From NCBI RefSeq assembly GCF_016862975.1, contig NZ_BONZ01000027.1, positions 1-64,000 on the forward strand: DNA of 64,000 nucleotides, written 5' to 3'. Source of the DNA: Rugosimonospora africana (GTDB lineage: Bacteria; Actinomycetota; Actinomycetes; Mycobacteriales; Micromonosporaceae). The stretch's first letter is position 1, and each line of letters opens with the position of its first letter. The notes under the pieces were generated by a model. The model searched no databases, was not told the origin of the DNA, and saw nothing but the letters and a program-made list of their open reading frames with translations. Positions 1 to 64,000 of this stretch are shown one piece after another. Made by a program: the position numbers and the translations under genes.

Positions 1-973
1 CCCGCAGGATCTTGCCCGGCTCCTCCTCCCGGAAGTCGTCCAGCGCCACCCCCTGGCCCCAGGCCAGCACGCTGATCGTGGTGCGGGCCAGCTCCGGCGT
101 GTACGGCAGCGACTGGAGGCTGGTGATGATGCTGTCCCTGCCGAAGATGCTCATGAACCAGGGCAGGCCGGCGGCGGGCATGTACCGGTTCGGCCCGGCC
201 AGCGGCGTGAACCGCAGCGCCGCCAGGTCGATCAGGCTGCGCCGGTACGTCGACACCAGCAACTCCCAGTCGCTGTCCAGCCGCGGCGCCTTGTCCAGCC
301 ACTCTTCCAGGTCCAGTTGCAGCTCGGCCTTGTCGCGGGGCGGGCCGGTGCGCAGGCTGTCCCGGATGTCGCGCCCGTCGCCGCCGTACACGACCGGGCA
401 GACCCGCAGTTCGGTGGTCCAGCCCTCCTGCGGGCCGATCTCCACCTCCCAGCACAGTCCGTGGTCGTCGATGTCGGCCGGTACCGACGAGGCGATGGTG
501 ACCGCCCGGTGCAGCCGCTCGCGGCGGTAGTCGAAGTGCAGCTTCCCGTCCAGCACCTCGATCTCGCGGTCCCGGGGTCGCACCGATCCGCCCTTGACCT
601 CGAACAGGTCGGCGAAGTCGCAGTCGACATCGAGCCGGACGGTGACCCGCGCCGGCTTGCGGTCGTGGTTGAAGACGGTCAGCTTCTCGTCGAGGTTCGC
701 GGTGATGGTCCGCTCCCGGATGATGGAGATGGTCGAGTCGACGTAGTGCGTCGGCGCGCCCGGTACCAGAAAGAAGCGGGTCTCGTAGTACTGGAGGTCG
801 TCGAGCGACAACGCCTGCAGCCGCTGGCCGTCGACGGTCAGCAACCAGGTGGACAGGAACCGGGTGTCGTACGAGAACATCCCGGTCGGGGTGGAGCCGG
901 ACGCGATGATGTCGCCGTTGGCGTCGCTGACCACGAACGTATTGCCGTCGAGGACGCGGACCAGTTCGCTCAC
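1..973 (-). CDS. Glycogen debranching-type (GDE_N_bis / amylo-alpha-1,6-glucosidase family) protein, 3' end outside window
   Basis: The frame opens with GTG at 973 and runs off the left edge, so about 324 N-terminal residues are visible. The start reads SELVRVLDGNTFVVSDANGD, followed by a beta-rich domain with SYDTRFLS and a later WFMSIFGRDSI segment. These are hallmarks of the N-terminal domain of glycogen-debranching-like proteins, with the (alpha/alpha)6 barrel expected beyond the edge. There is no signal peptide, so it should be cytosolic. The GTG overlaps the TGA of the upstream SCP2 gene as GTGA, so translation is probably coupled. Family members are annotated as amylo-alpha-1,6-glucosidases, but the true substrate is often unknown; the catalytic half is not visible here. 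Confidence 0.85.
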   Translation of the reverse strand, partial: MSELVRVLDGNTFVVSDANGDIIASGSTPTGMFSYDTRFLSTWLLTVDGQRLQALSLDDLQYYETRFFLVPGAPTHYVDSTISIIRERTITANLDEKLTVFNHDRKPARVTVRLDVDCDFADLFEVKGGSVRPRDREIEVLDGKLHFDYRRERLHRAVTIASSVPADIDDHGLCWEVEIGPQEGWTTELRVCPVVYGGDGRDIRDSLRTGPPRDKAELQLDLEEWLDKAPRLDSDWELLVSTYRRSLIDLAALRFTPLAGPNRYMPAAGLPWFMSIFGRDSIITSLQSLPYTPELARTTISVLAWGQGVALDDFREEEPGKILR

Positions 974-1407
974 GGGCGCCGCCCGCTCACCGCGGCACGG
1001 TCGCGCCCTTCGCCGCCGTCCGGAGAGGAGGACTCCCGTTCCCGCCGCCCCGCGACCAGATCGCGTGGATCCCGCCCGGACGGCCCGGGCAGCAGCCGCT
1101 CCAGGACGAGCAGCATCCGGAACTCGCCGGTGACCGCGATCTCGTTACGCAGGAACGCGCAGAGAGGGCGCATCCGGCCCCGGACGATCGGAACGAGCAG
1201 CGCGCGCTCGCCGCTGATGACGGCGTCGACCGAACCCTCGCCGTCCCGGGTCACCCGGATGTTCCCGTTGTCGATGCCCACACGCCACCGCTGTGTCTCG
1301 CCGTTCGCCCGCAGTTCGAAGCGCATGGAGCCGGTGAAGCGGGCGAGCAGGGGGACATGACCGGACCGGCCGAGCGCGGCGAAGAAATCGTCGATCGGAT
1401 CCGGCAT
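970..1407 (-). CDS. SCP2 sterol-binding domain protein
   Basis: A protein of about 145 residues starting MPDPIDDFFAALGRSGHVPLLARF. The region around residues 10-110 fits the SCP2 lipid-carrier fold (FTGSMRFEL, then a beta-strand pattern ending in RGRMRPLCAFLRNEIAVTGE). SCP2 domains bind hydrophobic ligands; the ligand here is unknown. I chose ATG 1407 because homology-like sequence begins there, although the frame stays open upstream to 1476. The C-terminal 30 residues are charged and low-complexity. Its stop overlaps the start of the debranching-type gene (GTGA at 970-973), so the two form an operon. A functional link between SCP2 and a glycan enzyme is not obvious from sequence. Confidence 0.8.
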   Translation of the reverse strand: MPDPIDDFFAALGRSGHVPLLARFTGSMRFELRANGETQRWRVGIDNGNIRVTRDGEGSVDAVISGERALLVPIVRGRMRPLCAFLRNEIAVTGEFRMLLVLERLLPGPSGRDPRDLVAGRRERESSSPDGGEGRDRAAVSGRRP

Positions 1408-1765
1408 GCTGGCGCCCCCTCCCGTGCACGCGCGCCTTTCCGCAGCCTGCCTTGCCGAGGGGTCATCGAGCATCACCCAGAACGGGTGAGGCCACCGCGA
1501 CGGGTCGAAGCCCGGCCCCTTCTCCGCGTGGCGGAATACCCTGTTTGATTTCTTGATTGTCAGGCAGCCTGCACGTTACGTTGCAGGACATCAACAGATC
1601 CGCACATCTCTCAGCGTTTCTCAACAATCCTGTGCGGTCCGCGGCCGGCCGAGTGTGAAGGGGAGTGCTCGCCTCCGCCAAAGGGCGGATCCGGCGGCGC
1701 CTCCCGCTTTTTCGTCCAATATCGAACGCCGGGTCGCGCCGCCATGCGGAACGGAGGGTCACCCC
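1408..1765. other. Divergent intergenic region, 358 bp
   Basis: This gap separates the minus-strand SCP2 operon from the plus-strand alpha-galactosidase. It is less GC-rich around 1540-1620. It holds a candidate operator/promoter (1553-1587, listed separately) and a 16-base stretch at 1665-1680 that is identical to part of the 58-bp repeat at 32658-32825. No coding potential that I would defend. Confidence 0.5.
1553..1587 (+). promoter_or_regulatory. Candidate promoter/operator upstream of the GH27 gene
   Basis: TTGATT at 1553-1558 is followed after 17 bp by TTACGT (1576-1581), a weak -10. Overlapping this is an inverted repeat CCTGCA (1568-1573) / TGCAGG (1582-1587) with 8 bp between the arms. 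LacI-family sugar regulators commonly use such palindromes, but no regulator gene lies nearby. Low confidence. Confidence 0.3.
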
Positions 1766-4456
1766 ATGAGAAGGTTGGCGCGGGGCCTGGCCGCGGCGGT
1801 GCTCGCGGTCCCGGTCGCCGTCCTGGCCATCGTCGCGACCGCGCCGGTCGCGAGCGCGCAGGACAACGGGGTCGGGTCGACCCCGGTGCTCGGCTGGAGC
1901 AGTTGGAGCTTCATCCGGCACAACCCGACCGCGGCGAACATCGAGGCGCAGGCCGACGCGATGCGCGACAGCGGCCTGGCGAAGGTGGGCTTCCAGTACG
2001 TCAACGTCGATGACTTCTGGTACCAGTGCCCGGGCAGCCAGGGGCCGAACGTCGACCAGTACGGCCGCTGGGTCATCGACGCGACCAAGTTCCCGCCCAG
2101 CGGATCGACCGATGGCATCAAGGTCGTCGCCGACCACGTGCACGCCGATGGCCTCAGGTTCGGCATCTACGTGACCCCCGGCATCTCCGCCCAGGCGGTC
2201 GCGCAGAACACCGCGATCGAGGGCACGAGTTACCACGCCGGTGACATCGCCACCACGGCGGCGGAGAAGAACTACAACTGCAAGGGCATGGTCGGCATCG
2301 ACTACACCAAGCCCGGCGCGCAGGAGTTCGTGAACTCGTGGGCCAATCAGTTCGCCTCGTGGGGCGTGGACTACGTCAAGATTGACGGAGTCGGCACCAG
2401 CGATGTCCCCGACATCCAGGCGTGGTCGGCGGCGCTGCGGCAGACCGGCCGCCCGATCCACCTCGAGTTGTCCAACAGCCTGGCCATCTCCGGCGCCGCG
2501 ACCTGGAAGCAGTACGCCAACGGTTGGCGCACCGGCGGCGACATCGAGTGTTACAGCTGCGAGTCCGGTGGCAGCAGCTACCCGCTGACCAGCTGGAGCA
2601 GCGTCAGCTCCCGGTTCAACCAGGTGGCCAGCTGGCAACCGTACGGCGGCCCGGGCGGGTACAACGACTACGACTCCCTGGAGATCGGCAACGGCGCCGG
2701 CGACGGGTTGACCCTCGACGAGCGCAGGACCCAGATGAGCCTGTGGTCGCTGGCCGCCTCGCCGCTGATCCTGGGCACCGACCTGACCGACCTCGACCCG
2801 ACCGACCTGTCGTTGCTGAAGAACCGCGACGTGCTCGCCGTCGACCAGGACGGCATCGACGCGTCCCGGGTCGTGAACAGCTCGACCCAGCAGGTGTTCG
2901 CCAAGACCGAGCGGGACGGCCGGGTCGTCGTCGGACTCTTCAACACCGGCAACGCCACGCAGGTGGTGTCCACCACGGCGACCGCGGTCGGGCTGCCGTC
3001 CGCCCCCGGGTACCTGCGGACCGACCTGTGGTCGCACCAGGTGACGGAGAGCGGCCCGACCATCTCCGCCGACGTGCCGGCGCACGGCGTCGTGCTGCTG
3101 CGCGTCGCACCCAGCAAGCTGACGTTCCTCGCGCCGCCGGCCACCACGCTCGTCGTCGGCGGGCTGTCCAGCGCCGTCGCCGGGCAGCCGGTGACCGCGA
3201 CCGAGTCGTTCACGAACGGCGGTGTCCAGCCGGTGCAGCTGGCGAAGCTGGGCCTGGCCGCGCCGGCCGGGTGGACGGTCAGGCCGACCTCGGCCACGTC
3301 GTTTGGCAGCGTGGCGGCCGGGGCCACGGTACAGGCGACGTTCGAGCTGGTCGCGCCGCCGCCGGCCACGTTGTTCCAGACCGACACGGTCACCGGTACC
3401 GCCGACTACCGGTGGCACCTGCTGATCCCGCAGAAGGTCAGCGCGACCGCGACGGTCACCACCGGATCCTCGGTGTCGGCGCCGTACCGCACGTTCTCCT
3501 CGGCGACCGACGCGCCGGCCTCGTTCGCCCAGGGCGGCGACCAGTTCGGCATCTCCGGCGCCGGCGCCGACCTGTACTCCAGCAGCGACAGCTACAGCAC
3601 CACGTACCTGGCCGGCGCGGTGGGCACCACGGCCACCGTCGAGACCCAGGTGGCCTCGCAGCAGAACCTCAGCGGGTACGGCAAGGCCGGCATCCTGGTG
3701 CGCGACGACATGACCGCGTCCGGAACCGGCCCGGAGGGCGTGATCCTGTTCGAGTCCCCGTCCGGCGGCATCCAGCTGGAGTGGAACAACAACGGCGGTA
3801 CGCACATCAACGCGGTGACGCCGCCCAACGGCACCATCGCCGACCGGGTGCCGGTGTGGCTCAAGCTGGTCCGCGACGGGGCGGCCTACACCGGGTACTA
3901 CTCGACGGACGGCAGCACCTGGGCCACGGTGGGCACCGCGACCGTGCCGGGCCAGGCGGACACCCAGGACGCCGGCATGTTCGTCACCGCGCACGCCACC
4001 GGCAACCCGGCCCAGGCGGTGTTCCACACGTTCACCGTCAAGGACACGGCGGACGGTCCCGGGCCGGTCTCGTACGAGGCCGAGGCGGCCACCAACACCC
4101 TGGCCGGCGGTGCCAAGGTGAGCAACTGCACCGCCTGCTCGGGCGGCCAGAAGGTCGGCTTCATCGGCAACGGCGGCACGCTGACCTTTACCGGCGTGAC
4201 CGTGCCGGTGGCCGGCGAGTACCGGGTGACGATCGCGTACCTCGACGGCTCGACTCCGCCGCGCCAGGTGATGGTCAGCGCGGACGGCGGGACGCCGCAG
4301 ACGCTGACCGACACCACCACCGGCGACTTCAACACGCTGGGCACGATGACGGTGTCGCTGCCACTCTCGGCCGGCACCAACACTATCGAGTTCGCCAATC
4401 CGGGCGCCTACGGGCCGGATATCGACCGCATCGTGGTCGCCGACACGCCCGGCTGA
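1766..4456 (+). CDS. Secreted alpha-galactosidase, GH27, with NEW3-like, lectin-like and CBM35-like C-terminal modules
   Basis: A protein of 896 residues that should hydrolyse terminal alpha-galactosides outside the cell. ATG 1766 follows GGAGG at 1753-1757, and the first residues form a classic Sec signal (MRRLARG, hydrophobic core, cleavage near VASAQ). The GH27 barrel spans about residues 35-400: it opens with TPVLGWSSW, the nucleophile is predicted to be Asp207 in YVKIDG and the acid/base Asp259 in GGDIE. After residue about 455 come an NEW3-like beta domain, a concanavalin-like module (about 575-760) and a CBM35-like module (about 770-895, starting YEAEAA). The multi-module tail suggests binding to plant polysaccharide. 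A strong hairpin lies after the stop. The stop itself sits in the first, degenerate unit of a 29-bp tandem repeat. Confidence 0.93.
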   Translation: MRRLARGLAAAVLAVPVAVLAIVATAPVASAQDNGVGSTPVLGWSSWSFIRHNPTAANIEAQADAMRDSGLAKVGFQYVNVDDFWYQCPGSQGPNVDQYGRWVIDATKFPPSGSTDGIKVVADHVHADGLRFGIYVTPGISAQAVAQNTAIEGTSYHAGDIATTAAEKNYNCKGMVGIDYTKPGAQEFVNSWANQFASWGVDYVKIDGVGTSDVPDIQAWSAALRQTGRPIHLELSNSLAISGAATWKQYANGWRTGGDIECYSCESGGSSYPLTSWSSVSSRFNQVASWQPYGGPGGYNDYDSLEIGNGAGDGLTLDERRTQMSLWSLAASPLILGTDLTDLDPTDLSLLKNRDVLAVDQDGIDASRVVNSSTQQVFAKTERDGRVVVGLFNTGNATQVVSTTATAVGLPSAPGYLRTDLWSHQVTESGPTISADVPAHGVVLLRVAPSKLTFLAPPATTLVVGGLSSAVAGQPVTATESFTNGGVQPVQLAKLGLAAPAGWTVRPTSATSFGSVAAGATVQATFELVAPPPATLFQTDTVTGTADYRWHLLIPQKVSATATVTTGSSVSAPYRTFSSATDAPASFAQGGDQFGISGAGADLYSSSDSYSTTYLAGAVGTTATVETQVASQQNLSGYGKAGILVRDDMTASGTGPEGVILFESPSGGIQLEWNNNGGTHINAVTPPNGTIADRVPVWLKLVRDGAAYTGYYSTDGSTWATVGTATVPGQADTQDAGMFVTAHATGNPAQAVFHTFTVKDTADGPGPVSYEAEAATNTLAGGAKVSNCTACSGGQKVGFIGNGGTLTFTGVTVPVAGEYRVTIAYLDGSTPPRQVMVSADGGTPQTLTDTTTGDFNTLGTMTVSLPLSAGTNTIEFANPGAYGPDIDRIVVADTPG

Positions 4457-4545
4457 GCCGGAACGCCGGCGGCACGACCCGGCTCGGCGGGATTGCCGGC
4501 CGCACGCCCGGCTGCGTGGGATTGCCGGCCGCACGCCCGGCTGGG
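4450..4545. repeat. 29-30 bp tandem repeat spanning the GH27 stop codon
   Basis: Units start at 4450 (30 bp, diverged, contains the TGA stop 4454-4456), 4480 (29 bp), 4509 (29 bp) and a partial unit from 4538. Units 2 and 3 differ at only a few positions in their first ten bases and share GGGATTGCCGGCCGCACGCC. Confidence 0.8.
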
Positions 4546-4563
4546 TGGCGCCGCCCAGCCGGG
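4536..4563 (+). terminator. Hairpin downstream of the alpha-galactosidase gene
   Basis: Perfect 10-bp arms CCCGGCTGGG (4536-4545) and CCCAGCCGGG (4554-4563) with an 8-nt loop, about 80 bp after the stop. There is no T-tract, which is common for actinobacterial terminator candidates. Confidence 0.6.
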
Positions 4564-4662
4564 CCGGGACGGGCGCGTGGGGCCGGCCGCCATATCGACG
4601 CATGCAAAGGTGTGGTGGCCGGCCGTCGCCCGGCGCGGGCGGCCGTCCCTAGCGTGGCGCAC

Positions 4663-5691
4663 ATGAAGCCACTCCCACGCATCGGCGCCGCCACCGTCAC
4701 GGCGCTGCTCGTCCTGCTCGGCCTGGCCGCACCGGCCCCGGCCGCCGGTCCGTCGGCCGTCCCACCCGTGGACGGAACGCTGCGGGCTTACCACATCTCC
4801 GGGGTGTACGTCAGCGGAGTCTCCTCCGGCGGGTACATGGCCACCCAGCTCCAGGTGGCGTACTCCAGCCGGATCCGCGGTGCGGCCATCTTCGCCGCCG
4901 GCCCGTACTACTGCGCGCAGAACAATGCCAGCCAGGCGGTCTACGGCTGCGGGCAGAACCTCTGGCCGGACTACCTGCCCACGCTGGAGGCCGACGCCTC
5001 GCTGTGGTCCGGGTACCGGTGGATCGACCCGATCGGGAACCTGTCCGGCCAGCCGGTGTACGTGTACCACGGCACCGCCGACTCCACCGTCGCCGGCAGC
5101 CTCACCAGCGACCTGGCCAGCTTCTACCGGCACTTCGGCGCGAGCGTGCAGTACGTGACCGGGCCGGCCGGCCACTCCTGGGTCACCCCGTACGGGCCGC
5201 TCGGCTGCACCGCCACCGCCTCGCCGTACCTGGACAACTGCGGTACAGACGTGGAGAACGCGTTCCTGGGCAAGCTGTTCGGCGGGGTCACCGCGCCGAA
5301 CACCGGAGCGCTGTCCGGTACCCTGACCCGGTTCAACCAGAGCGGCTACGCGGTCGGCGGCAATCCGGCCGGGCTGTCCATGGGCAGCAAGGGTTTCGTC
5401 TACGTGCCGGCCTCCTGCGCGGCGGGCGCGACCTGCAAGCTGATGGTCGCGCTGCACGGCTGCTCCCAGGGGTACGACGCGGTCGGCACCGCCTTCGTGG
5501 ACGACGCCAACCTCAACCAGTACGCAGACACCAACGCGATGATCGTCCTGTACCCGCAGGCGACCGCGAGCGCTGTCAACCCGTACGGCTGCTGGGACTG
5601 GTGGGGCTACCTCGGCGCGACCAACTACCCGATCCACGGCGGTGCTCAGGTCGAGACCATCATGAACGAGGTGCGGTCGCTGGGCGGTTGA
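4663..5691 (+). CDS. Secreted PHB depolymerase-like esterase with N-terminal nucleophile (permuted topology)
   Basis: A 342-residue protein with a signal peptide (MKPLPRIGAATVTALLVLLGLAAPAPAA). Its predicted catalytic serine is unusually close to the N-terminus: Ser54 in the box GVSSG, then Asp140 (HGTADS) and His171 (AGHSW). A C-terminal half with VALHGCSQGY, the usual N-terminal oxyanion region of PHB depolymerases, follows. This order matches the circularly permuted PHB depolymerase type known from Penicillium funiculosum. It should cut polyhydroxybutyrate or short hydroxyalkanoate oligomers extracellularly; the substrate is inferred. It lies 206 bp after the alpha-galactosidase stop, beyond a hairpin, so it is probably transcribed on its own. 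Another PHB-depolymerase-type gene of conventional order lies at 10375-11634. Confidence 0.88.
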   Translation: MKPLPRIGAATVTALLVLLGLAAPAPAAGPSAVPPVDGTLRAYHISGVYVSGVSSGGYMATQLQVAYSSRIRGAAIFAAGPYYCAQNNASQAVYGCGQNLWPDYLPTLEADASLWSGYRWIDPIGNLSGQPVYVYHGTADSTVAGSLTSDLASFYRHFGASVQYVTGPAGHSWVTPYGPLGCTATASPYLDNCGTDVENAFLGKLFGGVTAPNTGALSGTLTRFNQSGYAVGGNPAGLSMGSKGFVYVPASCAAGATCKLMVALHGCSQGYDAVGTAFVDDANLNQYADTNAMIVLYPQATASAVNPYGCWDWWGYLGATNYPIHGGAQVETIMNEVRSLGG

Positions 5692-5706
5692 GCGTCGGTT
5701 GAGCGG
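5685..5706. repeat. 11-bp duplication at the esterase stop codon
   Basis: CGGTTGAGCGT (5685-5695) is followed directly by CGGTTGAGCGG (5696-5706). The first unit contains the TGA stop (5689-5691). Confidence 0.7.
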
Positions 5707-5920
5707 CCACGTTTCCCGTGTCGCTTCCCGGACCGATCGCGTGCGGCCATGCCGCATGTCCCGCGGTGTCCGGCTTTCGGCCGGCGGACATCGCGGAAAC
5801 GGCCCGCGATAAGGGGATTCCCGGCTGGATCCGGGACGCGGGCGGCGCCCCGACTGCCATCATGAGGGCGTCGCCCGCGCTGGCGACCGGCCGGCGCGGA
5901 ACACAGAAGGTTGAAGCACC

Positions 5921-6265
5921 ATGCCGCGATTCGTGCCGCGACTGCCCGTCCTCGTCGTCTCGGCCGCCCTGGCCGTGGCCGGCGTCGCGGGCTGCGTCGG
6001 CTCGGCAGAGCAGCACGACCCGCCCGCGCGGCCGTCCCCGACCCCGACCCGCACGGCGATACCCAACGTGGTCGGGCAGAACGCGTCCACCGCACTGGAC
6101 ACGCTGCGAGGGTTGGGGTTCCACAACATCGACCTGAATACCGTCGACGGCCACATCGTGGTCCTGATCCCTGAGCACTGGACCGTGGCGCGTCAGACGC
6201 CGCCGGCCGGGCAGATGCGGCAGCACGGCTCGAAGATCGTGCTCGGCTGCGTCAAGAATCCCTGA
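5921..6265 (+). CDS. PASTA-domain lipoprotein
   Basis: A 114-residue protein with a lipoprotein signal ending in the lipobox VAGC, so it should be anchored outside the membrane. After a proline-rich spacer (PSPTPTRT) a single PASTA-like domain follows, beginning IPNVVGQNASTALDTLRGLGF and ending near KIVLGCVK. PASTA domains bind peptidoglycan fragments or lipid II in kinases and penicillin-binding proteins; stand-alone lipoproteins of this type are frequent in actinobacteria and their role is not established. ATG 5921 is preceded by a weak purine run (GAAGG). The neighbouring genes give no further clue. An alternative reading as a generic small lipoprotein is possible but the PASTA pattern is good. 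Confidence 0.8.
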   Translation: MPRFVPRLPVLVVSAALAVAGVAGCVGSAEQHDPPARPSPTPTRTAIPNVVGQNASTALDTLRGLGFHNIDLNTVDGHIVVLIPEHWTVARQTPPAGQMRQHGSKIVLGCVKNP

Positions 6266-6305
6266 CCCGGCCGCGGGTCGCACAGTCGTGAAACGAGGTG
6301 AGGCG

Positions 6306-7628
6306 ATGACGTTCGCCGATCGGGAGGATGCCGGCGCGCAGCTGGCACAGCGACTGGAGGACCTGCGCGGCCACGACGTGGTGGTCCTCGGGCTCACCCG
6401 TGGCGGCGTGCCGGTCGCGGCGAAGGTGGCCGACGCGCTGGACGCGTCGCTGGACATCCTGGTGGTACGCAAGCTAGGTGCCCCCGGCCAACCCGAACTG
6501 GCGATGGGCGCGATCGGCGAGGACGGCGTACGCGTGGTGGAGGACGACGTGCTCAGCCGCCTCGCGCCGAGCGCCGGTGAGCTGGCCGAGGTGGAGCAGG
6601 CCGAACGGGCCGAACTCGACCGGCAGCGGGCGCGGCTGCGCGAGGGGCGGCCGGGAGTGCGGTTGACCGGCCGTACCGCTGTGGTCATCGACGACGGTGT
6701 GGCCACCGGGTCCAGCGCCCGGGCGGCGTGCCAGGTGGCCCGGGTCCGCGGCGCGGCGCGGGTGGTTCTGGCCGTACCGGTGGTCGCCACCGACGTCCTG
6801 CCGGTGCTGCGGCACGCCGCCGACGAGGTGGTGTACGTGACCGCGTCCGACCGGTTCGCCGCGATCAGCGCCTGGTACGACGACTTCGAGCAGGTCGGCG
6901 ACGACCGGGTGACGGACCTGCTCAGCCGGCGGGACGATCGTGCGCTGGCCGGCAAGGATGCCGCGGCCGGATCGATGACCGGTACCCGCGCCGCGATGGA
7001 CGCCGAGGTCACCGTGACCACCGGCACCGTGGCGCTGCCCGGGCACCTGATGGTGCCGGCCGGTGCCACCGGCGTCGTGGTGTTCGCGCACGGCAGCGGC
7101 AGCAGCCGGGCCAGCCCGCGCAACACGTTCGTGGCGAGGCTGCTGAATGACGCGGGCCTCGGCACCCTGCTGCTCGACCTGCTCACCGAGGGGGAGGAGG
7201 CCGACCGGGCCAACGTGTTCGACATCGACCTGCTCGCCGAGCGGCTGGGCGGGGCGATCGAGTGGCTGCGCGGCGAACCGGCCGGCGGCGACGCGGTGAT
7301 CGGCCTGTTCGGCGCGAGTACCGGCGCGGCCGCGGCGCTGTCCGCGGCGGCGCGACCGGGCGCCCGCGTCGCGGCGGTGGTGTCCCGGGGCGGCCGGCCC
7401 GACCTGGCCGGCCCGCGCCTGGCCGAGGTGCAGGCGCCGACACTGCTCATCGTCGGCGGGCTGGACACCGAGGTGATCGAGCTCAACCGGCAGGCGCAGG
7501 CCCAACTGCGCGGCCCCAACCGGCTCGACGTGGTGCCGGAGGCCACCCATCTCTTTGAGGAACCCGGTGCGCTGGAGCGGGTCGCCGAACTGGCCCGCGA
7601 CTGGTTCGCCGAGTACCTGCGCCGGTAG
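6306..7628 (+). CDS. Phosphoribosyltransferase fused to a dienelactone-hydrolase-like alpha/beta hydrolase
   Basis: A 440-residue fusion. Residues 1-210 are a type I phosphoribosyltransferase: the PRPP loop is VVIDDGVATG (126-135) and GLTRGGVPVA marks the N-terminus. Residues 230-440 are an alpha/beta hydrolase with VVVFAHGSGSS and a nucleophile elbow GASTG (Ser338). I chose ATG 6306 because GAGGTGAGG lies just upstream; an in-frame GTG at 6288 lacks a ribosome site. Such fusions occur beside stress and hypoxia genes in actinobacteria; the substrates are not known. The next gene, an ATPase-hemerythrin fusion, is only 161 bp downstream on the same strand, so co-expression is possible. Nothing looks truncated. 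Confidence 0.85.
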   Translation: MTFADREDAGAQLAQRLEDLRGHDVVVLGLTRGGVPVAAKVADALDASLDILVVRKLGAPGQPELAMGAIGEDGVRVVEDDVLSRLAPSAGELAEVEQAERAELDRQRARLREGRPGVRLTGRTAVVIDDGVATGSSARAACQVARVRGAARVVLAVPVVATDVLPVLRHAADEVVYVTASDRFAAISAWYDDFEQVGDDRVTDLLSRRDDRALAGKDAAAGSMTGTRAAMDAEVTVTTGTVALPGHLMVPAGATGVVVFAHGSGSSRASPRNTFVARLLNDAGLGTLLLDLLTEGEEADRANVFDIDLLAERLGGAIEWLRGEPAGGDAVIGLFGASTGAAAALSAAARPGARVAAVVSRGGRPDLAGPRLAEVQAPTLLIVGGLDTEVIELNRQAQAQLRGPNRLDVVPEATHLFEEPGALERVAELARDWFAEYLRR

Positions 7629-7789
7629 TCGTGGCGACCGGCGCACCAGCGAGTCCGACAAAGCACAGGCAACGACGACGGCGCGCGGCCGGGCGGGCAC
7701 ACCGCCCGCGCCGCCGGGGCACGGTGGGCTCCGGCGACGCGCGCACCAGGCCGCCGGCGCGGCCAGGCGTGAACCGAGGGGGCGGTGTC

Positions 7790-10207
7790 ATGAACCGAGG
7801 AAGCGGTGTGGTGAGAAGCGGCGTGATGCGAAACAGCGTGATGAGAAGCGGCGTGATCCGAAGCATTGCCGATGAGTCCCGGTGGCACGGGCTGTGGTGG
7901 GAGTGGGCCCTGCTGACCGGAATCATCGCGGCCACCATCGCGGGGGCCGGGTTCCGGCTCGCCGGCCGCTTCGGCTCGGCCGACATCGCGTGGATCGTGG
8001 CCACCGCGGGCGGGCTGCTGCCCGCGATCGCGTGGATGGCCGTGTCGCTGATGCGGCGCAGGATCGGGGTCGACGTGATCGCCGTACTGGCGCTGGCCGG
8101 CACGCTGGGCGTCGCCCAGTACGGCGCCGGCGCGCTGGTCGCGCTGCTGCTGGTACTGGGCGCGGCACTGGAGTCGTACGCGCGCGGCTGGGCGTCGCGC
8201 GACCTGCGGGCACTGGTCGACCAGGCGCCCAGCTTCGCGCGCCGGCACGACGGCCAGGGCGAGGAGGAGATGGTCGAGCTGGACGCCGTGCGCCCGGACG
8301 ACCGCCTCGTCGTGTACCACCGCGACGTCGTGCCGGTGGACGGCTTCGCCGAGGAGACGGCGGTACTCGACGAGTTCGCGGTCACCGGCGAGCGGGAGCC
8401 GATCGAACGGGCTCCCGGGGAGCGGGTGGCCAGTGGCGCGATCAACGTCGGGCCGGCGTTCAGCATGCGGGCCACGTCCACCGCCGCCCAGAGCACCTAC
8501 GCGAGCATCGTGCGGCTGGCCCGGCAGGCGACCAGCCGGCGCGCGCCGATGGTCCGGCTGGCCGACCGGTACGCCATCGTGTTCGTGCCGTTCACGCTCC
8601 TGCTGGCCGGGCTCGCCTGGGCGATCGGCGGCGCGTTCACCCGCGCCGTGGCGGTACTCGTGGTGGCGACCCCCGGGCCGCTGCTGCTCGCCGCGCCGAT
8701 CGCCATCGTCTGCGGGCTGTCCCGGTCGGCGCACCGCGGCCTTGTGGTGCGCGACGGCGCCGTGCTGGAGCGGTTGGGGCGGGCCGGCACGGTATTCATC
8801 GACAAGCGCGGCACGCTGAGCCTCGGCCGGCCGAAGGCCACGGAGATGGTCAGCGCTCCGGACGCCGACCTGGAGGAGACCCTGCGGCTGGCCGCCTCGG
8901 TCGAGCAGTTCTCCCACCACCCGCTCGCCGGGGCTGTAGTGGCCGAGGCGGCCCGGCGCGGGCTCGAGCTGGCCGCACCGGAGGACGTCCGCGAGGACAA
9001 CGGCCGCGGCATCAGCGGCCGGGTCGACGGCCGGTCGGTGTGGGTCGGGCAGTTGGACGGTGACCTGGCCCCGTGGGCGGAGCAGGAGCGCAACCGCGCC
9101 GAGCTGGACGGCGCGGCGGTGGTCTGGGTGAGCGTGGACGACAAGCCCTCCGGCGCCCTGCTGATCCAGGATCCGGTGCGTTCGGACGCCCGGCGCAACG
9201 TGCGCCGGCTGCGGGAGTCGGGCCTGACCCGGCTGGTCATGGTCACCGGGGACCGGCCGCAGGTCGCCGGTGAGATGGGCCGGATGGTCGGCGTCGACGA
9301 CGTCGTCGCGGGCGCCGACGTCGAGCAGAAGGTCGACCGGGTACGGGCCGAGTCGCAGCGCGCGGTGACCGTGATGGTCGGCGACGGGGTACAGGACGGG
9401 CCGGCCCTGTCCGCCGCACACGTCGGTGTCGCGCTGGGCGCGACCGGGGCGAGCGCGTCCGCCGAGGCGGCCGACGCGGTGCTGACCGTGGACCGGCTCG
9501 ACCGGCTGGGCGACGCGGTCGAACTGGCCCGGTACAGCCGGCGGATCGGGTTTCGTACCGCGGCGGCCGGGATGGTGCTCGTGCTCACCGCCATGGCGAT
9601 CGCGATGACCGGGCTGCTGGTACCGGTGGCCGGCGCGCTGGTGCGGGAGGGCATCGAGGTACTGGTCATCGGCGGCGCGCTGGCCGCGTTGATCGGGGGA
9701 GTGCGCCGGCGGCGGTTGCCGACCAGCACCGACGAGCTGATCGACCAGTTCACCGTCGAGCACGAGAAGCTGCGCGACGCGCTGATCCGGTTGCGCAGCA
9801 CCGCCGACCTGGTCGCCATGGAGCACGACGGGGCGATGTGCGTGGACGCGCTGCGCGACGCGTACCAGCGGCTCAGCCGCCAGATCATCAGCCACGACGA
9901 GGCCGAGGAGCAGCGGTTGTACCCGCAACTGGCCGGCCAGGTGGGGCCGGAGACGACCGCGACGATGAGCCGCGCACACACCGAGATCCGGCGGTTGGTC
10001 GACCGGGTGGACGGGCACCTGTGCCTGACGTCGGACTCCCGGCTGGAGGCCGAGCAGGTACCCGACCTGCTGGCCACCCTGTACGGCCTGGACGCCATCC
10101 TGCGCCTGCACTTCGCCGAGGAGGAGGAGAACCTGTTCGCGCTCACCTCGGCCAGCAACCCGATCGAGACGGACCAGGACCAGCTGGCTAGATCGGCAGT
10201 CCATTAG
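7790..10207 (+). CDS. Heavy-metal-type P-type ATPase with altered signature motifs fused to a C-terminal hemerythrin domain
   Basis: An 805-residue membrane protein. Visible P-type elements are TGE (199-201), the membrane motif TPGPL (294-298) where metal pumps usually have CPC or TPCPL, the phosphorylation site DKRGT (Asp338) where DKTGT is nearly invariant, the HP motif (His377-Pro378), TGD, and GDGVQDGP (531-538) where GDGxNDxP is usual. Paired membrane helices flank these. From about residue 648 a hemerythrin HHE domain follows, with candidate iron ligands His658, His702, His730, His774 and nearby glutamates. The aspartate nucleophile is kept, but three signatures are changed, so transport activity is uncertain; an oxygen- or iron-sensing role is possible. 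I chose ATG 7790 (purine-rich site upstream). The first 26 residues derive from 15-bp DNA repeats. Confidence 0.85.
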   Translation: MNRGSGVVRSGVMRNSVMRSGVIRSIADESRWHGLWWEWALLTGIIAATIAGAGFRLAGRFGSADIAWIVATAGGLLPAIAWMAVSLMRRRIGVDVIAVLALAGTLGVAQYGAGALVALLLVLGAALESYARGWASRDLRALVDQAPSFARRHDGQGEEEMVELDAVRPDDRLVVYHRDVVPVDGFAEETAVLDEFAVTGEREPIERAPGERVASGAINVGPAFSMRATSTAAQSTYASIVRLARQATSRRAPMVRLADRYAIVFVPFTLLLAGLAWAIGGAFTRAVAVLVVATPGPLLLAAPIAIVCGLSRSAHRGLVVRDGAVLERLGRAGTVFIDKRGTLSLGRPKATEMVSAPDADLEETLRLAASVEQFSHHPLAGAVVAEAARRGLELAAPEDVREDNGRGISGRVDGRSVWVGQLDGDLAPWAEQERNRAELDGAAVVWVSVDDKPSGALLIQDPVRSDARRNVRRLRESGLTRLVMVTGDRPQVAGEMGRMVGVDDVVAGADVEQKVDRVRAESQRAVTVMVGDGVQDGPALSAAHVGVALGATGASASAEAADAVLTVDRLDRLGDAVELARYSRRIGFRTAAAGMVLVLTAMAIAMTGLLVPVAGALVREGIEVLVIGGALAALIGGVRRRRLPTSTDELIDQFTVEHEKLRDALIRLRSTADLVAMEHDGAMCVDALRDAYQRLSRQIISHDEAEEQRLYPQLAGQVGPETTATMSRAHTEIRRLVDRVDGHLCLTSDSRLEAEQVPDLLATLYGLDAILRLHFAEEEENLFALTSASNPIETDQDQLARSAVH
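7808..7867. repeat. 15-bp tandem repeat in the 5' end of the ATPase-hemerythrin gene
   Basis: Four units start at 7808, 7823, 7838 and 7853, each encoding a five-residue block (VVRSG, VMRNS, VMRSG, VIRSI). A longer diverged duplication (GTGAACCGAGG / ATGAACCGAGG) precedes it. Unit length is a multiple of three, so copy-number change keeps the frame. Confidence 0.8.
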
Positions 10208-10219
10208 GCGGTCCCGGCT

Positions 10220-10262
10220 GATCAGGGCGGCGGTGCCGGTCTTGCTCGCCGCTGCCCTGATC
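10220..10262. terminator. Bidirectional hairpin between convergent genes
   Basis: Arms GATCAGGGC (10220-10228) and GCCCTGATC (10254-10262) with further GC pairing inside. It lies 12 bp after the ATPase stop and also downstream of the opposing esterase gene, so it can serve both. Confidence 0.55.
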
Positions 10263-10301
10263 GCGGTCACCTAGCGGGCCGCCGCACGCCGGTCGTCACC
10301 G

Positions 10302-10391
10302 GTCGGCACTGCGCGTCGGGTCGGCACTGTCGGTCGCGTCAACACTGTCGGTCGCATCAACACTGGCCGTCGGGTCAGCACTGGCCGTCGG
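10302..10391. repeat. 18-bp tandem repeat (5 copies) overlapping the 3' end of the esterase gene
   Basis: Units start at 10302, 10320, 10338, 10356 and 10374. Read on the minus strand in the gene's frame, successive units give DGQC-stop-P, DGQC-stop-C, DRQC-stop-R, DRQCRP and DAQCRP, so the terminal four codons plus stop of the esterase have been duplicated outward. Confidence 0.85.
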
Positions 10392-11634
10392 CCAGGACGT
10401 AGTAGTTCGATCCGGTCTGGCGCAGGGTGTGGGTGGTGAACACGTTCCACAGCCCCATCGCCTGGTTGGAGCCGTTGGCGTAGACGTACCCGCCGGACTG
10501 GTGTGCGCGGCCGGCCGCCGTCTGGTTGTAGTTGTTGTCGGTGAAGCACGGGCCGTTCGCCGTCTGGGTCGGCGTCGGGGTCGGGCTCGCCGGCGCCGAC
10601 GGCGTCGGGCTCGCGCTCGTCGGGGGCGTGGTCGGGCTCGACGAGCCGCCGGCCAGTCCCCAGAACTGGGCGATGTAGTACGACGAGCAGAGCGACTTGA
10701 GGTAGTACGTGCCGGTGGCGCCGCACTGGTCGACGCCGCTGCCCGGGTTCACCGGCGTACCGTGGCCGATGCCCTGCACGGCGTACAGCTGCACGGCCGG
10801 CTTGCCGGACGAGTCGTTGTAGTTCTGCAGGGTGGTGCTGCCCGGCAGGGTGGTGGTGGAGCTGGGCGTCTGGGAGATGCCCCAGACATTGGTCCACTGG
10901 TCCCGCGACTCGGTCGCGTTCGCCGGGTTCACGATGGCGTCGGAGGTGCCGTACCAGACGGCGACCCGGGGCCACGGCCCGGAGTAGCCGGGGTCCGCCC
11001 CGCGTACCAGGTCGCCCCACTGCGCCGGGGTCTTGCTCGTCGCGCTGTACTCACAGGTCAGGCCGCTGGTCAGGTCGGTGGCGCAGGCGTACGGGATGCC
11101 GCCGATGATGGCGCCTCCGGCGAACACGTCGGGGTAGTCGGCCAGCATGACGGCCGTCATCGCACCGCCCGCCGACAGCCCGGTCACGTACACCCGGTGG
11201 GCGTCGGAGCCGTAGTGGGCGACCGCGTAGTCCACCATCTGCTTGATGGACAGCGCCTCGCCCTGCCCGCGCTTGTAGTCACCGGTCTGGAACCAGTTGA
11301 AGCAGGACGTGGAGTTGTTCGCCGAACTCTGTTGCGGGAACACCAGGGCGAAGTGGTACAGGTCCGCGTATTTCGGCCAGCCGGCGTTGGTGTAGTAGTC
11401 GGACGCGCTCTGGGTGCAGCCGTGCAGCGCGACCACCAGCGGAGCGCCGGACGGCAGGCCGGTGGGGACGTAGCTGTACATGCCGAGCGCGCCCGGGTTC
11501 GACCCGAACCCGGTGACCTGGGTGAGTGTGGCCGCGGCCTGGGCCGGCGCCGCGACCAGCGGGACGGTGGCGGCGACCGCCAGCGTGCCGGCGCACGCCA
11601 GGGCCGCGACGAACAGGCGGTGTTGTCTGCGCAT
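10375..11634 (-). CDS. Extracellular PHB depolymerase-family esterase with C-terminal substrate-binding-like module
   Basis: A 419-residue secreted protein: signal peptide to about residue 34 (VAAPAQAA), then an Esterase_phd catalytic domain in conventional order with VALHGCTQSASDY (oxyanion region), the nucleophile box GLSAGG, Asp in WYGTSD and His in GIGHGT. A Pro-Thr-Ser linker (about 327-358) leads to a 60-residue C-terminal module (PCFTDNNYNQTAAGRAH ... ADGQC) that resembles the short binding segments of PHB depolymerases. Family members hydrolyse PHB or feruloyl/acetyl esters on xylan; the choice is open here. ATG 11634 follows GGGAGG. The stop is embedded in an 18-bp minisatellite, and the last residues DGQC are the repeated unit. 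Confidence 0.88.
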   Translation of the reverse strand: MRRQHRLFVAALACAGTLAVAATVPLVAAPAQAAATLTQVTGFGSNPGALGMYSYVPTGLPSGAPLVVALHGCTQSASDYYTNAGWPKYADLYHFALVFPQQSSANNSTSCFNWFQTGDYKRGQGEALSIKQMVDYAVAHYGSDAHRVYVTGLSAGGAMTAVMLADYPDVFAGGAIIGGIPYACATDLTSGLTCEYSATSKTPAQWGDLVRGADPGYSGPWPRVAVWYGTSDAIVNPANATESRDQWTNVWGISQTPSSTTTLPGSTTLQNYNDSSGKPAVQLYAVQGIGHGTPVNPGSGVDQCGATGTYYLKSLCSSYYIAQFWGLAGGSSSPTTPPTSASPTPSAPASPTPTPTQTANGPCFTDNNYNQTAAGRAHQSGGYVYANGSNQAMGLWNVFTTHTLRQTGSNYYVLADGQC

Positions 11635-11922
11635 GGTGCCTCCCTGGGACGGGACGTGGTGGCAGCCACGGATGGGTGAGTCGCAGGCTAGTCACGGCAT
11701 CGATGGCGGGTAATGGTTGCCGGCCACACAACCCGGGGCCCGGCGGTGTCGTCGGCCCCGGGTCGGGAGGCAATGTGGGCCCACCCCATATCCCGCCGTC
11801 GCCATGTGGCGGCGGTACCCGTGGTCCGGTCGGTACCGGGGGCATAGCCTACGGCCGGCGGATCCTGGGCACTCGCCAAGGGTGTGATGGCGGCTGCGGT
11901 CATGCGTTCGGAGGGGCATGTG

Positions 11923-12783
11923 ATGGACATCGAGGAACTTGAGGTACCGGTTCCCGGCGGCCACCTGGCGACCTGCCGCTTCCCGGGCGCCGGCCGGACC
12001 GTGCTCGCGGTACACGGGATCACCGCCAACGCGCTGGCCTGGAGCCAGGTCGCGCGTACGCTGGCCGGCCGGGTGTCGCTGGTCGCCCCCGACCTGCGCG
12101 GCCGAGCCGACAGCCGGGACCTGCCCGGCCCGTACGGGCTCGCCGCGCACGCCGACGACCTGGTCGCGGTACTGGACTTCCTCGGCGTCGACCGGGCACC
12201 GGTGGTCGGCCACTCGATGGGCGGCTTCGTGGCCGCGCTCGCCGCGCTGCGCCATCCGGACCGAGTGGAGAGTGTGCTGCTGGTGGACGGCGGGGTGGCG
12301 CTGCGGGTACCGGAGGGCGACGACATCGACGCCATCCTCGACGCGGTCATCGGCCCGGCCCTGCGGCGGCTGTCCATGGACTTCGCCAGCACCGGCGACT
12401 ACCTCGACTTCTGGCGGCGGCATCCGGCGATCGGCCCGTGGTGGCGTCCCGACATCGAGCCGTACCTGCTGCGCGACCTGATCGGCGAGCCGCCCCGGCT
12501 GCGCTCCTCGTGCGTCCTGCCGGCGATCCGCGCGGACGCGACGGACACCCTGCTGGACCGCGACACGATCGACGCGGTGCACAAGGTCTCCTGCCCGGTG
12601 ACCCTGCTGTACGCGCAGCGCGGCATGCTCAACGAGGACCAGGGCCTGTACGACGAGCGGCGGCTCGACGAGACCGGGGTGGATCGCGGCCGGGTGGACG
12701 TCCACCACGTACCCGACGTCAACCACTACACGATCCTGCTCGAACCGGCCGGCGCGCAGGCCGTCGCGGCACACATCCCGTAG
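11923..12783 (+). CDS. Alpha/beta hydrolase
   Basis: A 286-residue cytosolic hydrolase. TVLAVHGITANALAW supplies the oxyanion HG motif, GHSMGG the nucleophile elbow, and a histidine near the C-terminus (VPDVNHYTI) the catalytic base. ATG 11923 is preceded by GGAGGGGC; the frame is open to 11884 but without a better site. The substrate cannot be told from sequence; such enzymes act on esters, lactones or C-C bonds. It sits upstream of, and on the same strand as, the ABC uptake operon that begins at 12895, with a probable regulatory region between them, so it is likely a separate transcription unit. Confidence 0.85.
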   Translation: MDIEELEVPVPGGHLATCRFPGAGRTVLAVHGITANALAWSQVARTLAGRVSLVAPDLRGRADSRDLPGPYGLAAHADDLVAVLDFLGVDRAPVVGHSMGGFVAALAALRHPDRVESVLLVDGGVALRVPEGDDIDAILDAVIGPALRRLSMDFASTGDYLDFWRRHPAIGPWWRPDIEPYLLRDLIGEPPRLRSSCVLPAIRADATDTLLDRDTIDAVHKVSCPVTLLYAQRGMLNEDQGLYDERRLDETGVDRGRVDVHHVPDVNHYTILLEPAGAQAVAAHIP

Positions 12784-12816
12784 GCCGCACCCACCTCGGA
12801 CCCGCCACTTGTGGAT

Positions 12817-12855
12817 GTCGCACACATGGTTGCCGACCAACCACCGCCCTAACGT
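12817..12855 (+). promoter_or_regulatory. Operator/promoter region of the first ABC uptake operon
   Basis: A palindrome TGGTTG (12827-12832) - CCGAC - CAACCA (12838-12843) lies 17 bp upstream of a -10-like TAACGT (12850-12855), with the first arm in the -35 position. The stretch from 12817 (GTCG, then ACACAT, GT and TGCCG) is nearly repeated at 21859-21880 upstream of the SDR gene, suggesting a shared regulator. Confidence 0.45.
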
Positions 12856-12894
12856 GTGCTGGACAACATCGGCGTGTGAGGTGGGAGGCGTCTC

Positions 12895-14115
12895 ATGGGT
12901 GCGGTACGGACATCCCGGCGCCGGCTGCTCGCCGGCTCGGTGGCTGCTGCCGCGGCGGTACTCGCGGTAGCCGCCTGTGGAAGCCCGAAACAGGCGGCGA
13001 GCGGCGGTTCCACCGCCGGGTCGAGCGCCCCGGTGAACATCGGCATCGTCTACTCGCAGACTGGCGCACTCGCCAGCTACGGGCAGGAATACGTGGACGG
13101 CTTCAAGGCCGGCCTGGCATACGCGACACAGGGCACCAACAAGATAGGCGACCGGCCGCTGAACGTGACCTACTCCGACGACGCCGGGGACCCGGCGAAG
13201 GCGGTGTCGGCGGCGAAGGACCTGATCGGCAAGGGCTACAAGATTCTGGCCGGCTCGACGGCCTCCGGCGTGGCACTGCAGGTGGCCCCGCTGGCGGCAC
13301 AGAACAAGGTGCTGTTCATCTCCGGGCCGGCCGCCACCGACGCGGTCACCGGAGTCAACAAGTACACGTTCCGCTCCGGCCGCCAGTCCTACCAGGACGT
13401 GCTGACCGCGCAGTCGTTCATCGGCGACGCCGCCACCGGTAAGAAGGTGCTGGTGTTCGCGCAGGACTCGGCGTTCGGCAAGTCCAATGTGGACGCCGTC
13501 AAGGCGGTCATGGGCAAGGCCGGCGCGACCGTCACCAGCATCGCGGTGCCGGCCAACGCGACCGACTTCACCCCGTTCGCCAGCCAGGCCAAGTCCGCGA
13601 AGCCGGACCTGTTGTTCGTCGCGTGGGCCGGCACCACGGCCAGCGCGATGTGGCAGGCACTGGACCAGCAGGGCGTACTGGCCAGCACGACGGTGGTGAC
13701 CGGGCTCGACATCCGGGCGTCGTGGCCGACGTTCGGGGCGGCGGGCGCGAAGATCAACTTCCTGGCGCACTACTTCGACGGGGCCACGGACAACGCCGCG
13801 GAGAAGGCGCTCAAGCAGGCGGTACCGGGCGGCACGGTGGACCTGTTCGACCCGGACGGATTCTCGGCGGCCCAGATGATCGTGCACGCGGTCCAGGCCG
13901 GCGGGGACGACGTTGACGCGATGGTCAAGGCGCTGGAGGGGTACAGCTTCGACTCGGTGAAGGGCAAGCTGACCGTCCGGGCCGACGACCACGCGCTGCT
14001 CCAGCCGATGTTCCAGGCCAAGCTCAGCGGCTCCGGTTCCAGCATGACCGCGACCCTGGTCAAGGCGATCGACCCGAACGACACGGCGCCGCCAGCCGTG
14101 GCGATGAAGGGCTGA
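12895..14115 (+). CDS. ABC transporter substrate-binding lipoprotein, branched-chain amino acid/amide (HAAT) family
   Basis: A 406-residue periplasmic-binding-type lipoprotein of the Leu/Ile/Val-binding fold. The N-terminus has a Tat-like SRRRLLAG and the lipobox VAAC, so it should be tethered to the outer face of the membrane. The mature part starts VNIGIVYSQTGALASYGQEYVDGFKAG, typical of type I peri-BP domains. ATG 12895 has GGGAGG upstream. It is the first of five genes (binding protein, two ATPases, two permeases) with gaps of at most 3 bp or overlaps. HAAT systems carry amino acids, amides, urea, or aromatic and hydroxy acids; the ligand here is unknown. The promoter shares a motif with the hydroxybutyrate-dehydrogenase-like gene at 21818. 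Confidence 0.9.
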   Translation: MGAVRTSRRRLLAGSVAAAAAVLAVAACGSPKQAASGGSTAGSSAPVNIGIVYSQTGALASYGQEYVDGFKAGLAYATQGTNKIGDRPLNVTYSDDAGDPAKAVSAAKDLIGKGYKILAGSTASGVALQVAPLAAQNKVLFISGPAATDAVTGVNKYTFRSGRQSYQDVLTAQSFIGDAATGKKVLVFAQDSAFGKSNVDAVKAVMGKAGATVTSIAVPANATDFTPFASQAKSAKPDLLFVAWAGTTASAMWQALDQQGVLASTTVVTGLDIRASWPTFGAAGAKINFLAHYFDGATDNAAEKALKQAVPGGTVDLFDPDGFSAAQMIVHAVQAGGDDVDAMVKALEGYSFDSVKGKLTVRADDHALLQPMFQAKLSGSGSSMTATLVKAIDPNDTAPPAVAMKG

Positions 14116-14118
14116 GTC

Positions 14119-14925
14119 GTGGCGGTCGGCGCCGTGGCCGCCGCCGGCGGTGCGGGCGGGAGCGCGAACGGCGCTCCCGCCGCACTGGCCATCGAGGGCC
14201 TGTCGTGGCGGGTGGGCGGACTGTCCATCGTGGACGGAGTGTCCTTGTCGGTCGCCCGGGGCGAGTTCGTGGCGGTCATCGGGCCCAACGGCGCCGGCAA
14301 GACCTCGCTGTTCAATCTCGTGTCCGGGCTGCGCCGGGCCACCGGCGGCCGGGTGCGGCTCGGCGGCACTGACGTCACCCGGCTGCCGGTACACCGCCGG
14401 GCCAGGCTCGGCCTCGGCCGCACCTTCCAGTCGTCGTCCGTCTTTGGCTCGCTGTCCGTCGCGGAGAACGTCCGGCTGGCGGTACAGGCACACCGGGGTG
14501 GCTCGATGCGGGCCTGGCCGCGCCCGGCCGCCGACCGTGCTGTGGCCGGGGTCGCCGACGAGATCCTCGCCCAGGTCCTGCTCGCGGCGCGTCGCGGTGA
14601 CCCGGCGGGCACGCTGGCCCACGGCGAGAAACGCAAGCTGGAAATCGCTCTCCTGCTCGCCGGCGAGCCGACCGTCCTGCTGCTCGACGAGCCGATGGCC
14701 GGCGTGTCCGCCGCGGACGTGCCGGCCCTCGTCGAGGTGATCCGGTCCCTGACCGCCACGCGCGGGCGCAGCGTGCTGATGGTGGAGCACCACATGGACG
14801 TCGTGCTCGACCTGGCCGACCGGGTGGCCGTGATGCACCACGGCGCGCTGCTGATCTGCGACACCCCGGCCGCCGTGATGGCGGACCCGACGGTCCAGGA
14901 GGCGTACCTGGGGGAGGAGCTGTGA
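14119..14925 (+). CDS. HAAT ABC transporter ATP-binding protein (LivG type)
   Basis: A 268-residue ATPase with Walker A GPNGAGKTS, a signature region reading THAHGEKRKLEIAL-like in place of LSGGQ (LAHGEKRKLEIALLLA), Walker B VLLLDEP and an MAGVS D-loop. The altered signature is usual for LivG proteins. GTG 14119 lies 3 bp after the binding-protein stop; the first 20 residues are Ala/Gly-rich and the start could be later. It should pair with the LivF-type ATPase to energise the two permeases. The stop overlaps the next start (GTGATG at 14922-14927). Confidence 0.9.
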   Translation: MAVGAVAAAGGAGGSANGAPAALAIEGLSWRVGGLSIVDGVSLSVARGEFVAVIGPNGAGKTSLFNLVSGLRRATGGRVRLGGTDVTRLPVHRRARLGLGRTFQSSSVFGSLSVAENVRLAVQAHRGGSMRAWPRPAADRAVAGVADEILAQVLLAARRGDPAGTLAHGEKRKLEIALLLAGEPTVLLLDEPMAGVSAADVPALVEVIRSLTATRGRSVLMVEHHMDVVLDLADRVAVMHHGALLICDTPAAVMADPTVQEAYLGEEL

Positions 14926-15674
14926 TGCTCGACGTGCGCGACCTGTCCGCGTGGATCGGCGGCTCGCACATCCTTCAGGGCGTCACCTTCGGGGTCGAAG
15001 GCACCGGGGTCACCGCGTTGCTCGGCCGCAACGGCGTGGGCAAGACCAGTACGCTGCGCGCCATCCTCGGCGAGCTGCCGGCCACCGGTTCGGTCACCGT
15101 CGACGGAGAGCCGGTGCTGGGCCGGCCCACCCACCGGCTGGTCCGCGCCGGCCTCGGGTACGTGCCGGAGGACCGGTGCGTCTTCGCCGGCCTGTCCGTC
15201 GCGGAGAACCTGCGGCTGGCCTGCCGGGTACCGGATCCGGACTACGACACCGTCTACTCGCTGTTTCCCGAACTGCGCACCCGGGCCCGGCAGCGGGCCG
15301 GCACGCTGTCCGGCGGGCAGCAGCAGATGGTGGCGATCGGCCGCCTGCTGCTCAACCCGAACCGGCTGCTGCTGATCGACGAGCCGACCAAGGGCCTGGC
15401 GCCGAAGGTGGTCGCGGAGGTGACCGCGGTGCTGGCCCAGGTGGCCCAGCGGGTACCGATCCTGCTCGTCGAGCAGAACCTCGCCGTGGTGCGGCGGCTG
15501 GCCGGTACCGCCGTGGTGCTGGCCGCCGGCCGGGTCGCCTGGCAGGGGGAGGCCGCCGACCTGCTCGGCGACGCCGACCGCACCCGCTCCCTCCTCGGTG
15601 TTGGGTCGACTGGTCTGGGTCGCGGCGCGGCATCAGACGCGCCGAGCCAGAGTAGTCGCAGAGGGGACCACTGA
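14922..15674 (+). CDS. HAAT ABC transporter ATP-binding protein (LivF type)
   Basis: A 250-residue ATPase: Walker A GRNGVGKTS, signature LSGGQQQM, Walker B LLIDEPTKGLAP, and the switch region LLVEQN. It starts at GTG 14922, overlapping the LivG stop, or at ATG 14925; the two differ by one residue. The C-terminal 30 residues after the LivF core are serine/glycine-rich. Its TGA shares a base with the ATG of the permease gene (TGATG, 15672-15676), so translation is coupled along the operon. Confidence 0.9.
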   Translation: MMLDVRDLSAWIGGSHILQGVTFGVEGTGVTALLGRNGVGKTSTLRAILGELPATGSVTVDGEPVLGRPTHRLVRAGLGYVPEDRCVFAGLSVAENLRLACRVPDPDYDTVYSLFPELRTRARQRAGTLSGGQQQMVAIGRLLLNPNRLLLIDEPTKGLAPKVVAEVTAVLAQVAQRVPILLVEQNLAVVRRLAGTAVVLAAGRVAWQGEAADLLGDADRTRSLLGVGSTGLGRGAASDAPSQSSRRGDH

Positions 15675-16549
15675 TGGGTACCGTCGTGCTGCTTGCCCTG
15701 ACCGGCCTCGGCCTGGGCGCGCTCTACTTCCTCATCGCGTCCGGCCTCTCGCTGGTCTTCGGCCTCGCCGACGTGCTCAACTTCGCGCACGGGTTGTTCC
15801 TCTCGGTCGGCGCCTACGCCACCTGGTGGGCCGGTGGGCGGCTGTCCGGGCCGTGGGGTTTCCCGGTCGCGGTATTGTTCGGCGTCGCCTGCGGCGCCGC
15901 CGTCGGCGGCCTGGTCGAGCTGGTGCTGATCCGCCCGTTGTACCGGCGCCCGACCGAACAGGTACTCGTCACCGTCGGGCTGTCGCTGGCCGGCGTCGCC
16001 CTGCTCCAGGCGGGATGGGGTGCGGATCCGCGCCGGTACCCGAGTCCACAGTGGACACAGAAGGTGACCCGGGTGCTCGGCGCCGACGTACCCAACGACC
16101 GGCTGCTGCTGATCGGCGTCGCGGTCGTCGTGCTCGCCGGGCTGCTCGCGTTCCTCCGGTTCACCCGGTACGGCCTGGTGATCCGCGCCGGCGTCGAGAA
16201 CCGGGCCATGGTCAGCGCGCTGGGCATCGACGTCCGCCGCGCGTTCACCCTGGTGTTCGCGATCGGCGGGGCGCTGGCCGGGCTGGCCGGCGCGCTGGGC
16301 GGCGTCTACTTCGGCTCGGTGTCCCCGGGTCAGGGCGCCTCGCTGCTCATCTTCGCGTTCATCGTGGTGGTCATCGGCGGGATGGGTTCGGTGACCGGGT
16401 CGGCCTACGCGGCGGTCGCGGTCGGGCTGCTTCAGCAGTTCGTCAACTACTACGGCACCGCCGGGGCCGGGGACATCTGCGTGGTCGCGCTGCTCGCGGT
16501 CGTGCTGCTGGTCCGTCCCGCCGGCATCGCGGGGAGGGCAGCCACGTGA
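15674..16549 (+). CDS. HAAT ABC transporter permease (LivH type)
   Basis: A 291-residue integral membrane protein with about eight hydrophobic segments and the LivH pattern GLGALYFLIASGLSLVFGLADVLNFAHG near the N-terminus (split here: GLSLVFGLADVLNFAHG is the diagnostic part). A second LivH landmark, a VIGGMGSVTGS loop, is near residue 235. It forms the membrane channel with the LivM-type permease. Start and stop both overlap neighbours (TGATG before, GTGA after), so expression should be stoichiometric with them. Confidence 0.9.
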   Translation: MGTVVLLALTGLGLGALYFLIASGLSLVFGLADVLNFAHGLFLSVGAYATWWAGGRLSGPWGFPVAVLFGVACGAAVGGLVELVLIRPLYRRPTEQVLVTVGLSLAGVALLQAGWGADPRRYPSPQWTQKVTRVLGADVPNDRLLLIGVAVVVLAGLLAFLRFTRYGLVIRAGVENRAMVSALGIDVRRAFTLVFAIGGALAGLAGALGGVYFGSVSPGQGASLLIFAFIVVVIGGMGSVTGSAYAAVAVGLLQQFVNYYGTAGAGDICVVALLAVVLLVRPAGIAGRAAT

Positions 16550-17730
16550 GCCAGAGTTCGAGTCCCGCCGCACCGCCCGTTCCCGAGACGGCCGCCCCAC
16601 CGCCCGCCGCCGGTACTCCATACGCGTCCCCGGCCCGCCCGCCGCTGCGCCGGCTGGCCCGGGCCGTGCTGCCGCTGGTCGTCCTCGTCGTGGCGGCGGT
16701 GCTCCCGTGGTCCACAGTGGACATTCCCGGAGTCTTCGACGGCCCGCTCAACTCGCCGGGCACGCTCCAGCTGCTGGCCCTGTGCCTGGTGTTCGGCGGG
16801 CTGGCCGCCGGGTACGACCTGTTGTTCGGCCGGGCCGGGCTGCTCTCCTTCGGGCACGCGCTCTACCTGGCCGTCGGGGCGTACGGCGTCGACATCCTGG
16901 TGACCCACGCGCACTGGCCGCTGTGGGCCGCGGTGCCGGCGGCCGCCCTGGGCGGTGCCGCGCTGGCCGCGCTGCTTGGCTCGGTGGCCCTGCGCACCAC
17001 CGGCATCGCCTTCGCCATGGTGACGCTGGCCTTCGCGCAGGTCGGTTCGATCCTGACCCAGCGCGATCCGGGCGGGCTGACCGGCGGCGAGGAGGGCCTG
17101 CCGATGGACGGTTCCCGGCTGCCCGGGTTCCTGGTCGGCGTGGCCAACACAGTCAACCTGTACTGGCTCGCGCTGGCGTTCCTGGCCGTGGTCGCGTTCG
17201 TCGTGCACCGGGTGGACCGCGGGCCCTACGGCCGGGTACTGGCCGGCCTGCGCGACGACGAACGGAGGGTGGCCGTGCTCGGGCTGTCGCCGTACCGGTT
17301 CAAGCTCGTCACGTTCACGCTGTCCGGTGGGCTCGCCGCGCTCGGCGGGGTGGTGTACGCCCTCGTGGTCGGCGGTGCCTCGCCGGCACTGGCCGCCTCC
17401 GACCTGACGCTGTCGCTGCTGGTGATGGCGGTACTGGGCGGCCCCGGCACCCGGTGGGGTCCGGTCATCGGCGGCATCCTCTACACCTATCTGGACCAGC
17501 GCCTCACGTCGCTCGGCGGTACCAGCGCGATCCGGCACCTGCCCGGCGTGCTGCGCGCGCCGCTGTCCCAGCCGCTGTTCGTGCTGGGCGCGGTGTTCAT
17601 CCTCGCGGTGTACTTCGCCCCGGGTGGCCTGGCTGGGCTCGGCCGGCGCGGCGCGGCACTGACCCGGGCGCTCGGGCGCCGGCCGGTGCCGGACCGCGCC
17701 ACCGGCACGACGGACGCGACGGGGCGGTGA
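16546..17730 (+). CDS. HAAT ABC transporter permease (LivM type)
   Basis: A 394-residue membrane protein. After a 45-residue Pro/Ala-rich cytosolic leader the LivM core begins, with GLAAGYDLLFGRAGLLSFGH, the loop GLRDDERRVAVLGL that contacts the ATPases, and AVLGGPGTRWGP. GTG 16546 overlaps the TGA of livH as GTGA. The long N-terminal leader is longer than in most LivM proteins. The gene ends the operon; its stop lies in a palindrome shared with the converging PPOX gene. Confidence 0.9.
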   Translation: MSQSSSPAAPPVPETAAPPPAAGTPYASPARPPLRRLARAVLPLVVLVVAAVLPWSTVDIPGVFDGPLNSPGTLQLLALCLVFGGLAAGYDLLFGRAGLLSFGHALYLAVGAYGVDILVTHAHWPLWAAVPAAALGGAALAALLGSVALRTTGIAFAMVTLAFAQVGSILTQRDPGGLTGGEEGLPMDGSRLPGFLVGVANTVNLYWLALAFLAVVAFVVHRVDRGPYGRVLAGLRDDERRVAVLGLSPYRFKLVTFTLSGGLAALGGVVYALVVGGASPALAASDLTLSLLVMAVLGGPGTRWGPVIGGILYTYLDQRLTSLGGTSAIRHLPGVLRAPLSQPLFVLGAVFILAVYFAPGGLAGLGRRGAALTRALGRRPVPDRATGTTDATGR

Positions 17731-17758
17731 CGCCTCCGGGTGCTACCCGGCGGTCACC
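17726..17758. terminator. Palindrome containing both stop codons of converging genes
   Basis: Outer arms GGTGAC (17726-17731) / GTCACC (17753-17758) and inner arms CCGGGT / ACCCGG around a GCT loop. The livM TGA (17728-17730) and the opposing gene's TAG (17743-17745 on the minus strand) both lie inside. Confidence 0.6.
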
Positions 17759-18141
17759 GTGCGCCGCCCGGCCTCCGGGTCGACGCCGAAGCTGAGGACG
17801 CGGCGCGGGTGGATCCGGATGATCGGGCCGCCCATCGGGGACGCGGAGTCGGTCGGCTCGGCGACCGTCTCGGCCTCGCCACGGATTTCCAGGCAGCGCA
17901 CGGTCCACGGGTCGAGGGTGACGTCGTCGACGACGAAGGCGACCGCGGAGCCGGCCGCGACGTTGCGGAATTTCTGGCTCGCCGCCATGTTGTGCCCGCC
18001 GATGTCGATGGTCTGCAATTCTTCGTTGTAGCCGAAGCCGACCGGGTTGTTCTGCACCGTGCCGTTCGGCTGCACGGTCGCCAGCCTGCCGAGGCGCTGC
18101 TCGCGCAGGTAGGCCACTTCCCGCTCGGTGAAGACTGTCAC
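17743..18141 (-). CDS. PPOX-class F420-dependent oxidoreductase
   Basis: A 132-residue split-barrel flavin/F420 protein: MTVFTEREVAYLREQRLGRLATVQPNG at the start (the RLATV and NGxxQNNPV segments are typical), then NVAAGSAVAFVVDD and IRGEAE. Small enzymes of this group (TIGR03618/TIGR04023-like) use coenzyme F420 to reduce unsaturated or biliverdin-like substrates; the substrate here is unknown. It is the last gene of a minus-strand run (SDR, regulator, LRR protein, this gene) with gaps of 3, 24 and 48 bp, so it may be co-transcribed. Presence of F420 enzymes supports an actinobacterial source. Confidence 0.85.
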   Translation of the reverse strand: MTVFTEREVAYLREQRLGRLATVQPNGTVQNNPVGFGYNEELQTIDIGGHNMAASQKFRNVAAGSAVAFVVDDVTLDPWTVRCLEIRGEAETVAEPTDSASPMGGPIIRIHPRRVLSFGVDPEAGRRTVTAG

Positions 18142-18189
18142 TGTCGGCTCCGTTCGTTGTGGTTGACGGGACGGGATGCTGGGCGTGCC

Positions 18190-18936
18190 TCACCAGTCCG
18201 CGGGCGGCTGCGCGATGTCCGGGCCGCCCGTGTGCGGCGTGGGGACGTAACCGGCGCGCGGCTGCGGCAGCGCGGCCACGCAGTCCGCGGAGCACGCGTT
18301 CACCAGTAACGGGAGCACGTCGGTCCCCACGTAACGGGAGATCCATGCCTGGTGCGGTTCGCGGTCCACCGGCCCGTCGCAGACGCTGCAGGTGCGGACC
18401 GTGTCCGCGCCCCACCCGCCCGGGTCGAGCGCCATCAGGCCGGCCTGCCCGACGCCGGCAACCGGCCGCAGCCGCGGGAACGGCGGCCGCAGCTTGTAGT
18501 TGCCGTACAGGGTGCGGGTGCTCACCTTGCTGTCGCGGAGCCGGGCACACCGGGTCAGCTCATACGGGTACCAGTGCAGCCGGTACGACATGTAGAGGTC
18601 GAACGTTTCGAGGCTGGTCATCGCTCCGATCTCGGGTGGGATGCGGACCAGGTTCGTGACGCCCAGGCTCAGGTGGGTGACCGAGGTCAGTTTCGCGATG
18701 GAGCGCGGCAACGTGACGATCGACCGGGACTCCGCGGCGCTCAGCTCGCGGAAGGGAGCGAAGGTCGTCCGTCCGTCGTCGGCCGCCTCATCGATCAGCG
18801 CCAGCAGGTGCCGCCAGCCGGCCGCCCCGGTGTCCTGACGGTCCGGGTGGAACGAGACGATCTCCGGTTGGGTCTGCGGCGACCGACCGATGCATTCGCA
18901 CCTATCGACGTACGGTGTGGTCTCGCCCGCCCCCAT
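18190..18936 (-). CDS. Leucine-rich-repeat protein with C-terminal Cys cluster
   Basis: A 248-residue cytosolic protein that I cannot assign a function. The middle (about 70-150) has leucine-rich-repeat character: LPRSIAKLTSVTHLSLG, then VRIPPEIGAMTSLETFDL. The C-terminal third carries CSVCDGPVD and CSADC, four cysteines that could form a treble-clef zinc site. ATG 18936 gives MGAGETTPYVDRCECIG, and a further CEC pair lies near the N-terminus. It sits 24 bp after the PucR-type regulator and before the PPOX gene. LRR-plus-zinc proteins of this kind are scattered in actinobacteria and are uncharacterised as far as I know. Confidence 0.7.
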   Translation of the reverse strand: MGAGETTPYVDRCECIGRSPQTQPEIVSFHPDRQDTGAAGWRHLLALIDEAADDGRTTFAPFRELSAAESRSIVTLPRSIAKLTSVTHLSLGVTNLVRIPPEIGAMTSLETFDLYMSYRLHWYPYELTRCARLRDSKVSTRTLYGNYKLRPPFPRLRPVAGVGQAGLMALDPGGWGADTVRTCSVCDGPVDREPHQAWISRYVGTDVLPLLVNACSADCVAALPQPRAGYVPTPHTGGPDIAQPPADW

Positions 18937-18960
18937 GGAGCACAGCCTATGCGACGCGCG

Positions 18961-21017
18961 TCAGGCCGGTTCGTCCGCCGGTCCGCGCAACCGGTGCAGC
19001 CGCAGGGCGAGCTGGACCTCCAGGGCACGCTCCGGACGCTGCCAGTCGCTGCCCAGCAACGCCCCGATCCGGTCCAGCCGCTGGGTGACCGTGTTGACGT
19101 GCACGTGCAGCGTCTCCGCCGCCCGGGCCGAGCTGCACCCCGCGCCGAAGTACGCCTCCAGCGTCTTGACCAGCCCGGTACCCCGCCTCGTGTCGTAGTC
19201 CACGACGGCGCCGACCGTACTGGTGATGAAACCCGCGACGTCCCGGTCCTGGCCGAGCAGCAGCCCGACGAAGCCCAACTCGGCGGTGCTCGCCCCGTCG
19301 CCCACCCGGCCCAGGGCGACCAGTGCGGTCGCCGCCCGGTCGGCGTCCCGGAACGCGCTGGCCACCCCGTCCGGGCCGACCGCCGGCCCCGCACCACCGG
19401 CGGTGACCGCGGCGCCGAGGATCCGCCCGAGGTCGCGGGCGACCTCCCGGGCCACCGGCCCGGCATCCGGAGCGGGCAGCATCAGCACCACCCGCCCGCG
19501 CTGGAGCGCGGCCAGCCCGCCGTGCGCCGCGGCGTAGCTCACCGCCCAGGAGAAGGAGCGCTGACGGTGGGCCGGGTTGACGGCCTCGCCGACGGCGACG
19601 ACCACGTGCGGGGCGTCCAGGTCCACGCCCAACCGGCGGGCCCGGGAGCGCAGCGCGTCGGGATCGCCGATCGGCCGGCTGATCAGGTCGTCGAGCAGTT
19701 CGCCGCGGACCCGGCCCTCGGCTTCCGCGACGGTACGGCGGAACAGCAGCACCAGCGCGGTCACCTGGGCGGCCCGTTCCAGGATCTGCTGGTCCGCGTC
19801 GACCAGCGGGTGCTCCGGGCGCAGGATCAGCGCGCCCAGGTTCTCCGCGCCCGCCACCACGGCGGCGACCCACACGTCGCCGCGCCGTACGCTGCGGCCT
19901 TCGGCCCGGGACGCGGCCACCGCCTCGGCGACCTGGTCCAACTCCGGCCCGGCGTCCCCGCCGGCGACGGCCAGCCGCCGCTCGTCGGCGTCGAGGACCA
20001 CCAGGGCGCCGTCCAGCACCTCGGTGACCGCGGTGGCGACGTCCTCCACGCCACCGCCGCGCAGCACCACGCTGGTCATCCGGTCGTGCGCGGCGGCGGC
20101 CCGCTCCACCGAGGCGCTGTGCGCCTGGATCACCGCGTTCGCCGCGGACAGTTCGTCGAGCGCGACCTGCGTCTCGGCCAGTAGCCGGGCAGTGTCGATG
20201 GCGACCGCGGCGTGCGCGGCCAGCGAGATCAGCAGCGACACCTCCTCGCGGGCGAACGGCCGCTCGGACCGGTTCGCCGCGAACAGCACGCCGATCACGT
20301 GGGAGCCCAGCCGCAGGGGTACGCCGAGGATCGCGACCAGGCCCTCCTCGCCGACACCGGCATCGATCTCACTGGTGTGCCGGAACCGCTCGTCCTGGCT
20401 GTAGTTCGCGGTCACGTACGGCGTGGCGGTCTGGGTGACCAGGCCGCCGAGGCCGACCCCCATTCCCAGCCGCAGCCGCTGGAACCGGGCGGAGATGGAA
20501 CCGTCGGTGACCCGCATGTACGTGTCGCCGCGCTCCCGGTCGGTCAGCGTCATGTACGCCACGTCGGCACCCAGCAGCGTGCGGGCCCGGTGCACGATCG
20601 CGTTCAGCACCGCGTCCAGGTCCCGCAGGCCGGCCAGGTCGCTCGCGGTGTCGTACAGCCCGGACAGTTCCTCCTCCCGGCGGCGGCGGCGCTCCAGCAG
20701 CGCCCGTACCCGCAGAGCCTGGAGTTTGACGTCCTCCAGTTCGGCGAGGGCACCGGCCGGCGTACCGGCGGCCCGCGCCGCCACCAGCGGCCCCTCGAAC
20801 TCGACCGCGGCCGCCTCGCGGGCGAGGAGCTCGAGAAACACGCCGGTCGACATGCGCGCCATTATGCGGCGGCCGGCCTCGCCCGGGTTCTGGGTGGGCC
20901 GGTCCCGGCCGCCTGCCGCGACGGGCCGGCCTGCCGCGACGGGCCGACCGGGCGCGACGGGCCGGCCGGACTCGCCGGGGTCGGCGAGCCGGTCCGGGGA
21001 CCGGTCCAGGGATGTCA
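18961..21017 (-). CDS. GAF-domain PucR/CdaR-family transcriptional regulator
   Basis: A protein of about 685 residues. A GAF-like domain (about 125-280: DLDAVLNAIVHRARTLLG, then YMTLTDRERGDTYMRV) is followed by a linker and a C-terminal PucR helix-turn-helix (LVKTLEAYFGAGCSSARAAETLHVHVNTVTQRL). PucR-type proteins usually activate catabolic genes in response to a metabolite sensed by the N-terminal part. ATG 21017 lies 3 bp after the SDR stop; in-frame ATGs at 20862 and 20853 (MARMSTGVFLELL) may be the true start, because the first 50 residues are repeats (RPVAPG, RPVAAG). The best target candidates are the SDR operon and the ABC operon at 12895, which share an upstream motif. Confidence 0.85.
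20911..20964. repeat. 18-bp tandem repeat near the regulator's 5' end
   Basis: Units 20911-20928 and 20929-20946 are identical and 20947-20964 is diverged. In the regulator frame they encode GRPVAA-type hexapeptides. Confidence 0.75.
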
Positions 21018-21020
21018 TCG

Positions 21021-21818
21021 TCAGCTCGCGGTCCAACCGCCGTCCAGCGAGAGGGACGCGCCGGTGATGAATCCGGCGACCGGGGAGCAAAGGTATGCCA
21101 CCAGCTCCGCGACCTCGGCCGGCTCGATCAGCCGCTTCATCGCCGACCGGGTCAGCAGGATCTTCTCCACCACCTCGGCCTCCTCGATCCCGTGCGTCGC
21201 GGCCTGGTCGGCGATCTGTCCCTCGACCAGCGGGGTGCGCACGTAGCCCGGGTTGATGCAGTTGGCGGTCACCCCGTGCGGGGCGCCTTCCAGCGCGACG
21301 ACCTTGGACAGGCCCTCCAGCCCGTGCTTGGCGGCCACGTACGCGACCTTGAACGGGGACGCGCGCAGCCCGTGGACCGACGAGATGTTCACCACCCGGC
21401 CCCAGCCCCGCGCGTACATGTGCGGAAGGGCGCGGCGTACCAGCCGGAACGGCGCCTCGACCATGACCCGCTGGATGTACGCGAAACGGTCGGCGGGGAA
21501 GTCGGGCAGGGCGGCCACGTGCTGGAGCCCGGCGTTGTTGACCAGGACGTCGCACCCGCCGTCGAGCCCGTCCACCGCGTCCGGGTCGGACAGGTCGACC
21601 ACGATCGCGGTCCCGCCGATCTCGTCCGCGACCTGCCGCGCGGCCACGGCGTCCACGTCCACCACCACCAACCGGGCTCCGGCGTGGGCCAGGCGTACGG
21701 CGCAGGCGCGGCCGATGCCGCTGCCGGCGCCGGTGACCAGTGCGGTCCGGCCGGTCAGGTCGAGGCGGACCACCTCGGTGACCGGATCGGTCGCGGTCGT
21801 GGGCGGCGTGATCGTCAT
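21021..21818 (-). CDS. Short-chain dehydrogenase, 3-hydroxybutyrate dehydrogenase-like
   Basis: A 265-residue SDR: TGxxxGxG motif TGAGSGIG, NNAG (VLVNNAGLQHV), catalytic Ser in NISSVHGLRAS, and YVAAKHG where the usual YxxxK is expressed as AYVAAKHG (Tyr, Lys present). NAGLQHVA and the phrase INPGYVRTPLVEGQI are typical of D-3-hydroxybutyrate dehydrogenases, which oxidise 3-hydroxybutyrate to acetoacetate with NAD+. It could thus process monomers released by the PHB depolymerase-like enzymes elsewhere in the window. The assignment to 3-hydroxybutyrate is by sequence feel, not proof. First gene of a minus-strand operon with the PucR-type regulator. Confidence 0.85.
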   Translation of the reverse strand: MTITPPTTATDPVTEVVRLDLTGRTALVTGAGSGIGRACAVRLAHAGARLVVVDVDAVAARQVADEIGGTAIVVDLSDPDAVDGLDGGCDVLVNNAGLQHVAALPDFPADRFAYIQRVMVEAPFRLVRRALPHMYARGWGRVVNISSVHGLRASPFKVAYVAAKHGLEGLSKVVALEGAPHGVTANCINPGYVRTPLVEGQIADQAATHGIEEAEVVEKILLTRSAMKRLIEPAEVAELVAYLCSPVAGFITGASLSLDGGWTAS

Positions 21819-21858
21819 GCGGTGAACCTACGAGCCTCCCGGGGCCGGGGACATAGGC

Positions 21859-21891
21859 GTCGGACACATAGTCTTGCCGGAACCCATGTGT
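21859..21891 (-). promoter_or_regulatory. Candidate operator upstream of the SDR-regulator operon
   Basis: Contains ACACAT (21864-21869) and ATGTGT (21886-21891) as an inverted repeat with 16 bp between, 40-70 bp upstream of the SDR ATG. The plus-strand text GTCG, ACACAT, GT, TTGCCGG is nearly the same as at 12817-12835 in front of the ABC operon. Confidence 0.45.
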
Positions 21892-22064
21892 TCGCCACCC
21901 GTCGCCCGTTTTGTCGGGCTGGGGCGCTGGTTTCGCCGAGCCGGACGGCGCTGCGGCGGCATCACGGACGACCCGCGACAGCGGCCGTGCACGGCGCCCG
22001 TCCCGCGCGTGAATGGCTCATCGCCCACTCGGCAGGTTACTGTTGTGCTGGCCGAATTCATGAT

Positions 22065-22079
22065 CAACATGGCATGTTG
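22065..22079 (+). promoter_or_regulatory. 15-bp perfect palindrome upstream of the receiver-flavoprotein operon
   Basis: CAACATG-G-CATGTTG, 44 bp before ATG 22124 and in a locally AT-richer stretch. A dimeric regulator site is likely; the operon encodes no DNA-binding output domain itself, so the binder would be encoded elsewhere. Confidence 0.5.
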
Positions 22080-22123
22080 AGGTCGCCCGTATCGCCCCGC
22101 CCGGAAGGTGCTGATCCGACGCC

Positions 22124-23782
22124 ATGACGAACCCGGCGATCCTGACCGTCGATGACGATCCCGCCGTGTCCCGCGCGGTCGCCCGTGACGTCCGCCGCCG
22201 CTACGGCGACCGGTACCGGGTGGTGCGCGCCGGGTCCGGACCCGACGCCCTGGACGCGCTTCGCGAGATCAAGCTGCGCGGCGAACAGGTCGCGGTGATG
22301 CTGGCCGACTACCGGATGCCGCAGATGAACGGGATCGAGTTCCTCGAAGAGGCGATGGACCTGTTCCCGCGTGCCCGGCGGGTGCTGCTGACCGCGTACG
22401 CGGACACTGACGCCGCCATCGACGCCATCAACCTGGTCGACCTCGACCACTACCTGCTCAAGCCGTGGGACCCGCCGGAGGAGAAGCTGTACCCGGTGGT
22501 CGACACCCTGCTGGACGCGTGGATCGCCACCCCGGACCCGTCGATCACCGAGACCCGGGTGGTGGGGCACCGCTGGTCGGCGCCGTCGTTCGCGGTACGC
22601 GACTTCCTCGCCCGCAACCTCGTGCCGTACCGGTGGCTGCTCGCCGACGAGCCGGAGGGTGGGCGCCTGCTCAAGGCGGCCGGCCTGACCCCGGACGACG
22701 TACCGGTCGTCGTGTTGCCCGACGGAAAGCCGCTGGTCGCGCCGAGCGAGGCCGAGCTGGCCGCGCAGGTCGGCCTGACCACCACCCCGACCTCCGACTT
22801 CTACGACCTGGTCGTGATCGGTGCCGGTCCGGCCGGGCTGGGTGCGTCGGTGTACGGCGCGTCCGAGGGCCTGCGCACAGTGCTGGTCGAGCAGCGGGCC
22901 ACCGGCGGCCAGGCGGGCCAGAGCAGCCGGATCGAGAACTACCTCGGCTTCCCGGACGGCGTCTCGGGGGCGCAGCTGACCGAGCGCGCCCGCCGGCAGG
23001 CGTTGAAGTTCGGCGCCGAGCTGCTGTCCGCCCGCGAGGTGGTGGGGCTGGAGGCGGCCGGGCCGACCCGGCTGCTGAAGTTCGCCGACGGCACGTCGAT
23101 CGCCGCGCACTCCGTGGTCCTGGCCACCGGGGTGTCGTACCGGCTGCTCGAGGCGCCCGGCATCGCGGACCTGACGGGCCGCGGCATCTACTACGGCTCG
23201 GCGTCCACCGAGGCGCCGAGCTGCGCGGGCGAGGAGGTCTACATCGTCGGCGGCGCGAACTCGGCCGGCCAGGCCGCGGTCTACTTCTCCCGGTACGCGA
23301 GCCGGGTGCACATCCTCATCCGCTCCGGCGACCTGGGCCGCTCGATGTCCCGCTACCTGATCGACCAGATCGAGGGGATCGACACCATCGAGGTGCACCC
23401 GCACACCGAGGTGATGGCCGCGCAGGGGGACGGGCACCTGGAACGGCTGGTCCTGTGCGACGGGCGTTCCGGCCAGACCCGGACGGCGGACGCCGCCGCG
23501 CTGTTCATCTTCATCGGCGCCCAGCCGCGCACGGACTGGCTCGGCGACGCGGTCGCCCGAGACTCGCGCGGCTTCGTGGTCACCGGCGCCGACCTCGTAC
23601 GCGACGGGCAGCGGCCGACCGGCTGGACGCTGCCCCGCGACCCGTACCACCTGGAGTCCAGCCTGCCGGGCGTGTTCGCGGCCGGCGACGTCCGGGCGGA
23701 CAGCCTCAAGCGGGTCGCGTCCGCCGTCGGCGAGGGCGCCGCGGCGGTGGCGCTGGTGCACCGGTACCTGGCCGGACAGTAG
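22124..23782 (+). CDS. Response-regulator receiver fused to a thioredoxin-reductase-like FAD/NAD(P) oxidoreductase
   Basis: A 552-residue fusion. Residues 1-125 are a CheY-type receiver with DDD near the N-terminus, phospho-acceptor Asp62 (ADYRMP), LTAYAD and Lys113 (LLKPW). Residues about 140-215 look like a glutaredoxin-like fold without a CxxC. From about 225 a thioredoxin-reductase-like flavoprotein follows: GAGPAG (233 on), GQAGQSSRIENYLGFPDG and VGGANSAGQAA. The redox-active CxxC of thioredoxin reductase is absent; only Cys367 (APSCAGEE) remains there. It is probably the output of the adjacent histidine kinase, turning phosphorylation into control of a flavoenzyme. First gene of a four-gene operon. 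ATG 22124 has GGAAGG somewhat far upstream. Confidence 0.88.
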   Translation: MTNPAILTVDDDPAVSRAVARDVRRRYGDRYRVVRAGSGPDALDALREIKLRGEQVAVMLADYRMPQMNGIEFLEEAMDLFPRARRVLLTAYADTDAAIDAINLVDLDHYLLKPWDPPEEKLYPVVDTLLDAWIATPDPSITETRVVGHRWSAPSFAVRDFLARNLVPYRWLLADEPEGGRLLKAAGLTPDDVPVVVLPDGKPLVAPSEAELAAQVGLTTTPTSDFYDLVVIGAGPAGLGASVYGASEGLRTVLVEQRATGGQAGQSSRIENYLGFPDGVSGAQLTERARRQALKFGAELLSAREVVGLEAAGPTRLLKFADGTSIAAHSVVLATGVSYRLLEAPGIADLTGRGIYYGSASTEAPSCAGEEVYIVGGANSAGQAAVYFSRYASRVHILIRSGDLGRSMSRYLIDQIEGIDTIEVHPHTEVMAAQGDGHLERLVLCDGRSGQTRTADAAALFIFIGAQPRTDWLGDAVARDSRGFVVTGADLVRDGQRPTGWTLPRDPYHLESSLPGVFAAGDVRADSLKRVASAVGEGAAAVALVHRYLAGQ

Positions 23783-23808
23783 GAGAGCCGGACAGACAGA
23801 CAGGAGAG
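23772..23808. repeat. Duplicated stop/ribosome-site segment between flavoprotein and kinase genes
   Basis: CCGGACAG followed by TAGGAGAG (23772-23787, contains the TAG stop) is repeated as CCGGACAG ... AGGAGAG at 23788-23808 with an extra GACA-type expansion. The second AGGAGAG is the ribosome site of the kinase gene. Confidence 0.65.
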
Positions 23809-23812
23809 CGAC

Positions 23813-25249
23813 ATGGCTGAGGACGGCGACCGGCTCACCCCGGATGAGCTGCGTACCCTGTTTCTGTTCGAGCGCCTGGACGACGAGCAGCTCGACCTGC
23901 TCGCGGACAAGGGACGGGTGGTGAACCGGGCGGCCGGCACCCCGGTCTACGTCGAGGGCGAGCCGGCGACCTGCTTCTTCGTGCTGCTGCACGGCACCAT
24001 CGCGCTGATCCGGCGGATCCACGGCGACGACGTCGAGGTCAGCCGCACCGAGCAGCGGGGCGTGTACGGCGGCGCCACCCAGGCGTTCATGACCAGCATC
24101 GACCAGGTGTACGCGCACGGCATGCGCGCCATCACCGACGTCGAGATGCTCGAGCTGCCGGCCGAGACCATCGCGCACGCCGTTCGGGAGTGGTTCCCGA
24201 TGGCGCTGCACCTGCTGGAGGGCCTGTTCTTCGGCATGCGCAACCAGCAGACCGTGATCGGGGAGCGGGAGCGCCTGCTGGCCCTGGGCTCGCTGTCGGC
24301 CGGGCTGACCCACGAGCTGAACAATCCCGCCGCCGCGGCGGTGCGCGCCACCTCGGTGCTGCGCGACCGGGTGGCCGGGATGCGGCACAAGCTCGCGATG
24401 ATCGCGGACGGCCGGCTCGACGGAAGCCGGCTGCACGAACTGGTCGAGTTCCAGGACGCCGCGGTGAAGCGGGCCGCGATCGCGCCGCCCCGCTCGCCGC
24501 TGGACACCGCCGATGCCGAGGACGAGCTGGGGGACTGGCTCGACGAGCACGGCATCACCGGCGGCTGGGACATCGCCCCGACGCTCGTCGCGGGCGGCAT
24601 CGACGCCGAGTGGCTGGACAAGGTCGCCTCGGCGGTCGGCGACGACAACCTGGACCCGGCGGTGCGCTGGTTGACCTACACCATCGACACCGAGTTGCTG
24701 ATGGGCGAGATCGACGACTCGGTCACCCGCATCTCCGGGCTGGTCGCCGCCGCCAAGCAGTACTCCCAACTGGACCGCACGCCGTTCCAGACGGTCAACG
24801 TGCACGACCTGCTCAACGCGACGCTCACCATGCTGCACGGGAAGATCCCGGAGGGGGTGCGGCTGGTCAAGGAGTACGACCCGGACCTGCCGCAGATCCC
24901 GGCGTACGCGGCCGAGCTGAACCAGGTGTGGACCAACCTCATCGACAACGCGCTGTCGGCGATGGCCGGCACCGGCACGCTGACCGTCCGCACCACCTGC
25001 GAGGGCGACCGGATCATCGTCGAGATCGGCGACACCGGACCGGGCATCCCGCCCGAGGTGCGCCCCCGCATCTTCGAGCCGTTCTTCACCACCAAGCCGG
25101 TCGGCGAGGGCACCGGGCTGGGGCTGGACATCTCGTACCGGATCGTGGTCAAAAAGCACCACGGCGACATCCGCGTCGAGTCGAGTCCGGGCGACACCCG
25201 GTTCCGGGTGATCCTGCCGATCGAGCCCAGCTCCCAGCCGTCGCCGTGA
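23813..25249 (+). CDS. Sensor histidine kinase with N-terminal cyclic-nucleotide-binding domain
   Basis: A 478-residue soluble kinase. Residues about 10-130 form a cNMP-binding-like domain ([19 protein letters not shown] ... [22 protein letters not shown]). The phospho-acceptor is His167 in [12 protein letters not shown]; then come the N-box [11 protein letters not shown]1 DTGPGIP, F-box FEPFFTTK and G2 GTGLGLDI. No membrane segment is present, so it should sense an internal signal. It lies 30 bp after the receiver-flavoprotein gene, which is its natural phosphotransfer partner. ATG 23813 has AGGAGAG upstream. Whether the domain truly binds a cyclic nucleotide is open; the phosphate-binding cassette is not clear. 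Confidence 0.88.
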
Positions 25250-25296
25250 GCGGGCCCCAGTCGTGAGCGGACCCCAGTCGTGAGCGGGCCCCGGTC
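25246..25296. repeat. 17-bp tandem repeat (3 copies) at the kinase stop / antiporter start junction
   Basis: Units at 25246, 25263 and 25280 each read GTGAGCGG(G/A)CCCC(A/G)GTC and the fourth GTGA begins the antiporter at 25297. The first GTGA contains the kinase TGA (25247-25249). It looks like an overlapping GTGA junction that was duplicated and so pulled apart by 47 bp. Confidence 0.85.
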
Positions 25297-26877
25297 GTGA
25301 CCAACCTGCTGACCGTCGTCGGACTGGTCACCGTCGTGGTGGCCGTGTCCGCCCTGGCCCGCCGGTTCGGCATGCTCTCGCCGATCCTCCTGCTGCTGAC
25401 CGGCATCGTGCTGTCGTTCGTACCCGGCGTGCCGCGCGTCGACCTGGATCCGCACCTCGTGCTGACCTGGATCCTGCCGCCGCTGCTGTACGTCGCGGCG
25501 GTCAACACCTCGGTACCCGCCTTCCGGTTCAACCTGCGGCCGATCCTGCTGCTGGCCGTCGGGCTGGTGGTGTTCACCGCGCTGGGCGTCGGGTACGCGC
25601 TGCACCTGGTACTGCCGGCGGTGCCGCTGGCCGCCACGGTGGCGCTGGGGGCGGTGGTCGCACCGCCGGACGCGGTCTCGGCCAGCGCGATCGCCCGGCG
25701 GGTCCGCCTGCCCCGCCGCCATGTCGCGATCCTGGAGGGCGAGAGCCTGATCAATGACGCGACCGCGCTGCTCATCTTCGGCGTGGCCACCTCGGCCGCC
25801 ACCGGTCGCGCGGTCAGCGCGGGGGAGATCACGGGCAACGCCCTGCTCGCCTCCCTGGGCGGAGTGGCGGTCGGGGCGCTGGGCGCGGTCGTCTTCGGCG
25901 CACTGCACCGGCGGATCAGCGATCCGTTGCTGGACAACGCGGTCTCACTGATCGTGCCGTTCGTCGTGTACGCCACCGGGACGTCGATCCACGCCTCCGG
26001 CGTCGTCGCGGTCGTGGTCACCGGCCTGGCGCTCGGGCACCGGTACCCGGTGCTGATGTCGGCCGCCTCCCGCCTCCAGATGGAGGCGTTCTGGCGGATG
26101 GTCAGCTTCCTGCTCGAAGGCGCGGTGTTCGTGCTGGTGGGCCTGCAACTGCGGAGCACCCTGGAGCAGTTGCGCACCCCGGTGGGTACGGTCGTGCTGG
26201 CGGCCGTGGTCGTCGTGCTGACGGTGATCGTGGCGCGGTTCGTCTGGATGTACCCGGCCACCTACCTGACCCGGCTGGTACCGAAGCTCCGGGAGCGCGG
26301 CGTCGCGCCTCGGCCGAACGTGCCGACCCTGCTGGCCTGGGCCGGCATGCGTGGCGTGGTCACCCTGGCCACCGCGCTGGCGCTGCCGGCGACCCTGGCG
26401 CACGGCGCCGCGTACCCCCGGGGCCTGTTCGTCTTCCTGGCGTTCGCCACCATCGTGGCCACCCTCCTGCTGCAGGGCCTGACGCTGCCCGCGGTGGCCC
26501 GGATGCTGCGCATCGAGCCGGACGACCCGAAGGACGACGCGCTCGCCGAGGCGGCCGTGCAGACCTCGGCGAGCCGGGCCGCCCGGGAGCGGCTGGAGAA
26601 GGAGATCGCCGGGCAGGAGGACGAGCTGCCCGCCGACGTCGTCGAACGGCTCCGCGACAAGATCGACGTGCGGGCCAACCGGGCCTGGGAGCGGCTGGGC
26701 AGCCGGCGGAGGGAGACCCCGACCGAGGCGTACACCCGGCTGCGCGCCGCGATGCTGGAAGCGGAGCGGGGAGTGTTCCGGCAGGCGCGCGACGAGGGCA
26801 AGATACCCGAGGAGGTGCTGCGCGAGGCGCAGCGCGACATGGACCTGGAGGAATCGTTGCTGGAGCGCAGGCCATGA
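25297..26877 (+). CDS. Na+/H+ antiporter, CPA1 (NhaP/NHE-like)
   Basis: A 526-residue membrane protein with about 12 helices followed by a cytosolic tail (about 415-526). CPA1 landmarks are ILPPLLYVAAV, VVAPPDAVSASAIARR and ILEGESLINDATALL, the last carrying the ion-binding Asp. The tail is charged and helical (ARERLEKEIAGQEDELPADVV). GTG 25297 is the last of four GTGA repeats. It would exchange cytosolic Na+ or K+ for protons and so control pH. It overlaps the zinc-finger gene (ATGA) and follows the kinase, hinting that antiport is under redox/kinase control, which is inference. Confidence 0.9.
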   Translation: MTNLLTVVGLVTVVVAVSALARRFGMLSPILLLLTGIVLSFVPGVPRVDLDPHLVLTWILPPLLYVAAVNTSVPAFRFNLRPILLLAVGLVVFTALGVGYALHLVLPAVPLAATVALGAVVAPPDAVSASAIARRVRLPRRHVAILEGESLINDATALLIFGVATSAATGRAVSAGEITGNALLASLGGVAVGALGAVVFGALHRRISDPLLDNAVSLIVPFVVYATGTSIHASGVVAVVVTGLALGHRYPVLMSAASRLQMEAFWRMVSFLLEGAVFVLVGLQLRSTLEQLRTPVGTVVLAAVVVVLTVIVARFVWMYPATYLTRLVPKLRERGVAPRPNVPTLLAWAGMRGVVTLATALALPATLAHGAAYPRGLFVFLAFATIVATLLLQGLTLPAVARMLRIEPDDPKDDALAEAAVQTSASRAARERLEKEIAGQEDELPADVVERLRDKIDVRANRAWERLGSRRRETPTEAYTRLRAAMLEAERGVFRQARDEGKIPEEVLREAQRDMDLEESLLERRP

Positions 26878-27131
26878 GCTGTCAACATCTGGGCGAGGCG
26901 GTCGAGCCGGCGGAGCCGGCCGCCGCGGAGTGCGCCGGCTGCCGTGCCGAGGGGCGTACCGACTGGGTACACCTGCGGCTGTGCCTGGCCTGCGGGTACG
27001 TGGGGTGCTGCGATTCGTCGCCGCGCCGGCACGCGACCGCGCACTACACCGCCACGACCCACCCCGTGATGCGCTCGTACGAGAAGGGCGAATCGTGGCG
27101 GTGGTGCTACGTCGACGAGACGCTCGGCTGA
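26874..27131 (+). CDS. UBP-type zinc-finger protein
   Basis: An 85-residue protein consisting almost entirely of a ZnF-UBP domain: C3-xxH, CAGC, LRLCLACGYVGCCD, then HATAHYTATTHPVM. In eukaryotes the fold binds ubiquitin C-termini; in bacteria it appears fused to or beside CPA1 antiporters and redox proteins with unknown ligand. ATG 26874 overlaps the antiporter TGA as ATGA, implying tight coupling. It closes the four-gene operon. Its stop lies in a palindrome shared with the converging amine-oxidase gene. The role as a regulatory subunit of the antiporter is inference. Confidence 0.88.
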   Translation: MSCQHLGEAVEPAEPAAAECAGCRAEGRTDWVHLRLCLACGYVGCCDSSPRRHATAHYTATTHPVMRSYEKGESWRWCYVDETLG

Positions 27132-27151
27132 TCCGCCCCGGGCGGCTCAGC
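27127..27151. terminator. Palindrome containing both stop codons of converging genes
   Basis: GCTGATCCGCCC (27127-27138) pairs with the following GGGCGGCTCAGC except for one mismatch pair. The TGA of the zinc-finger gene (27129-27131) and that of the amine oxidase (27147-27149, minus) sit symmetrically in the two arms. Confidence 0.65.
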
Positions 27152-28751
27152 CGGCCATGACGCGCTGGTGCAGCGCGCTGACCGTGGCCCGGGCGGACAC
27201 GAACGCGCCGTGCTGCCAGGCGACCGCGTGGGACAGCCAGTCACCGGCGAAGTACACCCGGCCGGCCGGTTGGAGCAGCAGCTGGTATCCCGGGCCGGTG
27301 TACGGCGGCGACGTCCAGCCGCCCTCCAAATACGGGGTGCGGTGCCAGGCCATGGAAAACGAGGTGGCCAGTTCCGTGCGGTACTTGCTGCCATGGATCT
27401 TCTCGCCCTGGGCGATCGCCCGGGCCTCGCGGTCGGCCGGTGACAGGGCGCTGTAGACGTTCGCCGCGCTGCCGGTGTTGTAGTACCCAACGATCAGGCC
27501 GCGTTCGCCGAGGTGACCGTAGGACGGGTACCAGATGTGCTGGAGGTCCAGGTCGGTCTCGGTGATCCCACCGAAGATCTTGTAGTCGGTCTCCCACCAG
27601 CGGCTGCGGTACTCCAGCCCGATCTTCCCCACCGGGGTCGCGGGGAAGCTGGCCAGCGACGCGGTCACGTCCGCGCCGAGGTTGTGCGGAATGCGCGCCG
27701 TCAGGTGCGGTGGCATCGCCGCGACGCAGTAGTCGGCGGTGATCTGCTTCGACCGGCCCTGCTGGGTGTAGCTCACCCGCACTCCGGAGGGGCCGTCCAC
27801 GATCCCGGTGACCGCCGCGCCCAACCGGACGCGGTGGGCGCCGATCGCCCGGGTCAGCGCCTGCGGGATCTGGTCCATCCCGCCGATCGGCTGGAACATC
27901 AGCATCGCCTGGTCGTAGCCGAACTCGAAGGAGAAGTACCGGCCGACGTTGCTGGCGAACACGTCCGTCAGCGACGGAGGCGGCCCGAGGATCGTGCCGG
28001 CGTCGGTACCCGCGCCCGGGTCGGTGACGAACCCGCGGTGCTCGGTGCCGGTGTAGGCGTAGCCGGACGCCTTGCCGCCGATCGCGCCGAAGCCGCTCAG
28101 GAACGACAGCAGCCGGCTCTTGTCGTCCGCGCTCAGTGCGCTGTCCAGGGCACCCTGGTCGGTAGCCTTGGCCAGCAGTTCGGACACGTACCCGTAGACG
28201 TCCGCCTTCCCGGTGCGGTACCTGACCGCGTTGCCCGGCGTCATGCCGGCCGACTCGTTGTAGATGAAGGCGCTGGCGTTCTGGTTGGTGAACACCTCGA
28301 CCGGCACGCCGAGTTCACGGCAGTAGTCCAGGGTCACCATCCACTGCGCGATCCGGGCCGGCCCGGCATTCAGGTAGACGCCGTCGGAGAACTTCGCCTT
28401 CTGGGTGTGCCCGTCCAGGTCGGTCTGCTCGGTGCCGCCCCGTACGGTGAAGTTGCGCCCACCGGTACGCCCGCGCGCCTCCAGGATCGTGCAGTCGTAG
28501 CCGGCCTTGCCCAGTTCGTACGCGGTGGTCAGGCCGGCGATCCCGCCACCCAGGATGACCACCTTCTGGGGCTTGCGGCCGGTCAGCGAGAAGTCGGACG
28601 GGCGGGGTGCCCGGAACGCGGGTGCCGCCTGGGCGGCGGTGGGTGCGAGGCCGAGCGCGCCCATCGTGGCGAACAGCGCGCCGGCTCCGCCGGTGACGCC
28701 CACGGACCTCAGGAAACTGCGCCGGGTGACCTGTGGCGGTACTGGATTCAT
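27147..28751 (-). CDS. Tat-exported flavin amine oxidase
   Basis: A 534-residue protein. ATG 28751 follows AGGAGGG, and the N-terminus TRRSFLRSVG is a good twin-arginine signal, so a folded, FAD-loaded enzyme would be exported. The FAD motif VVILGGGIAGLTTAYELGKAG and EARGRTGGRN are near residues 65-100; the C-terminus has VYFAGDWLSHAVAWQHGAF, which closes the FAD site in monoamine and L-amino-acid oxidases. It should oxidise an amine or amino acid with H2O2 release. It resembles actinobacterial flavin monoamine oxidases; the substrate is unknown. No co-transcribed partner; a palindrome (28814-28828) lies upstream. Confidence 0.9.
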   Translation of the reverse strand: MNPVPPQVTRRSFLRSVGVTGGAGALFATMGALGLAPTAAQAAPAFRAPRPSDFSLTGRKPQKVVILGGGIAGLTTAYELGKAGYDCTILEARGRTGGRNFTVRGGTEQTDLDGHTQKAKFSDGVYLNAGPARIAQWMVTLDYCRELGVPVEVFTNQNASAFIYNESAGMTPGNAVRYRTGKADVYGYVSELLAKATDQGALDSALSADDKSRLLSFLSGFGAIGGKASGYAYTGTEHRGFVTDPGAGTDAGTILGPPPSLTDVFASNVGRYFSFEFGYDQAMLMFQPIGGMDQIPQALTRAIGAHRVRLGAAVTGIVDGPSGVRVSYTQQGRSKQITADYCVAAMPPHLTARIPHNLGADVTASLASFPATPVGKIGLEYRSRWWETDYKIFGGITETDLDLQHIWYPSYGHLGERGLIVGYYNTGSAANVYSALSPADREARAIAQGEKIHGSKYRTELATSFSMAWHRTPYLEGGWTSPPYTGPGYQLLLQPAGRVYFAGDWLSHAVAWQHGAFVSARATVSALHQRVMAG

Positions 28752-28813
28752 CGACCCTCCTGATCGGCGACAACGGGGACCGTCGTTGATGCCGATCATG
28801 AAAGGAGGTTATT

Positions 28814-28828
28814 AACGTCGATGACGTT
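28814..28828 (-). promoter_or_regulatory. 15-bp palindrome upstream of the amine oxidase
   Basis: AACGTC-GAT-GACGTT lies 63-77 bp upstream of ATG 28751, next to an AT-rich TTATTAA stretch that may hold the -10 for the minus strand. It looks like a dimeric repressor site. Confidence 0.45.
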
Positions 28829-28886
28829 GATCGTTGCGGTCGCGTTGCCAAGTCCGCACGACGGGCGGGAGCCCGGCTCCGCTTGG

Positions 28887-28967
28887 CTGGGCACGCGTAG
28901 CGCGGACTGGGCACGCATGGCGCGGACTGGGGCACGCACAGCGCGGACCGGGCACGCGTAGCGCCAG
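28887..28967. repeat. 20-bp tandem repeat, 4 copies
   Basis: Units start at 28887, 28907, 28927 (21 bp) and 28948, with the pattern CTGGGCACGCGTAGCGCGGA. It lies in the intergenic space between the amine oxidase and the small membrane protein gene. Confidence 0.85.
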
Positions 28968-28994
28968 CCGGGCCCTATCGCGCGGCGGGATCTG

Positions 28995-29144
28995 CTAGAA
29001 CCGGCGGCGGAGCCAGGTCACTCCGCCGGTGATCAGGAACAGCAGCAGGCCGACGACGAACAGCCAGATCGCGCCCTTGATGGCCAGGCCGATGACGGCG
29101 ATGGCCGCGAACAGCACGAGCAGCATGATCAGGCAACCGAGCAT
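28995..29144 (-). CDS. Small hydrophobic membrane protein (49 aa)
   Basis: ATG 29144 to TAG 28995 encodes MLGCLIMLLV, two long hydrophobic stretches (about 5-24 and 27-41) and a basic end WLRRRF. This pattern of a short two-helix hydrophobic protein with a positive C-terminus is common in actinobacterial genomes and of unknown function. No clear ribosome site precedes the ATG, and the frame stays open upstream, so the start is uncertain. Codon use (GTC, CTG, GCC) is typical for the genome, which supports it as a real gene. Confidence 0.6.
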   Translation of the reverse strand: MLGCLIMLLVLFAAIAVIGLAIKGAIWLFVVGLLLFLITGGVTWLRRRF

Positions 29145-29181
29145 GCCCGGGCTGTACCCGGCGGCACGGCGGGTAACCGGC

Positions 29182-29238
29182 GCGCCGGTGGATGTCCGGT
29201 GCGCCGAGGGGTGTCCGGCGCGCCACTGGGTGTCCGCG
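29182..29238. repeat. 19-bp tandem repeat, 3 copies
   Basis: Units 29182-29200, 29201-29219 and 29220-29238 share GCGCC...GTGTCCG. It sits between the F420 oxidoreductase stop (29275) and the small membrane protein. Confidence 0.8.
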
Positions 29239-29274
29239 CCGCTCGCCCGCGCCGGCCTGGCCGCGACCCGCGGG

Positions 29275-30156
29275 TCAGCTCTGCCGGAGGCTGGGCAACA
29301 CCTCGGTGGCCACCGCGTCCAGGACCGCCTCGTCGCCGGCGTACCAGCCCTCCGGCCTCGGCCAGTGGGTGATCACGTCGGTGAAGCCGGCCGCCCTGGC
29401 CTTCTCCACCGCGTCGGTGAACGCCCCGACGCTGGACAGCGAGAACACCGGTGCCGCGTCCAGCGACAGGTACCGGTCGACGGTGGCGGGATCCCGGCCG
29501 GCGGCGGCGCACGCGTCATCGAACCGGCGTACCCGCTCGCCGACGCCGCGCCACCAGGTGGCGAGGTCGTCCTCACCGCCGCCGGTGGTCACCCAGCCCT
29601 GCCCGAACCGGGCGGCGAGCCGCATGGACCGCGGACCGTTGGCGGCCACCACGAACGGCACCCGGGGCGACTGGACGCAGCCCGGGGTGCTGCGGGCGTC
29701 GACCGCCGTGTAGTACCGGCCACCCCAGGTCACCCGGTCGCCGGTCAGCATCCGGTCCAGCAGGTCCACGAACTCGGCGAACCGGTCGACCCGCTCCCGG
29801 TCGGTCATCGGCGGGAGCCCGATGACACCCGCGTCGAACCCCGCGCCCCCGGCGCCCAGGCCGAGGACGGCCCGGCCGGCGCTGATGTCGTCGAGCGCGG
29901 TCACCTCGCGGGTGAAGTGCACCGGGTGGCGGAAGTTGGCCGAGGCGACCAGGGTGCCCAGCCGGATCCGGGAGGTCACCGTGGCGGCCGCGGTCAGCGT
30001 GGGTACGGCGTCGAACCACGGCCCGTCGACCAGGTTCCGCCAGCCGAGGTGGTCGTACGTCCAGGCGTGGTCGAACCCGTACTCCTCCGCGCGCTGCCAT
30101 CGGCGGGCGGCTTGTGACCAGGGCAGATCGGGCAGGATGACGATACCGACGCGCAT
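29275..30156 (-). CDS. LLM-class F420-dependent oxidoreductase
   Basis: A 293-residue luciferase-like monooxygenase family protein starting MRVGIVILPDLPWSQAARRWQRAEE (ATG 30156). Family landmarks: YGFDHAWTYDHLGW, IRLGTLVASANFRHPV and RAVLGLGAGGAGFDAG. Such enzymes bind coenzyme F420 in a TIM barrel and transfer hydride to diverse substrates; none can be named here. It lies 24 bp after the sterol-desaturase-like gene on the same strand, so the two are likely an operon, and could modify a lipid together (inference). Confidence 0.85.
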   Translation of the reverse strand: MRVGIVILPDLPWSQAARRWQRAEEYGFDHAWTYDHLGWRNLVDGPWFDAVPTLTAAATVTSRIRLGTLVASANFRHPVHFTREVTALDDISAGRAVLGLGAGGAGFDAGVIGLPPMTDRERVDRFAEFVDLLDRMLTGDRVTWGGRYYTAVDARSTPGCVQSPRVPFVVAANGPRSMRLAARFGQGWVTTGGGEDDLATWWRGVGERVRRFDDACAAAGRDPATVDRYLSLDAAPVFSLSSVGAFTDAVEKARAAGFTDVITHWPRPEGWYAGDEAVLDAVATEVLPSLRQS

Positions 30157-30180
30157 GATCCCGACGCTATCAACCACGGC

Positions 30181-31041
30181 TCACGCCGCCGGGGCCAGGG
30201 CCGTCCGGGCGCTCTGCACGGTCGCCGACGACCAGGCCGGCGTGCGGAACAGGATGCCCAGCCGGGCCCGTACACCGTGGACCGCCCGCAGGTCCCGGGC
30301 GATCGCCGCATACTCGTGGAACGCCACCCGGACCGGGTTGTAGGTGTCGATGTTCTTCGTCAGCCCGTACACCACCGGTTCGACCTCGGGTTCGAAGGTG
30401 CGGAACAGCCGGTCCCACACGATGAACACGCCGGCGTAGTTCTTGTCCAGGTACTGCGGGTTGGTCGCGTGGTGCACCCGGTGGTGTGACGGCGTGTTCA
30501 GCACCCACTCGATGGGCCGGGGGAGCTTGTCGATGCGCTCGGTGTGGATCCAGAACTGGTACAGCAGGTTGGCGCCGATGCTCGCGAAGATCATGGCCGG
30601 TGGGAAGCCGAGCAGCACCATCGGCAGCTCCAGCGGCATGGTGCCGATACCGGTCCAGCTCTGCCGCAGCGCGGTCGACAGGTTGTACCGGCGGCTGGAG
30701 TGGTGGTTGACGTGGCTCGCCCAGAGGATCCGGACCCGGTGGTCGGCCCGGTGCTGCCAGTAGTAGGTGAGGTCGGCGAGGACGAACAGCGCGGCCCAGC
30801 TCCACCAGGAGGGCGCGACCCGCAGCGGCGTCAGGTGGTACGCGAAGAGGTAGGTGGTCAGCGTGAGCGCGCCCCAGCCGAGGCCGGCGAGCACACTGCC
30901 CAGGCCCATGGCGAGGCTGGTGGCGGTGTCGCGCATCGCGTACCCCTGCTCGCCCTCATCGGGAAGCAGCCGGAAGGAGACCGCCTCGACGGCCATGAGG
31001 ACCACGTACGCGGGGATGGCGAGGGTGGTGATGTCGACCAT
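30181..31041 (-). CDS. Fatty acid hydroxylase / sterol desaturase superfamily membrane protein
   Basis: A 286-residue di-iron membrane enzyme with the eight-histidine signature split over HRADH, HVNHH and HRVHH, plus four to five hydrophobic segments. The iron centre activates O2 to hydroxylate or desaturate a lipid chain or sterol. In actinobacteria members act on carotenoids, hopanoids or fatty acids; nothing in the neighbourhood fixes the substrate. ATG 31041 opens MVDITTLAIPAYVVLMAVEAVSFRLLP. It is followed after 24 bp by an F420 oxidoreductase. Confidence 0.88.
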   Translation of the reverse strand: MVDITTLAIPAYVVLMAVEAVSFRLLPDEGEQGYAMRDTATSLAMGLGSVLAGLGWGALTLTTYLFAYHLTPLRVAPSWWSWAALFVLADLTYYWQHRADHRVRILWASHVNHHSSRRYNLSTALRQSWTGIGTMPLELPMVLLGFPPAMIFASIGANLLYQFWIHTERIDKLPRPIEWVLNTPSHHRVHHATNPQYLDKNYAGVFIVWDRLFRTFEPEVEPVVYGLTKNIDTYNPVRVAFHEYAAIARDLRAVHGVRARLGILFRTPAWSSATVQSARTALAPAA

Positions 31042-31201
31042 AACGGCACGCTACCGACCGGTAGCCTGAGTGTCACCGGGCCGGCGGTGCCATTTACCGA
31101 CCTGTCGCATTGCCGTCGGCGCCGGCTCTGTGTTCGCCGGCCGTGTGCGCTGGCTGAGTGCGCTGGCTGAGTTCGCCGGTGGGCCTGCCCGGCGAGTGCC
31201 G

Positions 31202-31240
31202 GACGCTCCGGCGGCCCGGTGCCGGGACCGCCGGAGCGTC
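31202..31240 (-). terminator. Terminator hairpin of the GH12 cellulase
   Basis: Perfect 13-bp arms GACGCTCCGGCGG (31202-31214) and CCGCCGGAGCGTC (31228-31240) with a 13-nt loop, 60 bp past the cellulase stop. Confidence 0.7.
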
Positions 31241-31300
31241 GAGCTCCGGGCTGACGGGAATGTGCCCGGAGCGTCGGCACCGTCCACAAGGGACGGTGAC

Positions 31301-32470
31301 TCAGCCGGTGGCGCAGGCTGAGCCGTTGAGAGTGAACGAGGTCGGGGAGGCGTCGCTTCCCGTCCAGGTGCCCTGCATGCCGAACGACGTGCTGCCACCC
31401 GGTGGGATGGCCGCGTTGTACGCGAGGTTGGTCGCCGTCACCGCCGCGCCGCTCTGGCTGACCGTGGCGTTCCACCCGTTGGTGATGCGCTGGTCGCCCG
31501 GGAAGGTGAAACCGAGCCGCCAGCCGTTCACGGCCGCGCTGCCGGTGTTGGCGACGGTGACGTTCGCGGTGAAGCCGCCCTGCCACTGCTGGACCGCGTA
31601 GCTGACCCGGCAGGCCGAGCCTCCGCCGCCACCGCTCGTGGGAGTCGGGGTCGGCGAGGCGGTGCGGGTCGGCGTGGGCGAGGGCGTCGGGTTGCCGCCG
31701 CCGCCTCCGACGCTGTAGGTGAAGTTGTCGACGGCCAGGCCGGTGCCGTTGACCCACGGTTCGAAGCCGGCCTGAACGCTGGTCATGTACCACGACCTTT
31801 GCCCGTAGCCGCGGTTCACGATGTCGTTCCAGAAACTGGACACGTTGAAGCTGATCGAGTTGGTCGCGGACTGGCGGACGTAGGAGATCACGTTCCAGCC
31901 GCTGTTGCCGTACCACACGTCCCAGGTGCCGCCGGCCAGGCTGACGGTGGCGACCCGGGAGCCCACCGGTTGGACCGAGCCGGTGTGGTTGAGCCACACC
32001 ATCAGTTCGGCGCCGGTGTTCTGCCCGTCGGTGCGCGCGGTCGGGTCGAACCAGATGTCGTACGAGGCGTCGTAGACGCTGCCGTTGTTCGGGTAGGTCA
32101 TCGACACGCTGGTCGCGATCGAGTTGAACTGTGAGTTGCTGACCGCCATGGGCAGCCCGCTGCCGGTCGAGCAGTTGGCGTAGTGGCAGCCGGCGTACAC
32201 CGACGGGTACGCGCCGGGGGCACCGTTCTGTGCCTTGTTGTGACTGGCCGAGGCGACGCTGAAACCGGTGCCGGTGACGTTGATGCACTGGGTCGTCGTG
32301 TCACCCCAGTTGTTGTTCTGGACGACATACTTGCCGCCCTGGATCGTCGTCGAGCCGTACTGGGTGCAGATCTGGGTGTCGGCGTGGGCGACGGTGGCGG
32401 CGCTCACCGCGACCAGCGCGGCGCCGGCACCGACCGCGGCGGCGACGAGAATCGCGCGCAGACGTGCCAT
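31301..32470 (-). CDS. Secreted GH12 endoglucanase with CBM2
   Basis: A 389-residue cellulase. Signal peptide to about residue 30 (VAHADTQ); GH12 jelly-roll catalytic domain about 31-255 with predicted nucleophile Glu155 (GAELMVWL) and acid/base Glu237 (GFEPWVNG); Pro-Thr linker with Gly stretches; CBM2 at about 290-389 (CRVSYAVQQWQGGFTANVTVANTG), with conserved tryptophans for crystalline cellulose. It should cleave internal beta-1,4-glucan links. ATG 32470 has a strong AAGGAGG. Upstream lie a TTGACA promoter and a perfect CebR-type box, so cello-oligosaccharide induction is likely. No neighbour shares its transcript. Confidence 0.95.
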   Translation of the reverse strand: MARLRAILVAAAVGAGAALVAVSAATVAHADTQICTQYGSTTIQGGKYVVQNNNWGDTTTQCINVTGTGFSVASASHNKAQNGAPGAYPSVYAGCHYANCSTGSGLPMAVSNSQFNSIATSVSMTYPNNGSVYDASYDIWFDPTARTDGQNTGAELMVWLNHTGSVQPVGSRVATVSLAGGTWDVWYGNSGWNVISYVRQSATNSISFNVSSFWNDIVNRGYGQRSWYMTSVQAGFEPWVNGTGLAVDNFTYSVGGGGGNPTPSPTPTRTASPTPTPTSGGGGGSACRVSYAVQQWQGGFTANVTVANTGSAAVNGWRLGFTFPGDQRITNGWNATVSQSGAAVTATNLAYNAAIPPGGSTSFGMQGTWTGSDASPTSFTLNGSACATG

Positions 32471-32527
32471 GTTCCTCCTTCGGTGCGGACCAGGGGTGTG
32501 GTACGCGGACGGTGGGTTGCCCGAAAT

Positions 32528-32541
32528 TGGGAGCGCTCCCA
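32528..32541 (-). promoter_or_regulatory. CebR-type operator of the GH12 cellulase
   Basis: TGGGAGCGCTCCCA is a perfect 14-bp palindrome identical to the cellulose-utilisation repressor box known from Streptomyces. It lies 20 bp downstream of the predicted -10, where a bound repressor would block early transcription. Confidence 0.85.
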
Positions 32542-32560
32542 CGATTGAGCAATACCGGGG

Positions 32561-32589
32561 ATTCTCGACATTAATTTTATTGATGTCAA
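32561..32589 (-). promoter_or_regulatory. Promoter of the GH12 cellulase with AT-rich palindrome in the spacer
   Basis: On the minus strand TTGACA (32589-32584), a 17-bp spacer and GAGAAT (32566-32561). The spacer and edges (32567-32587) form a 21-bp inverted repeat with arms GACATTAAT / ATTGATGTC, eight of nine pairs matching, suggesting a second regulator. Confidence 0.65.
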
Positions 32590-32657
32590 TACCTGAATGC
32601 TCGGGGGTCTGCCCGGGCAGGGACGCGTGGTGCGGTCAGACTCCGCTCACGGGTCGT

Positions 32658-32825
32658 TGCGGGGGCCTGTGCTCGCCTCCGCCACAGATCGGCTCCGGCT
32701 GCGCTCAGGCTGAGCTGCGGGGGCCTGTGCTCGCCTCCGCCACGGTTCGGCTCCGGCTGCGCTCAGGCTGAGCTGCGGGGGCCTGTGCTCGCCTCCGCCA
32801 CAGATCGGCTCCGGCTGCGCTCAGG
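32658..32825. repeat. 58-bp direct repeat, about 2.9 copies
   Basis: Units start at 32658, 32716 and 32774. Within each are GCTCGCCTCCGCCACAG and GGCTCCGGCTGCGCTCAGGC. The last unit runs into the 3' end of the MaoC gene, including its TGA (32821-32823). A 16-base part recurs at 1665-1680. Confidence 0.9.
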
Positions 32826-33273
32826 CGTAGAAGCGGGCGATGGTCTCGGCCACGCAGCAAGGCTTCTCGCCACCCTCGCGCTCCACCGTGACGAGCGCGA
32901 CCGTGTGCACGGCGTCGCCGGCCTGGCCGGCGGAGACCAGTTCGATGCCGGCGCGGATCGAGCTGCCCACCGGTACCGGGGCCGGGAACCGTACCTTGCC
33001 CAACCCGTAGTTCACCGCCATCCGGGCACTCTCCACCCGGTAGACCTCGGCGGCGAACGACGGCAGCAGCGACAGCACGAAGTACCCGTGCGCGATCGTG
33101 GTGCCGTACGGTCCGGCCGCGGCCCGCTCGGGATCGATGTGAATCCATTGCAGGTCGCCGGTGACCTCAGCGAACGCGGTCACCCGCTCCTGCTCGACGG
33201 TGCGCCACGGGCTGTAGCCGAGGTGGGTGCCGGCGGCGTCGAGCAGTTCGTCGGGGCTCGCGAAGATTCTCAT
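32821..33273 (-). CDS. MaoC-family dehydratase (R-specific enoyl-CoA hydratase-like)
   Basis: A 150-residue hot-dog-fold protein. The hydratase motif is visible as FAEVTGDLQWIHIDPERA followed by GPYGTTIAHGYF, giving the Asp/His dyad of MaoC and PhaJ proteins that hydrate trans-2-enoyl-CoA. I chose ATG 33273 (MRIFASPDELL), which fits the family N-terminus; the frame is open for 13 more codons. It could supply or consume 3-hydroxyacyl-CoA, relevant to polyester or fatty-acid metabolism, but no partner gene adjoins. Its stop is inside a 58-bp repeat unit. Confidence 0.88.
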   Translation of the reverse strand: MRIFASPDELLDAAGTHLGYSPWRTVEQERVTAFAEVTGDLQWIHIDPERAAAGPYGTTIAHGYFVLSLLPSFAAEVYRVESARMAVNYGLGKVRFPAPVPVGSSIRAGIELVSAGQAGDAVHTVALVTVEREGGEKPCCVAETIARFYA

Positions 33274-33357
33274 GCGCCCGATGCTATCGGCGCCCGGCCC
33301 GGCCCGCCGCACGCCCGACTGGCCGGGCGCCTGGCACCCGGCCCGCCGGTGCGGCCG

Positions 33358-34854
33358 TTACGGAACCTGGTGGCGGTGTCCCGGCTCCTGGTGGGGTACG
33401 GACTGGTCGCTGGTGGGCGCGGCCGGCATCGGCAGCTGGCTGGTCTCGTACTGGGCCAGCGCGTACCGGCTCTGCGTGTCCGGCAGCACCGGCGCCGTGC
33501 GGGTCGTGTCGCCGAACCGGAACGCCGAGGTCAGGTCGCCGACGGTCGAGCGGCGCCAGGCGCTGATGTTCGGCTCCGCGACACCGGTGACGCGCTCCAG
33601 GAAGCGCAGCTGCGAGGTGTGGTCGAACAGCTCCGAACACACCCAGCCGCCGGCGGTCCACGGCGACACGATAATGCACGGCACCCGGAATCCCAGGCCC
33701 ACCGGCAGGCCGCCGCCGGCGACACCGGTGACCGAGTTCTTGGTGACGAACTCGTCCGGGGTACCGGGCGCCGGGGTCACCGGGGCCACGTGGTCGAACA
33801 TGCCGTCGTTCTCGTCGTACGACAGGATGAAGACCGTCTTGGCCCAGACCTCGGGGTTCGCGGCGATGGCGTCGATCTTGCTGGCCACGAACGACGCACC
33901 GGCCGCGGGCATCCGCGCGGGGTGCTCGTCGTACTGGGTCGGCGGCAGGATCCAGCTGACCGCCGGGAGCTTGTCGTTCATCGCGTCGTACTCGAACTGG
34001 CCGGTCGGCTGCGCGGTCAGGCCGTTCACGGTCAGCGGCGAATCGGCGCCGGCCTCGGTGTACTGCTTCAGGTGCGCGATGGGCGGCAGGCCGGTTGCGC
34101 TCGCCGGCTCGTGGTAGAACTTCCAGCTCACCCCGGCCGCGGTGAGCCGCTCGGGGTAGCTGGTCCACGAATACGTGCCGGCCGGCGCGTTGTTGTCCAG
34201 CGCCGGACCGCCGGCCAGGCCGTTGGGGTCGATGGTGCCGGTCATCCACATGTACCGGTTCGGGTGCGTCGGCCCCATCACCGAGCAGTGGTACGCGTCG
34301 CAGACAGTGAACGCGTCGGCGAGCGCGTACTGGAACGGGATGTCCTCGCGCGTGAAGTAGCCCATCGTGTACGGGCCCTTCTTCGCGCCGTCGGCGGCGC
34401 GGTGCGCGGGCAGCCAGTTGTCCATCTTGCCGCCGTTCCACGCCTGGTGCTGCACCACCCACTCGTGGCTCATCGACGGGATGGCCTGCGCGGCGGTGGT
34501 GCGGGTGTCCAGCCGGTACGGCAGCAGGTACCCGTCCGGGTTGGACGGGTCGGGCTGGTAGTACACCGGCTGCCCGTTGGGCAGGCGCATCGCGTGCTTG
34601 TCCTCGAAGCCCCGGACCCCGGACAGGGTGCCGAAGTAGTGGTCGAAGCTGCGGTTCTCCTGCATCAGCATGACGACGTGCTCGATGTCCTTGAGCTTGC
34701 CGCGTTCGGGTGCCGGAGCGGCGACCGCCTTGCGGACGTTGGCCGGCAGCACGGCCGCGGCGGCCGCGGACAGGCCACCCGCGGCGGTCGCGCCGAGCAG
34801 CCGGCGTCGGGTGAGGTGGGCGGAATTCGTGGCGGAATCCGGGGACTTACTCAT
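33358..34854 (-). CDS. Tat-exported phospholipase C / acid phosphatase family phosphoesterase
   Basis: A 498-residue protein with a twin-arginine signal (TRRRLLGATAAGG). The family signature VVMLMQENRSFDHYFGTLSGVRGF lies at about 60-83 and supplies a metal-binding Glu-Asn and nucleophile region; later YDENDGMFDHV contributes further metal ligands. Enzymes of this group hydrolyse phosphatidylcholine or other phosphodiesters outside the cell, often to gain phosphate. The C-terminal domain of haemolytic PlcH types is lacking, so it resembles the shorter non-haemolytic form. ATG 34854 is preceded by GAGGATCC. It stands alone on its transcript. Tail of about 20 residues is His/Pro/Gln rich. Confidence 0.88.
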   Translation of the reverse strand: MSKSPDSATNSAHLTRRRLLGATAAGGLSAAAAAVLPANVRKAVAAPAPERGKLKDIEHVVMLMQENRSFDHYFGTLSGVRGFEDKHAMRLPNGQPVYYQPDPSNPDGYLLPYRLDTRTTAAQAIPSMSHEWVVQHQAWNGGKMDNWLPAHRAADGAKKGPYTMGYFTREDIPFQYALADAFTVCDAYHCSVMGPTHPNRYMWMTGTIDPNGLAGGPALDNNAPAGTYSWTSYPERLTAAGVSWKFYHEPASATGLPPIAHLKQYTEAGADSPLTVNGLTAQPTGQFEYDAMNDKLPAVSWILPPTQYDEHPARMPAAGASFVASKIDAIAANPEVWAKTVFILSYDENDGMFDHVAPVTPAPGTPDEFVTKNSVTGVAGGGLPVGLGFRVPCIIVSPWTAGGWVCSELFDHTSQLRFLERVTGVAEPNISAWRRSTVGDLTSAFRFGDTTRTAPVLPDTQSRYALAQYETSQLPMPAAPTSDQSVPHQEPGHRHQVP

Positions 34855-35010
34855 CAGGATCCTCTATCGCGTCGGTGACATCCGCGGGACAGTGGCCCGC
34901 CGGGCGAGCCCACCAACCGGGAATGACGATCATGGTGCGGACGCGGTGAATCGGCCCTGAAGTTCGGCTGAAGTGTTGTCGGGTCGGCTCCGGTCGGCCG
35001 GTGTCGTCCG

Positions 35011-35029
35011 GCCGGCTCAATCAGCCGGC
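35011..35029 (-). terminator. Hairpin at the pobA stop
   Basis: GCCGGCT (35011-35017) and AGCCGGC (35023-35029) with a 5-nt loop that includes part of the pobA TGA. It may end the aromatic operon. Confidence 0.4.
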
Positions 35030-36222
35030 AGGTCGAGGCCCCCGAGGTCCAGCGGCGGGTACCCGACGTAGTTCTCCGCCAGCGTGGTCGCCGCCGCCCG
35101 CGACGACGTGGTGTACCGCAGCTGCGACAGCTGGAGCTGCTCCCGCATCTCGTCGCCGTCCGGGGCCCGGTGCAGCATCGAGGTCATCCACCAGGAGAAG
35201 TGGGTGGCCCGCCAGACCCGCCGCAGGCAATTGTCCGAGTACGCGTCGGCGAGATCCGGGTTCCCGTCGCGCAGCAGCGCGACCAGCGCCTCGGCCAGCA
35301 CGGCGACATCGGCGACCGCGAGGTTGAGGCCCTTGGCGCCGGTCGGCGGCACGATGTGCGCCGCGTCGCCGGCCAGGAACAGCCGGCCGTAGCGCATCGG
35401 CGAGGCGACGAAGCTGCGCATCGGCGTCACGGACCGGTCGAAGATCGGACCGTCGGCCAACTCCCAGCCGGGCAGCGCGAAGCGGCGGCGCAGCTCGGTC
35501 CAGATCCGCTCGTCCGGCCACGCGGACAGCTGCTCGTCCGGGGCCACCTGGAGGTAGAGGCGGCTGACCTCCGGGCCGCGCAGGCTGTGCAGGGCGAAGC
35601 CGTCCCGGTGGTACGCGTAGATGAGCTCGTCCGTCGACGGCGGCACCCGGGCCAGGATGCCCAGCCAGGCGTACGGGTACGTGCGGTCGAAGATGGTCAG
35701 CGCCCGGTCCGGGATGCTCGGCCGGGACACGCCGTGGAACCCGTCGCACCCGGCTATCACGTCGCACACCACGTCGTGACGCACCCCGTCCGGCGTCGTG
35801 TAGCGCAGCACCGGGTGGTCCGAGGTCAGTTCGTCGACCTCGGTGTCGCGGACCTCGAACACCAGGTTGGCGCCGGCCGCCAGCCGGGCCGCGACGAGGT
35901 CCTTGACCACCTCGGTCTGGGCGTACACCATCACCGTCCGGCCGCCGGCCAGGTCCCGGAAGTCCAGGTGCTCGCGGACCCCGTCGTACTGCAGGTAGAT
36001 GCCGCCGTGCACGATGCCCTCGCGGTCCATCCGGGCGCCGAGGCCGGCGCGGCGCAGCAGCTCGGCGCTGCCGTGCTCGAGTACGCCGGCCCTGGCCCGC
36101 GCCACGATGTGCTCCTGGCTGCGGTCGTCGACCACGACCGAGTCGATGCCGTGCAGCGCCAGCAGTTGCGACAGCAGCAGACCGGCCGGCCCCGCTCCGA
36201 CGATGCCTACCTGGGTGCGCAT
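35017..36222 (-). CDS. pobA: 4-Hydroxybenzoate 3-monooxygenase
   Basis: A 401-residue FAD aromatic hydroxylase converting 4-hydroxybenzoate to protocatechuate with NAD(P)H and O2. The FAD site GIVGAGPAGLLLSQLLALHG is at residues 6-25; RARAGVLEHG is the PHBH substrate-loop motif; the second FAD motif is GDAAHIVPPTGAKGLNLA near 285-303. Length matches characterised PobA (about 394). It is the last gene of a seven-gene operon and starts 3 bp after the permease gene stop. The aromatic specificity gives the operon its likely purpose. Control is probably by the IclR-type regulator at 43001. Confidence 0.95.
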   Translation of the reverse strand: MRTQVGIVGAGPAGLLLSQLLALHGIDSVVVDDRSQEHIVARARAGVLEHGSAELLRRAGLGARMDREGIVHGGIYLQYDGVREHLDFRDLAGGRTVMVYAQTEVVKDLVAARLAAGANLVFEVRDTEVDELTSDHPVLRYTTPDGVRHDVVCDVIAGCDGFHGVSRPSIPDRALTIFDRTYPYAWLGILARVPPSTDELIYAYHRDGFALHSLRGPEVSRLYLQVAPDEQLSAWPDERIWTELRRRFALPGWELADGPIFDRSVTPMRSFVASPMRYGRLFLAGDAAHIVPPTGAKGLNLAVADVAVLAEALVALLRDGNPDLADAYSDNCLRRVWRATHFSWWMTSMLHRAPDGDEMREQLQLSQLRYTTSSRAAATTLAENYVGYPPLDLGGLDLPAD

Positions 36223-36225
36223 TGC

Positions 36226-37275
36226 CTACCTCTCGACCGGGACCGGCGTCGCCGCCGTCACCGGCGTATCCACCCGGTACCGCAACGGGAAGAGCTGGGC
36301 GCCGGTCCTCGCCCGCAGCTCACCCCACAGCCCCCGGGGCAGCCACACCGCGCCGATCACGGCGAGCGCGCCGAGCAGGATCAGGTACCAGGATCCGTAG
36401 TTGGCGAAGATCTCCTGTACCGCGAAGAACACGATCGAACCGACGATCGCACCCTCCAGGTACCCTATCCCGCCGATGACGGCGATGAAGATCATGTACG
36501 CCGACCACTGCACGCTGAACGCCGTGTCCGGGTGCACGTTCAGCGAGCTGACCAGCAGCACACCGCCGGCCGACCCGCAGCCCGCGGCGGACACCAGGTA
36601 CACCACGCGCTTGGCCCGCCGCACGTCCACCCCGGCGCTGCGCGCGGCGGTCTCGTTGTCGCGCACCGAGGTCAGCGCGAGCCCGAGCCGGCTGCGCAGC
36701 AGCAGGTAGCAGCCCAGCAGGGCGAGCACCGCGACGGCCAGCGCCACCCAGTAGGTCAGCGCCTCGCGCAGCGTGTGGTCCAGCCCGGACAGCGTGGTCA
36801 GCGACCGCCCGCTGCCGCCGCCCAGGTCGCCGTCCCGCACGATCAGCAGCCGGTACACCTCGGCGATCACCCAGGTGCCGACCGCGAAGTAGTCGCCACG
36901 CAGCCGGAACGCCAGCAGCGAGGTGGGCAGCGCGATGACCGTGCAGACCGCCGCGGCGAGCAGCACGCCGAGGTACGGCTGCACGCCCCAGTCGGACAGC
37001 TGGAGCACGGCGTACGCACCCAGGCCCACGTACGCCTGCTGGCCCACCGAGACCAGGCCGGCGTACCCGGCCAGCAGGTTCCACATGGTCGCCATGGTCA
37101 GCAGCATCAGGAAGTCGACGAGCCGGTCGGTGACCGTGGTGTACGCGACGTACGGCAGGTAGGCCAGCACCACCACGACCAGGCCGAGCCCGACCGTGGT
37201 CCACCGGGTGGAGCGGCCGGCCCGGCGTACCGGAATGTCCCGGGCCCGCGCGAGCAGCGCGTCGCCGATCGCCAT
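36226..37275 (-). CDS. HAAT ABC transporter permease (LivM type), aromatic operon
   Basis: A 349-residue membrane protein with LivM landmarks MWNLLAGYAGLVSVGQQAYVGLGAYA, FRLRGDYFAVGTW and the ATPase-contact loop SVRDNETAARSAGVDVRRAK. ATG 37275 shares its A with the TGA of the LivH gene (TGATG), so translation is coupled. It forms the channel with LivH for the aromatic importer; the ligand is inferred from the flanking aldehyde dehydrogenase and pobA. Confidence 0.9.
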   Translation of the reverse strand: MAIGDALLARARDIPVRRAGRSTRWTTVGLGLVVVVLAYLPYVAYTTVTDRLVDFLMLLTMATMWNLLAGYAGLVSVGQQAYVGLGAYAVLQLSDWGVQPYLGVLLAAAVCTVIALPTSLLAFRLRGDYFAVGTWVIAEVYRLLIVRDGDLGGGSGRSLTTLSGLDHTLREALTYWVALAVAVLALLGCYLLLRSRLGLALTSVRDNETAARSAGVDVRRAKRVVYLVSAAGCGSAGGVLLVSSLNVHPDTAFSVQWSAYMIFIAVIGGIGYLEGAIVGSIVFFAVQEIFANYGSWYLILLGALAVIGAVWLPRGLWGELRARTGAQLFPLRYRVDTPVTAATPVPVER

Positions 37276-38141
37276 CAGGTGCTCCTCGCGGGAATCAGGC
37301 CCTGCGGCCGGAAGGCCAGGACGGCCAGGAAGATGACGTGACCGGCGAGCAGGGTCAGCGCGGGGTCGAACTGGCCGGCGACGGTCTGCGCGAGGCCGAG
37401 CACCATGCCGCCGACCAGCGTGCCCCACAGCGAGCCGAGGCCGCCGATCACCACCGCCTCGAACGCGAAGATCAGCCGGGTCGGGCCGATGCTGGGGTCG
37501 AACGAGGAGCGCATCGCGAACATCACCCCGGCGAGCGCCACCGTGGCGAACGCGATCGAGGTGGCGATGCCGTACAGGTGGCGGCTGTCCGCGCCGACCA
37601 GGCGGGCCGCCTCCGGATCGTCGGACGAGGCGCGCAGCATCCGGCCGGTCCGGGTACGGGAGAGGTACAGCTGCAGGCCGACCAGGACCACGACGGCGAG
37701 GACGAAGGTGATCAGCGCCAGGTACGAGATCGACAGCTGGCCGCTGATCCGCAGCGACGCCGAGGCCAGCCGGCCGATGTCCAGCGCCCGGGCGTCGGCC
37801 GAGTACGTCTGCAGCAGAACGTTCTGGATGATGACCGACAGGCCGAACGTGGCCAGCAGTGTGGCCAGCGGCCCGACGCCGAGGCTGCGTTGCAGCAGCA
37901 CTCGCTGCAGCAGGTAGCCGACCGCGGCGAGCACGGGAATGACGATGACACCCGCCCAGAACGGGCCGAGCCCGGTCGCGTCGGCCACGGAGTATGCGAG
38001 GAATGCCGCGAGCACCGCGAAGTCGCCGTGCGCGAGGTTCACGATGCGCATGACCCCGAAGACGATGGACAGCCCGCAGGCGAACAGCGCGTACAGCCCG
38101 CCCAGCAGGATTCCCTGCACCACGGCGTTGACCCAGGCCAT
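37275..38141 (-). CDS. HAAT ABC transporter permease (LivH type), aromatic operon
   Basis: A 288-residue permease starting MAWVNAVVQGILLGGLYALFA, with GLSIVFGVMRIVNLAHGDF, the LivH signature, near residue 25 and the loop VIGGLGSLWGTL near 240. The ATG follows the LivF stop with no gap. Eight hydrophobic segments are visible. It is not a close copy of the LivH at 15674, so the two operons are distinct systems rather than a recent duplication. Confidence 0.9.
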   Translation of the reverse strand: MAWVNAVVQGILLGGLYALFACGLSIVFGVMRIVNLAHGDFAVLAAFLAYSVADATGLGPFWAGVIVIPVLAAVGYLLQRVLLQRSLGVGPLATLLATFGLSVIIQNVLLQTYSADARALDIGRLASASLRISGQLSISYLALITFVLAVVVLVGLQLYLSRTRTGRMLRASSDDPEAARLVGADSRHLYGIATSIAFATVALAGVMFAMRSSFDPSIGPTRLIFAFEAVVIGGLGSLWGTLVGGMVLGLAQTVAGQFDPALTLLAGHVIFLAVLAFRPQGLIPARST

Positions 38142-39083
38142 CTAGCCGGTCACCTCCTCGTCCGCTTTCCCGGCGGGGCCGGCTCCGGCCGGGCCCGGCT
38201 CGCTCGCACTCGGCTCGGAGGCCCCCGACCCGGCGGGATTCGGCCCGGCCTGCCGGGGGATCGCGCCGCTCTCATCGCCCGCGCCGGCCGGATCGCTCGC
38301 GCCGGCCGGATCGCCCGCGCCGGCCGGGTCGCTCGCGTCGGCCGAGCCGCTGCCGCCCGGCGCGGCGGCCGGTTGCCGGCGCGCGTCCACGCCGAAGTAC
38401 GCCCGTTCGATCTGTTCCCGGGCCAACTCGCCGGGGCGCCCGCGCAGCACCGTGCGCCCTTCGAGGAGGCAGTGCACGTGGTCGGCGACCCGCAGCGCCT
38501 GGGCGACGTCCTGCTCGACCAGCAGTGCCGTGGTGCCGGCCCGCAGGATCTCCGGCAGCACCTGGTAGATCCGCCGGACCACCACCGGCGCCAGCCCCAG
38601 CGACACCTCGTCGAGCAGGAGCAGGCGCGGGTTGCTGATCAGCGCCCGGCCGATCGCGACCGCCTGCTGCTCGCCGCCGGACAGCCCGGCCGCGGACTGC
38701 CGACGCCGCTGCGCCATCCACGGAAACAGCTCCATGACCCGGTCCACGTTCCACGGCCCGGGGCGGCGCCGGTACCCGCCGACGAGCAGGTTCTCCTCCA
38801 CCGACAGCGACGGGAACAGCCGCCGCCCCTCGGGTACCAGCGCGATGCCGGCCGCCACCCGGTGGTGCGCCGGCAGGCGGGTGATGTCCCGCCCGTCGAA
38901 CCGGATGCTGCCGGCACCCGCCGGCATGACTCCCGCGATCGTGCGCAGCAGGGTGGACTTCCCGGCACCGTTGGCGCCAATGACCGCGAGTGTCTGACCC
39001 TCCTCGACGGTGAGGTCCAGCGCGCTGATCGCGGCGAGCTGCCCGTGGTACGCGTACAGATCGCTGATCTCCAGGAGGGTCAC
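38142..39083 (-). CDS. HAAT ABC ATP-binding protein (LivF type) with acidic repeat tail
   Basis: A 313-residue ATPase: Walker A GANGAGKST, signature LSGGEQQAV, Walker B LLLLDEVSLGLAP, switch LLVEQDV. The LivF core ends near residue 235; the remaining 78 residues are an Ala/Gly/Ser/Pro/Asp tail built partly from DPAGAG and DPAGAS hexapeptides, which LivF proteins normally lack. GTG 39083 overlaps the LivG TGA (GTGA). The tail is encoded by an 18-bp DNA repeat, so it may be a slippage product rather than a functional domain. Confidence 0.88.
   Translation of the reverse strand: MTLLEISDLYAYHGQLAAISALDLTVEEGQTLAVIGANGAGKSTLLRTIAGVMPAGAGSIRFDGRDITRLPAHHRVAAGIALVPEGRRLFPSLSVEENLLVGGYRRRPGPWNVDRVMELFPWMAQRRRQSAAGLSGGEQQAVAIGRALISNPRLLLLDEVSLGLAPVVVRRIYQVLPEILRAGTTALLVEQDVAQALRVADHVHCLLEGRTVLRGRPGELAREQIERAYFGVDARRQPAAAPGGSGSADASDPAGAGDPAGASDPAGAGDESGAIPRQAGPNPAGSGASEPSASEPGPAGAGPAGKADEEVTG
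38281..38352. repeat. 18-bp tandem repeat in the LivF tail
   Basis: Units start at 38281, 38299, 38317 and 38335, with the pattern GCGCCGGCCGGATCGCTC. It is in frame in the LivF gene and encodes the DPAGAS-type repeats. Confidence 0.85.
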
Positions 39084-39892
39084 GGCGCCACCTCGCCGGG
39101 GCCGGCCGTGTCCACCGCGGTCAGTTCCGGCCCACCGCCGAGGTACACCTCGCGGACCGTGTCGTCGCGCAGCACCTCCTCCGGGCTGCCGTCGGCGATG
39201 AACGCGCCGCCCGCCAGGCACAGCAGCCGATCCACCGACCGGACGAGCACGTGCACGACGTGCTCGATCCAGACGATGGTCAGCCCGGACGCGCGCAACG
39301 CAGCGATGATTCCGGCAAGCTCCTCGACCTCCGGGTCGGTGAGCCCGCCGGCGACCTCGTCGAGCAGCAGCAGCCGGGGCTGGCCTCCCAGCGCCCGGGC
39401 CAGCTCCAGTCGCTTGCGCTGCAACAGGGTCAGCGCCCCGGCGTGGCGGTTGGCGATCGGCAGGAGCCCGGTCTGGTCGAGGACGGCCAGCGCCAGGTCG
39501 GCCGCGGCCCGTCCCCGGACACCGGCGCCGTACTGCGCGGCCACGAGCACGTTCTCGAACACGGTCATGTTCTCGAACGGTCGCGGCACCTGGTACGTGC
39601 GCCCGACGCCCAACCGGCAGCGGGCCGCCGCGCCGAGCCGGGTGACCGTACGACCGCCGAACACGATCTCGCCGTCATCCGGGGCGACGTCGCCGGACAC
39701 CATGGAGAACAGGGTCGTCTTGCCGGCGCCGTTGGGCCCGACGATGCCGACCGCCTCCCCGTCGCCGACCCGCAACTGGAGCCGGTCGGCGACGAGGACC
39801 TTGCCGAAGCGCTTGCTGATGCCGGTCAGCGAGAGCAGCTCGGCGCCGGGTGCGTCAGTGGTGCGGTCAAGCGGCCGCTCTCGGGAACTCAT
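39080..39892 (-). CDS. HAAT ABC ATP-binding protein (LivG type), aromatic operon
   Basis: A 270-residue ATPase with Walker A GPNGAGKTTLF, the LivG-type signature LTLLQRKRLELARALG, Walker B LLLLDEVAGGLTD and IEHVVHV. I place the start at ATG 39892 (MSSRERPLDRTTD), which leaves 5 bp to the upstream binding-protein stop. With the LivF type it powers the importer. The C-terminal 15 residues extend past the family norm. Confidence 0.9.
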   Translation of the reverse strand: MSSRERPLDRTTDAPGAELLSLTGISKRFGKVLVADRLQLRVGDGEAVGIVGPNGAGKTTLFSMVSGDVAPDDGEIVFGGRTVTRLGAAARCRLGVGRTYQVPRPFENMTVFENVLVAAQYGAGVRGRAAADLALAVLDQTGLLPIANRHAGALTLLQRKRLELARALGGQPRLLLLDEVAGGLTDPEVEELAGIIAALRASGLTIVWIEHVVHVLVRSVDRLLCLAGGAFIADGSPEEVLRDDTVREVYLGGGPELTAVDTAGPGEVAP

Positions 39893-39897
39893 GCGGG

Positions 39898-41211
39898 CTA
39901 CGACGTGGGCTGCAGGTCGCCCGTGGTGGCAACGTCCGGGTTGAACGTGTTGTCCACGAGGTACATGTCCCACGGAAACTTCTTGCCCTTACGCCACTGG
40001 CCGCCGACCGGGGTCTGGATGGCGATGCCCGGTTGCGGGCCGGCGGTGAAGTCGAGTTGCCCGCTCATGCCCTCGATCTTCATGGTCTGGAGCTGGTGGG
40101 CGACCTCGTCGCGGTCCTTCGGGTCGCTCGCGCCGGACAGCGCCTTCGCGGCGATCTCGAACAGCGAGTACACCGAGCCGAGCGCCTGGCTCCACTGCTT
40201 GCCGGTCTGCGTGGCGAAGTCGTCGGCCAGCTGCTGTGCGGTCTTGCCGTCGAACGTCGACTTGTACGGGTGGCTCGGGCTCCACCACACGTCGGTGGCG
40301 ATGTTGTTGGTCAGCTGGCCCAGCGAGTCGGCCTCGCTCGGGAACAGCATCACCTTGGCCACCGTCGCGAGCTTCGGCCGGTATCCCTGCTGCGCGGCCT
40401 GCTTCCAGAAGGTCTGGAAGTCCGGCGGCAGCGGGGTGCAGGTGAACAGCTCCGCGTCGGCCGCCTTGAACCGGGAGATCTGCGAGCTGAAGTCGCTGAT
40501 CTCGTCCTGGTACCCGCCCGGGTCGATGACCTTGTAGCCCTTGGGCCCCATCGCCGGCGGGAACCCGCTGCGGAACGCGTTGGCGTCCGTGTCGTTGGGC
40601 CACAGGCACGCGACGGTCTTGTTGGTCGCCCCGATGCTGCCCCACATGTGGGTGAACAGGTCGGTGAACTCCTTCATCCCGAAGAAGAACATCGTCGTGT
40701 ACTTGAAGGACTCGCCCTCCTTCTTGCCCCGGCCGAAGAACCACGCCTCCCACGGCACGATCGTGGAGACGTTCGGTACGCCGTTGGCCTCGCACTGGTC
40801 GGCCACCGGGTTGGCGGTGTCCGGCGTGGCCGAGGCGAGCACGATGTCCACCTTGTCGGTGAGGATGAGTTCCTTGGTGACGTCGGCGGCGCGGGTCGTG
40901 GTCGACTGGCTGTCCTTCACGACGATCTGCACGCCGCGGTGCTTGCCGCCGGCCGTGATGCCTTTGCTCAGCGCGTCGGTGACCTGCTTGATGACGAAGT
41001 TGTCGGACGCGGCGAAACTGGCCAGCGGGCCGGTCTGCGGGCTGACGTAGCCGATCTTCAGGGTGCCCGAGTCGCCGGTGCTGCCGGTGCCCTTCAATCC
41101 CTTGCTGCACGCGGCGAGCAGGCCGGCGCCGCCGGTGACGGCAGCGCCGGCGCCGATGGCTTTGAGCACGCTACGGCGGGGGAGGCCGCCGGGTGTTACG
41201 GATGCGGTCAT
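39898..41211 (-). CDS. HAAT substrate-binding lipoprotein, aromatic operon
   Basis: A 437-residue binding protein with a Tat-like PRRSVLKAIG and a lipobox LAAC. The mature part starts LKIGYVSPQTGPLASFAASDNFVIKQV, a type I peri-BP fold of the sort that in other bacteria binds amides, branched-chain amino acids or aromatic acids such as coumarate. Trp- and Phe-rich stretches (VPWEAWFFGRG, MFFFGMKEF) would suit an aromatic ligand, though that is a guess. It follows the aldehyde dehydrogenase by 35 bp. Specificity is inferred from context. Confidence 0.9.
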   Translation of the reverse strand: MTASVTPGGLPRRSVLKAIGAGAAVTGGAGLLAACSKGLKGTGSTGDSGTLKIGYVSPQTGPLASFAASDNFVIKQVTDALSKGITAGGKHRGVQIVVKDSQSTTTRAADVTKELILTDKVDIVLASATPDTANPVADQCEANGVPNVSTIVPWEAWFFGRGKKEGESFKYTTMFFFGMKEFTDLFTHMWGSIGATNKTVACLWPNDTDANAFRSGFPPAMGPKGYKVIDPGGYQDEISDFSSQISRFKAADAELFTCTPLPPDFQTFWKQAAQQGYRPKLATVAKVMLFPSEADSLGQLTNNIATDVWWSPSHPYKSTFDGKTAQQLADDFATQTGKQWSQALGSVYSLFEIAAKALSGASDPKDRDEVAHQLQTMKIEGMSGQLDFTAGPQPGIAIQTPVGGQWRKGKKFPWDMYLVDNTFNPDVATTGDLQPTS

Positions 41212-41246
41212 GGGGCTCTCCGGAGGAAGCGGGGCCTCGAACTAAC

Positions 41247-42707
41247 TCAGAATGGATACGGAGCGATTTCTCCGCGCACCGTCACCCAGCGCGTATCGGT
41301 GAAGGCGTCGACGTTGGCCGGGGCACCGCCGAACCGGGACCCGGTGCCCGATGCGCCCAGGCCACCGAACGGGACGTTGGCTTCGTCGTTGACGGTCTGA
41401 TCGTTGATGTGCACCACGCCGGTCGGGATCCGTTGTGCCAGCGCGAGTCCGCGCATCACGTCTCGGGTGAGGATGCCCAGCGACAACCCGTACTCGCTGT
41501 CCGCGGCGAGCCTCGCGGCATCGTCCAATGTGGAGAAACGGAGCACCGGGGCCACCGGGCCGAAGACCTCCTCGGCGTACGCCGGCATGTCCGGCGTCAC
41601 GTCGGCCAGCACCGTGGGCCGGTAGAACAGCCGGTCGTACTCGCCGCCCGCGGCCAGCTTCGCGCCGGCTTCGACGGTACCGGTGACGAGCCGGTGCACC
41701 TTGTCCCGCTGGCCGGCGTCGATCAGCGGACCGAGGGCCACCTGACCGGTGGCGGGGTCGCCGACCGGCAGGTGCGTCGCCTTGTCGGCCAGCCTGGCGA
41801 CGTATTCGTCATAGACCCGCTCGGCCACCAGGTGCCGCCCGGTCGTCATGCAGATCTGGCCCTGGTGCAGGTAGGAGCCCCAGGCGGCGGCCGAGACTGC
41901 CCGGTCGAGGTCGGCGTCGTCGAGCACCACCAGCGCGGAGTTGCCGCCGAGTTCGAGGTGTACCCGCTTGAGCGAGGCCGCGGCGAGCTGCCCGACCCGC
42001 CGGCCGGCGGCGGTCGAGCCGGTGAACGAGATGACCCGTACCGGCGGCTCGCCGATCAGCGCCTCGCCGGCGTCCACGCCGCCGGGCAGCACCTGCAGCA
42101 CCCCGGGCGGCAGGCCGGCCTCCTCGAAGACGCGGGCGACGGTGACCCCGCCGCTGACCGCGGTGCGCGGATCCGGCTTGAGGATCACCGCGTTGCCCAG
42201 GGCGAGCGCGGGAGCGACCGACCGCACCGCGAGGATGATCGGGAAGTTGAACGGCGAGATCACGCCCACCACGCCCACCGGCGACCGCTGCGCCCAGCTC
42301 AGCCGGGGCTCGGTGCTGGGCAGCAGCTCACCGTACGCGCGGGAGGGCAGCGCCGCGGCTTCGTAGCACTCCTGCACGACCAGTCCGACCTCGAACTGCG
42401 CCTTGCCGGGAACCGACCCGGCCTCGCGGGTGAGCCAGCAGGCCACCTCGTCGGCGTGCCGGGCCCACAGGTCGCCGGCCCGGCGCAGCACCGCCGCGCG
42501 TTCGGTGTGCGGCAACGCCGCCCATCCGGCCTGCGCCTCGCGGGCGATCTGGGCCGCGCGCACCACGTCGTCCGGCCCGGCCCTGCCGATCCGGGTCAGT
42601 TCCTCGCCGGTCGCGGGTTCGACAACCGCCGCGTCACCGCCCGTGGCGGGCCGCCATCCATCCAGAAAGATCTTTCCGGGCCAGGTCGACTCAGTTAACA
42701 ACGTCAC
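41247..42707 (-). CDS. Aromatic aldehyde dehydrogenase (benzaldehyde/vanillin dehydrogenase-like)
   Basis: A 486-residue NAD(P)+-dependent enzyme. Catalytic Cys lies in HQGQICMTTGR, the general base Glu in HLELGGNSALV, and the cofactor motif is FTGSTAAGR. The short form and the SPFNFPIILAVRSVAPALALGNAVILKPD segment match benzaldehyde and vanillin dehydrogenases, which oxidise aromatic aldehydes to acids. I chose GTG 42707 because GAGGAG lies just upstream. It heads a seven-gene operon with the ABC importer and pobA; together: uptake, aldehyde to acid, then hydroxylation to protocatechuate. Substrate choice among 4-hydroxybenzaldehyde, benzaldehyde and vanillin is open; 4-hydroxybenzaldehyde fits pobA best. 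Confidence 0.9.
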   Translation of the reverse strand: MTLLTESTWPGKIFLDGWRPATGGDAAVVEPATGEELTRIGRAGPDDVVRAAQIAREAQAGWAALPHTERAAVLRRAGDLWARHADEVACWLTREAGSVPGKAQFEVGLVVQECYEAAALPSRAYGELLPSTEPRLSWAQRSPVGVVGVISPFNFPIILAVRSVAPALALGNAVILKPDPRTAVSGGVTVARVFEEAGLPPGVLQVLPGGVDAGEALIGEPPVRVISFTGSTAAGRRVGQLAAASLKRVHLELGGNSALVVLDDADLDRAVSAAAWGSYLHQGQICMTTGRHLVAERVYDEYVARLADKATHLPVGDPATGQVALGPLIDAGQRDKVHRLVTGTVEAGAKLAAGGEYDRLFYRPTVLADVTPDMPAYAEEVFGPVAPVLRFSTLDDAARLAADSEYGLSLGILTRDVMRGLALAQRIPTGVVHINDQTVNDEANVPFGGLGASGTGSRFGGAPANVDAFTDTRWVTVRGEIAPYPF

Positions 42708-42738
42708 GACTACTCCTCGGGCGGAGAAGCGGGGGTGT

Positions 42739-42753
42739 GTGCGCCGTACGAAC
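42739..42753 (-). promoter_or_regulatory. PcaR/PobR-type box of the aromatic operon
   Basis: On the minus strand GTTCG-TACGG-CGCAC, which matches the GTTCG-N5-CGCAC form of PcaR/PcaU sites as I recall them. It lies 17 bp downstream of the -10. Confidence 0.7.
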
Positions 42754-42770
42754 GAGTGTTTCTCTTGGCG

Positions 42771-42799
42771 AACATAGGTGACGCAACGGTAGGCGTCAA
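42771..42799 (-). promoter_or_regulatory. Promoter of the aldehyde dehydrogenase-ABC-pobA operon
   Basis: Minus-strand TTGACG (42799-42794), 17-bp spacer, TATGTT (42776-42771). This is a good housekeeping-type promoter about 64 bp upstream of the GTG start. Confidence 0.75.
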
Positions 42800-42862
42800 C
42801 GCCTGCCGTGTACCGATTCGGATTCCCGTACCGCAACAGCCATTCATCGGCGTGCACGGGTG

Positions 42863-42891
42863 TTGACTGGCCGGCCCGGCGGCTCTACTGT
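42863..42891 (+). promoter_or_regulatory. Promoter of the IclR-type regulator gene
   Basis: TTGACT (42863-42868), 17-bp spacer, TACTGT (42886-42891), followed by GTTCG that overlaps its end. Confidence 0.7.
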
Positions 42892-42906
42892 TCGGCAGGT
42901 GGTCCT

Positions 42907-42921
42907 GTTCGGCTAGCGAAC
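42907..42921 (+). promoter_or_regulatory. PcaR/PobR-type box of the regulator gene
   Basis: GTTCG-GCTAG-CGAAC lies 15 bp downstream of the -10, mirroring the position of the box in the divergent operon, so autorepression is likely. Confidence 0.7.
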
Positions 42922-43000
42922 GCGGCGGATTCGCCGGGTGCCACGGTGGAGCAACGCGGCGATGCGCGGGTGCCGCGGTGGAGCGCGGGAGAGGAACCCG

Positions 43001-43798
43001 ATGGCTGACGATGCGCCTCGCGAGGGGGAATTCGTCCGGTCGCTGGACCGGGGACTCGCGGTCATCCGGGCCTTCGACGCCGATCACCCGGAGCTGACCC
43101 TCAGCGACGTCGCCCGGACGACCGGCCTGACCCGTGCCGCGGCCAGGCGCTTCCTGCACACCCTGGTCAGCCTCGGCTACGTGCGCAGCGACGGGCGGCG
43201 GTTCGCCTTGCGGCCGAAGATCCTCGAGCTGGGCTACGCGTACCTGTCCAGCCAGTCCCTGCCCGAGGTGGCCATGCCGCACCTGGAACAGTTGGTCGAG
43301 CGGGTGCACGAGTCCTCGTCGGTCTCGGTGCTCGACGGCGACGAGGTCGTCTACATCGCCCGGGTGGCGACCAAGCGCATCATGACCGTGGCGATCAGCG
43401 TGGGCACCCGGTTCCCGGCGTTCGCCACCTCGATGGGCCGGGTGCTGCTCGCCGGCCAGTCGTCCGACTGGCTCGACGGGTACCTGCTGTCGGCCGAGCT
43501 TCGACCGTTGACGCCGCACACCATCGCCGAACCCGCGCGGTTGCGCGCGGAGTTGATGCGCATCCGCCGCCAGGGTTGGGCGCTGGTCGACCAGGAGTTG
43601 GAAGAGGGCCTGTGTTCGGTGGCGGCGCCGATCCGGGACACGCGGGGCAGGGTGGTGGCGGCCATCAACGTCTCCGCGCACGCGAGCCGGCGCACCGTCG
43701 AGGAGATCCGCCGGGACCTGCTGCCGCCGCTGCTCGATACGGCCAAACTGATCGGCGATGACCTGGGCAGCGTCGCCGGTCCGCCGGCCGGGACCTGA
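43001..43798 (+). CDS. IclR-family regulator of the PcaR/PobR type
   Basis: A 265-residue regulator. The winged helix (about 10-75: FVRSLDRGLAVIRAFDADHPELTLSDVARTTGLTRAAARRFLHTLVSLGYVR in two parts) is followed by the IclR effector domain (about 85-255). FVRSLDRGLAVIRAF and TRAAARRFLHTLV are characteristic of PcaR/PcaU/PobR proteins that sense protocatechuate-pathway metabolites. I chose ATG 43001 (GAGAGG upstream) over earlier open codons. It is divergent from the aromatic operon and probably regulates it and itself through GTTCG boxes. Its stop lies in a hairpin shared with the converging oxidoreductase gene. Confidence 0.92.
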   Translation: MADDAPREGEFVRSLDRGLAVIRAFDADHPELTLSDVARTTGLTRAAARRFLHTLVSLGYVRSDGRRFALRPKILELGYAYLSSQSLPEVAMPHLEQLVERVHESSSVSVLDGDEVVYIARVATKRIMTVAISVGTRFPAFATSMGRVLLAGQSSDWLDGYLLSAELRPLTPHTIAEPARLRAELMRIRRQGWALVDQELEEGLCSVAAPIRDTRGRVVAAINVSAHASRRTVEEIRRDLLPPLLDTAKLIGDDLGSVAGPPAGT

Positions 43799-43812
43799 CT
43801 GATCCCGGCCGG
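43784..43812. terminator. Hairpin over the regulator stop, between converging genes
   Basis: CCGGCCGGGA (43784-43793) and TCCCGGCCGG (43803-43812) with a 9-nt loop that contains the regulator's TGA. Confidence 0.65.
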
Positions 43813-43821
43813 GCGTTCGGC

Positions 43822-44784
43822 TCAGGGAATCAGCAGGAGCTTGCCGGTGGTACGGCGGTTCTCCAGGTCCTCGTGCGCGCGGCGGGCCTCGGCCAGCGGG
43901 TACCGTGCCCCGATCCGCAGGCTCAGCGAGCCGTCCGCCACCCGGCGCAGCACGTCGCCCGCCCGCCGGTTCAGCTCGTCCGCGGTCACCACGAAGTGGG
44001 TCAGCGTCGGCCGGGTCAGCGACAGTGAGCCCGCCGCCGCGAGGCGCGCCGGGTCGAACGGCGGAACCGGACCGCTGGACTGCCCGTAGAGCACCAGGAT
44101 CCCGCGCCGCCGCAGGCTGGCGAGGCTGCCGTCGAAGGTGGACCGGCCGACGCCGTCGTACACCGCCGCGACGCCCTCGCCGCCGGTGAGGTCCCGTACC
44201 GCGTCGGCGAACCCGTCGTACCCGAGCACCTCCGCCGCCCCGGCCGTCCGGGCCAGTTCCGCCTTCTCCGGCGTCGACGCGGTCGCGATCACCCGGGCGC
44301 CCAGCGCCGTGGCGTACTGGGTGAGCAGCAGGCCCATTCCGCCGGCCGCCGCGTGTACCAGAACGCTGTCGCCCGGCTGCACCCGGTAACTGTCATGCAC
44401 CAGATAGTGCGCGGTCATGCCCTGCAGCATCGCGGCGGCGCCCAACTCGTCGCCGAGATCGTCGGGCAGCGGTACGGCGCGGTCGGCGTTGACCAGGCTG
44501 AACTCCGCGTACGCGCCGGCCAGATCGGCCGACGCCACCCGGCGCCCGACGATCGCCGGATCAACCCCGGCACCGGCGGCGACCACCTCACCGGCGCCCT
44601 CGGTGCCGGGCACGAAGGGCAGCGGGCGCGGGTACAAGCCGCGGCGGTGGTACGTGTCGATATAGTTGACGCCACACGCCGCCAGCCGGACCAGCAGCTG
44701 GCCGGCGCCCGGAACGGGGTCGGCGAGTTCGGCGAGAGCGAGCACCTCCGCGCCACCATGGCTGTTCACCTCGATCGCTTTCAT
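43822..44784 (-). CDS. NADPH:quinone oxidoreductase (zeta-crystallin/QorA type)
   Basis: A 320-residue medium-chain reductase without catalytic zinc. Start MKAIEVNSHGGAEVLALAE at ATG 44784; CGVNYIDTYHRRGLYP is the quinone-reductase signature; the Rossmann motif is VHAAAGGMGLLLTQYA. It would reduce quinones or quinone-like aromatics with NADPH, in the cytosol. Its position beside the aromatic operon and regulator may be meaningful, but its 3' end converges with the regulator and no shared promoter is visible. Confidence 0.9.
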   Translation of the reverse strand: MKAIEVNSHGGAEVLALAELADPVPGAGQLLVRLAACGVNYIDTYHRRGLYPRPLPFVPGTEGAGEVVAAGAGVDPAIVGRRVASADLAGAYAEFSLVNADRAVPLPDDLGDELGAAAMLQGMTAHYLVHDSYRVQPGDSVLVHAAAGGMGLLLTQYATALGARVIATASTPEKAELARTAGAAEVLGYDGFADAVRDLTGGEGVAAVYDGVGRSTFDGSLASLRRRGILVLYGQSSGPVPPFDPARLAAAGSLSLTRPTLTHFVVTADELNRRAGDVLRRVADGSLSLRIGARYPLAEARRAHEDLENRRTTGKLLLIP

Positions 44785-44861
44785 GAAAACCACTCTAGAT
44801 CGCCGCAACGGACAGGCACGCTGGCGCGTGTTCCAGGCGGCCGGTTCGCGGGGGAGGGCGT

Positions 44862-45359
44862 TTGTCAGGGAGCTTCGATGACTTCTATGCCGCGCACTTC
44901 GGTCCGCTCGTCGTGCAGTTGCACGCCGGGACCGGTGATCTGGCCGAGGCGCAGGACGTGGTACAGGAGGCGTTCTGCCGTGCGTGGGGGCGGTGGGACC
45001 GGTTGACGGGCTACGACGACCCGGCGGCCTGGGTACGCCGGGTGGCCTGGAACCTGGCGATCAGCAGGTGGCGGCGGGCCCGTACCGCGTTGCGGTTCGT
45101 CGCGCGGCAGCGCGTCGAGACCGTGGCCGGGCCGAGCCCCGACCGGGTCGCGCTGACCGCCGCGCTGGACCGGCTGCCGGTCAAGCAACGCCGGGCGGTG
45201 GCGCTGTTCTACCTGGCCGACCTGACCACCGGCGAGATAGCCCAGGACTGCGGCGTGCCGGAGAGCACGGTGCGATCGTGGCTGCACCGGGCGCGCGCGG
45301 CGCTGCTCAAGGACCTGAGCGACCCTGTTGAGGAGGTGCGGCGTGGATCCGTTGGATGA
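44862..45359 (+). CDS. ECF RNA polymerase sigma factor (SigE/SigJ-like), copy 1
   Basis: A 165-residue sigma-70 family protein with region 2 (about 5-70: AQDVVQEAFCRAWGRWDRL) and region 4 (about 105-155: LDRLPVKQRRAVALFYLADLTTGEIAQDCGVPESTVRSWLHRARAAL). The best start is TTG 44862, with GGGGAGG four bases upstream. Its 3' end overlaps the next gene by 17 nt, so the two are coupled. The partner is in the usual anti-sigma position. A second, paralogous pair lies at 53261-54950. Confidence 0.88.
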   Translation: MSGSFDDFYAAHFGPLVVQLHAGTGDLAEAQDVVQEAFCRAWGRWDRLTGYDDPAAWVRRVAWNLAISRWRRARTALRFVARQRVETVAGPSPDRVALTAALDRLPVKQRRAVALFYLADLTTGEIAQDCGVPESTVRSWLHRARAALLKDLSDPVEEVRRGSVG

Positions 45360-46683
45360 CAGCGACGACACCGTGCTGCGCGAGCACTTCGCGGCTCTGC
45401 GGACCGAGACGCTGTCGCGGGCACGGCCGGCCGGTGCGCTTGCCGCCCGCCGCGCGTACGCCAACCGTCACCGGCGGCGCCTGCTGGTCACGGCCGCCGC
45501 GGCCACGGTACTCGTCGTGCTCGGCGCGACCGGCGGTTACCTGCTGGAGGACCGGCCGGCCACCCACCAGGACGTGACCGCCGCGCACACCAGTACGGCG
45601 ACACCAGCCGACCGGGTGGGTCAGGGCGCCGGCCCGACCCGCGGGCCGACCGCCGCCGAATCCGTACCCGTCGTCACGCCGCCCGCGCCGAGCAGCCCGG
45701 CCGGCGGACCGGTCCCGCCCGGATTCCGGGTCGAGTCCATCACGTTCATCAGCCCGAACGTCTCCTGGGTACTGGGCTACGCGCCGTGCCTGTCCGAGCG
45801 GCCGTGGAGCGAGTGCCCGGCGGTGCTGCACAGCAGGGACGGCGGCCGTACCTGGGTCGGCGGTCCGGCACCGGGCGACGCCGCGTTCACCGGGGACATC
45901 CGGTTCGCCAACTCCCATGACGGTTGGATCGTGGCACGCGCCCCGTTGTTGGCGGAGGATCCCGGCGGAGTGTCCGGCGTGCTGTACGCGACGCACGACG
46001 GCGGCACCACCTGGCACACGGTGACCTCGGTGCCGGCCGCCGCGACCGTCGAGGCGGCATCCGGCCGGGTGTGGGTGGCCACCGGTCCGCATTCCGGCGA
46101 CTCGCACACCCTCTGGTCGGCGGCCACCGGCAGCGACTCGTTCTCGAAGGTGGCGGAGCCGGCCGGTACCGGGCTGGTCCTGCACGGCGACCACGTCTAC
46201 GCGTACGGCGAGGGCAACGACCTGCTGGCCGTCGACGACGGCACGGTCAGCCGGCGCAGCCTGCCGTGTGCCGAGGGCTACCAGGCCGGGTCCGTCCTCG
46301 CCGCGGCCGATGACCTGAGCCTGGCCGTGGTGTGCGCCGGCCCGCCCGACGGCTCCCAGTCCGCCAAGCAGGGCTTCACCTCGACCGACGGCGGCGTGAC
46401 CTGGACGCCGATGGCCGGTGCTCCGGATCCGGCCGGCTCCGTCACGTCACTGGCCTCGACGCGGGACGCGGTGTTCCTCGCCGGCCAGGAGATGCCGGTA
46501 CGGGTCAGCCGCGACGGCGGGCAGACCTGGTCGGTGGCGCTGAAGCCCGACGGGCCCGACGGGTTCTCCTACGTCGGCTTCACGGACGCGGATCACGGCA
46601 TCGCACTCACCTATCAATCATCGACAGTAATCTATTTAACCTCCGACGCGGGACGGACTTGGAAGCCGCACCGGTTCGACTGA
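45343..46683 (+). CDS. Membrane-anchored BNR/Asp-box beta-propeller protein in anti-sigma position, copy 1
   Basis: A 446-residue protein: cytosolic head of about 46 residues (MDPLDDSDDTVLREHFAALR), one transmembrane helix (about 47-68), a Pro/Thr-rich spacer, then a beta-propeller from about 128 with repeated Asp boxes (SRDGGRTW, THDGGTTW, STDGGVTW, SRDGGQTW, TSDAGRTW). GTG 45343 follows AGGAGG. Being co-translated with an ECF sigma factor, the short head could bind sigma while the propeller senses an extracellular cue; that is inference, since no known anti-sigma motif (such as HxxxCxxC) is present. Asp-box propellers otherwise occur in sialidases and Ycf48. Confidence 0.8.
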   Translation: MDPLDDSDDTVLREHFAALRTETLSRARPAGALAARRAYANRHRRRLLVTAAAATVLVVLGATGGYLLEDRPATHQDVTAAHTSTATPADRVGQGAGPTRGPTAAESVPVVTPPAPSSPAGGPVPPGFRVESITFISPNVSWVLGYAPCLSERPWSECPAVLHSRDGGRTWVGGPAPGDAAFTGDIRFANSHDGWIVARAPLLAEDPGGVSGVLYATHDGGTTWHTVTSVPAAATVEAASGRVWVATGPHSGDSHTLWSAATGSDSFSKVAEPAGTGLVLHGDHVYAYGEGNDLLAVDDGTVSRRSLPCAEGYQAGSVLAAADDLSLAVVCAGPPDGSQSAKQGFTSTDGGVTWTPMAGAPDPAGSVTSLASTRDAVFLAGQEMPVRVSRDGGQTWSVALKPDGPDGFSYVGFTDADHGIALTYQSSTVIYLTSDAGRTWKPHRFD

Positions 46684-46946
46684 CGCGACCATTCCGCGTC
46701 GGCCCGAACGGCACGCCTGACGGACATCATCGCTAGGTGCGAATATCTCGAACAGGTCTTCGGATAATTGAGGGAGATTCTGGTTGAGGCGGTTCGCCGC
46801 GCGTCCACAATGGAGGTCATGGTAGCCCGACGAGACGGCCTTGACCAGCGGTGACGGTCATGTGTCGAAGCACGCCACAACCATTGACAGGCACACCGGC
46901 TCGGGATGACGATCGGCGCATCGAACCAATTTCCGCGGAGGTGGAG
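46684..46946. other. Intergenic region before the DUF1906 operon
   Basis: Locally less GC-rich (46740-46790). It contains a TTGACA promoter (46884-46913) for the leader ORF and the DUF1906 gene, and a small inverted repeat GACGCG/CGCGTC right after the propeller-gene stop. No other gene is seen. Confidence 0.5.
46884..46913 (+). promoter_or_regulatory. Promoter of the leader-DUF1906 transcript
   Basis: A perfect -35 TTGACA (46884-46889) with, 18 bp on, GACGAT (46908-46913) as a weak -10. The expected start of transcription lies about 15 bp before the leader's ribosome site. Confidence 0.45.
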
Positions 46947-46988
46947 ATGGCTTCCATCCACGTGCCGTCAGAATTGCTCGTCCAATGA
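46947..46988 (+). CDS. Predicted 13-codon leader peptide coupled to the DUF1906 gene
   Basis: ATG 46947, with GGAGG five bases upstream, encodes MASIHVPSELLVQ and ends in TGA 46986-46988, which overlaps the ATG of the next gene as ATGA. The downstream gene has no ribosome site of its own, so it probably depends on re-initiation after this minicistron. The peptide has no runs of a single amino acid as in classic attenuators. Confidence 0.5.
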   Translation: MASIHVPSELLVQ

Positions 46989-48466
46989 CACGCTTGGGGA
47001 TCGATTATTCGTTCAGTCATCCGAGTCCCCACACGATCCGGTCCACCGGCTACACGTTCGTGTGCCGGTACCTCAGCCGTAATCCGGCCAAGAACCTGAC
47101 CGCGGACGAGGCCAATCAACTCATCAACGCCGGCCTGCACGTCGTGTGCAACTGGGAGGCCGCGGCCAGCGCCGCGCTCAACGGATTCTCGCAGGGCGTG
47201 ACCGACGCGCAGCAGGCGCAGAGCCAGGCGGTCGCCTGCGGCATGCCGCCCACCAGACCGATCTACTTCAGCGTCGACTTCGACGCCTCGGCCGCGCAGC
47301 AGCCGGCGATCAACGCGTACTTCGACGGGGTCGCGTCCGTGCTGGGCCTGTCCCGGTGTGGCGCCTACGCCGGGTACCACGTGATCCAGCGGCTGTTCAA
47401 CGCCGGCAAGATCGTCTGGGGTTGGCAGACGTACGCGTGGTCCTCCGGGCACTGGGACACCCGCGCGCACCTGCGCCAGGTGCAGAACGGCATCACCGTC
47501 GGCGGTGCCGAGTGCGACGCCAACGAGGCACGGGTGGCCGACTTCGGCCAATGGGGCAGGCTCCTGCCGATCAAGCTCGGCCTCGCGTACGACCGCTGGC
47601 TGGTGCGCACCGGCGACGGCCACATCCGCGCGTACGTGCACAACACCAACAACTCGATGTCGAGCGTGGACCCGTCCGGCGCCGGCTGGTCGCCCATGGG
47701 CGGCAACATCGGAGGCACGCCGGCCGCGGTCATCGACTCCGCCGGCCACGTGCAGATCTACGTCCGCGGTGCCGACAACTCGCTCCAGCACGTGGACCCG
47801 GCCGGCGCCGGCTGGTCGTCGATGGGCGGCAACATCGCCGGCGATCCGTGCGCTGTCCTCGACCGCGCCGGCCACGTGCAGATCTACGTCCGCGGCGCGG
47901 ACAGCTCCCTGCAGCACGTGGATCCGTCGGGTGCGGGCTGGTCGTCGATGGGTGGCCAGATCGCCGGCAACCCGGCGGCCATCGTGGACTCCGCCGGCAA
48001 CATCCAGATCTACGCGCGGGCGGGCAGCGCGCTGTGGCACGTGGATCCGTCGGGTGCGGGCTGGTCGTCGATGGGCGGCAGCATCGCCAGCGACCCGGCG
48101 GTGGTGCTGGACTCCGCCGGGCACCTCCAGATCTACGTACGGGGCCGGGACAACTCGTTGCAGCACGTGGATCCGTCCGGAGCCGGTTGGTCCTCGATGG
48201 GTGGCCAGGTCGCCGGGAGCCCGACAGCGGTGGTCGACCCGGACGGGCACACGCAGATCTACACGCGCGCCGCGAACGCGCTGTGGCACGTGGATCCGGC
48301 CGGCGCCGGCTGGGAGTCGTTGCGGGGTGACATCGCCGGCGACCCGGTCGCGCTGGTGGACGAGATCGGCAACGTCCAGGTCTACGTGCGCGGCACCGAC
48401 AACACGCTGCAGCGCGAGCTGTCCGGCACCAACTGGTCGGGACTCGGCGGAAGCATCGTCAACTAA
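46985..48466 (+). CDS. DUF1906 (Rv2525c-like glycoside-hydrolase-like) domain fused to a seven-repeat PLL/tectonin-like propeller
   Basis: A 493-residue protein. Residues 1-200 form a DUF1906 TIM-barrel-like domain (LGIDYSFSHPSPHTIRSTGYTFVCRYLS; YFSVDFDASAAQQ), related to Rv2525c and GH25 muramidases. From about 205 seven repeats of about 42 residues follow, each ending with AGWSSMGG or a variant, the last NWSGLGG: a predicted seven-bladed lectin-like propeller. No signal peptide is seen, unusual for a cell-wall-directed enzyme; Rv2525c is itself Tat-exported. The blades are nearly identical in DNA, pointing to recent amplification. Start ATG 46985 is coupled to a leader ORF. It converges with the GntR gene, overlapping by 8 bp. 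Confidence 0.85.
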   Translation: MTRLGIDYSFSHPSPHTIRSTGYTFVCRYLSRNPAKNLTADEANQLINAGLHVVCNWEAAASAALNGFSQGVTDAQQAQSQAVACGMPPTRPIYFSVDFDASAAQQPAINAYFDGVASVLGLSRCGAYAGYHVIQRLFNAGKIVWGWQTYAWSSGHWDTRAHLRQVQNGITVGGAECDANEARVADFGQWGRLLPIKLGLAYDRWLVRTGDGHIRAYVHNTNNSMSSVDPSGAGWSPMGGNIGGTPAAVIDSAGHVQIYVRGADNSLQHVDPAGAGWSSMGGNIAGDPCAVLDRAGHVQIYVRGADSSLQHVDPSGAGWSSMGGQIAGNPAAIVDSAGNIQIYARAGSALWHVDPSGAGWSSMGGSIASDPAVVLDSAGHLQIYVRGRDNSLQHVDPSGAGWSSMGGQVAGSPTAVVDPDGHTQIYTRAANALWHVDPAGAGWESLRGDIAGDPVALVDEIGNVQVYVRGTDNTLQRELSGTNWSGLGGSIVN

Positions 48467-48857
48467 CCTCCCGCTCCGGTGAGTCGACCGGTGGCGCGTC
48501 CGGGTGGGCGCGCAGAGCGGCGCGCACGATGTCCAGCGCCTCGTCGCCGTCGATGCCGAGGCCGCGCACCAGCGTGGCGTAGTCGCGTGCCGCCTCCAGC
48601 GCCCGCTGCCGGCCACGGTGTCCGGCGGCGGCGACGAACGTGCCGGCCCGGCCGCGGGTGGCGATCAGGCCGGCCTCCTCCAGCTCGCGGTACGCGCGGG
48701 CCACCGTGTTCACCGCCAGGCCGAGGTCGGTGGCGAGCTGCCGTACCGTGGGCAGCCGGGTGCCGACGGCCAGCGTACGGTCGCCGATCTGCCGGGCGAA
48801 CTGCGCTCGTACCTGTTCGTACGGCGGCACCGGGGAGCCGGCGTCGATGGCGATCAC
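48459..48857 (-). CDS. GntR-family transcriptional regulator (YtrA-like)
   Basis: A 132-residue protein: an N-terminal GntR winged helix (PPYEQVRAQFARQIGDRTLAVGTRLPTVRQLATDLGLAVNTVARAYRELEEAGLI, over residues about 11-65), and a short C-terminal helical part of the YtrA type. GTG 48857 overlaps the TGA of the hydrolase gene as GTGA, so it is co-translated with it and probably regulates it. Its own 3' end overlaps the DUF1906 gene by 8 bp on the other strand. Confidence 0.9.
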   Translation of the reverse strand: MIAIDAGSPVPPYEQVRAQFARQIGDRTLAVGTRLPTVRQLATDLGLAVNTVARAYRELEEAGLIATRGRAGTFVAAAGHRGRQRALEAARDYATLVRGLGIDGDEALDIVRAALRAHPDAPPVDSPEREVS

Positions 48858-49693
48858 AGGGGATCACCGGACCAGAACGCGGTCAGGATCGCCGCCGTCG
48901 CCTCGGGCGCCTCGACCGCCGGCGAGTGGCCGGCGCTCGCGATCGCGGCCACGCCGGCACCCAGCCGGGTGGCCATCTCGTGCTGCAGCTCCGGGTGCCA
49001 CGCGTCATCGGTTTCGCCGTAGCAGACCAGCACCGGCACACCGGTGGCGCGCAGCTCATCGACCCGGTCGGGTTCCTTGATCAGGGCGTCGGACATGCCG
49101 AACAGGCCGTCCAGGCTGGAGGCCAGGAAACGCTCGCGCAGGAACGCGCTCAACTCGACGGGCGCGTCCGGGTCGGGTGGGTACACCGCGAGCCGGGCGG
49201 CGTACACGGCCGCCATGCCACCCTGGGCGTACGGCGTCAACCGGACCATCGTCTCCCGTCTCCCGCCGTCGATCGCGGACGGCCCGGAGTCGAGCAGGAC
49301 CAGCGACCGGTACCGCTGGGCGGCGGCCAGCACCGCGGCCCGGGCGACCAGCCCGCCGAACGAGTGCCCGAGCAGGTGGGGCCGCTCCTCGTCCAGGCTG
49401 TCGGCCAGCTCATTGACCACCGCCCCCAGCCGGTCCGGCGTGTATTCGGCACGGTCCTCCGGCCCCGGGCTCTGGTACTGGCCCGGAAGGTCCATCGCGA
49501 CCACCCGGAACCCGGCGTCCGACAGCGGGTTCAGGATCGGGGCGAAGTCCTCCTTGCCGCCGGTGAAGCCCGGCACCAGCAGCGCGGTGCCGGCCGGGGT
49601 GCCCGCCGGGGCGACGTCCAAGATTGCGATCGGGCCGGACGGGAGAGTCACGGACCTGGGCACCCCGCGGTGCGCGGTGATCTGGCTCCACAC
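48854..49693 (-). CDS. Alpha/beta hydrolase in operon with a GntR regulator
   Basis: A 279-residue hydrolase: ALLVPGFTGGKEDFAP supplies the oxyanion region, LLGHSFGGLVARAA the nucleophile, SAGHSPAVEAP the catalytic His. GTG 49693 (VWSQITAHRG) with GGAG upstream was chosen, since homology-like sequence starts there. Cytosolic; substrate unknown. A co-translated GntR-type repressor suggests induction by a small effector, perhaps an ester substrate. Confidence 0.85.
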   Translation of the reverse strand: MWSQITAHRGVPRSVTLPSGPIAILDVAPAGTPAGTALLVPGFTGGKEDFAPILNPLSDAGFRVVAMDLPGQYQSPGPEDRAEYTPDRLGAVVNELADSLDEERPHLLGHSFGGLVARAAVLAAAQRYRSLVLLDSGPSAIDGGRRETMVRLTPYAQGGMAAVYAARLAVYPPDPDAPVELSAFLRERFLASSLDGLFGMSDALIKEPDRVDELRATGVPVLVCYGETDDAWHPELQHEMATRLGAGVAAIASAGHSPAVEAPEATAAILTAFWSGDPL

Positions 49694-49757
49694 GGCTCCA
49701 GTCTGCCCCGGCGGCCGGGCCGGTGTCCCGCCGGAGCGCCGCTCGCCGCGGTCCAAG

Positions 49758-49814
49758 CTCTCGGCGGACGGTCTACCTCTTGCCGGACAGTCCAACTCTT
49801 GCCGGACAGTCCAG
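49758..49814. repeat. 19-bp tandem repeat
   Basis: Units 49777-49795 and 49796-49814 are almost identical (CTCTTGCCGGACAGTCCAA); 49758-49776 is a diverged copy. It lies upstream of the hydrolase start. Confidence 0.75.
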
Positions 49815-49874
49815 CTCGCCGCCGTCCTGGCTCGCCGCCACCCTGGCCAGCCGCGGCCGTACCCGTTACGCGGG

Positions 49875-49909
49875 CGGGCCCGCGCTCCCTGGCTGGGAGC
49901 GCGGGCCCG
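49875..49909 (-). terminator. Terminator of the surface-protein gene
   Basis: A perfect 15-bp stem CGGGCCCGCGCTCCC / GGGAGCGCGGGCCCG with a 5-nt loop, about 40 bp after the stop at 49948. Confidence 0.75.
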
Positions 49910-49947
49910 GACGTGTGGACTGGGCGGTAGACCGCCAGTGCGGTGGA

Positions 49948-52038
49948 TCAGAACTCGGAGAACTGATAGTCGCGGCGGCGCCGCCGGTTGATCAGGCCAC
50001 GGATGAGGATCCCGATCACCAGGACCCCGCCGCCGGACAGCAGTACCGTGCCGGCCAGCCGCGCGGGCGGCATCGACCCGACACCGGTGCTCGCGCCGGC
50101 GGCCTTGATGCCCTTCGTCTTCAACGGCATCGGCCCGAGGGTCAGGGTCGGCAGCGGCGAGGCGGTGTCCTGCGGGGCTCCGGTGGCGACCAGCCCGCCG
50201 GCCGGGGCGAGGGTGTTGGTGTTCCCGGCCGGTACCACGGCCGGTGCCGCCTGGACGCCGGTGTTGCTCCCGCCGCCCGTGCTGCCCCCGCCGTGGGTCG
50301 CCGTGCTCCCACCGCCGGTGCTCCCGCCGTGGGCCGTCGTGCTCCCGCCGCCGGTGCTCCCGCCGCCGGTGCTTCCACCGCCCGAGGTTCCGCTCCCTCC
50401 GGTTCCGCCGCCGGCCGCGTGCGTCGGCGGCTTGGCGGCCGCCGTGGTGGGCGGGGCCTTCGTCGGAGCCGTGGTCGGAGCCTTGGTCGGAGCCTTCGTC
50501 GGTGCGTTGGTCGTCGGAGCCACTGTCGGCGGCTTGGTCGGCCCGGTGGTCGGGGCCTTCGTCGGTCCCTGGCTCGCGGTCGGTGCGGTGCTCGCCGGAG
50601 CGCTGCCGGTCGGCGAACCCGCCGGTGCGCTCGGGCTCTGCGTCGGCCGGGTGCTGGCCGTCGGAGCCGCCGATGCGGTCGGCGACGCCGACGGCATGGT
50701 CACCGGCTTCAGCCGCGCGCTGACCACCACACCGTCGTCGTTCGTGGTCACCGTGATCGGGTTGTCGATGCCGAGCAGATCGCCGCAGTTGAGTTCGTCG
50801 AAGCTCCCGCTCAGCCGCTGGGCGAGGAAGGTGAACAGGTTGTTCGCCGCACCCGCGTCCGGTGAGGCCGCCTTGAGCGTCGACTTCCGGTCCAGGTTGG
50901 TCCGGTCGATGCCGAGGGACATGATGTTCTGGCAGTACGCCTTCGGTGTCTCGGTGGCGGTGTCGATCGGGCCCATGTTCACCCCGGCCCGGTACAGGTT
51001 GGTCTTGCGGACGCTGGTCTTGCCGTCCACCAGCACCATCGGGTCACTCGTCGGCACCAGGGCCACCGGAGCGGCCTGGAACGCCGCGGCCTGCAACTCG
51101 TTCAGCGGCAGCGCGGGTGCCGACTTGCCCGGGTCGGCGAGATCCGGCGCCGTGTACGGCGTGCAGCCCAGCACCGGCGCCACGTAGCTGTCCAGCAGCC
51201 CGTTGTCGCTGCCGTTCGTCTCCACCTTGGCGCCCTTGGCAGCCAGCGCGGCCTGGTTCGTCGCGGTGTTCTGCGCGATGCTGCCGTCCGGCAGGAACAG
51301 GTAGCTGGTGGTGACGTTGTCGCTCTGGTCCATGTCGACGATGCCGAAGTCGCGGGTCGTCGGGCAGGGCAGGCCGTCGTTCGCGGTACCCAGCGGGGGA
51401 ACCGTGGTCTTGCCCGCCGCGATCGCGGCGTTGGCGGCCGTGAAGAACGCCGGTGCGTTGCAGTAGGCGTACTGGCCGAAGATCGAGTCACCGAGCCCGT
51501 TGACGCACGAGCCCGACTGGAGGCTGCCGTCGCTGTCGGCCAGGGTCAGGTTGTCGCCGTTGAAGCCGAACCAGACGCCCACGACGGCGTCGGCGGGCAG
51601 CTTCGGTACGACCGGCGGCGCGGCCGGCGCGTCGTTCCCGTCGACCACGACCGGGCTGTACACCGAGATGGCTCCGGTGGCCGGGTCGATGACGGCCGCC
51701 TGGACGAACGCGGACGTGCCGTCGTCGGACTGGTGGCAGGACGGGGTGAGCAGCCGGTACGGGGTGGCCAGACCCTGCGCGGTGAGTGGGTTGGCCGGCA
51801 CCTGCAGGGTGCAGTCCACCGCCGGTGGGTCTTCGGTGTTCGAGGCCGCGAGAGCGATGCCGCCACCGGTGGCGAACAGCACGCCGACGACGGCGATGAG
51901 CGGAACGGTCCAGCGCCGGGGTGCCGGTGGTGGGGGGACGCGGCGGCGCTGGCGGTTGCGGCGGGTGGTACGCCGCTGCGGGTTCAGACTCGACACGAAG
52001 TCGACGATGTCCGCGTCGTTGCGTTCGTGGGCAGACAA
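49948..52038 (-). CDS. Large surface protein with N- and C-terminal membrane anchors and mucin-like stalk
   Basis: A 696-residue protein I cannot assign to a characterised family. N-terminal 42 residues are basic and cytosolic, then a helix (about 43-64); residues about 70-450 form a Cys-containing extracytoplasmic domain (CTLQVPANPLTAQGL ... DELNCGDLLGIDNP). Next come a Pro/Thr/Ala stalk with TKAPTT-type repeats and a GGGST-rich stretch (to about 610), a second helix (about 660-683) and the tail RRRRRDYQFSEF. There is no LPXTG sorting motif, so it looks tethered at both ends. The start is TTG 52038, giving MSAHERNDADIVDF. Its position between a hydrolase operon and a phosphoesterase gives no function. 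Confidence 0.75.
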   Translation of the reverse strand: MSAHERNDADIVDFVSSLNPQRRTTRRNRQRRRVPPPPAPRRWTVPLIAVVGVLFATGGGIALAASNTEDPPAVDCTLQVPANPLTAQGLATPYRLLTPSCHQSDDGTSAFVQAAVIDPATGAISVYSPVVVDGNDAPAAPPVVPKLPADAVVGVWFGFNGDNLTLADSDGSLQSGSCVNGLGDSIFGQYAYCNAPAFFTAANAAIAAGKTTVPPLGTANDGLPCPTTRDFGIVDMDQSDNVTTSYLFLPDGSIAQNTATNQAALAAKGAKVETNGSDNGLLDSYVAPVLGCTPYTAPDLADPGKSAPALPLNELQAAAFQAAPVALVPTSDPMVLVDGKTSVRKTNLYRAGVNMGPIDTATETPKAYCQNIMSLGIDRTNLDRKSTLKAASPDAGAANNLFTFLAQRLSGSFDELNCGDLLGIDNPITVTTNDDGVVVSARLKPVTMPSASPTASAAPTASTRPTQSPSAPAGSPTGSAPASTAPTASQGPTKAPTTGPTKPPTVAPTTNAPTKAPTKAPTTAPTKAPPTTAAAKPPTHAAGGGTGGSGTSGGGSTGGGSTGGGSTTAHGGSTGGGSTATHGGGSTGGGSNTGVQAAPAVVPAGNTNTLAPAGGLVATGAPQDTASPLPTLTLGPMPLKTKGIKAAGASTGVGSMPPARLAGTVLLSGGGVLVIGILIRGLINRRRRRDYQFSEF

Positions 52039-52320
52039 TTCTCAGCCCTTCCAGGGGAGACTCCGGGGTCGCGAAAAGGCGTGCCAGTAATGGCTCAGCG
52101 ACCGTGTGTATGCACTCCGGTCTATGCCTCTAGCTGTGTCCACATGGCCTGTGACAATACTCGTCAGCCCGTCAATGTCACGCCTTTGTAACTATCTTGC
52201 TTGGCGTGCTCGGATGCTCACCATGCGCGAGTGTGGGTCGATGTCGCCGGCGTGAACGCGCTGACGGACGGCTTGTACGGCGAACCCGGGGGTGCGTGCT
52301 GGATGCCGGTGGGCTTTCCG

Positions 52321-52326
52321 TAACAT
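52321..52326 (+). promoter_or_regulatory. -10 element implying a leaderless mRNA
   Basis: TAACAT ends 6 bp before GTG 52333, so transcription would begin at or next to the start codon. No ribosome site is present. The -35 region (GTGCTGG) is poor. Confidence 0.4.
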
Positions 52327-52332
52327 CGATGC

Positions 52333-53202
52333 GTGGTGGGCGACCCGTCCGGCAAGGTGTTCGCTATCAGCGATATCCACGTGGCGTACCCGGAGAATCG
52401 ACGGATCGTCGAACAACTCGCGCCGGAATCGCCTGGGGACTGGCTGTTGCTGGCCGGGGATGTGGGCGAGACATTCGCCGATATCGAATGGGCGCTACGC
52501 CTGTTGAGTGAACGGTTCGCCACCGTGATCTGGACACCCGGTAACCACGAATTGTGGACGCCGCGACCGGATCCGGTACAGCTCCGCGGCGAATTCCGGT
52601 ACCGGCGACTGGTCGAGGTGTGCCGGGAACTCGGCGTCCTCACGCCCGAGGATCCGTACCCGGTCTGGCGCGGCGAGGGCGGCCCGGTGACCATCGCGCC
52701 GCTGTTCCTGCTCTACGACTACACGTTCCGGCCGGACGGGTACCCGACCCGGGAGGCGGCGCTGGCCCGGGCGTACGAGGTCGGCGTCGTGTGCACCGAC
52801 GAGTTCCTGCTGCATCCCGACCCGTACCCGAGCCGGCAGGCGTGGTGCGCTCAGCGCGTCGCGGTCACCGAACAACTGCTCGCCGCGCGGGATCCGGCCC
52901 TGCCCACCGTGCTGGTCAACCACTTCCCGCTGATCCGGGAACCGACCCGGGTGCTGCGGTACCCGGAGTTCGCGCAGTGGTGCGGCACGGAGCGCACCGA
53001 CGACTGGCACGTACGGTTCGGTGCGGTCACGGTCGTCTACGGTCACCTGCACATCCCGCGCACGATCTGGCGCGACGGCGTGCCGTTCGAGGAAGTCTCC
53101 CTCGGCTACCCGCGGGAGTGGCGGCCGCGCTCCGGCGCTCCGGGACGGCTCAGGCAGATCCTGCCGTCGCCGGAAAGTCGCGGCAACCTTCCACCGGGCT
53201 GA
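52333..53202 (+). CDS. Metallophosphoesterase
   Basis: A 289-residue calcineurin-like phosphoesterase with all metal motifs: DIH (FAISDIHVAYPENR), GDVGE, GNHELW, NHFPL and GHLHIPR. It should hydrolyse phosphomonoesters or diesters with a dinuclear metal site; the substrate is unknown. In streptomycetes such genes often stand next to phosphopantetheinyl transferases, but here none adjoins. GTG 52333 (or GTG 52336) is the start, seemingly on a leaderless transcript. The sigma-factor pair follows 58 bp downstream on the same strand. Confidence 0.88.
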   Translation: MVGDPSGKVFAISDIHVAYPENRRIVEQLAPESPGDWLLLAGDVGETFADIEWALRLLSERFATVIWTPGNHELWTPRPDPVQLRGEFRYRRLVEVCRELGVLTPEDPYPVWRGEGGPVTIAPLFLLYDYTFRPDGYPTREAALARAYEVGVVCTDEFLLHPDPYPSRQAWCAQRVAVTEQLLAARDPALPTVLVNHFPLIREPTRVLRYPEFAQWCGTERTDDWHVRFGAVTVVYGHLHIPRTIWRDGVPFEEVSLGYPREWRPRSGAPGRLRQILPSPESRGNLPPG

Positions 53203-53260
53203 GGCGTCGTCTCCCTGACGTGGACGAGCGCCGCAATGGCGCCGATCGATGGGAGATTGG

Positions 53261-53770
53261 GTGGACACCGGTTGGGAGGAGGTGTACGCCGGCCATTACA
53301 GCCGGCTGGTCGCCTTGCTCACGGCGCTCGCCGGTTCCAGGGCCGAGGCCGAGGAAGCCGTGCAGGAGGCTTTCGTGCGGGCGCTGGGCATGAGCGGCCG
53401 GCGTGCCGTCGTCGAGGACCCGGAGGCGTGGCTCTACCGGGTCGCGGTCAACCTGCTGCGGTCGCGGTGGCGGCGGGTGCTTGCCGGGCGCCGGGCCGTG
53501 GCGCGGCTGTCCGCCCCGGACGAGGTGGTCACCGAGGACTCGGGGCGGGTCGACGACCGCGTGCGGTTGCTCGGCGCGCTGCGCCGGCTGCCCTTCGAGC
53601 AACGTGAGGCGATCGCCCTGCACTACCTGGCCGACATGCCCGTCGAGGCGGTGGCGGTACGCGTGGGGTCGCCGATCGGCACGGTCAAGGCGCGGCTGTC
53701 CCGCGGCCGCAACGCACTGGCCCGGCTGCTCGGCGAAGCGCCGGTGGGGGGAGGAAGCCGTCATGCCTGA
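53261..53770 (+). CDS. ECF RNA polymerase sigma factor, copy 2
   Basis: A 169-residue ECF sigma with region 2 (EEAVQEAFVRALGM) and region 4 (LRRLPFEQREAIALHYLADMPVEAVAVRVGSPIGTVKARLSRGRNALARLL, in pieces). I prefer GTG 53261 with GGGAGA five bases upstream to ATG 53249, which has no ribosome site. It is paralogous to the sigma at 44862 and, like it, overlaps (by 8 nt) a membrane-anchored Asp-box propeller gene. Confidence 0.88.
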   Translation: MDTGWEEVYAGHYSRLVALLTALAGSRAEAEEAVQEAFVRALGMSGRRAVVEDPEAWLYRVAVNLLRSRWRRVLAGRRAVARLSAPDEVVTEDSGRVDDRVRLLGALRRLPFEQREAIALHYLADMPVEAVAVRVGSPIGTVKARLSRGRNALARLLGEAPVGGGSRHA

Positions 53771-54950
53771 GCTGGACTTCGCGGGGCTGCGCGACGAACT
53801 CGAACAGCAACTGCGCCCACCCGCGTTCGCCGAGATCCGGTCGCGCCGGCGGCGCCGTACCCGCTGGATCGCGGTCGGTACGGCCCTCATGCTGGTCCTG
53901 GTGCTCGCCGGCGCGGCCTCCGCCAACACGTACCTGCGACCGGTCCGCTCCCCGGTCACCGGCCCGGGACCGTCGGCTAGCCCGGTGTCGCTCGGTCCCG
54001 GAGTCGCCGCGGTGGCGGTCTCGCCGTCCGGCACCATGTTCCTGGCTTCGTCGTCGTGCCTGTTCGGCTGCGCCCGGCCGGACGACCGTTTCGGCGACGT
54101 GGTGTGGCGCAGCACCGACTCCGGCTCAACCTGGACCCGGCTGGCATCCCCGCAGGACTCCTACGCCGGAACGTTGCTGGCGGTCAGCGACACCCAGCTG
54201 TGGCTCGTCGACGACGTGACGATCAGCGCGGCCTCCGACGGTGGTCACAATTGGCAGAGCCTCAGTCTCGGCGGCGACTCCACCGCGTCCGCGTACGCGG
54301 CGACCACCGGGGGATCAGTCTGGCTCGTTCAGAACGGTGCCGTCGCGATGTCGCAGCGGGGCGCGAACGTGGACCTGCCGCAGGCCCAGCCGCCCGGCCG
54401 CGCGGATTCGCACGGGATCGCGGTGTTCGGCGAGGACAGCGCCGCGGTGCTGACCGGACACTCGCCGGCCACCTGGTTCGTCACGAACGACCGGGGTGCG
54501 CACTGGGCGCCGATGGCCGACCCGTGCCACGACACCCTGTACCCCGGCTCGCCGTACTCCACGATGACGGCGGCCCCGGACGGCAGCCGCTGGGTGGTCT
54601 GCGCCGGCGCGCCCGCGGCCGGACAGCAGGGCAAGCAGTTGGTCACCTCGACCGACGGCGGCCGTACCTGGCAGTCCCGCGGCCCGCTGGAGCCGGCCGG
54701 GTACGCCACCCGGGTCGTCCCGATCTCGGCGACCGTCGCCTGGCGCAGCGGTCCCGGGGGCGAGATCTACCGCACCACCGACGCGGTGCACTGGACCCCG
54801 GTCGCGAACACCGGCGCTCGGCCCGGGGAAGTCGCCGACATGTTCGCGGCCCGCGACGCGGACACCGCCGTGTACCTGCGGGACACCGGGGTGTACGTCA
54901 CCCACGACGGCGGGCTCCACTGGACCGCGCACCGGTTCCCCTCCGGCTGA
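53763..54950 (+). CDS. Membrane-anchored BNR/Asp-box beta-propeller protein in anti-sigma position, copy 2
   Basis: A 395-residue protein with the same plan as 45343-46683: cytosolic head (MPELDFAGLRDELEQQLRPPAFAEIRSRRR), one transmembrane helix (about 36-55), short spacer, then a propeller with Asp boxes STDSGSTW, ASDGGHNW, STDGGRTW, THDGGLHW. ATG 53763 has GGGGAGGAAG upstream and overlaps the sigma gene. The heads of the two copies share an acidic start and a basic pre-membrane stretch. Role as sensor/anti-sigma is inference. A strong hairpin 9 bp after the stop ends the transcript. Confidence 0.8.
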   Translation: MPELDFAGLRDELEQQLRPPAFAEIRSRRRRRTRWIAVGTALMLVLVLAGAASANTYLRPVRSPVTGPGPSASPVSLGPGVAAVAVSPSGTMFLASSSCLFGCARPDDRFGDVVWRSTDSGSTWTRLASPQDSYAGTLLAVSDTQLWLVDDVTISAASDGGHNWQSLSLGGDSTASAYAATTGGSVWLVQNGAVAMSQRGANVDLPQAQPPGRADSHGIAVFGEDSAAVLTGHSPATWFVTNDRGAHWAPMADPCHDTLYPGSPYSTMTAAPDGSRWVVCAGAPAAGQQGKQLVTSTDGGRTWQSRGPLEPAGYATRVVPISATVAWRSGPGGEIYRTTDAVHWTPVANTGARPGEVADMFAARDADTAVYLRDTGVYVTHDGGLHWTAHRFPSG

Positions 54951-54958
54951 TCGTGGGT

Positions 54959-54991
54959 CGCCCGGGCGCGCCGTCGCGGCGCGCCCGGGCG
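54959..54991 (+). terminator. Terminator of the second sigma/propeller pair
   Basis: A perfect 14-bp stem CGCCCGGGCGCGCC / GGCGCGCCCGGGCG with a GTCGC loop, right after the stop at 54950. Confidence 0.8.
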
Positions 54992-55313
54992 CGGTCTGTG
55001 GTGTCCTCCGTGCGGATCGCGCGGTGTTATCCGTGCGCGGGCCGCGCGGTGCCGCCGATGCGCGGGCGCGGTCCCGCTCGTGTGGCGCCGCCTGCGCACG
55101 GGTCGCTCTGGACCTTGCTATGGGAGCGTTCCCATGCCATGATGACGGACACATTCGCGTCTGGGAGTCGGGCCCGAATGCTGGTCGCCTAGGGCAGTCC
55201 GGCAACGGACAGGTGACCGCCAGCTGACCGCGCCGCACCGGCGCGGCCGGCCCGAGCCGCATCGTCCCGGCCCGTTCGCCGGCCGGAAGGCAAACCTCCC
55301 AAGGAGTATCCGC
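54992..55313. other. Upstream region of the GH6 cellulase, 322 bp
   Basis: Holds the promoter with embedded CebR-type box (55115-55143) and a leader of about 165 nt before the start codon. I see no gene in it. Confidence 0.5.
55115..55143 (+). promoter_or_regulatory. GH6 promoter with CebR-type box filling the spacer
   Basis: TTGCTA (55115-55120), then TGGGAGCGTTCCCA (55121-55134), then CATGAT (55138-55143), giving a 17-bp spacer. The box differs from the perfect CebR palindrome by one base. A repressor bound here would exclude RNA polymerase. Confidence 0.7.
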
Positions 55314-57152
55314 ATGAGATTCGTTCCGTTACGCGCGGCCGGCCGCTCGCGCCTGCGCCGAGCGACGATCGTCGCCTCGGCGCTGGTGCTGGGCTCCGGG
55401 ATGGCCGTCGTCGCGGCCACCCAGGCCAGCGCGGCGACCGGCTGTTCGGTCAACTACCAGGTCACCAACCAGTGGCCGGGTGGGTTCGGGGCCAGCATCG
55501 CCATCACCAACCTCGGCGACCCGATCAGCAGCTGGACGCTGAAGTGGACCTGGCCCAGCGGCCAGACCGTCCAGTCGGGTTGGAGTGGCAACTTCAGCCA
55601 GAGCGGCAGCACGGAGACAGTCACCAGCCTGTCGTACAACGGCAACATCGCCACCGGGGCCACGGTGTCCGGCATCGGCTTCAACGGCAGCTGGACCGGC
55701 TCCAACACGAACCCGACGAGCTTCACGCTCAACGGTGTGACGTGTAACGGCAGCGTCGGCTCCTCGCCGACCCCGACGCGTACCACGGCCTCGCCGACCC
55801 CGACGCGCACGACGGCCTCGCCGACCCCGACGCGTACCACCACGTCCCCGACCCCGACGTCCACCGGCTCGCCGTGCACCACCAACTGCCCGGCGCACGT
55901 GGACAACCCGTACGCCGGCGCCAAGGGGTACGTGAACCCCGAGTGGCAGGCCGAGGCCAACGCGGAGTCGGGTGGCAGCCGGGTGTCCAACAACCCGACC
56001 GGTGTCTGGCTTGACCGCATCGCCGCCATCGCCGGCGCCAACGGCGCCATGGGCCTGCGGGCGCACCTCGACCAGGCGCTCGCCGAGCGCAGTGGCAGCA
56101 CCCCGGAGTACATCCAGTTCGTCATCTACGACCTGCCCGGCCGTGACTGCGCCGCGCTGGCCTCGAACGGCGAGCTGGGTCCGAACGACATCGGCCGGTA
56201 CGAGTCGGAGTACATCGACCCGATCGCCGCGATCATGTCCGACTCGAAGTACTCCAGCCTGCGCATCATCAACATCATCGAGATCGACTCGCTGCCGAAC
56301 CTGGTGACCAACACCAACGGCACGGCCGGCGCCACCGACATGTGCAACACGATGCTGCAGAACGGCAACTACGTGAAGGGCATCCAGTACGCCCTGAACA
56401 AGCTGCACGCCATCTCGAACGCGTACAACTACATCGACGCCGGACACCACGCGTGGCTCGGCTGGGACAGCAACTTCGGCCCCGCCGCCGACCTGTTCGC
56501 GTCCACCGCGCGCGGCACCACGGCCGGCATGGCCAGCGTCGACGGCTTCATCACGGACACCGCGAACTACTCGGCGCTCCAGGAGCCGTACTTCAACATC
56601 AACTCCACGGTGGGCGGCCAGTCGGTACGGCAGTCGACCTGGGTGGACTGGAACAACTACGTGGACGAGCTGTCGTTCGCGCAGGCGTTCCGCACCAAGC
56701 TGGTGTCCGAGGGCTTCTCCTCCGGCCTCGGCATGCTCATCGACACCTCCCGCGACGGGTGGGGCGGCCCGAACCGGCCGACCGCCGCGAGCACGTCGAC
56801 CGACATGAACACCTTCGTCAACCAGTCCCGCATCGACAAGCGCATCCACGCCGGCAACTGGTGCAACCAGAGCGGTGCCGGCCTGGGTGAGCGGCCGAGG
56901 GCCAACCCCGGTCCGGCCGGGATCGACGCGTACGTCTGGATCAAGCCGCCGGGTGAGTCCGACGGTTCCAGCTCGGCGATCTCGAACGACGAGGGCAAGG
57001 GCTTCGACCGGATGTGCGACCCGACCTACGGCGGCAACGCCCGTAACGGCAACAACATGAGTGGGGCGCTGCCCAACGCGCCGCTGTCCGGACACTGGTT
57101 CTCCGCCCAGTTCCAGCAGCTCATGGCGAATGCGTACCCGCCGTTGTCGTAA
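55314..57152 (+). CDS. Secreted GH6 cellulase (cellobiohydrolase/endoglucanase) with N-terminal CBM2
   Basis: A 612-residue enzyme: signal peptide to about 41 (ATQASAATG), CBM2 (about 43-143: CSVNYQVTNQWPGGFGASIAITNLG), a linker of SPTPTRTTA repeats (about 147-185, encoded by 27-bp DNA repeats from 55764), then the GH6 domain (about 190-612). Predicted catalytic residues are Asp278 (YDLPGRDC) and acid Asp325 (IIEIDSLPNL). Long loops (GRDGW-type DTSRDGWGGPNRP, GERPRANPGPAGIDAYVWIKPPGESDG in two parts) fit a tunnel-forming cellobiohydrolase, releasing cellobiose from non-reducing ends. ATG 55314 has AAGGAG. CebR-type control is likely, shared with the GH12 gene. Confidence 0.95.
   Translation: MRFVPLRAAGRSRLRRATIVASALVLGSGMAVVAATQASAATGCSVNYQVTNQWPGGFGASIAITNLGDPISSWTLKWTWPSGQTVQSGWSGNFSQSGSTETVTSLSYNGNIATGATVSGIGFNGSWTGSNTNPTSFTLNGVTCNGSVGSSPTPTRTTASPTPTRTTASPTPTRTTTSPTPTSTGSPCTTNCPAHVDNPYAGAKGYVNPEWQAEANAESGGSRVSNNPTGVWLDRIAAIAGANGAMGLRAHLDQALAERSGSTPEYIQFVIYDLPGRDCAALASNGELGPNDIGRYESEYIDPIAAIMSDSKYSSLRIINIIEIDSLPNLVTNTNGTAGATDMCNTMLQNGNYVKGIQYALNKLHAISNAYNYIDAGHHAWLGWDSNFGPAADLFASTARGTTAGMASVDGFITDTANYSALQEPYFNINSTVGGQSVRQSTWVDWNNYVDELSFAQAFRTKLVSEGFSSGLGMLIDTSRDGWGGPNRPTAASTSTDMNTFVNQSRIDKRIHAGNWCNQSGAGLGERPRANPGPAGIDAYVWIKPPGESDGSSSAISNDEGKGFDRMCDPTYGGNARNGNNMSGALPNAPLSGHWFSAQFQQLMANAYPPLS
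55764..55859. repeat. 27-bp tandem repeat encoding the GH6 linker
   Basis: Three full units (55764, 55791, 55818) and a partial one encode SPTPTRTTA blocks. Length is a multiple of three, so linker length can vary in frame. Confidence 0.85.
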
Positions 57153-57173
57153 TCGACAGCCGTCCTCGGCGGC

Positions 57174-57210
57174 GGTCCCTGGTGCGGTCGTGGCGATCGC
57201 ACCAGGGACC
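57174..57210. terminator. Hairpin between converging GH6 and acyl-CoA synthetase genes
   Basis: Perfect 13-bp arms GGTCCCTGGTGCG (57174-57186) and CGCACCAGGGACC (57198-57210), 11-nt loop, 22 bp after the GH6 stop and 24 bp beyond the opposing stop. Confidence 0.8.
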
Positions 57211-57233
57211 GTTCCCTGTCATGGGGCTCCGGC

Positions 57234-58637
57234 TCACGGGGCTCCGGTCAGCCGCCGCTTCTGTACCTTGCCCATCGCGTTGCGCGGCAACGACTCCACC
57301 AGGTGTACCGTGCGCGGGCGCTTGTGCACCGCGAGCTGGTTCGCGACGAAATCGATCAGCTCCCCGGCCGACACCGTGCCGGCCACCACGTACGCGACGA
57401 TCTCCTGGCCGAGGTCGTCGTGCGGTGCGCCGATCACCGCCGCCTCCCGTACCTCGGGATGGGCCAGCAGCGCGTTCTCCACCTCGCCCGCCCCGATCCG
57501 GTACCCGCCGCTCTTGATCAGGTCGGTGGACGACCGGCCGACGATCCGGTGCACGCCGTCGGCGTCGATGGTCGCCACGTCGCCGGTACGGAACCAGCCA
57601 TCCTCGGTGTACGCGTTCGCGGTGGCCTCGGGCAGGTTGAGGTAGCCCGCGAACAGCGTGGCCCCGCGTACCTGCAGCTCGCCGATGGACTCCCCGTCGG
57701 CCGGTACCGGTTCGCCGCGCTCACCGGCGAGCCGGGTCTCGATGCCGGGTACCGGCTTGCCGACCACGCCGGGCCAGGTCGGGCCGCCGGCCCGGGCGCT
57801 GACCGTGATCAGCGTTTCGGTCATCCCGTACCGCTCGACGGGGCGGTGGCCGGTCAGTTCGGTCAGCCGCTCGAACACCGGGGCGGGCAGCGCCGCGCTG
57901 CCCGACACGAGCAGCCGGGCGCCGGCCAACTGCCGGGCGGCTGGCGGTTCCTGGCAGACCCGCGACCACACGGTCGGCACGCCGAAGTAGAGGCTCCCGC
58001 CGGCCTGCGCGTACGCGGCGGCGGTCGGGCGGCCGGTGTGGACCAGGCGGGAACCCGTCCGCAGGGCGCCGAGCACGCCGAGGACCAGGCCGTGCACGTG
58101 GTACAGCGGCAGCCCGTGTGCCAGCGTGTCGCCGGCCGTCCAGTCCCACAGCTGGGCCAGCGCGTCCAGGTCGGCGGCGATGGCGTCACGGGTGAGCAGT
58201 ACGCCCTTGGGTGCACCGGTGGTGCCGCTGGTGTAGAGGATCAGGGCGGTGCCGGTACCGGCCGGCTCGGGGTACCGGGTCGCCGAGCGCGCCGTCGCGT
58301 CCACCGGCACCACCGGCACCGGTACCGGGCCGGGCAGCGTGCCGGCGGCCAGCAGCATCGGTGCGCCCGAGTCGGACAGCAGGTGGTCGCGTTCCATCGG
58401 GCCGGCGTCCGGGGGTACCGGCACCACCGGTACCCCCGCCAGCAGCCCGGCCACGACGGCGATCACGGTCTCCAGCGCCGGCTGCGCCTGCACCGCGACG
58501 GCCGGTGCCCCGGCGATCCGGTCGGCCACCGCGGTGGCGGCGCCGAGCAGGCTTTCCCACGAGGTCTCGTCCGGTCCCACCCGGATCGCGTCGTGACGGT
58601 CGGGATACCGGCCTGACAGTGCTGGTAAGAGATCCAT
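57234..58637 (-). CDS. Acyl-CoA synthetase, malonyl-CoA synthetase (MatB)-like
   Basis: A 467-residue AMP-forming ligase: P-loop ALILYTSGTTGAPKGVLLT, RYGMTET, GWFRTGDVATID and the lysine region NAMGKVQKRRL. The short length (members usually 480-500), LPLYHVHGL and the last motif resemble malonyl/methylmalonyl-CoA synthetases, which activate the diacid with ATP and CoA. The substrate is not certain. I placed the start at ATG 58637 (MDLLPALSG); ATG 58646 and 58649 are close alternatives and none has a strong ribosome site. It would be a source of extender units for lipid or polyketide synthesis. Confidence 0.82.
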   Translation of the reverse strand: MDLLPALSGRYPDRHDAIRVGPDETSWESLLGAATAVADRIAGAPAVAVQAQPALETVIAVVAGLLAGVPVVPVPPDAGPMERDHLLSDSGAPMLLAAGTLPGPVPVPVVPVDATARSATRYPEPAGTGTALILYTSGTTGAPKGVLLTRDAIAADLDALAQLWDWTAGDTLAHGLPLYHVHGLVLGVLGALRTGSRLVHTGRPTAAAYAQAGGSLYFGVPTVWSRVCQEPPAARQLAGARLLVSGSAALPAPVFERLTELTGHRPVERYGMTETLITVSARAGGPTWPGVVGKPVPGIETRLAGERGEPVPADGESIGELQVRGATLFAGYLNLPEATANAYTEDGWFRTGDVATIDADGVHRIVGRSSTDLIKSGGYRIGAGEVENALLAHPEVREAAVIGAPHDDLGQEIVAYVVAGTVSAGELIDFVANQLAVHKRPRTVHLVESLPRNAMGKVQKRRLTGAP

Positions 58638-58755
58638 GGCAGCCATCATGACGGCTCGGTTCGATGTCGTCGTCACGCGGCCGTCGGGGGTCGGCACCGC
58701 CTCCCCGCGGATGCCGGCCGCACCCTACGATGGTCGGCGCGAGTGAGGGGATGTC

Positions 58756-59787
58756 ATGGTGACTTCGGGGCCGGTAGTGATCGGTCTGGACAACGGCGGC
58801 ACGGCCAACAACGCGACGGTGCTGGATTCGTCCGGATCGTTCCTGGTGGACGGATTGGTGGAGACACCCAGCCTGGTCCGGGAGGGTCCGGCCGTGGCCG
58901 TCGAGGCGCTGGTCCGGGCGACCGACAACATCCTGGAGCTGACCGGCGTCGCCCGTGACCGGGTCCTCGCGATCGGGCTGGACACCCCGGGACCGGCCAG
59001 CGCGGACGGGGTCATCTCGTCCAACGGCTCGACCAACTTCGCCCACCCCGAGTGGCGCGGGTACGACTTCCGCGGCGCGCTGGAGGAGAAGCTGGGCATT
59101 CCGGTGGTGTACAACAACGACGGCAACGCCGCCGCGCTGTACGCCCATTTCGTCTACTTCGGTGCGGCCGCCGCCGACCACTCGTCGGTGTCCGCGATCA
59201 TCGGCACCGGGCTCGGCGGCGGGGTGATCGAATCCGGTCAGGTCGTCCGGGGTGCCGCGGGCATGGCCGGCGAGCTGGGCCACGTCACGATCCCGATGCA
59301 CGGCCTGCTGGAGGACGGCCAGCCGCTGCCGGACTGCAACTGCGGGCTGTCCGGCGACGCGGAGAGCGTGGCGTCGCTGACCGGCATCGAGAAGAACCTG
59401 TTGCCATACTGGCTGACCCGGTTCCCGGACCACGAGCTGACGACGGTACCGGGCGGCAAGGCCGCGAAGCTGGTCCGCGGCCACGGCGAGAAGGGCGACG
59501 CGCTCGCGCTGAAGATCTTCGAGCAGCAGGCGATGGCGCTCGGCCGGCTGTTCAGCATCGCGGCGAACTTCACCGATCCCGGCGCCTACTTCGTCGGCGG
59601 CGGCGTGGTGGAGGCCGCGCCGCACTTCCGGGAGTGGTTCCTGGACACCGTGCGGGCGAACACCGTGCTGCGTGAGGAGCAGCGCCGGGTCGTGTCGTTC
59701 GCGTTGGTCCCGGACCTGGACATGGCCGGGGCGCGGGGAGCGGCGCTGGCCGCCCTGGAGACTTCCGCGGAATGGACCGGGCGCTAG
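58756..59787 (+). CDS. ROK-family sugar kinase/regulator-like protein
   Basis: A 343-residue ROK protein lacking a helix-turn-helix, so a kinase form. Phosphate motif VIGLDNGGTANNATVLD, catalytic Asp region VVYNNDGNAAALYAHF and GTGLGGGVI are intact; the zinc motif is partly changed: GELGH keeps the His, but CxCGxxGCxE reads CNCGLSGDAES (Cys194, Cys196, Asp201). Such kinases phosphorylate glucose or related hexoses with ATP. GTG/ATG choice: ATG 58756 follows a GAGGGG run. It is divergent from the synthetase. A 16-bp tandem repeat starts at its stop. Confidence 0.85.
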   Translation: MVTSGPVVIGLDNGGTANNATVLDSSGSFLVDGLVETPSLVREGPAVAVEALVRATDNILELTGVARDRVLAIGLDTPGPASADGVISSNGSTNFAHPEWRGYDFRGALEEKLGIPVVYNNDGNAAALYAHFVYFGAAAADHSSVSAIIGTGLGGGVIESGQVVRGAAGMAGELGHVTIPMHGLLEDGQPLPDCNCGLSGDAESVASLTGIEKNLLPYWLTRFPDHELTTVPGGKAAKLVRGHGEKGDALALKIFEQQAMALGRLFSIAANFTDPGAYFVGGGVVEAAPHFREWFLDTVRANTVLREEQRRVVSFALVPDLDMAGARGAALAALETSAEWTGR

Positions 59788-59832
59788 ATCGCGCCACGGA
59801 AAGATCGCGCCACGGAAAGATCGCGCCACGGC
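59786..59832. repeat. 16-bp tandem repeat at the ROK gene stop
   Basis: AGATCGCGCCACGGAA at 59786 and 59802, and a nearly complete third copy at 59818. The first unit begins with the last two bases of the TAG stop (59785-59787). Confidence 0.85.
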
Positions 59833-59994
59833 GGACCGCGGTTCGTGGGAGGTTTCGGCCATCCCGGTTGCCGGGTAGCCCGGTAGGAAGATCCGTTAGG
59901 TTGAGAGTGTCGCGGCGGCGTCGTGGTGGCAGCGGCGGGTCGTGATGTCGTGGCCGCGCCGTCCCGTCGTGGCGGGGTTCCGAAGGAGGAGTTC

Positions 59995-60897
59995 GTGGCG
60001 CTCGACGTGGGGCCGGTCGGCATCTGGAGCCCGTCGTTCCTGTGGGCGGGCGCCGGCCCGGACCAGCCGGAGGAGTGGCGTGCGGCGGCGGTCGAGCTGG
60101 ACGAGCTGGGGTACGGGGCGCTGTGGCTCGGCAACGCGGGCGGCGACCTGGGGCTGGTCGAGGATCTCTTGGCGGCCACGCGCAGGATCGTGGTGGCGAC
60201 CGGCATCGTGAACATCTGGGCGTACCCGGCGACCGACGTCGCGGCGAGCTTCCACCGGGTGGCGCGGCAGTACCCGGATCGGGTGCTGCTCGGTCTGGGT
60301 GCCAGCCACGCGCCGGCCGTCGAGCGGCTCGGCCGCGAGTACCACCGGCCGCTCGCCGAGCTGGGCCGGTACCTCGACGGGCTGGACGCCGCGCCCGACC
60401 CGGTACCGGTCGAGGGGCGGGTACTGGCCGCACTCGGGCCGAAGGCCCTCGAGCTGGCCGCCCGGCGTGGCGCGGGTGCCCACCCGTACCTGACCAACCC
60501 GGCCCACACCGAACTGGCCCGCCGGGCGCTGGGCGCGGGTCCGCTGCTGGCCCCGGAACAGAAGGTCGTGATGGAACCCGACCGGGCCGGCGCCCGCGAG
60601 ATCGCCCGCCGGCACCTGTCGTACTACCTGATGCTGCCGAACTACGTACAGAACCTCAGGCGACTCGGCTTCACCGACGACGACCTGTCCGGCGGCGGCA
60701 GCGACCGGCTGATCGACGCCCTCTACGCGCACGGCGTCGACGGCCCGGACGGCATCGTCGCCCGGGTCCGGGAGCATCGCGACGCGGGAGCCGACCACGT
60801 CTGTGTCCAGGTGATCACGCCGGAGGTCGACCCGGTCACCCGCACCGGGCGGCTGGCCCGCGAGCACTGGCGGGAGCTGGCCGCCTCCCTGCTCTGA
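59995..60897 (+). CDS. LLM-class F420-dependent oxidoreductase (TIGR03620-like)
   Basis: A 300-residue luciferase-like protein. GTG 59995 follows AAGGAGG; the sequence starts VALDVGPVGIWSPSF. Landmarks: YGALWLGNAGGDL, IVVATGIVNIWAYPA, RVLLGLGASHAPAVERLGREY and GAHPYLTNPAHTELAR, all usual for the F420 subgroup TIGR03620. It should bind F420 and reduce or oxidise an unknown substrate in the cytosol. Stands alone; its stop begins another tandem repeat (60894-60943). Confidence 0.88.
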   Translation: MALDVGPVGIWSPSFLWAGAGPDQPEEWRAAAVELDELGYGALWLGNAGGDLGLVEDLLAATRRIVVATGIVNIWAYPATDVAASFHRVARQYPDRVLLGLGASHAPAVERLGREYHRPLAELGRYLDGLDAAPDPVPVEGRVLAALGPKALELAARRGAGAHPYLTNPAHTELARRALGAGPLLAPEQKVVMEPDRAGAREIARRHLSYYLMLPNYVQNLRRLGFTDDDLSGGGSDRLIDALYAHGVDGPDGIVARVREHRDAGADHVCVQVITPEVDPVTRTGRLAREHWRELAASLL

Positions 60898-60943
60898 TCC
60901 GCGCCCCGGCCTGATCCGTGCCCCCGGCCTGATCCGCGCCCGT
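60894..60943. repeat. 17-18 bp tandem repeat starting at the F420 oxidoreductase stop
   Basis: CTGATCCGCGCCCCGGC (60894), CTGATCCGTGCCCCCGGC (60911) and a partial third unit (60929). The first unit contains the TGA stop (60895-60897), and each copy repeats TGA. Confidence 0.8.
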
Positions 60944-61004
60944 CCAAGATCCGCATCCGACCGCCGGTATGCCCCGTCTGCGCCGTCCGGCCGCCCCGCC
61001 CGAG

Positions 61005-61028
61005 GTTTGACCTCGAATGCCGGGGTAA
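61005..61028 (+). promoter_or_regulatory. Stress-sigma (sigma-B type) promoter of the Clp gene
   Basis: GTTT (61005-61008), 14 bp, GGGTAA (61023-61028), which matches the GTTT-N14-16-GGGTA form of actinobacterial SigB-type promoters. It overlaps a palindrome CGAGGT-TTG-ACCTCG (61001-61015), a possible repressor site. Heat or osmotic stress control would suit a chaperone. Confidence 0.6.
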
Positions 61029-61078
61029 CCCGGTGGACACCGGCCCGGACGTGGGTGCGGCGGCAGGAGGAAGCGGAC

Positions 61079-61153
61079 GTGGGCGAGCGAATCACGCGGA
61101 CGGGGCGCCGGGCGCTCCGGCCGTCTGGCGACACGGGCGGGGCGGTCGCATGA
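61079..61153 (+). CDS. Predicted 24-codon leader ORF coupled to the Clp gene
   Basis: GTG 61079 with AGGAGG eight bases upstream opens a 24-codon frame (start GERITRTGRR, Arg-rich) that ends in TGA 61151-61153, overlapping the Clp ATG as ATGA. The Clp ATG itself lacks a good ribosome site. It may be a translational-coupling minicistron. Confidence 0.45.
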   Translation: MGERITRTGRRALRPSGDTGGAVA

Positions 61154-63810
61154 CGAGTGGACCTTGGGACCCGGGCAACACCGACCCCGGCTCCTGGGAC
61201 GAGTTCTTCAGCAGGTTCTTCGGCAGCGGTCTCGGTCGCCGCCCGGTGCACCGGGTGGACATCAACCGGCTGATGAGCGGACCGGCCCGGCAGATGGTGA
61301 TCGACGCGGCGCGCCACGCGGTGGAGACCGGAAGCCGGGACCTGGACACCGATCACCTGCTCTGGTCCGCCCTCCAGCGGGACCCCATGCGTGAGCTGCT
61401 GCGCCGGGCCGGGGCCGATCCGGAGAAGCTGCTCGGCCAGCTGGACGAGCGCATCCGGGCCAGGGACGGGCGCGGCGACCGCGGCCAGGAGGACCGGGCG
61501 GGGGCCGGGGAGCCCGAGGTAGCGCAGGCCCCGGACCGCATCCCGGCCCCGAACCCGGGGGGTCAGCCGGCCGGGCAGCTGTCCCTGACCCCGGCGACCA
61601 AGCGGGCGTTCCTGGAGGCGCACCAGATCTCCCGGGCGGCCGGCTCGTCCTACATCGGCCCCGAGCACCTGCTCACCGCGCTCGCGCTGAACACCGAGTC
61701 GACCGCCGGCGGGATGTTGTCGGCCGCACACGTGGCGCCCCAGGCCATGCTCAACGCCTCCGAGCACGGCACCCAGGCGCCGCCCGCCCCCGCCACGCCG
61801 CCGCCGAGCCAGACGCCCACCGTCGAGCAGTTCGGCCAGGACCTGACGAACCTGGCCCGGGAGGGCCGGATCGACCCGGTGGTCGGCCGGGCGGACGAGA
61901 TCGAGCAGACCATCGAGGTGCTGTCCCGGCGGACCAAGAACAATCCGGTACTGATCGGGGAGGCCGGCGTCGGCAAGACCGCGATCGTCGAGGGCATCGC
62001 GCAGCGGGTGGCCGACGGCGACGTGCCCAAGACCCTGGAGGGCAAGCGGGTCATCCAGCTCGACCTGGTCGGGTTGGTCGCCGGCACCCGGTACCGGGGC
62101 GACTTCGAGGAGCGGATCAAGAAGATCATCGACGAGATCCGGGACAGCGGCGACAGCCTGATCGTCTTCATCGACGAGCTGCACACGGTCGTCGGCGCGG
62201 GCGGTGGCGGCGAGGGAGGCATGGACGCCAGCAACATCCTCAAGCCCGCCCTGGCGCGGGGTGAGCTGCACGTCATCGGGGCGACCACGCTAGACGAGTA
62301 CCGGCGCAACATCGAGAAGGACGCCGCGCTGGCACGGCGGTTCCAGCCGATCCTGGTACCCGAGCCGAGCGTGTCCGACACCGTCGCGATCCTGCACGGC
62401 CTGCGCGACCGGTACGAGGCGCACCACCAGGTCCGGTACGGCGACGAGGCGCTGCAGGCGGCGGCCGAGATGGCCGACCGGTACGTCACCGACCGGTTCC
62501 TGCCGGACAAGGCGATCGATCTGGTCGACCAGTCCGGGGCACGGGTACGGCTGCGGATCAAGACGCCGGCCGCGGACGTCCGCGAGCTGGAGCGTCGGCT
62601 GGAGCAGCTGAACCGGGACAAGGACCAGGCGGTCTCCGACGAGCAGTACGAGCGGGCGTCGGCGCTGCGCGACCAGGTGGCCCAGACCCAGCAGGAGATG
62701 GCCGAGGCAACCGGCGGGGGACCGGCGGTACCGGAGGTGACCGTCACGGACATCGCCGAGGTGGTGTCCAGGCAGACCGGAATCCCGGTCCGGCAGCTCA
62801 CCGAGGAGGAGCGGGAACGGCTGCTGCGCCTGGAGAGCCAGTTGCACGAGCGGGTGGTCGGCCAGGACGAGGCGGTCCAGGTGGTCTCAGAGGCGGTACG
62901 GCGGTCCCGCGCCGGCATCGGTGATCCGGAACGGCCGATCGGCAGCTTCCTGTTCCTCGGCCCCACCGGTGTCGGCAAGACCGAACTCGCCCGGGCGCTG
63001 GCCGAGGCGCTGTTCGGCGACCAGGACCGGATGGTGCGCCTGGACATGAGCGAGTTCCAGGAGCGGCACACGGTCAGCCGGCTGGTCGGCGCGCCGCCCG
63101 GGTACGTCGGGTACGAGGAGGCAGGCCAGCTGACCGAGCTGGTACGCCGCCGCCCGTACTCGGTGGTGCTGCTCGACGAGATCGAGAAGGCTCACCCGGA
63201 CGTGTTCAACATCCTGCTCCAGGTACTCGACGACGGCCGGCTCACGGACAGCCAGGGCCGCACGGTCAGCTTCCGCAACACGGTAGTGATCATGACGAGC
63301 AACCTCGGCTCGGAACTGATCGTCGGTCGGCGCCAGCCGCTGGGCTTCGACGGGGTCCAGGAGGACAACGGCTCGGCCGACGCCGCGGTACGCGACCAGC
63401 TGATGCGCCGGTTGCAGGAGCAGTTCCGGCCCGAGTTCCTCAACCGCATCGACGAGGTGATCATCTTCCAGCGCCTCGAAACCGAGCAGCTGCGCCAGAT
63501 CACCCGCCTGATGCTGGAGCAGACCCGGCGGCGGCTGCACTCCCAGGGCATCACCGTCAACGTCACCGACGGGGCGGTGGACTGGCTCGTGGAGCACGGG
63601 TACCAGCCCGAGTTCGGGGCCCGGCCGATGCGCCGCCTGATCCAGCGCGAGATCGACAACCACCTGTCCAACATGATGCTCGACAGCCGGCTGAGCGCGG
63701 GCCAGCAGATCACTGTGGACGTCGCGCGGGACGCGCTGCGCTTCGACATCGGGACGGCGCCCGGAGCGTCCGATACGCAGCAGCGGGAGCCGGCCGGCGC
63801 CAACCGGTGA
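61150..63810 (+). CDS. ClpC-like AAA+ chaperone/unfoldase
   Basis: An 886-residue double-AAA+ protein. After an unusual N-terminus ([12 protein letters not shown]) comes the Clp N domain (about 45-215, two partial repeats split by a charged, proline-rich insert at about 105-145). NBD1 has Walker A GEAGVGKT (270-277) and VFIDELHTV; a short coiled-coil/UVR-like middle segment follows ([19 protein letters not shown]), so ClpC rather than the long-middle-domain ClpB; NBD2 has GPTGVGKT (604-611) and [13 protein letters not shown]. It would unfold proteins for ClpP or act as a chaperone. I chose ATG 61150; the frame continues upstream to 61033 in low-complexity sequence. Stress-type promoter upstream. 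Confidence 0.9.
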
Positions 63811-63880
63811 TCGCGATAGCCAGCAGCGTGCCGGCGGTGGGCGTGAGCCCGCGGCGGCGCGCGGAGGGAGAGGAGAGGCG

Positions 63881-64000
63881 ATGAGGGAGCACGGCAGGGA
63901 TTCCGAGCGGGAGCCGGCGGGCCGCCCGGCGCAGCCGGCGGGGGACCAGGACGAGACCTACGGCGACGGCGAGGAGGGCGGCAAGAGCAACTGGGCCGAC
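63881..64000 (+). CDS. Unidentified ORF, truncated by the window edge
   Basis: ATG 63881 with AGGAGAGG upstream opens a frame still open at the window end (40 codons: MREHGRDSEREPAGRPAQ onward, then DQDETYGDGEEGG). It is highly charged and hydrophilic, like an intrinsically disordered N-terminus. The strong ribosome site and same strand as the Clp gene, 70 bp downstream, suggest an operon partner. No function can be assigned. Confidence 0.5.
   Translation, partial: MREHGRDSEREPAGRPAQPAGDQDETYGDGEEGGKSNWAD

Follow-up and report, generated by a model that had tools for sequence, protein, structure and literature searches.

Introduction

Does a P-type ATPase gene of Rugosimonospora africana with altered catalytic and metal-site signatures encode a working pump, a protein kept for another role, or a product on its way to decay? 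The protein joins the ATPase to a C-terminal hemerythrin (HHE) domain, an architecture known already from the P1B-5 ATPases, which are common in actinomycetes. The same domain order is found in A0LQU2 of Acidothermus cellulolyticus, likened to the present protein by its description, and in Nia (SMa1163) of Sinorhizobium meliloti, which is named as a P1B-5 ATPase (PMC4932525). The iron-ligand pattern of the ATPase-hemerythrin fusions is H-HxxxE-HxE-HxxxxD, and a review leaves undecided whether the hemerythrin signal of the P1B-5 fusion is oxygen, redox state or iron (PMC9388753). In this study, we aimed to elucidate what the altered gene descends from, which selection acts on it, and what its product may do.

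Materials and methods

The window, that is, the whole stretch of DNA that was analysed, comprises 64,000 nt of the R. africana assembly (11.1 Mb, 219 contigs). The family alignment contained 224 distinct members including the window protein, and 193 of them carry a hemerythrin domain. Clade searches covered the genomes of the genus (1), family (355), order (200) and class (395), and motifs were read in part of the listed matches. Whole-genome searches, in which any close relative would have come out on top, were independent of the CPLLLA seed described below.

A species-level contig scan was seeded with the canonical CPLLLA stretch and with VAVLV[VT]ATP; only CPLLLA is biased to the canonical site. 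A first species-level scan with the window protein alone gave no match, probably because few of its peptide seeds occur outside the window copy.

Selection was evaluated using a codon model in which sites fall into three classes and an exponent, K, relaxes selection on a single branch. The model is a home-made simplification and synonymous sites are nearly saturated; the p-values are approximate.

Results and discussion

An intact gene of the P1B type

Positions 7790-10207 of the plus strand were read directly as a single uninterrupted open frame of 805 codons, with a start at ATG 7790 or GTG 7631 and the stop codon at 10205-10207. The altered DKRGT, TPG and GDGVQD signatures of the original prediction were thereby confirmed. 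The gene and its main parts are as follows.

7770..7857 (+), imperfect tandem repeats with periods of 21 and 15 bp, at the 5' end, where the N-terminus lies outside the homology region
7790..10207 (+), ATPase-hemerythrin gene, with a start possibly anywhere from 7631 to about 7895
8228..8737 (+), actuator domain together with the membrane helices next to it (PF00122); TGE is intact at 8384-8392
9737..10144 (+), hemerythrin/HHE domain (PF01814, E 1e-14)

The 21-bp and 15-bp repeat units lie across the likely start codon, and the N-terminus that they would specify is repetitive (MNRGSGVVRSGVMRNSVMRSGVIRS). Homology to relatives begins at about residue 36, and the true start may lie downstream of the repeats.

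The protein has the profile matches and the domain set of a P1B-type heavy-metal ATPase. Pfam placed E1-E2_ATPase at residues 147-316, a HAD hydrolase at 334-544 and Hemerythrin at 650-785, each scoring above its cut-off. The NCBIfam heavy-metal ATPase models TIGR01525 and TIGR01512 scored 432 bits (cut-off 346) and 386 bits (cut-off 313.5), respectively. The predicted model had a mean pLDDT of 84, and a structure search with it matched P1B ATPases; the model indicates that the fold is plausible, and activity is no part of what it supports. By profile and structure search, the fold is shared with ZntA, CopA and CadA (4umv, 3rfu, 7qbz), but these proteins have CPC (or SPC) and full catalytic motifs, and their profile alignment with the window protein stops short of the HHE domain.

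Catalytic and metal-transport sites are altered together

TPGPL (residues 294-298), DKRGTLS (338-344), GDGVQDGPALS (531-541), TGE (199-201) and HHP (376-378) were read directly from the translation. All 223 other members of the alignment are canonical, with TPCPL, DKTGT[L/V/I]T and GDG[VIL]NDAP. The altered sites are listed below.

8117..8119 (+), E110Q, where an otherwise invariant Glu of an N-terminal transmembrane helix is changed in this copy only (from the alignment)
8669..8683 (+), TPGPL versus family TPCPL at the transmembrane metal site; the codon at 8675-8677 encodes Gly instead of Cys296, and 223 of 223 others have TPCPL
8801..8821 (+), DKRGTLS versus DKTGT[L/V/I]T in the phosphorylation loop; the phospho-Asp, Asp338, is kept, and 223 of 223 others have DKTGT
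9380..9412 (+), GDGVQDGPALS versus GDG[VIL]NDAPALA in the hinge and Mg/phosphate loop; 223 of 223 others have GDGxND
9644..9658 (+), REGIE versus QE(G/A/V)ID in the last transmembrane helix, Gln619 being Arg (from the alignment)

We do not class the window protein among the working P1B-5 ATPases, since each of the three defining sites that were tested is replaced: the catalytic DKTGT and GDGxND of P1B ATPases (DKRGT and GDGVQD), the P1B-5 TPC(P) site in the membrane helix that precedes the P domain (TPGPL), and QExxD in the last membrane helix, a motif defined from this alignment (REGIE). The original prediction had read the second of these as a change from CPC to TPG; the Gly in place of Cys is indeed new, but the Thr is the family standard. 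It had also listed TGE, HP and the phospho-Asp as remaining. TGE and Asp338 are kept, as are Lys339, TGD and the hinge Asp residues, but the mention of HP was misleading. The P1B 'HP' column (residues 377-378; window 8918-8923) reads HV in almost all relatives and HP in a few (L040, L048), and the Pro is a further departure.

In a leave-one-out comparison of 80 sequences, the window protein changed 13 of 128 otherwise invariant columns (E110Q, M120L, S196F, C296G, T340R, T344S, P511V, N535Q, A537G, A541S, A587G, A606M and D623E), versus at most 4 (mean 0.4) in any of the other 79 homologues; the departures are therefore far beyond chance. Nine were still private after the alignment had been enlarged to 224 sequences. 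The private changes span the phosphorylation loop, the hinge loop, the CPC site and the last membrane helix, where Q619R is a further near-invariant change, four residues before D623E. In a profile alignment with ZntA (4umv), Cys296 corresponds to the second Cys of CPC and Gln619 to the Asp of the last helix, which we take to be a membrane metal-site residue. Catalytic and transport sites are thus both affected.

A sequencing, assembly or contamination artefact might be suspected, as the copy is unique and comes from a draft assembly of 219 contigs, but we consider this explanation extremely improbable. The key codons are GGG (Gly296), CGC (Arg340) and CAG (Gln535), and each is at least two base changes from any codon of the residue replaced, which makes scattered single-base errors very unlikely. 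The branch further carries many coherent codon-wise replacements, GC3 is normal, there is no frameshift, and the copy groups with Micromonosporaceae sequences.

A single altered copy within a canonical lineage

In phylogenetic analysis, the window protein fell inside the P1B-5 lineage. It was nested in an actinomycete group, and its sister, with a support of 0.935, was the homologue of the Micromonosporaceae MAG EFPC_2 (L059/L102). This protein was also the closest homologue found; it is 62% identical and shares the full architecture. Unlike the window copy, it has canonical motifs, a threefold shorter terminal branch (0.19 substitutions per site versus 0.55) and no relaxed selection.

A match at E <= 1e-120 was found in 163 of the 355 genomes of the family, with Micromonospora, Salinispora and Planosporangium among the named homologues. 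Homologues also occur in Mycobacterium, Nocardia, Rhodococcus, Streptomyces, Blastococcus and others, and on rhizobial and Cupriavidus plasmids. The copy on pSymA of S. meliloti, presumably nia (SMa1163), the biochemically studied P1B-5 ATPase, is homologous along the whole protein and 42.7% identical across 89% of the window protein; it has TPC, DKTGT, GDGxND and QExxD, all of which the window copy lacks. No functional P1B-5 paralogue, nor any second gene of this subfamily, was found in the source genome at E 1e-120.

The original prediction had proposed checking whether the altered motifs mark a clade. This check went against a clade trait, since all 223 others are canonical, those of the same architecture included. 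No second altered member was found in the genomes of the genus, family, order and class that were searched, in the species-level contig scan, or in the two plasmid copies that were read. With only one sequence of the altered type in the collections searched, it is impossible to demonstrate that this form is conserved. The window gene is genuine: an eroded descendant of a known lineage, and a singleton.

About 30 homologues (L100, L101, L036, L037, L242-L261 and others), many of them from Micromonospora and Salinispora, have canonical pump motifs without a hemerythrin domain. From these, the domain has either been lost repeatedly or the group has two architectures.

Selection is weakened but present

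Over the 605 codons of the ATPase part, lnL was -11084.61 at K = 1, -11065.56 at K = 0.52 and -11105.93 under neutrality. The fit at K = 0.52 was better by 19.05 than K = 1 (p about 1e-9, approximate) and by 40.4 than neutrality. On the sister branch, K was 0.94 with no significant gain, indicating unchanged selection. In the HHE part (150 codons), lnL was -3146.9 at K = 1, -3145.3 at K = 0.65 and -3151.6 under neutrality. Neutrality was rejected (gain of 6.25), and relaxation was not significant (gain of 1.56), with low power in this short domain. Selection on the ATPase part is therefore relaxed yet present; on the HHE part it is present and not clearly relaxed. The K of the HHE part (0.65) is not clearly different from that of the ATPase part (0.52), and values this close do not show that the sensor domain has been specially preserved.

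A plain neutral pseudogene over the whole branch was ruled out by the codon model. The gene is not a plain pseudogene, because it has no premature stop or private indel in 805 codons and a normal GC3 (0.93, similar to neighbouring genes), and because neutrality of the branch is rejected.

A slower decay, in which selection has weakened or recently ended and the active-site changes are early pseudogene steps with no new function, is the main rival of the explanation favoured below, and we regard it as a real possibility. The copy is a singleton, its selection is relaxed and relatives of like architecture are canonical; the gene also appears dispensable in the family, about half of the 355 genomes having no match at E 1e-120. 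The uninterrupted frame speaks against it. For the ATPase part, a two-phase model, with full function followed by a dead phase, fell 4.8 lnL units short of constant weak selection at equal parameters. Under this model, about 0.26 neutral substitutions would have accumulated per codon and about 2.1 stops would be expected from substitutions alone (probability of none about 0.12), with frameshifts extra. The original prediction had held that canonical relatives of the same architecture would mark the copy as a decayed gene. Such relatives exist, but simple decay did not follow from them: the frame is intact, neutrality is rejected for both parts and the HHE ligands are kept.

The hemerythrin domain and a possible role of the protein

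The HHE domain was predicted to have plausible iron ligands, and all ligand positions are indeed present (H658, H702, E706, H730, E732, H774 and E778-E780), forming the H-HxxxE-HxE-H pattern of the C-terminal hemerythrin-like domain of some P1B-5 members. The HxE in place of HxxxH is shared with the P1B-5 ATPases with hemerythrin (PMC9388753). Of the columns conserved in at least 99% of sequences, 102 lie in the ATPase part and 12 in the HHE part; the window protein departed at 13 of the former and at none of the latter, but this bias did not reach significance (Fisher p = 0.35).

Given that an Arg now sits in the phosphorylation loop and that Gln replaces the hinge Asn, Gly the metal-site Cys and Arg the metal-site Gln, phosphorylation-coupled metal transport seems unlikely. 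The kept Asp, Lys, TGE, TGD and hinge Asp residues would still permit residual activity, and the protein could be an ATP-driven pump or flippase with a changed cargo and a slowed, altered cycle. A precedent is ERMA, a mammalian ER P-type ATPase reported to move Mg2+ with DKQGI and GSSANL for DKTGT and GDGVND; like the window copy, it has a P-type fold in which the phosphorylation and hinge motifs are both degenerate and the Asp is kept (PMC13322241). ERMA is, however, a different kind of P-type ATPase in which TGE is absent, and transport is reported for it, whereas the window protein is known by its sequence. An altered pump is improbable in our judgement, as the metal-ligand Cys has become Gly and the membrane Gln has become Arg with no obvious substitute ligand, Arg lies two residues from the phospho-Asp, and the ATPase part shows a loosening of selection, not a change in its direction. 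The pump for an unusual cargo that the original prediction envisaged is likewise disfavoured by the joint alteration of catalytic loop and transmembrane site.

We tentatively favour, over slow decay, a transport-incompetent former P1B-5 pump whose fold and HHE domain are under weaker selection and which may well be retained for iron or oxygen binding; the kept HHE ligands and the membrane scaffold are the remaining candidates for function. The protein would descend from the P1B-5 (Nia/Acidothermus-type) ATPase-hemerythrin lineage and would have lost its phosphoryl-transfer sites (DKRGT, GDGxQD) and its metal-transport sites (TPG, REGIE), so that pumping is most likely gone. The membrane-anchored fold and the cytoplasmic HHE domain appear to be still under weakened purifying selection, from which we infer retention for a non-pumping role. 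In the likeliest such role, the HHE di-iron site would bind iron or oxygen and relay its state, or would merely keep iron at the membrane. A narrower formulation, which we consider doubtful, is that the former pump is now a membrane-bound, non-pumping di-iron sensor (of O2, redox or iron) or iron-binding protein, a bacterial P-type pseudo-ATPase. A retained sensor function or another non-pump role may thus apply.

Provided that the gene is retained and also expressed, it would represent a version of the P1B-5 design that has been separated naturally, and could reveal the job of the hemerythrin domain without the pump. If it is decaying, it would have little significance beyond annotation, the automatic label "heavy metal translocating ATPase" being wrong for this gene.

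Gene neighbourhood

The gene immediately upstream (window 6288-7628) encodes a fusion of a phosphoribosyltransferase with a dienelactone-hydrolase-like domain, which in our view is reminiscent of mycobacterial hypoxia genes. Membership of a DosR/hypoxia regulon was considered and rejected: no DosR-like palindrome was found near the gene, and the fusion was absent beside all homologue loci examined. Some homologue loci have universal stress protein or nitroreductase genes nearby.

PHB-depolymerase-like esterases on opposite strands flank the region, at 4621-5691 and at 10375-11634 (-). The former lies just after an alpha-galactosidase with carbohydrate-binding modules (1655-4456). Farther along the window, at 22124-25249, a fusion of a response regulator with a pyridine-nucleotide-disulphide oxidoreductase adjoins a protein with cyclic-nucleotide-binding and histidine-kinase-type ATPase domains.

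Follow-up and report, generated by a model that had tools for sequence, protein, structure and literature searches.

A conserved sigma factor/membrane partner pair

The ECF sigma factor gene at positions 44862-45359 (+) of the analyzed window (64,000 nucleotides of contig NZ_BONZ01000027.1 of Rugosimonospora africana) and the gene that overlaps its 3' end (together, copy 1) form a real and conserved pair, which is probably a sigma/anti-sigma signalling pair whose second member (the partner) acts as a sensor anti-sigma factor of modular build, its ectodomain being a propeller. A broader and more tentative reading is that actinomycete SigE-type ECF factors stand under an uncatalogued two-helix anti-sigma head, a plug-in base for exchangeable ectodomains, with the propeller repeatedly acquired from free envelope propellers.

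The sigma factor (165 aa, TTG start; Pfam and NCBIfam matches) contains Sigma70_r2 (PF04542, E 4.8e-12) and Sigma70_r4_2 (PF08281, E 4.7e-18), the combination of regions 2 and 4 only that defines ECF factors. The TIGR02983 SigE-family model matches it over positions 6-159 of 162 with 137.9 bits (E 2.7e-40), a score slightly below the curated cut-off of 141.55 bits that 26 paralogues in the same genome pass, and it is therefore named SigE-family-like here; its homologues in the Micromonosporaceae reach 69% identity. The partner gene (45343-46683, +; 446 aa, GTG start) overlaps the sigma gene by 17 nt (45343-45359), which confirms the overlap given in the initial annotation, and a Shine-Dalgarno-like GAGGAGG (45330-45336) lies 6 nt ahead of the GTG at 45343. 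An alternative start, TTG 45352, would give a 43-residue head and an 8-nt overlap, the commonest length among homologues (70/108). Third-position GC is strongly biased in both genes (0.88 and 0.89). Reading frame, overlap and domain order underlie the proposal that the partner is a sensor anti-sigma factor: a predicted cytosolic head (residues 1-46; 45343-45480, +; profile of homologous heads and AlphaFold2) is followed, after an Arg-rich stretch, by a predicted transmembrane (TM) helix (residues 47-65; 45481-45537, +; hydropathy maximum 1.98) and an extracytoplasmic Asp-box beta-propeller (residues about 130-446; 45730-46680, +; Pfam, PDB profile match and Foldseek). Domain order, hydropathy and Pfam support the topology proposed earlier (short head, one TM helix, outer propeller), and the accompanying statement that the partner carries none of the known anti-sigma motifs agrees with the lack of any match to zf-HC2, RskA, RseA or other anti-sigma families in Pfam.

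About 300 nt 3' of copy 1, the gene at 46985-48466 encodes a glycoside-hydrolase-like domain similar to Rv2525c (PF08924) with DUF346-type repeats after it, and the window-wide motif scan gave no promoter-motif match between it and copy 1. Further along, a 696-aa frame on the opposite strand (49948-52038, -) is Pro/Thr/Gly-rich, has a membrane helix near either end by eye and gave no Pfam match.

Conservation of the pairing

Homologues of the copy 1 sigma factor were found at E<=1e-25 in 343 of 354 Micromonosporaceae genomes, and 80 sigma loci were taken from named genomes, a set that partly overlaps the first. Among 109 loci collected by sigma, one was cut by a contig end; at all 108 testable loci a head-TM partner overlaps or adjoins the sigma gene (L064 apparently frameshifted), with an overlap of 8 nt in 70 and of 4 nt in 20. 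The partner is a conserved neighbour in the same operon, as expected for an anti-sigma factor. As a control, head-plus-TM frames by the same loose definition were sought at the 3' ends of other genes; they adjoin 0 of 32 long window genes and 55 of 408 genes in homologous flanks (13.5%), and such a layout is therefore not generic. The notion that the two genes are unrelated and adjacent by chance, for which nothing speaks beyond the missing known motifs, is already refuted by this survey and retains practically no probability, given the 108/108 loci, the overlapping frames, the conserved head motif and the control rates of 0/32 (window) and 13.5% (homologous flanks). The initial annotation had made its proposal depend on a pairing conserved beyond this genome; that pairing was found at every testable locus, and the logic of a sensor anti-sigma factor is supported along with it.

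A putative ECF-type promoter, GCAAC-N17-CGTG (44805-44830, +), precedes the sigma start by 31 nt. The survey of promoters that had been suggested for such pairs revealed a shared ECF-type motif, GCAAC-N15-18-CGT, which precedes 44 of 80 non-redundant homologues of the sigma gene, compared with a Markov expectation of 1.3 (maximum 5 in 200) and a rate of 2.1% in same-locus control windows. The copy 1 promoter is one of two perfect motif matches within the window; when one mismatch was allowed, the window-wide scan returned matches no more often than chance, and for this reason no regulon is claimed. Autoregulatory ECF promoters are expected to carry AAC in the -35 and CGT in the -10 element, and a motif with both is present and conserved here. 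The conserved, ECF-like character of the motif suggests, without proving it, that the copy 1 sigma factor is autoregulated.

The cytosolic head

The Arg-rich, 46-residue head of copy 1 carries the motif F-A-A-L-R ... R-P-A-G-A-L-A-A-R followed by RHRRR. It scores 39.8 bits against a profile built on 95 homologous heads from which it was itself excluded, while the best of 820 shuffled heads scores 11.2; the conserved columns are F (95%), two variable positions, [FYL], R (82%), G (87%), R (84%) and R (98%). In the broader reading, the head class would have the signature F-x2-[FYL]-R ... P-x-G ... R-x3-R-R, with the TM helix immediately behind it. With the same profile, the head of a second propeller partner in the window (copy 2) scores 14.1 bits and two heads from another family (L238 and L240) score 11.0-11.7 bits, but most other SigE-partner heads of the same genome stay at noise level, so that no claim is made that all heads are related and, for distant heads, membership in one family rests on topology. 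Searches of Pfam and the PDB returned no relative of the copy 1 head, and no kinship with known anti-sigma domains was detectable by sequence. AlphaFold2 predicts a helix at residues 3-26, a turn at RPAGA and a helix at residues 32-68 for the head and TM helix together (mean pLDDT 85). With 46 residues, no Cys, two predicted helices and no Pfam match, the head falls outside the Class I (ASDI) definition, and it is the head, rather than the propeller, that is the least catalogued and more interesting part of the protein.

The propeller ectodomain and its distribution

Behind a Pro/Thr-rich linker, the copy 1 ectodomain has Pfam matches to BNR/Asp-box, PSII_BNR and Sortilin-Vps10 families, with five Asp-boxes counted by eye and a PF02012 (Asp-box/BNR) score of 46.3 bits, above the cut-off of 27 and indicative of a beta-propeller. 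Its closest solved relatives in a profile comparison with the PDB are Ycf48 (E 3.5e-12) and HCF136 (E 5e-12). Ycf48 also ranked first in a Foldseek search with the full-partner AlphaFold2 model, a poor, low-confidence model (five rows, mean pLDDT 51, pTM 0.48) that serves as support; the predicted propeller rests on the sequence profile, with weak structural support.

Searched with the copy 1 propeller protein alone, relatives at E<=1e-10 appeared in its own genome only, and an ectodomain-only profile (A2) was then used for the family search, giving matches in 173 of the 354 genomes. At the top-scoring loci, sigma, head, TM helix and propeller are encoded in one operon with 8-nt overlaps, a result that is seeded because three rows of A2 were taken from such operons. 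The 40 weaker matches include 8 clear sigma-coupled pairs with other heads (L223 is probably another), and the remainder are mostly lipoproteins or secreted propellers. Outside the window, about 35 propeller loci coupled to a sigma gene were collected from the family, two broken or partial loci (L183 and L193) being excluded from the pair count. Among 296 genomes drawn evenly from the class, several propeller matches beyond the family have a SigE-type sigma factor upstream, amounting to at least four sigma-propeller loci (heads were read in L238, L239, L240 and L246; a sigma gene lies upstream in L241 and L242). In L238, L239 and L240, which belong to another actinomycete family, the gene after the SigE-type sigma gene encodes a head, a TM helix and an array of propeller repeats long enough for two propellers, in a protein of roughly 730 aa.

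Other pairs in the same genome

At the threshold used, two further propellers of the copy 1 kind were found in the scanned genome (11.1 Mb, 219 contigs). Copy 2 comprises an ECF sigma gene of another sigma lineage (53249-53770, +), preceded by a promoter-like GCAAC-N17-CGTC (53183-53208, +) and overlapping by 8 nt a gene for a 395-aa partner (53763-54950, +) with a head of about 35 aa, a TM helix at residues 36-54 and an Asp-box propeller. Directly 3' of copy 2, positions 55314-57152 encode a GH6 cellulase with a CBM2 domain, a possible hint at a plant polysaccharide context. The other propeller, on contig 41 (C41; locus L040, 3326-4627), is a predicted lipoprotein (lipobox VTAC|SGS) with no adjoining sigma gene.

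SigE-family-like ECF factors number dozens in this genome, and at 30 readable sigma loci besides the window pairs (candidate L049 lies outside these 30) the product of the following gene starts with a short head that ends in an Arg-rich stop before a single TM helix. The heads are mostly 35-50 residues long and the overlap with the sigma gene is usually 4 nt, while the ectodomains include LytR_CpsA_Psr, Germane/Gmad2, FtsX_ECD, BNR and PD40/WD40 domains as well as many without a known match. The LytR_CpsA_Psr, FtsX_ECD and Germane/Gmad2 ectodomains carried on short heads of SigE-type partners can be seen in loci L004-L056. Some other ECF genes (e.g., L035 and L044) are followed by classical zinc-type anti-sigma factors, as judged by eye, which indicates that the difference in head type is real.

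Exchange of ectodomains and co-divergence of heads

On the sigma tree, the possession of a propeller partner changes state at least seven times, in separate places and in several sigma lineages, and the sigma factors nearest to copy 1 (L087 and L058) have partners of 258-266 aa without a propeller. The ectodomain tree unites copy 1 and copy 2 with the C41 lipoprotein and L207 (support 87) and keeps this group separate from the Micromonospora clade; both trees come from short searches and have long branches. Ectodomains have been exchanged among sigma partners, and heads co-diverge with the sigma factor. Across genomes, sigma, head and ectodomain distances all correlate, matching the expectation from species history. 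Mantel tests within this genome covered 30 paralogous pairs, on which a shared species history cannot act. Among these pairs, sigma distances correlate with head distances (r=0.37, p=0.0002) and hardly with ectodomain distances (r=0.125, p=0.09), and no clear correlation was seen with the TM helix (r=0.065, p=0.19) or with residue-shuffled heads (r=0.04, p=0.26). Physical linkage alone could explain the co-divergence of sigma factor and head, and the ectodomain distances may be saturated.

These data bear on the suggestion that the propeller protein is an effector in envelope assembly or binding, co-transcribed as a target of the sigma factor, with the head a mere membrane anchor. Free lipoprotein or secreted propellers do occur: this genome has one (C41), the family has many, and Ycf48-type propellers are assembly factors. 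However, sigma partners conserve the head motif but not the ectodomain, the head motif co-diverges with the sigma factor, the head is retained by partners with unrelated ectodomains, and the C41 lipoprotein has a lipobox instead and no sigma gene alongside, all of which make an effector role improbable. Conserved pairing and co-divergence would be equally expected if the partner, as a positive co-factor or a receptor in the membrane, recruited or activated the sigma factor rather than inhibiting it, and the head resembles no known anti-sigma factor; yet the established ECF membrane partners with such a layout are inhibitors, as is a short-headed TolB-domain partner with a demonstrated function (Tt-TolB; PMC3397946), and activation is considered unlikely.

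Proposed mode of action

For the favored reading of the partner as a sensor anti-sigma factor, we infer a course of events that includes head-sigma binding, inhibition, ligand sensing, release and autoregulation. While the cell is at rest, the cytosolic head with its two helices would bind the sigma factor at the membrane, away from RNA polymerase. Binding of a ligand (perhaps a glycan, a peptide or an envelope protein) by the outer Asp-box propeller would alter or expose the partner, and the sigma factor would be let go through proteolysis or a conformational change, after which it could use the GCAAC-N17-CGTG promoter to transcribe the operon that encodes it, plus other genes.

About 30 such pairs lie in this one genome, and a homologous sigma factor occurs in nearly every Micromonosporaceae genome searched. 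If the head is an inhibitor, its short motif would flag the regulators of many ECF factors without a recognized anti-sigma factor, and the ectodomains (propeller, LytR, FtsX-like or germination-type) would hint at the signal of each pathway. The propeller pairs offer a defined receptor that is open to testing.

Comparison with known systems

Class I (ASDI) anti-sigma factors such as RseA, RsiW, RskA and ChrR resemble the partner in having a gene beside that of the sigma factor, an often membrane-anchored product and a variable sensor (PMC7406223); they differ in their four helices and, in part, an Hx3Cx2C motif, whereas the copy 1 head has about 46 aa and no Cys/zinc motif. The class II factors CnrY and NepR share a very short cytosolic part with two helices, the number predicted for the copy 1 head (PMC4598750, PMC8103513), and CnrY embraces its sigma factor with its two helices (PMC4598750), the hold on sigma2 and sigma4 being what characterizes class II; however, no sequence similarity was detected between this class and the copy 1 head, and the sensor for CnrY is a separate periplasmic protein, CnrX. 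Membrane regulators with interchangeable extracellular sensor domains are also represented by RsgI (SigI) of Clostridium thermocellum and by actinobacterial ECF52/ECF53 (PMC12203970, PMC8999054, PMC10766802), although SigI is another kind of sigma factor and the ECF52/ECF53 regulator is fused to the sigma factor and carries a zinc-finger domain. Ycf48 and HCF136, while the nearest solved structures to the copy 1 ectodomain, are photosystem II assembly factors without sigma factor coupling and in this differ from the partner.

Literature searches, in which the main ECF reclassification was not covered, found no paper on the pairing of an Asp-box propeller with an ECF sigma factor. TolB, too, is a propeller. 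In Thermoanaerobacter tengcongensis, the gene of Tt-TolB (TTE0322) lies 2 bp after the ECF gene of Tt-RpoE1 (TTE0323), and in the protein a TM helix at 39-61 links a 39-residue head to a TolB domain (PMC3397946). Experiments demonstrated that residues 1-39 bind Tt-RpoE1 and that Tt-TolB inhibits transcription, and Tt-RpoE1 transcribes its own gene (PMC3397946). The copy 1 partner shares with Tt-TolB the ECF gene directly ahead, the short head and the single TM helix, but Tt-TolB comes from the Bacillota and has a TolB-annotated ectodomain and a 2-bp gap, whereas copy 1 has an Asp-box/Ycf48-like ectodomain and overlapping genes. This precedent makes the anti-sigma reading likely and removes the claim of a wholly new class. 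The initial proposal of a new class is right only in part, and the propeller is but one among several ectodomains that can be exchanged on a widespread head.
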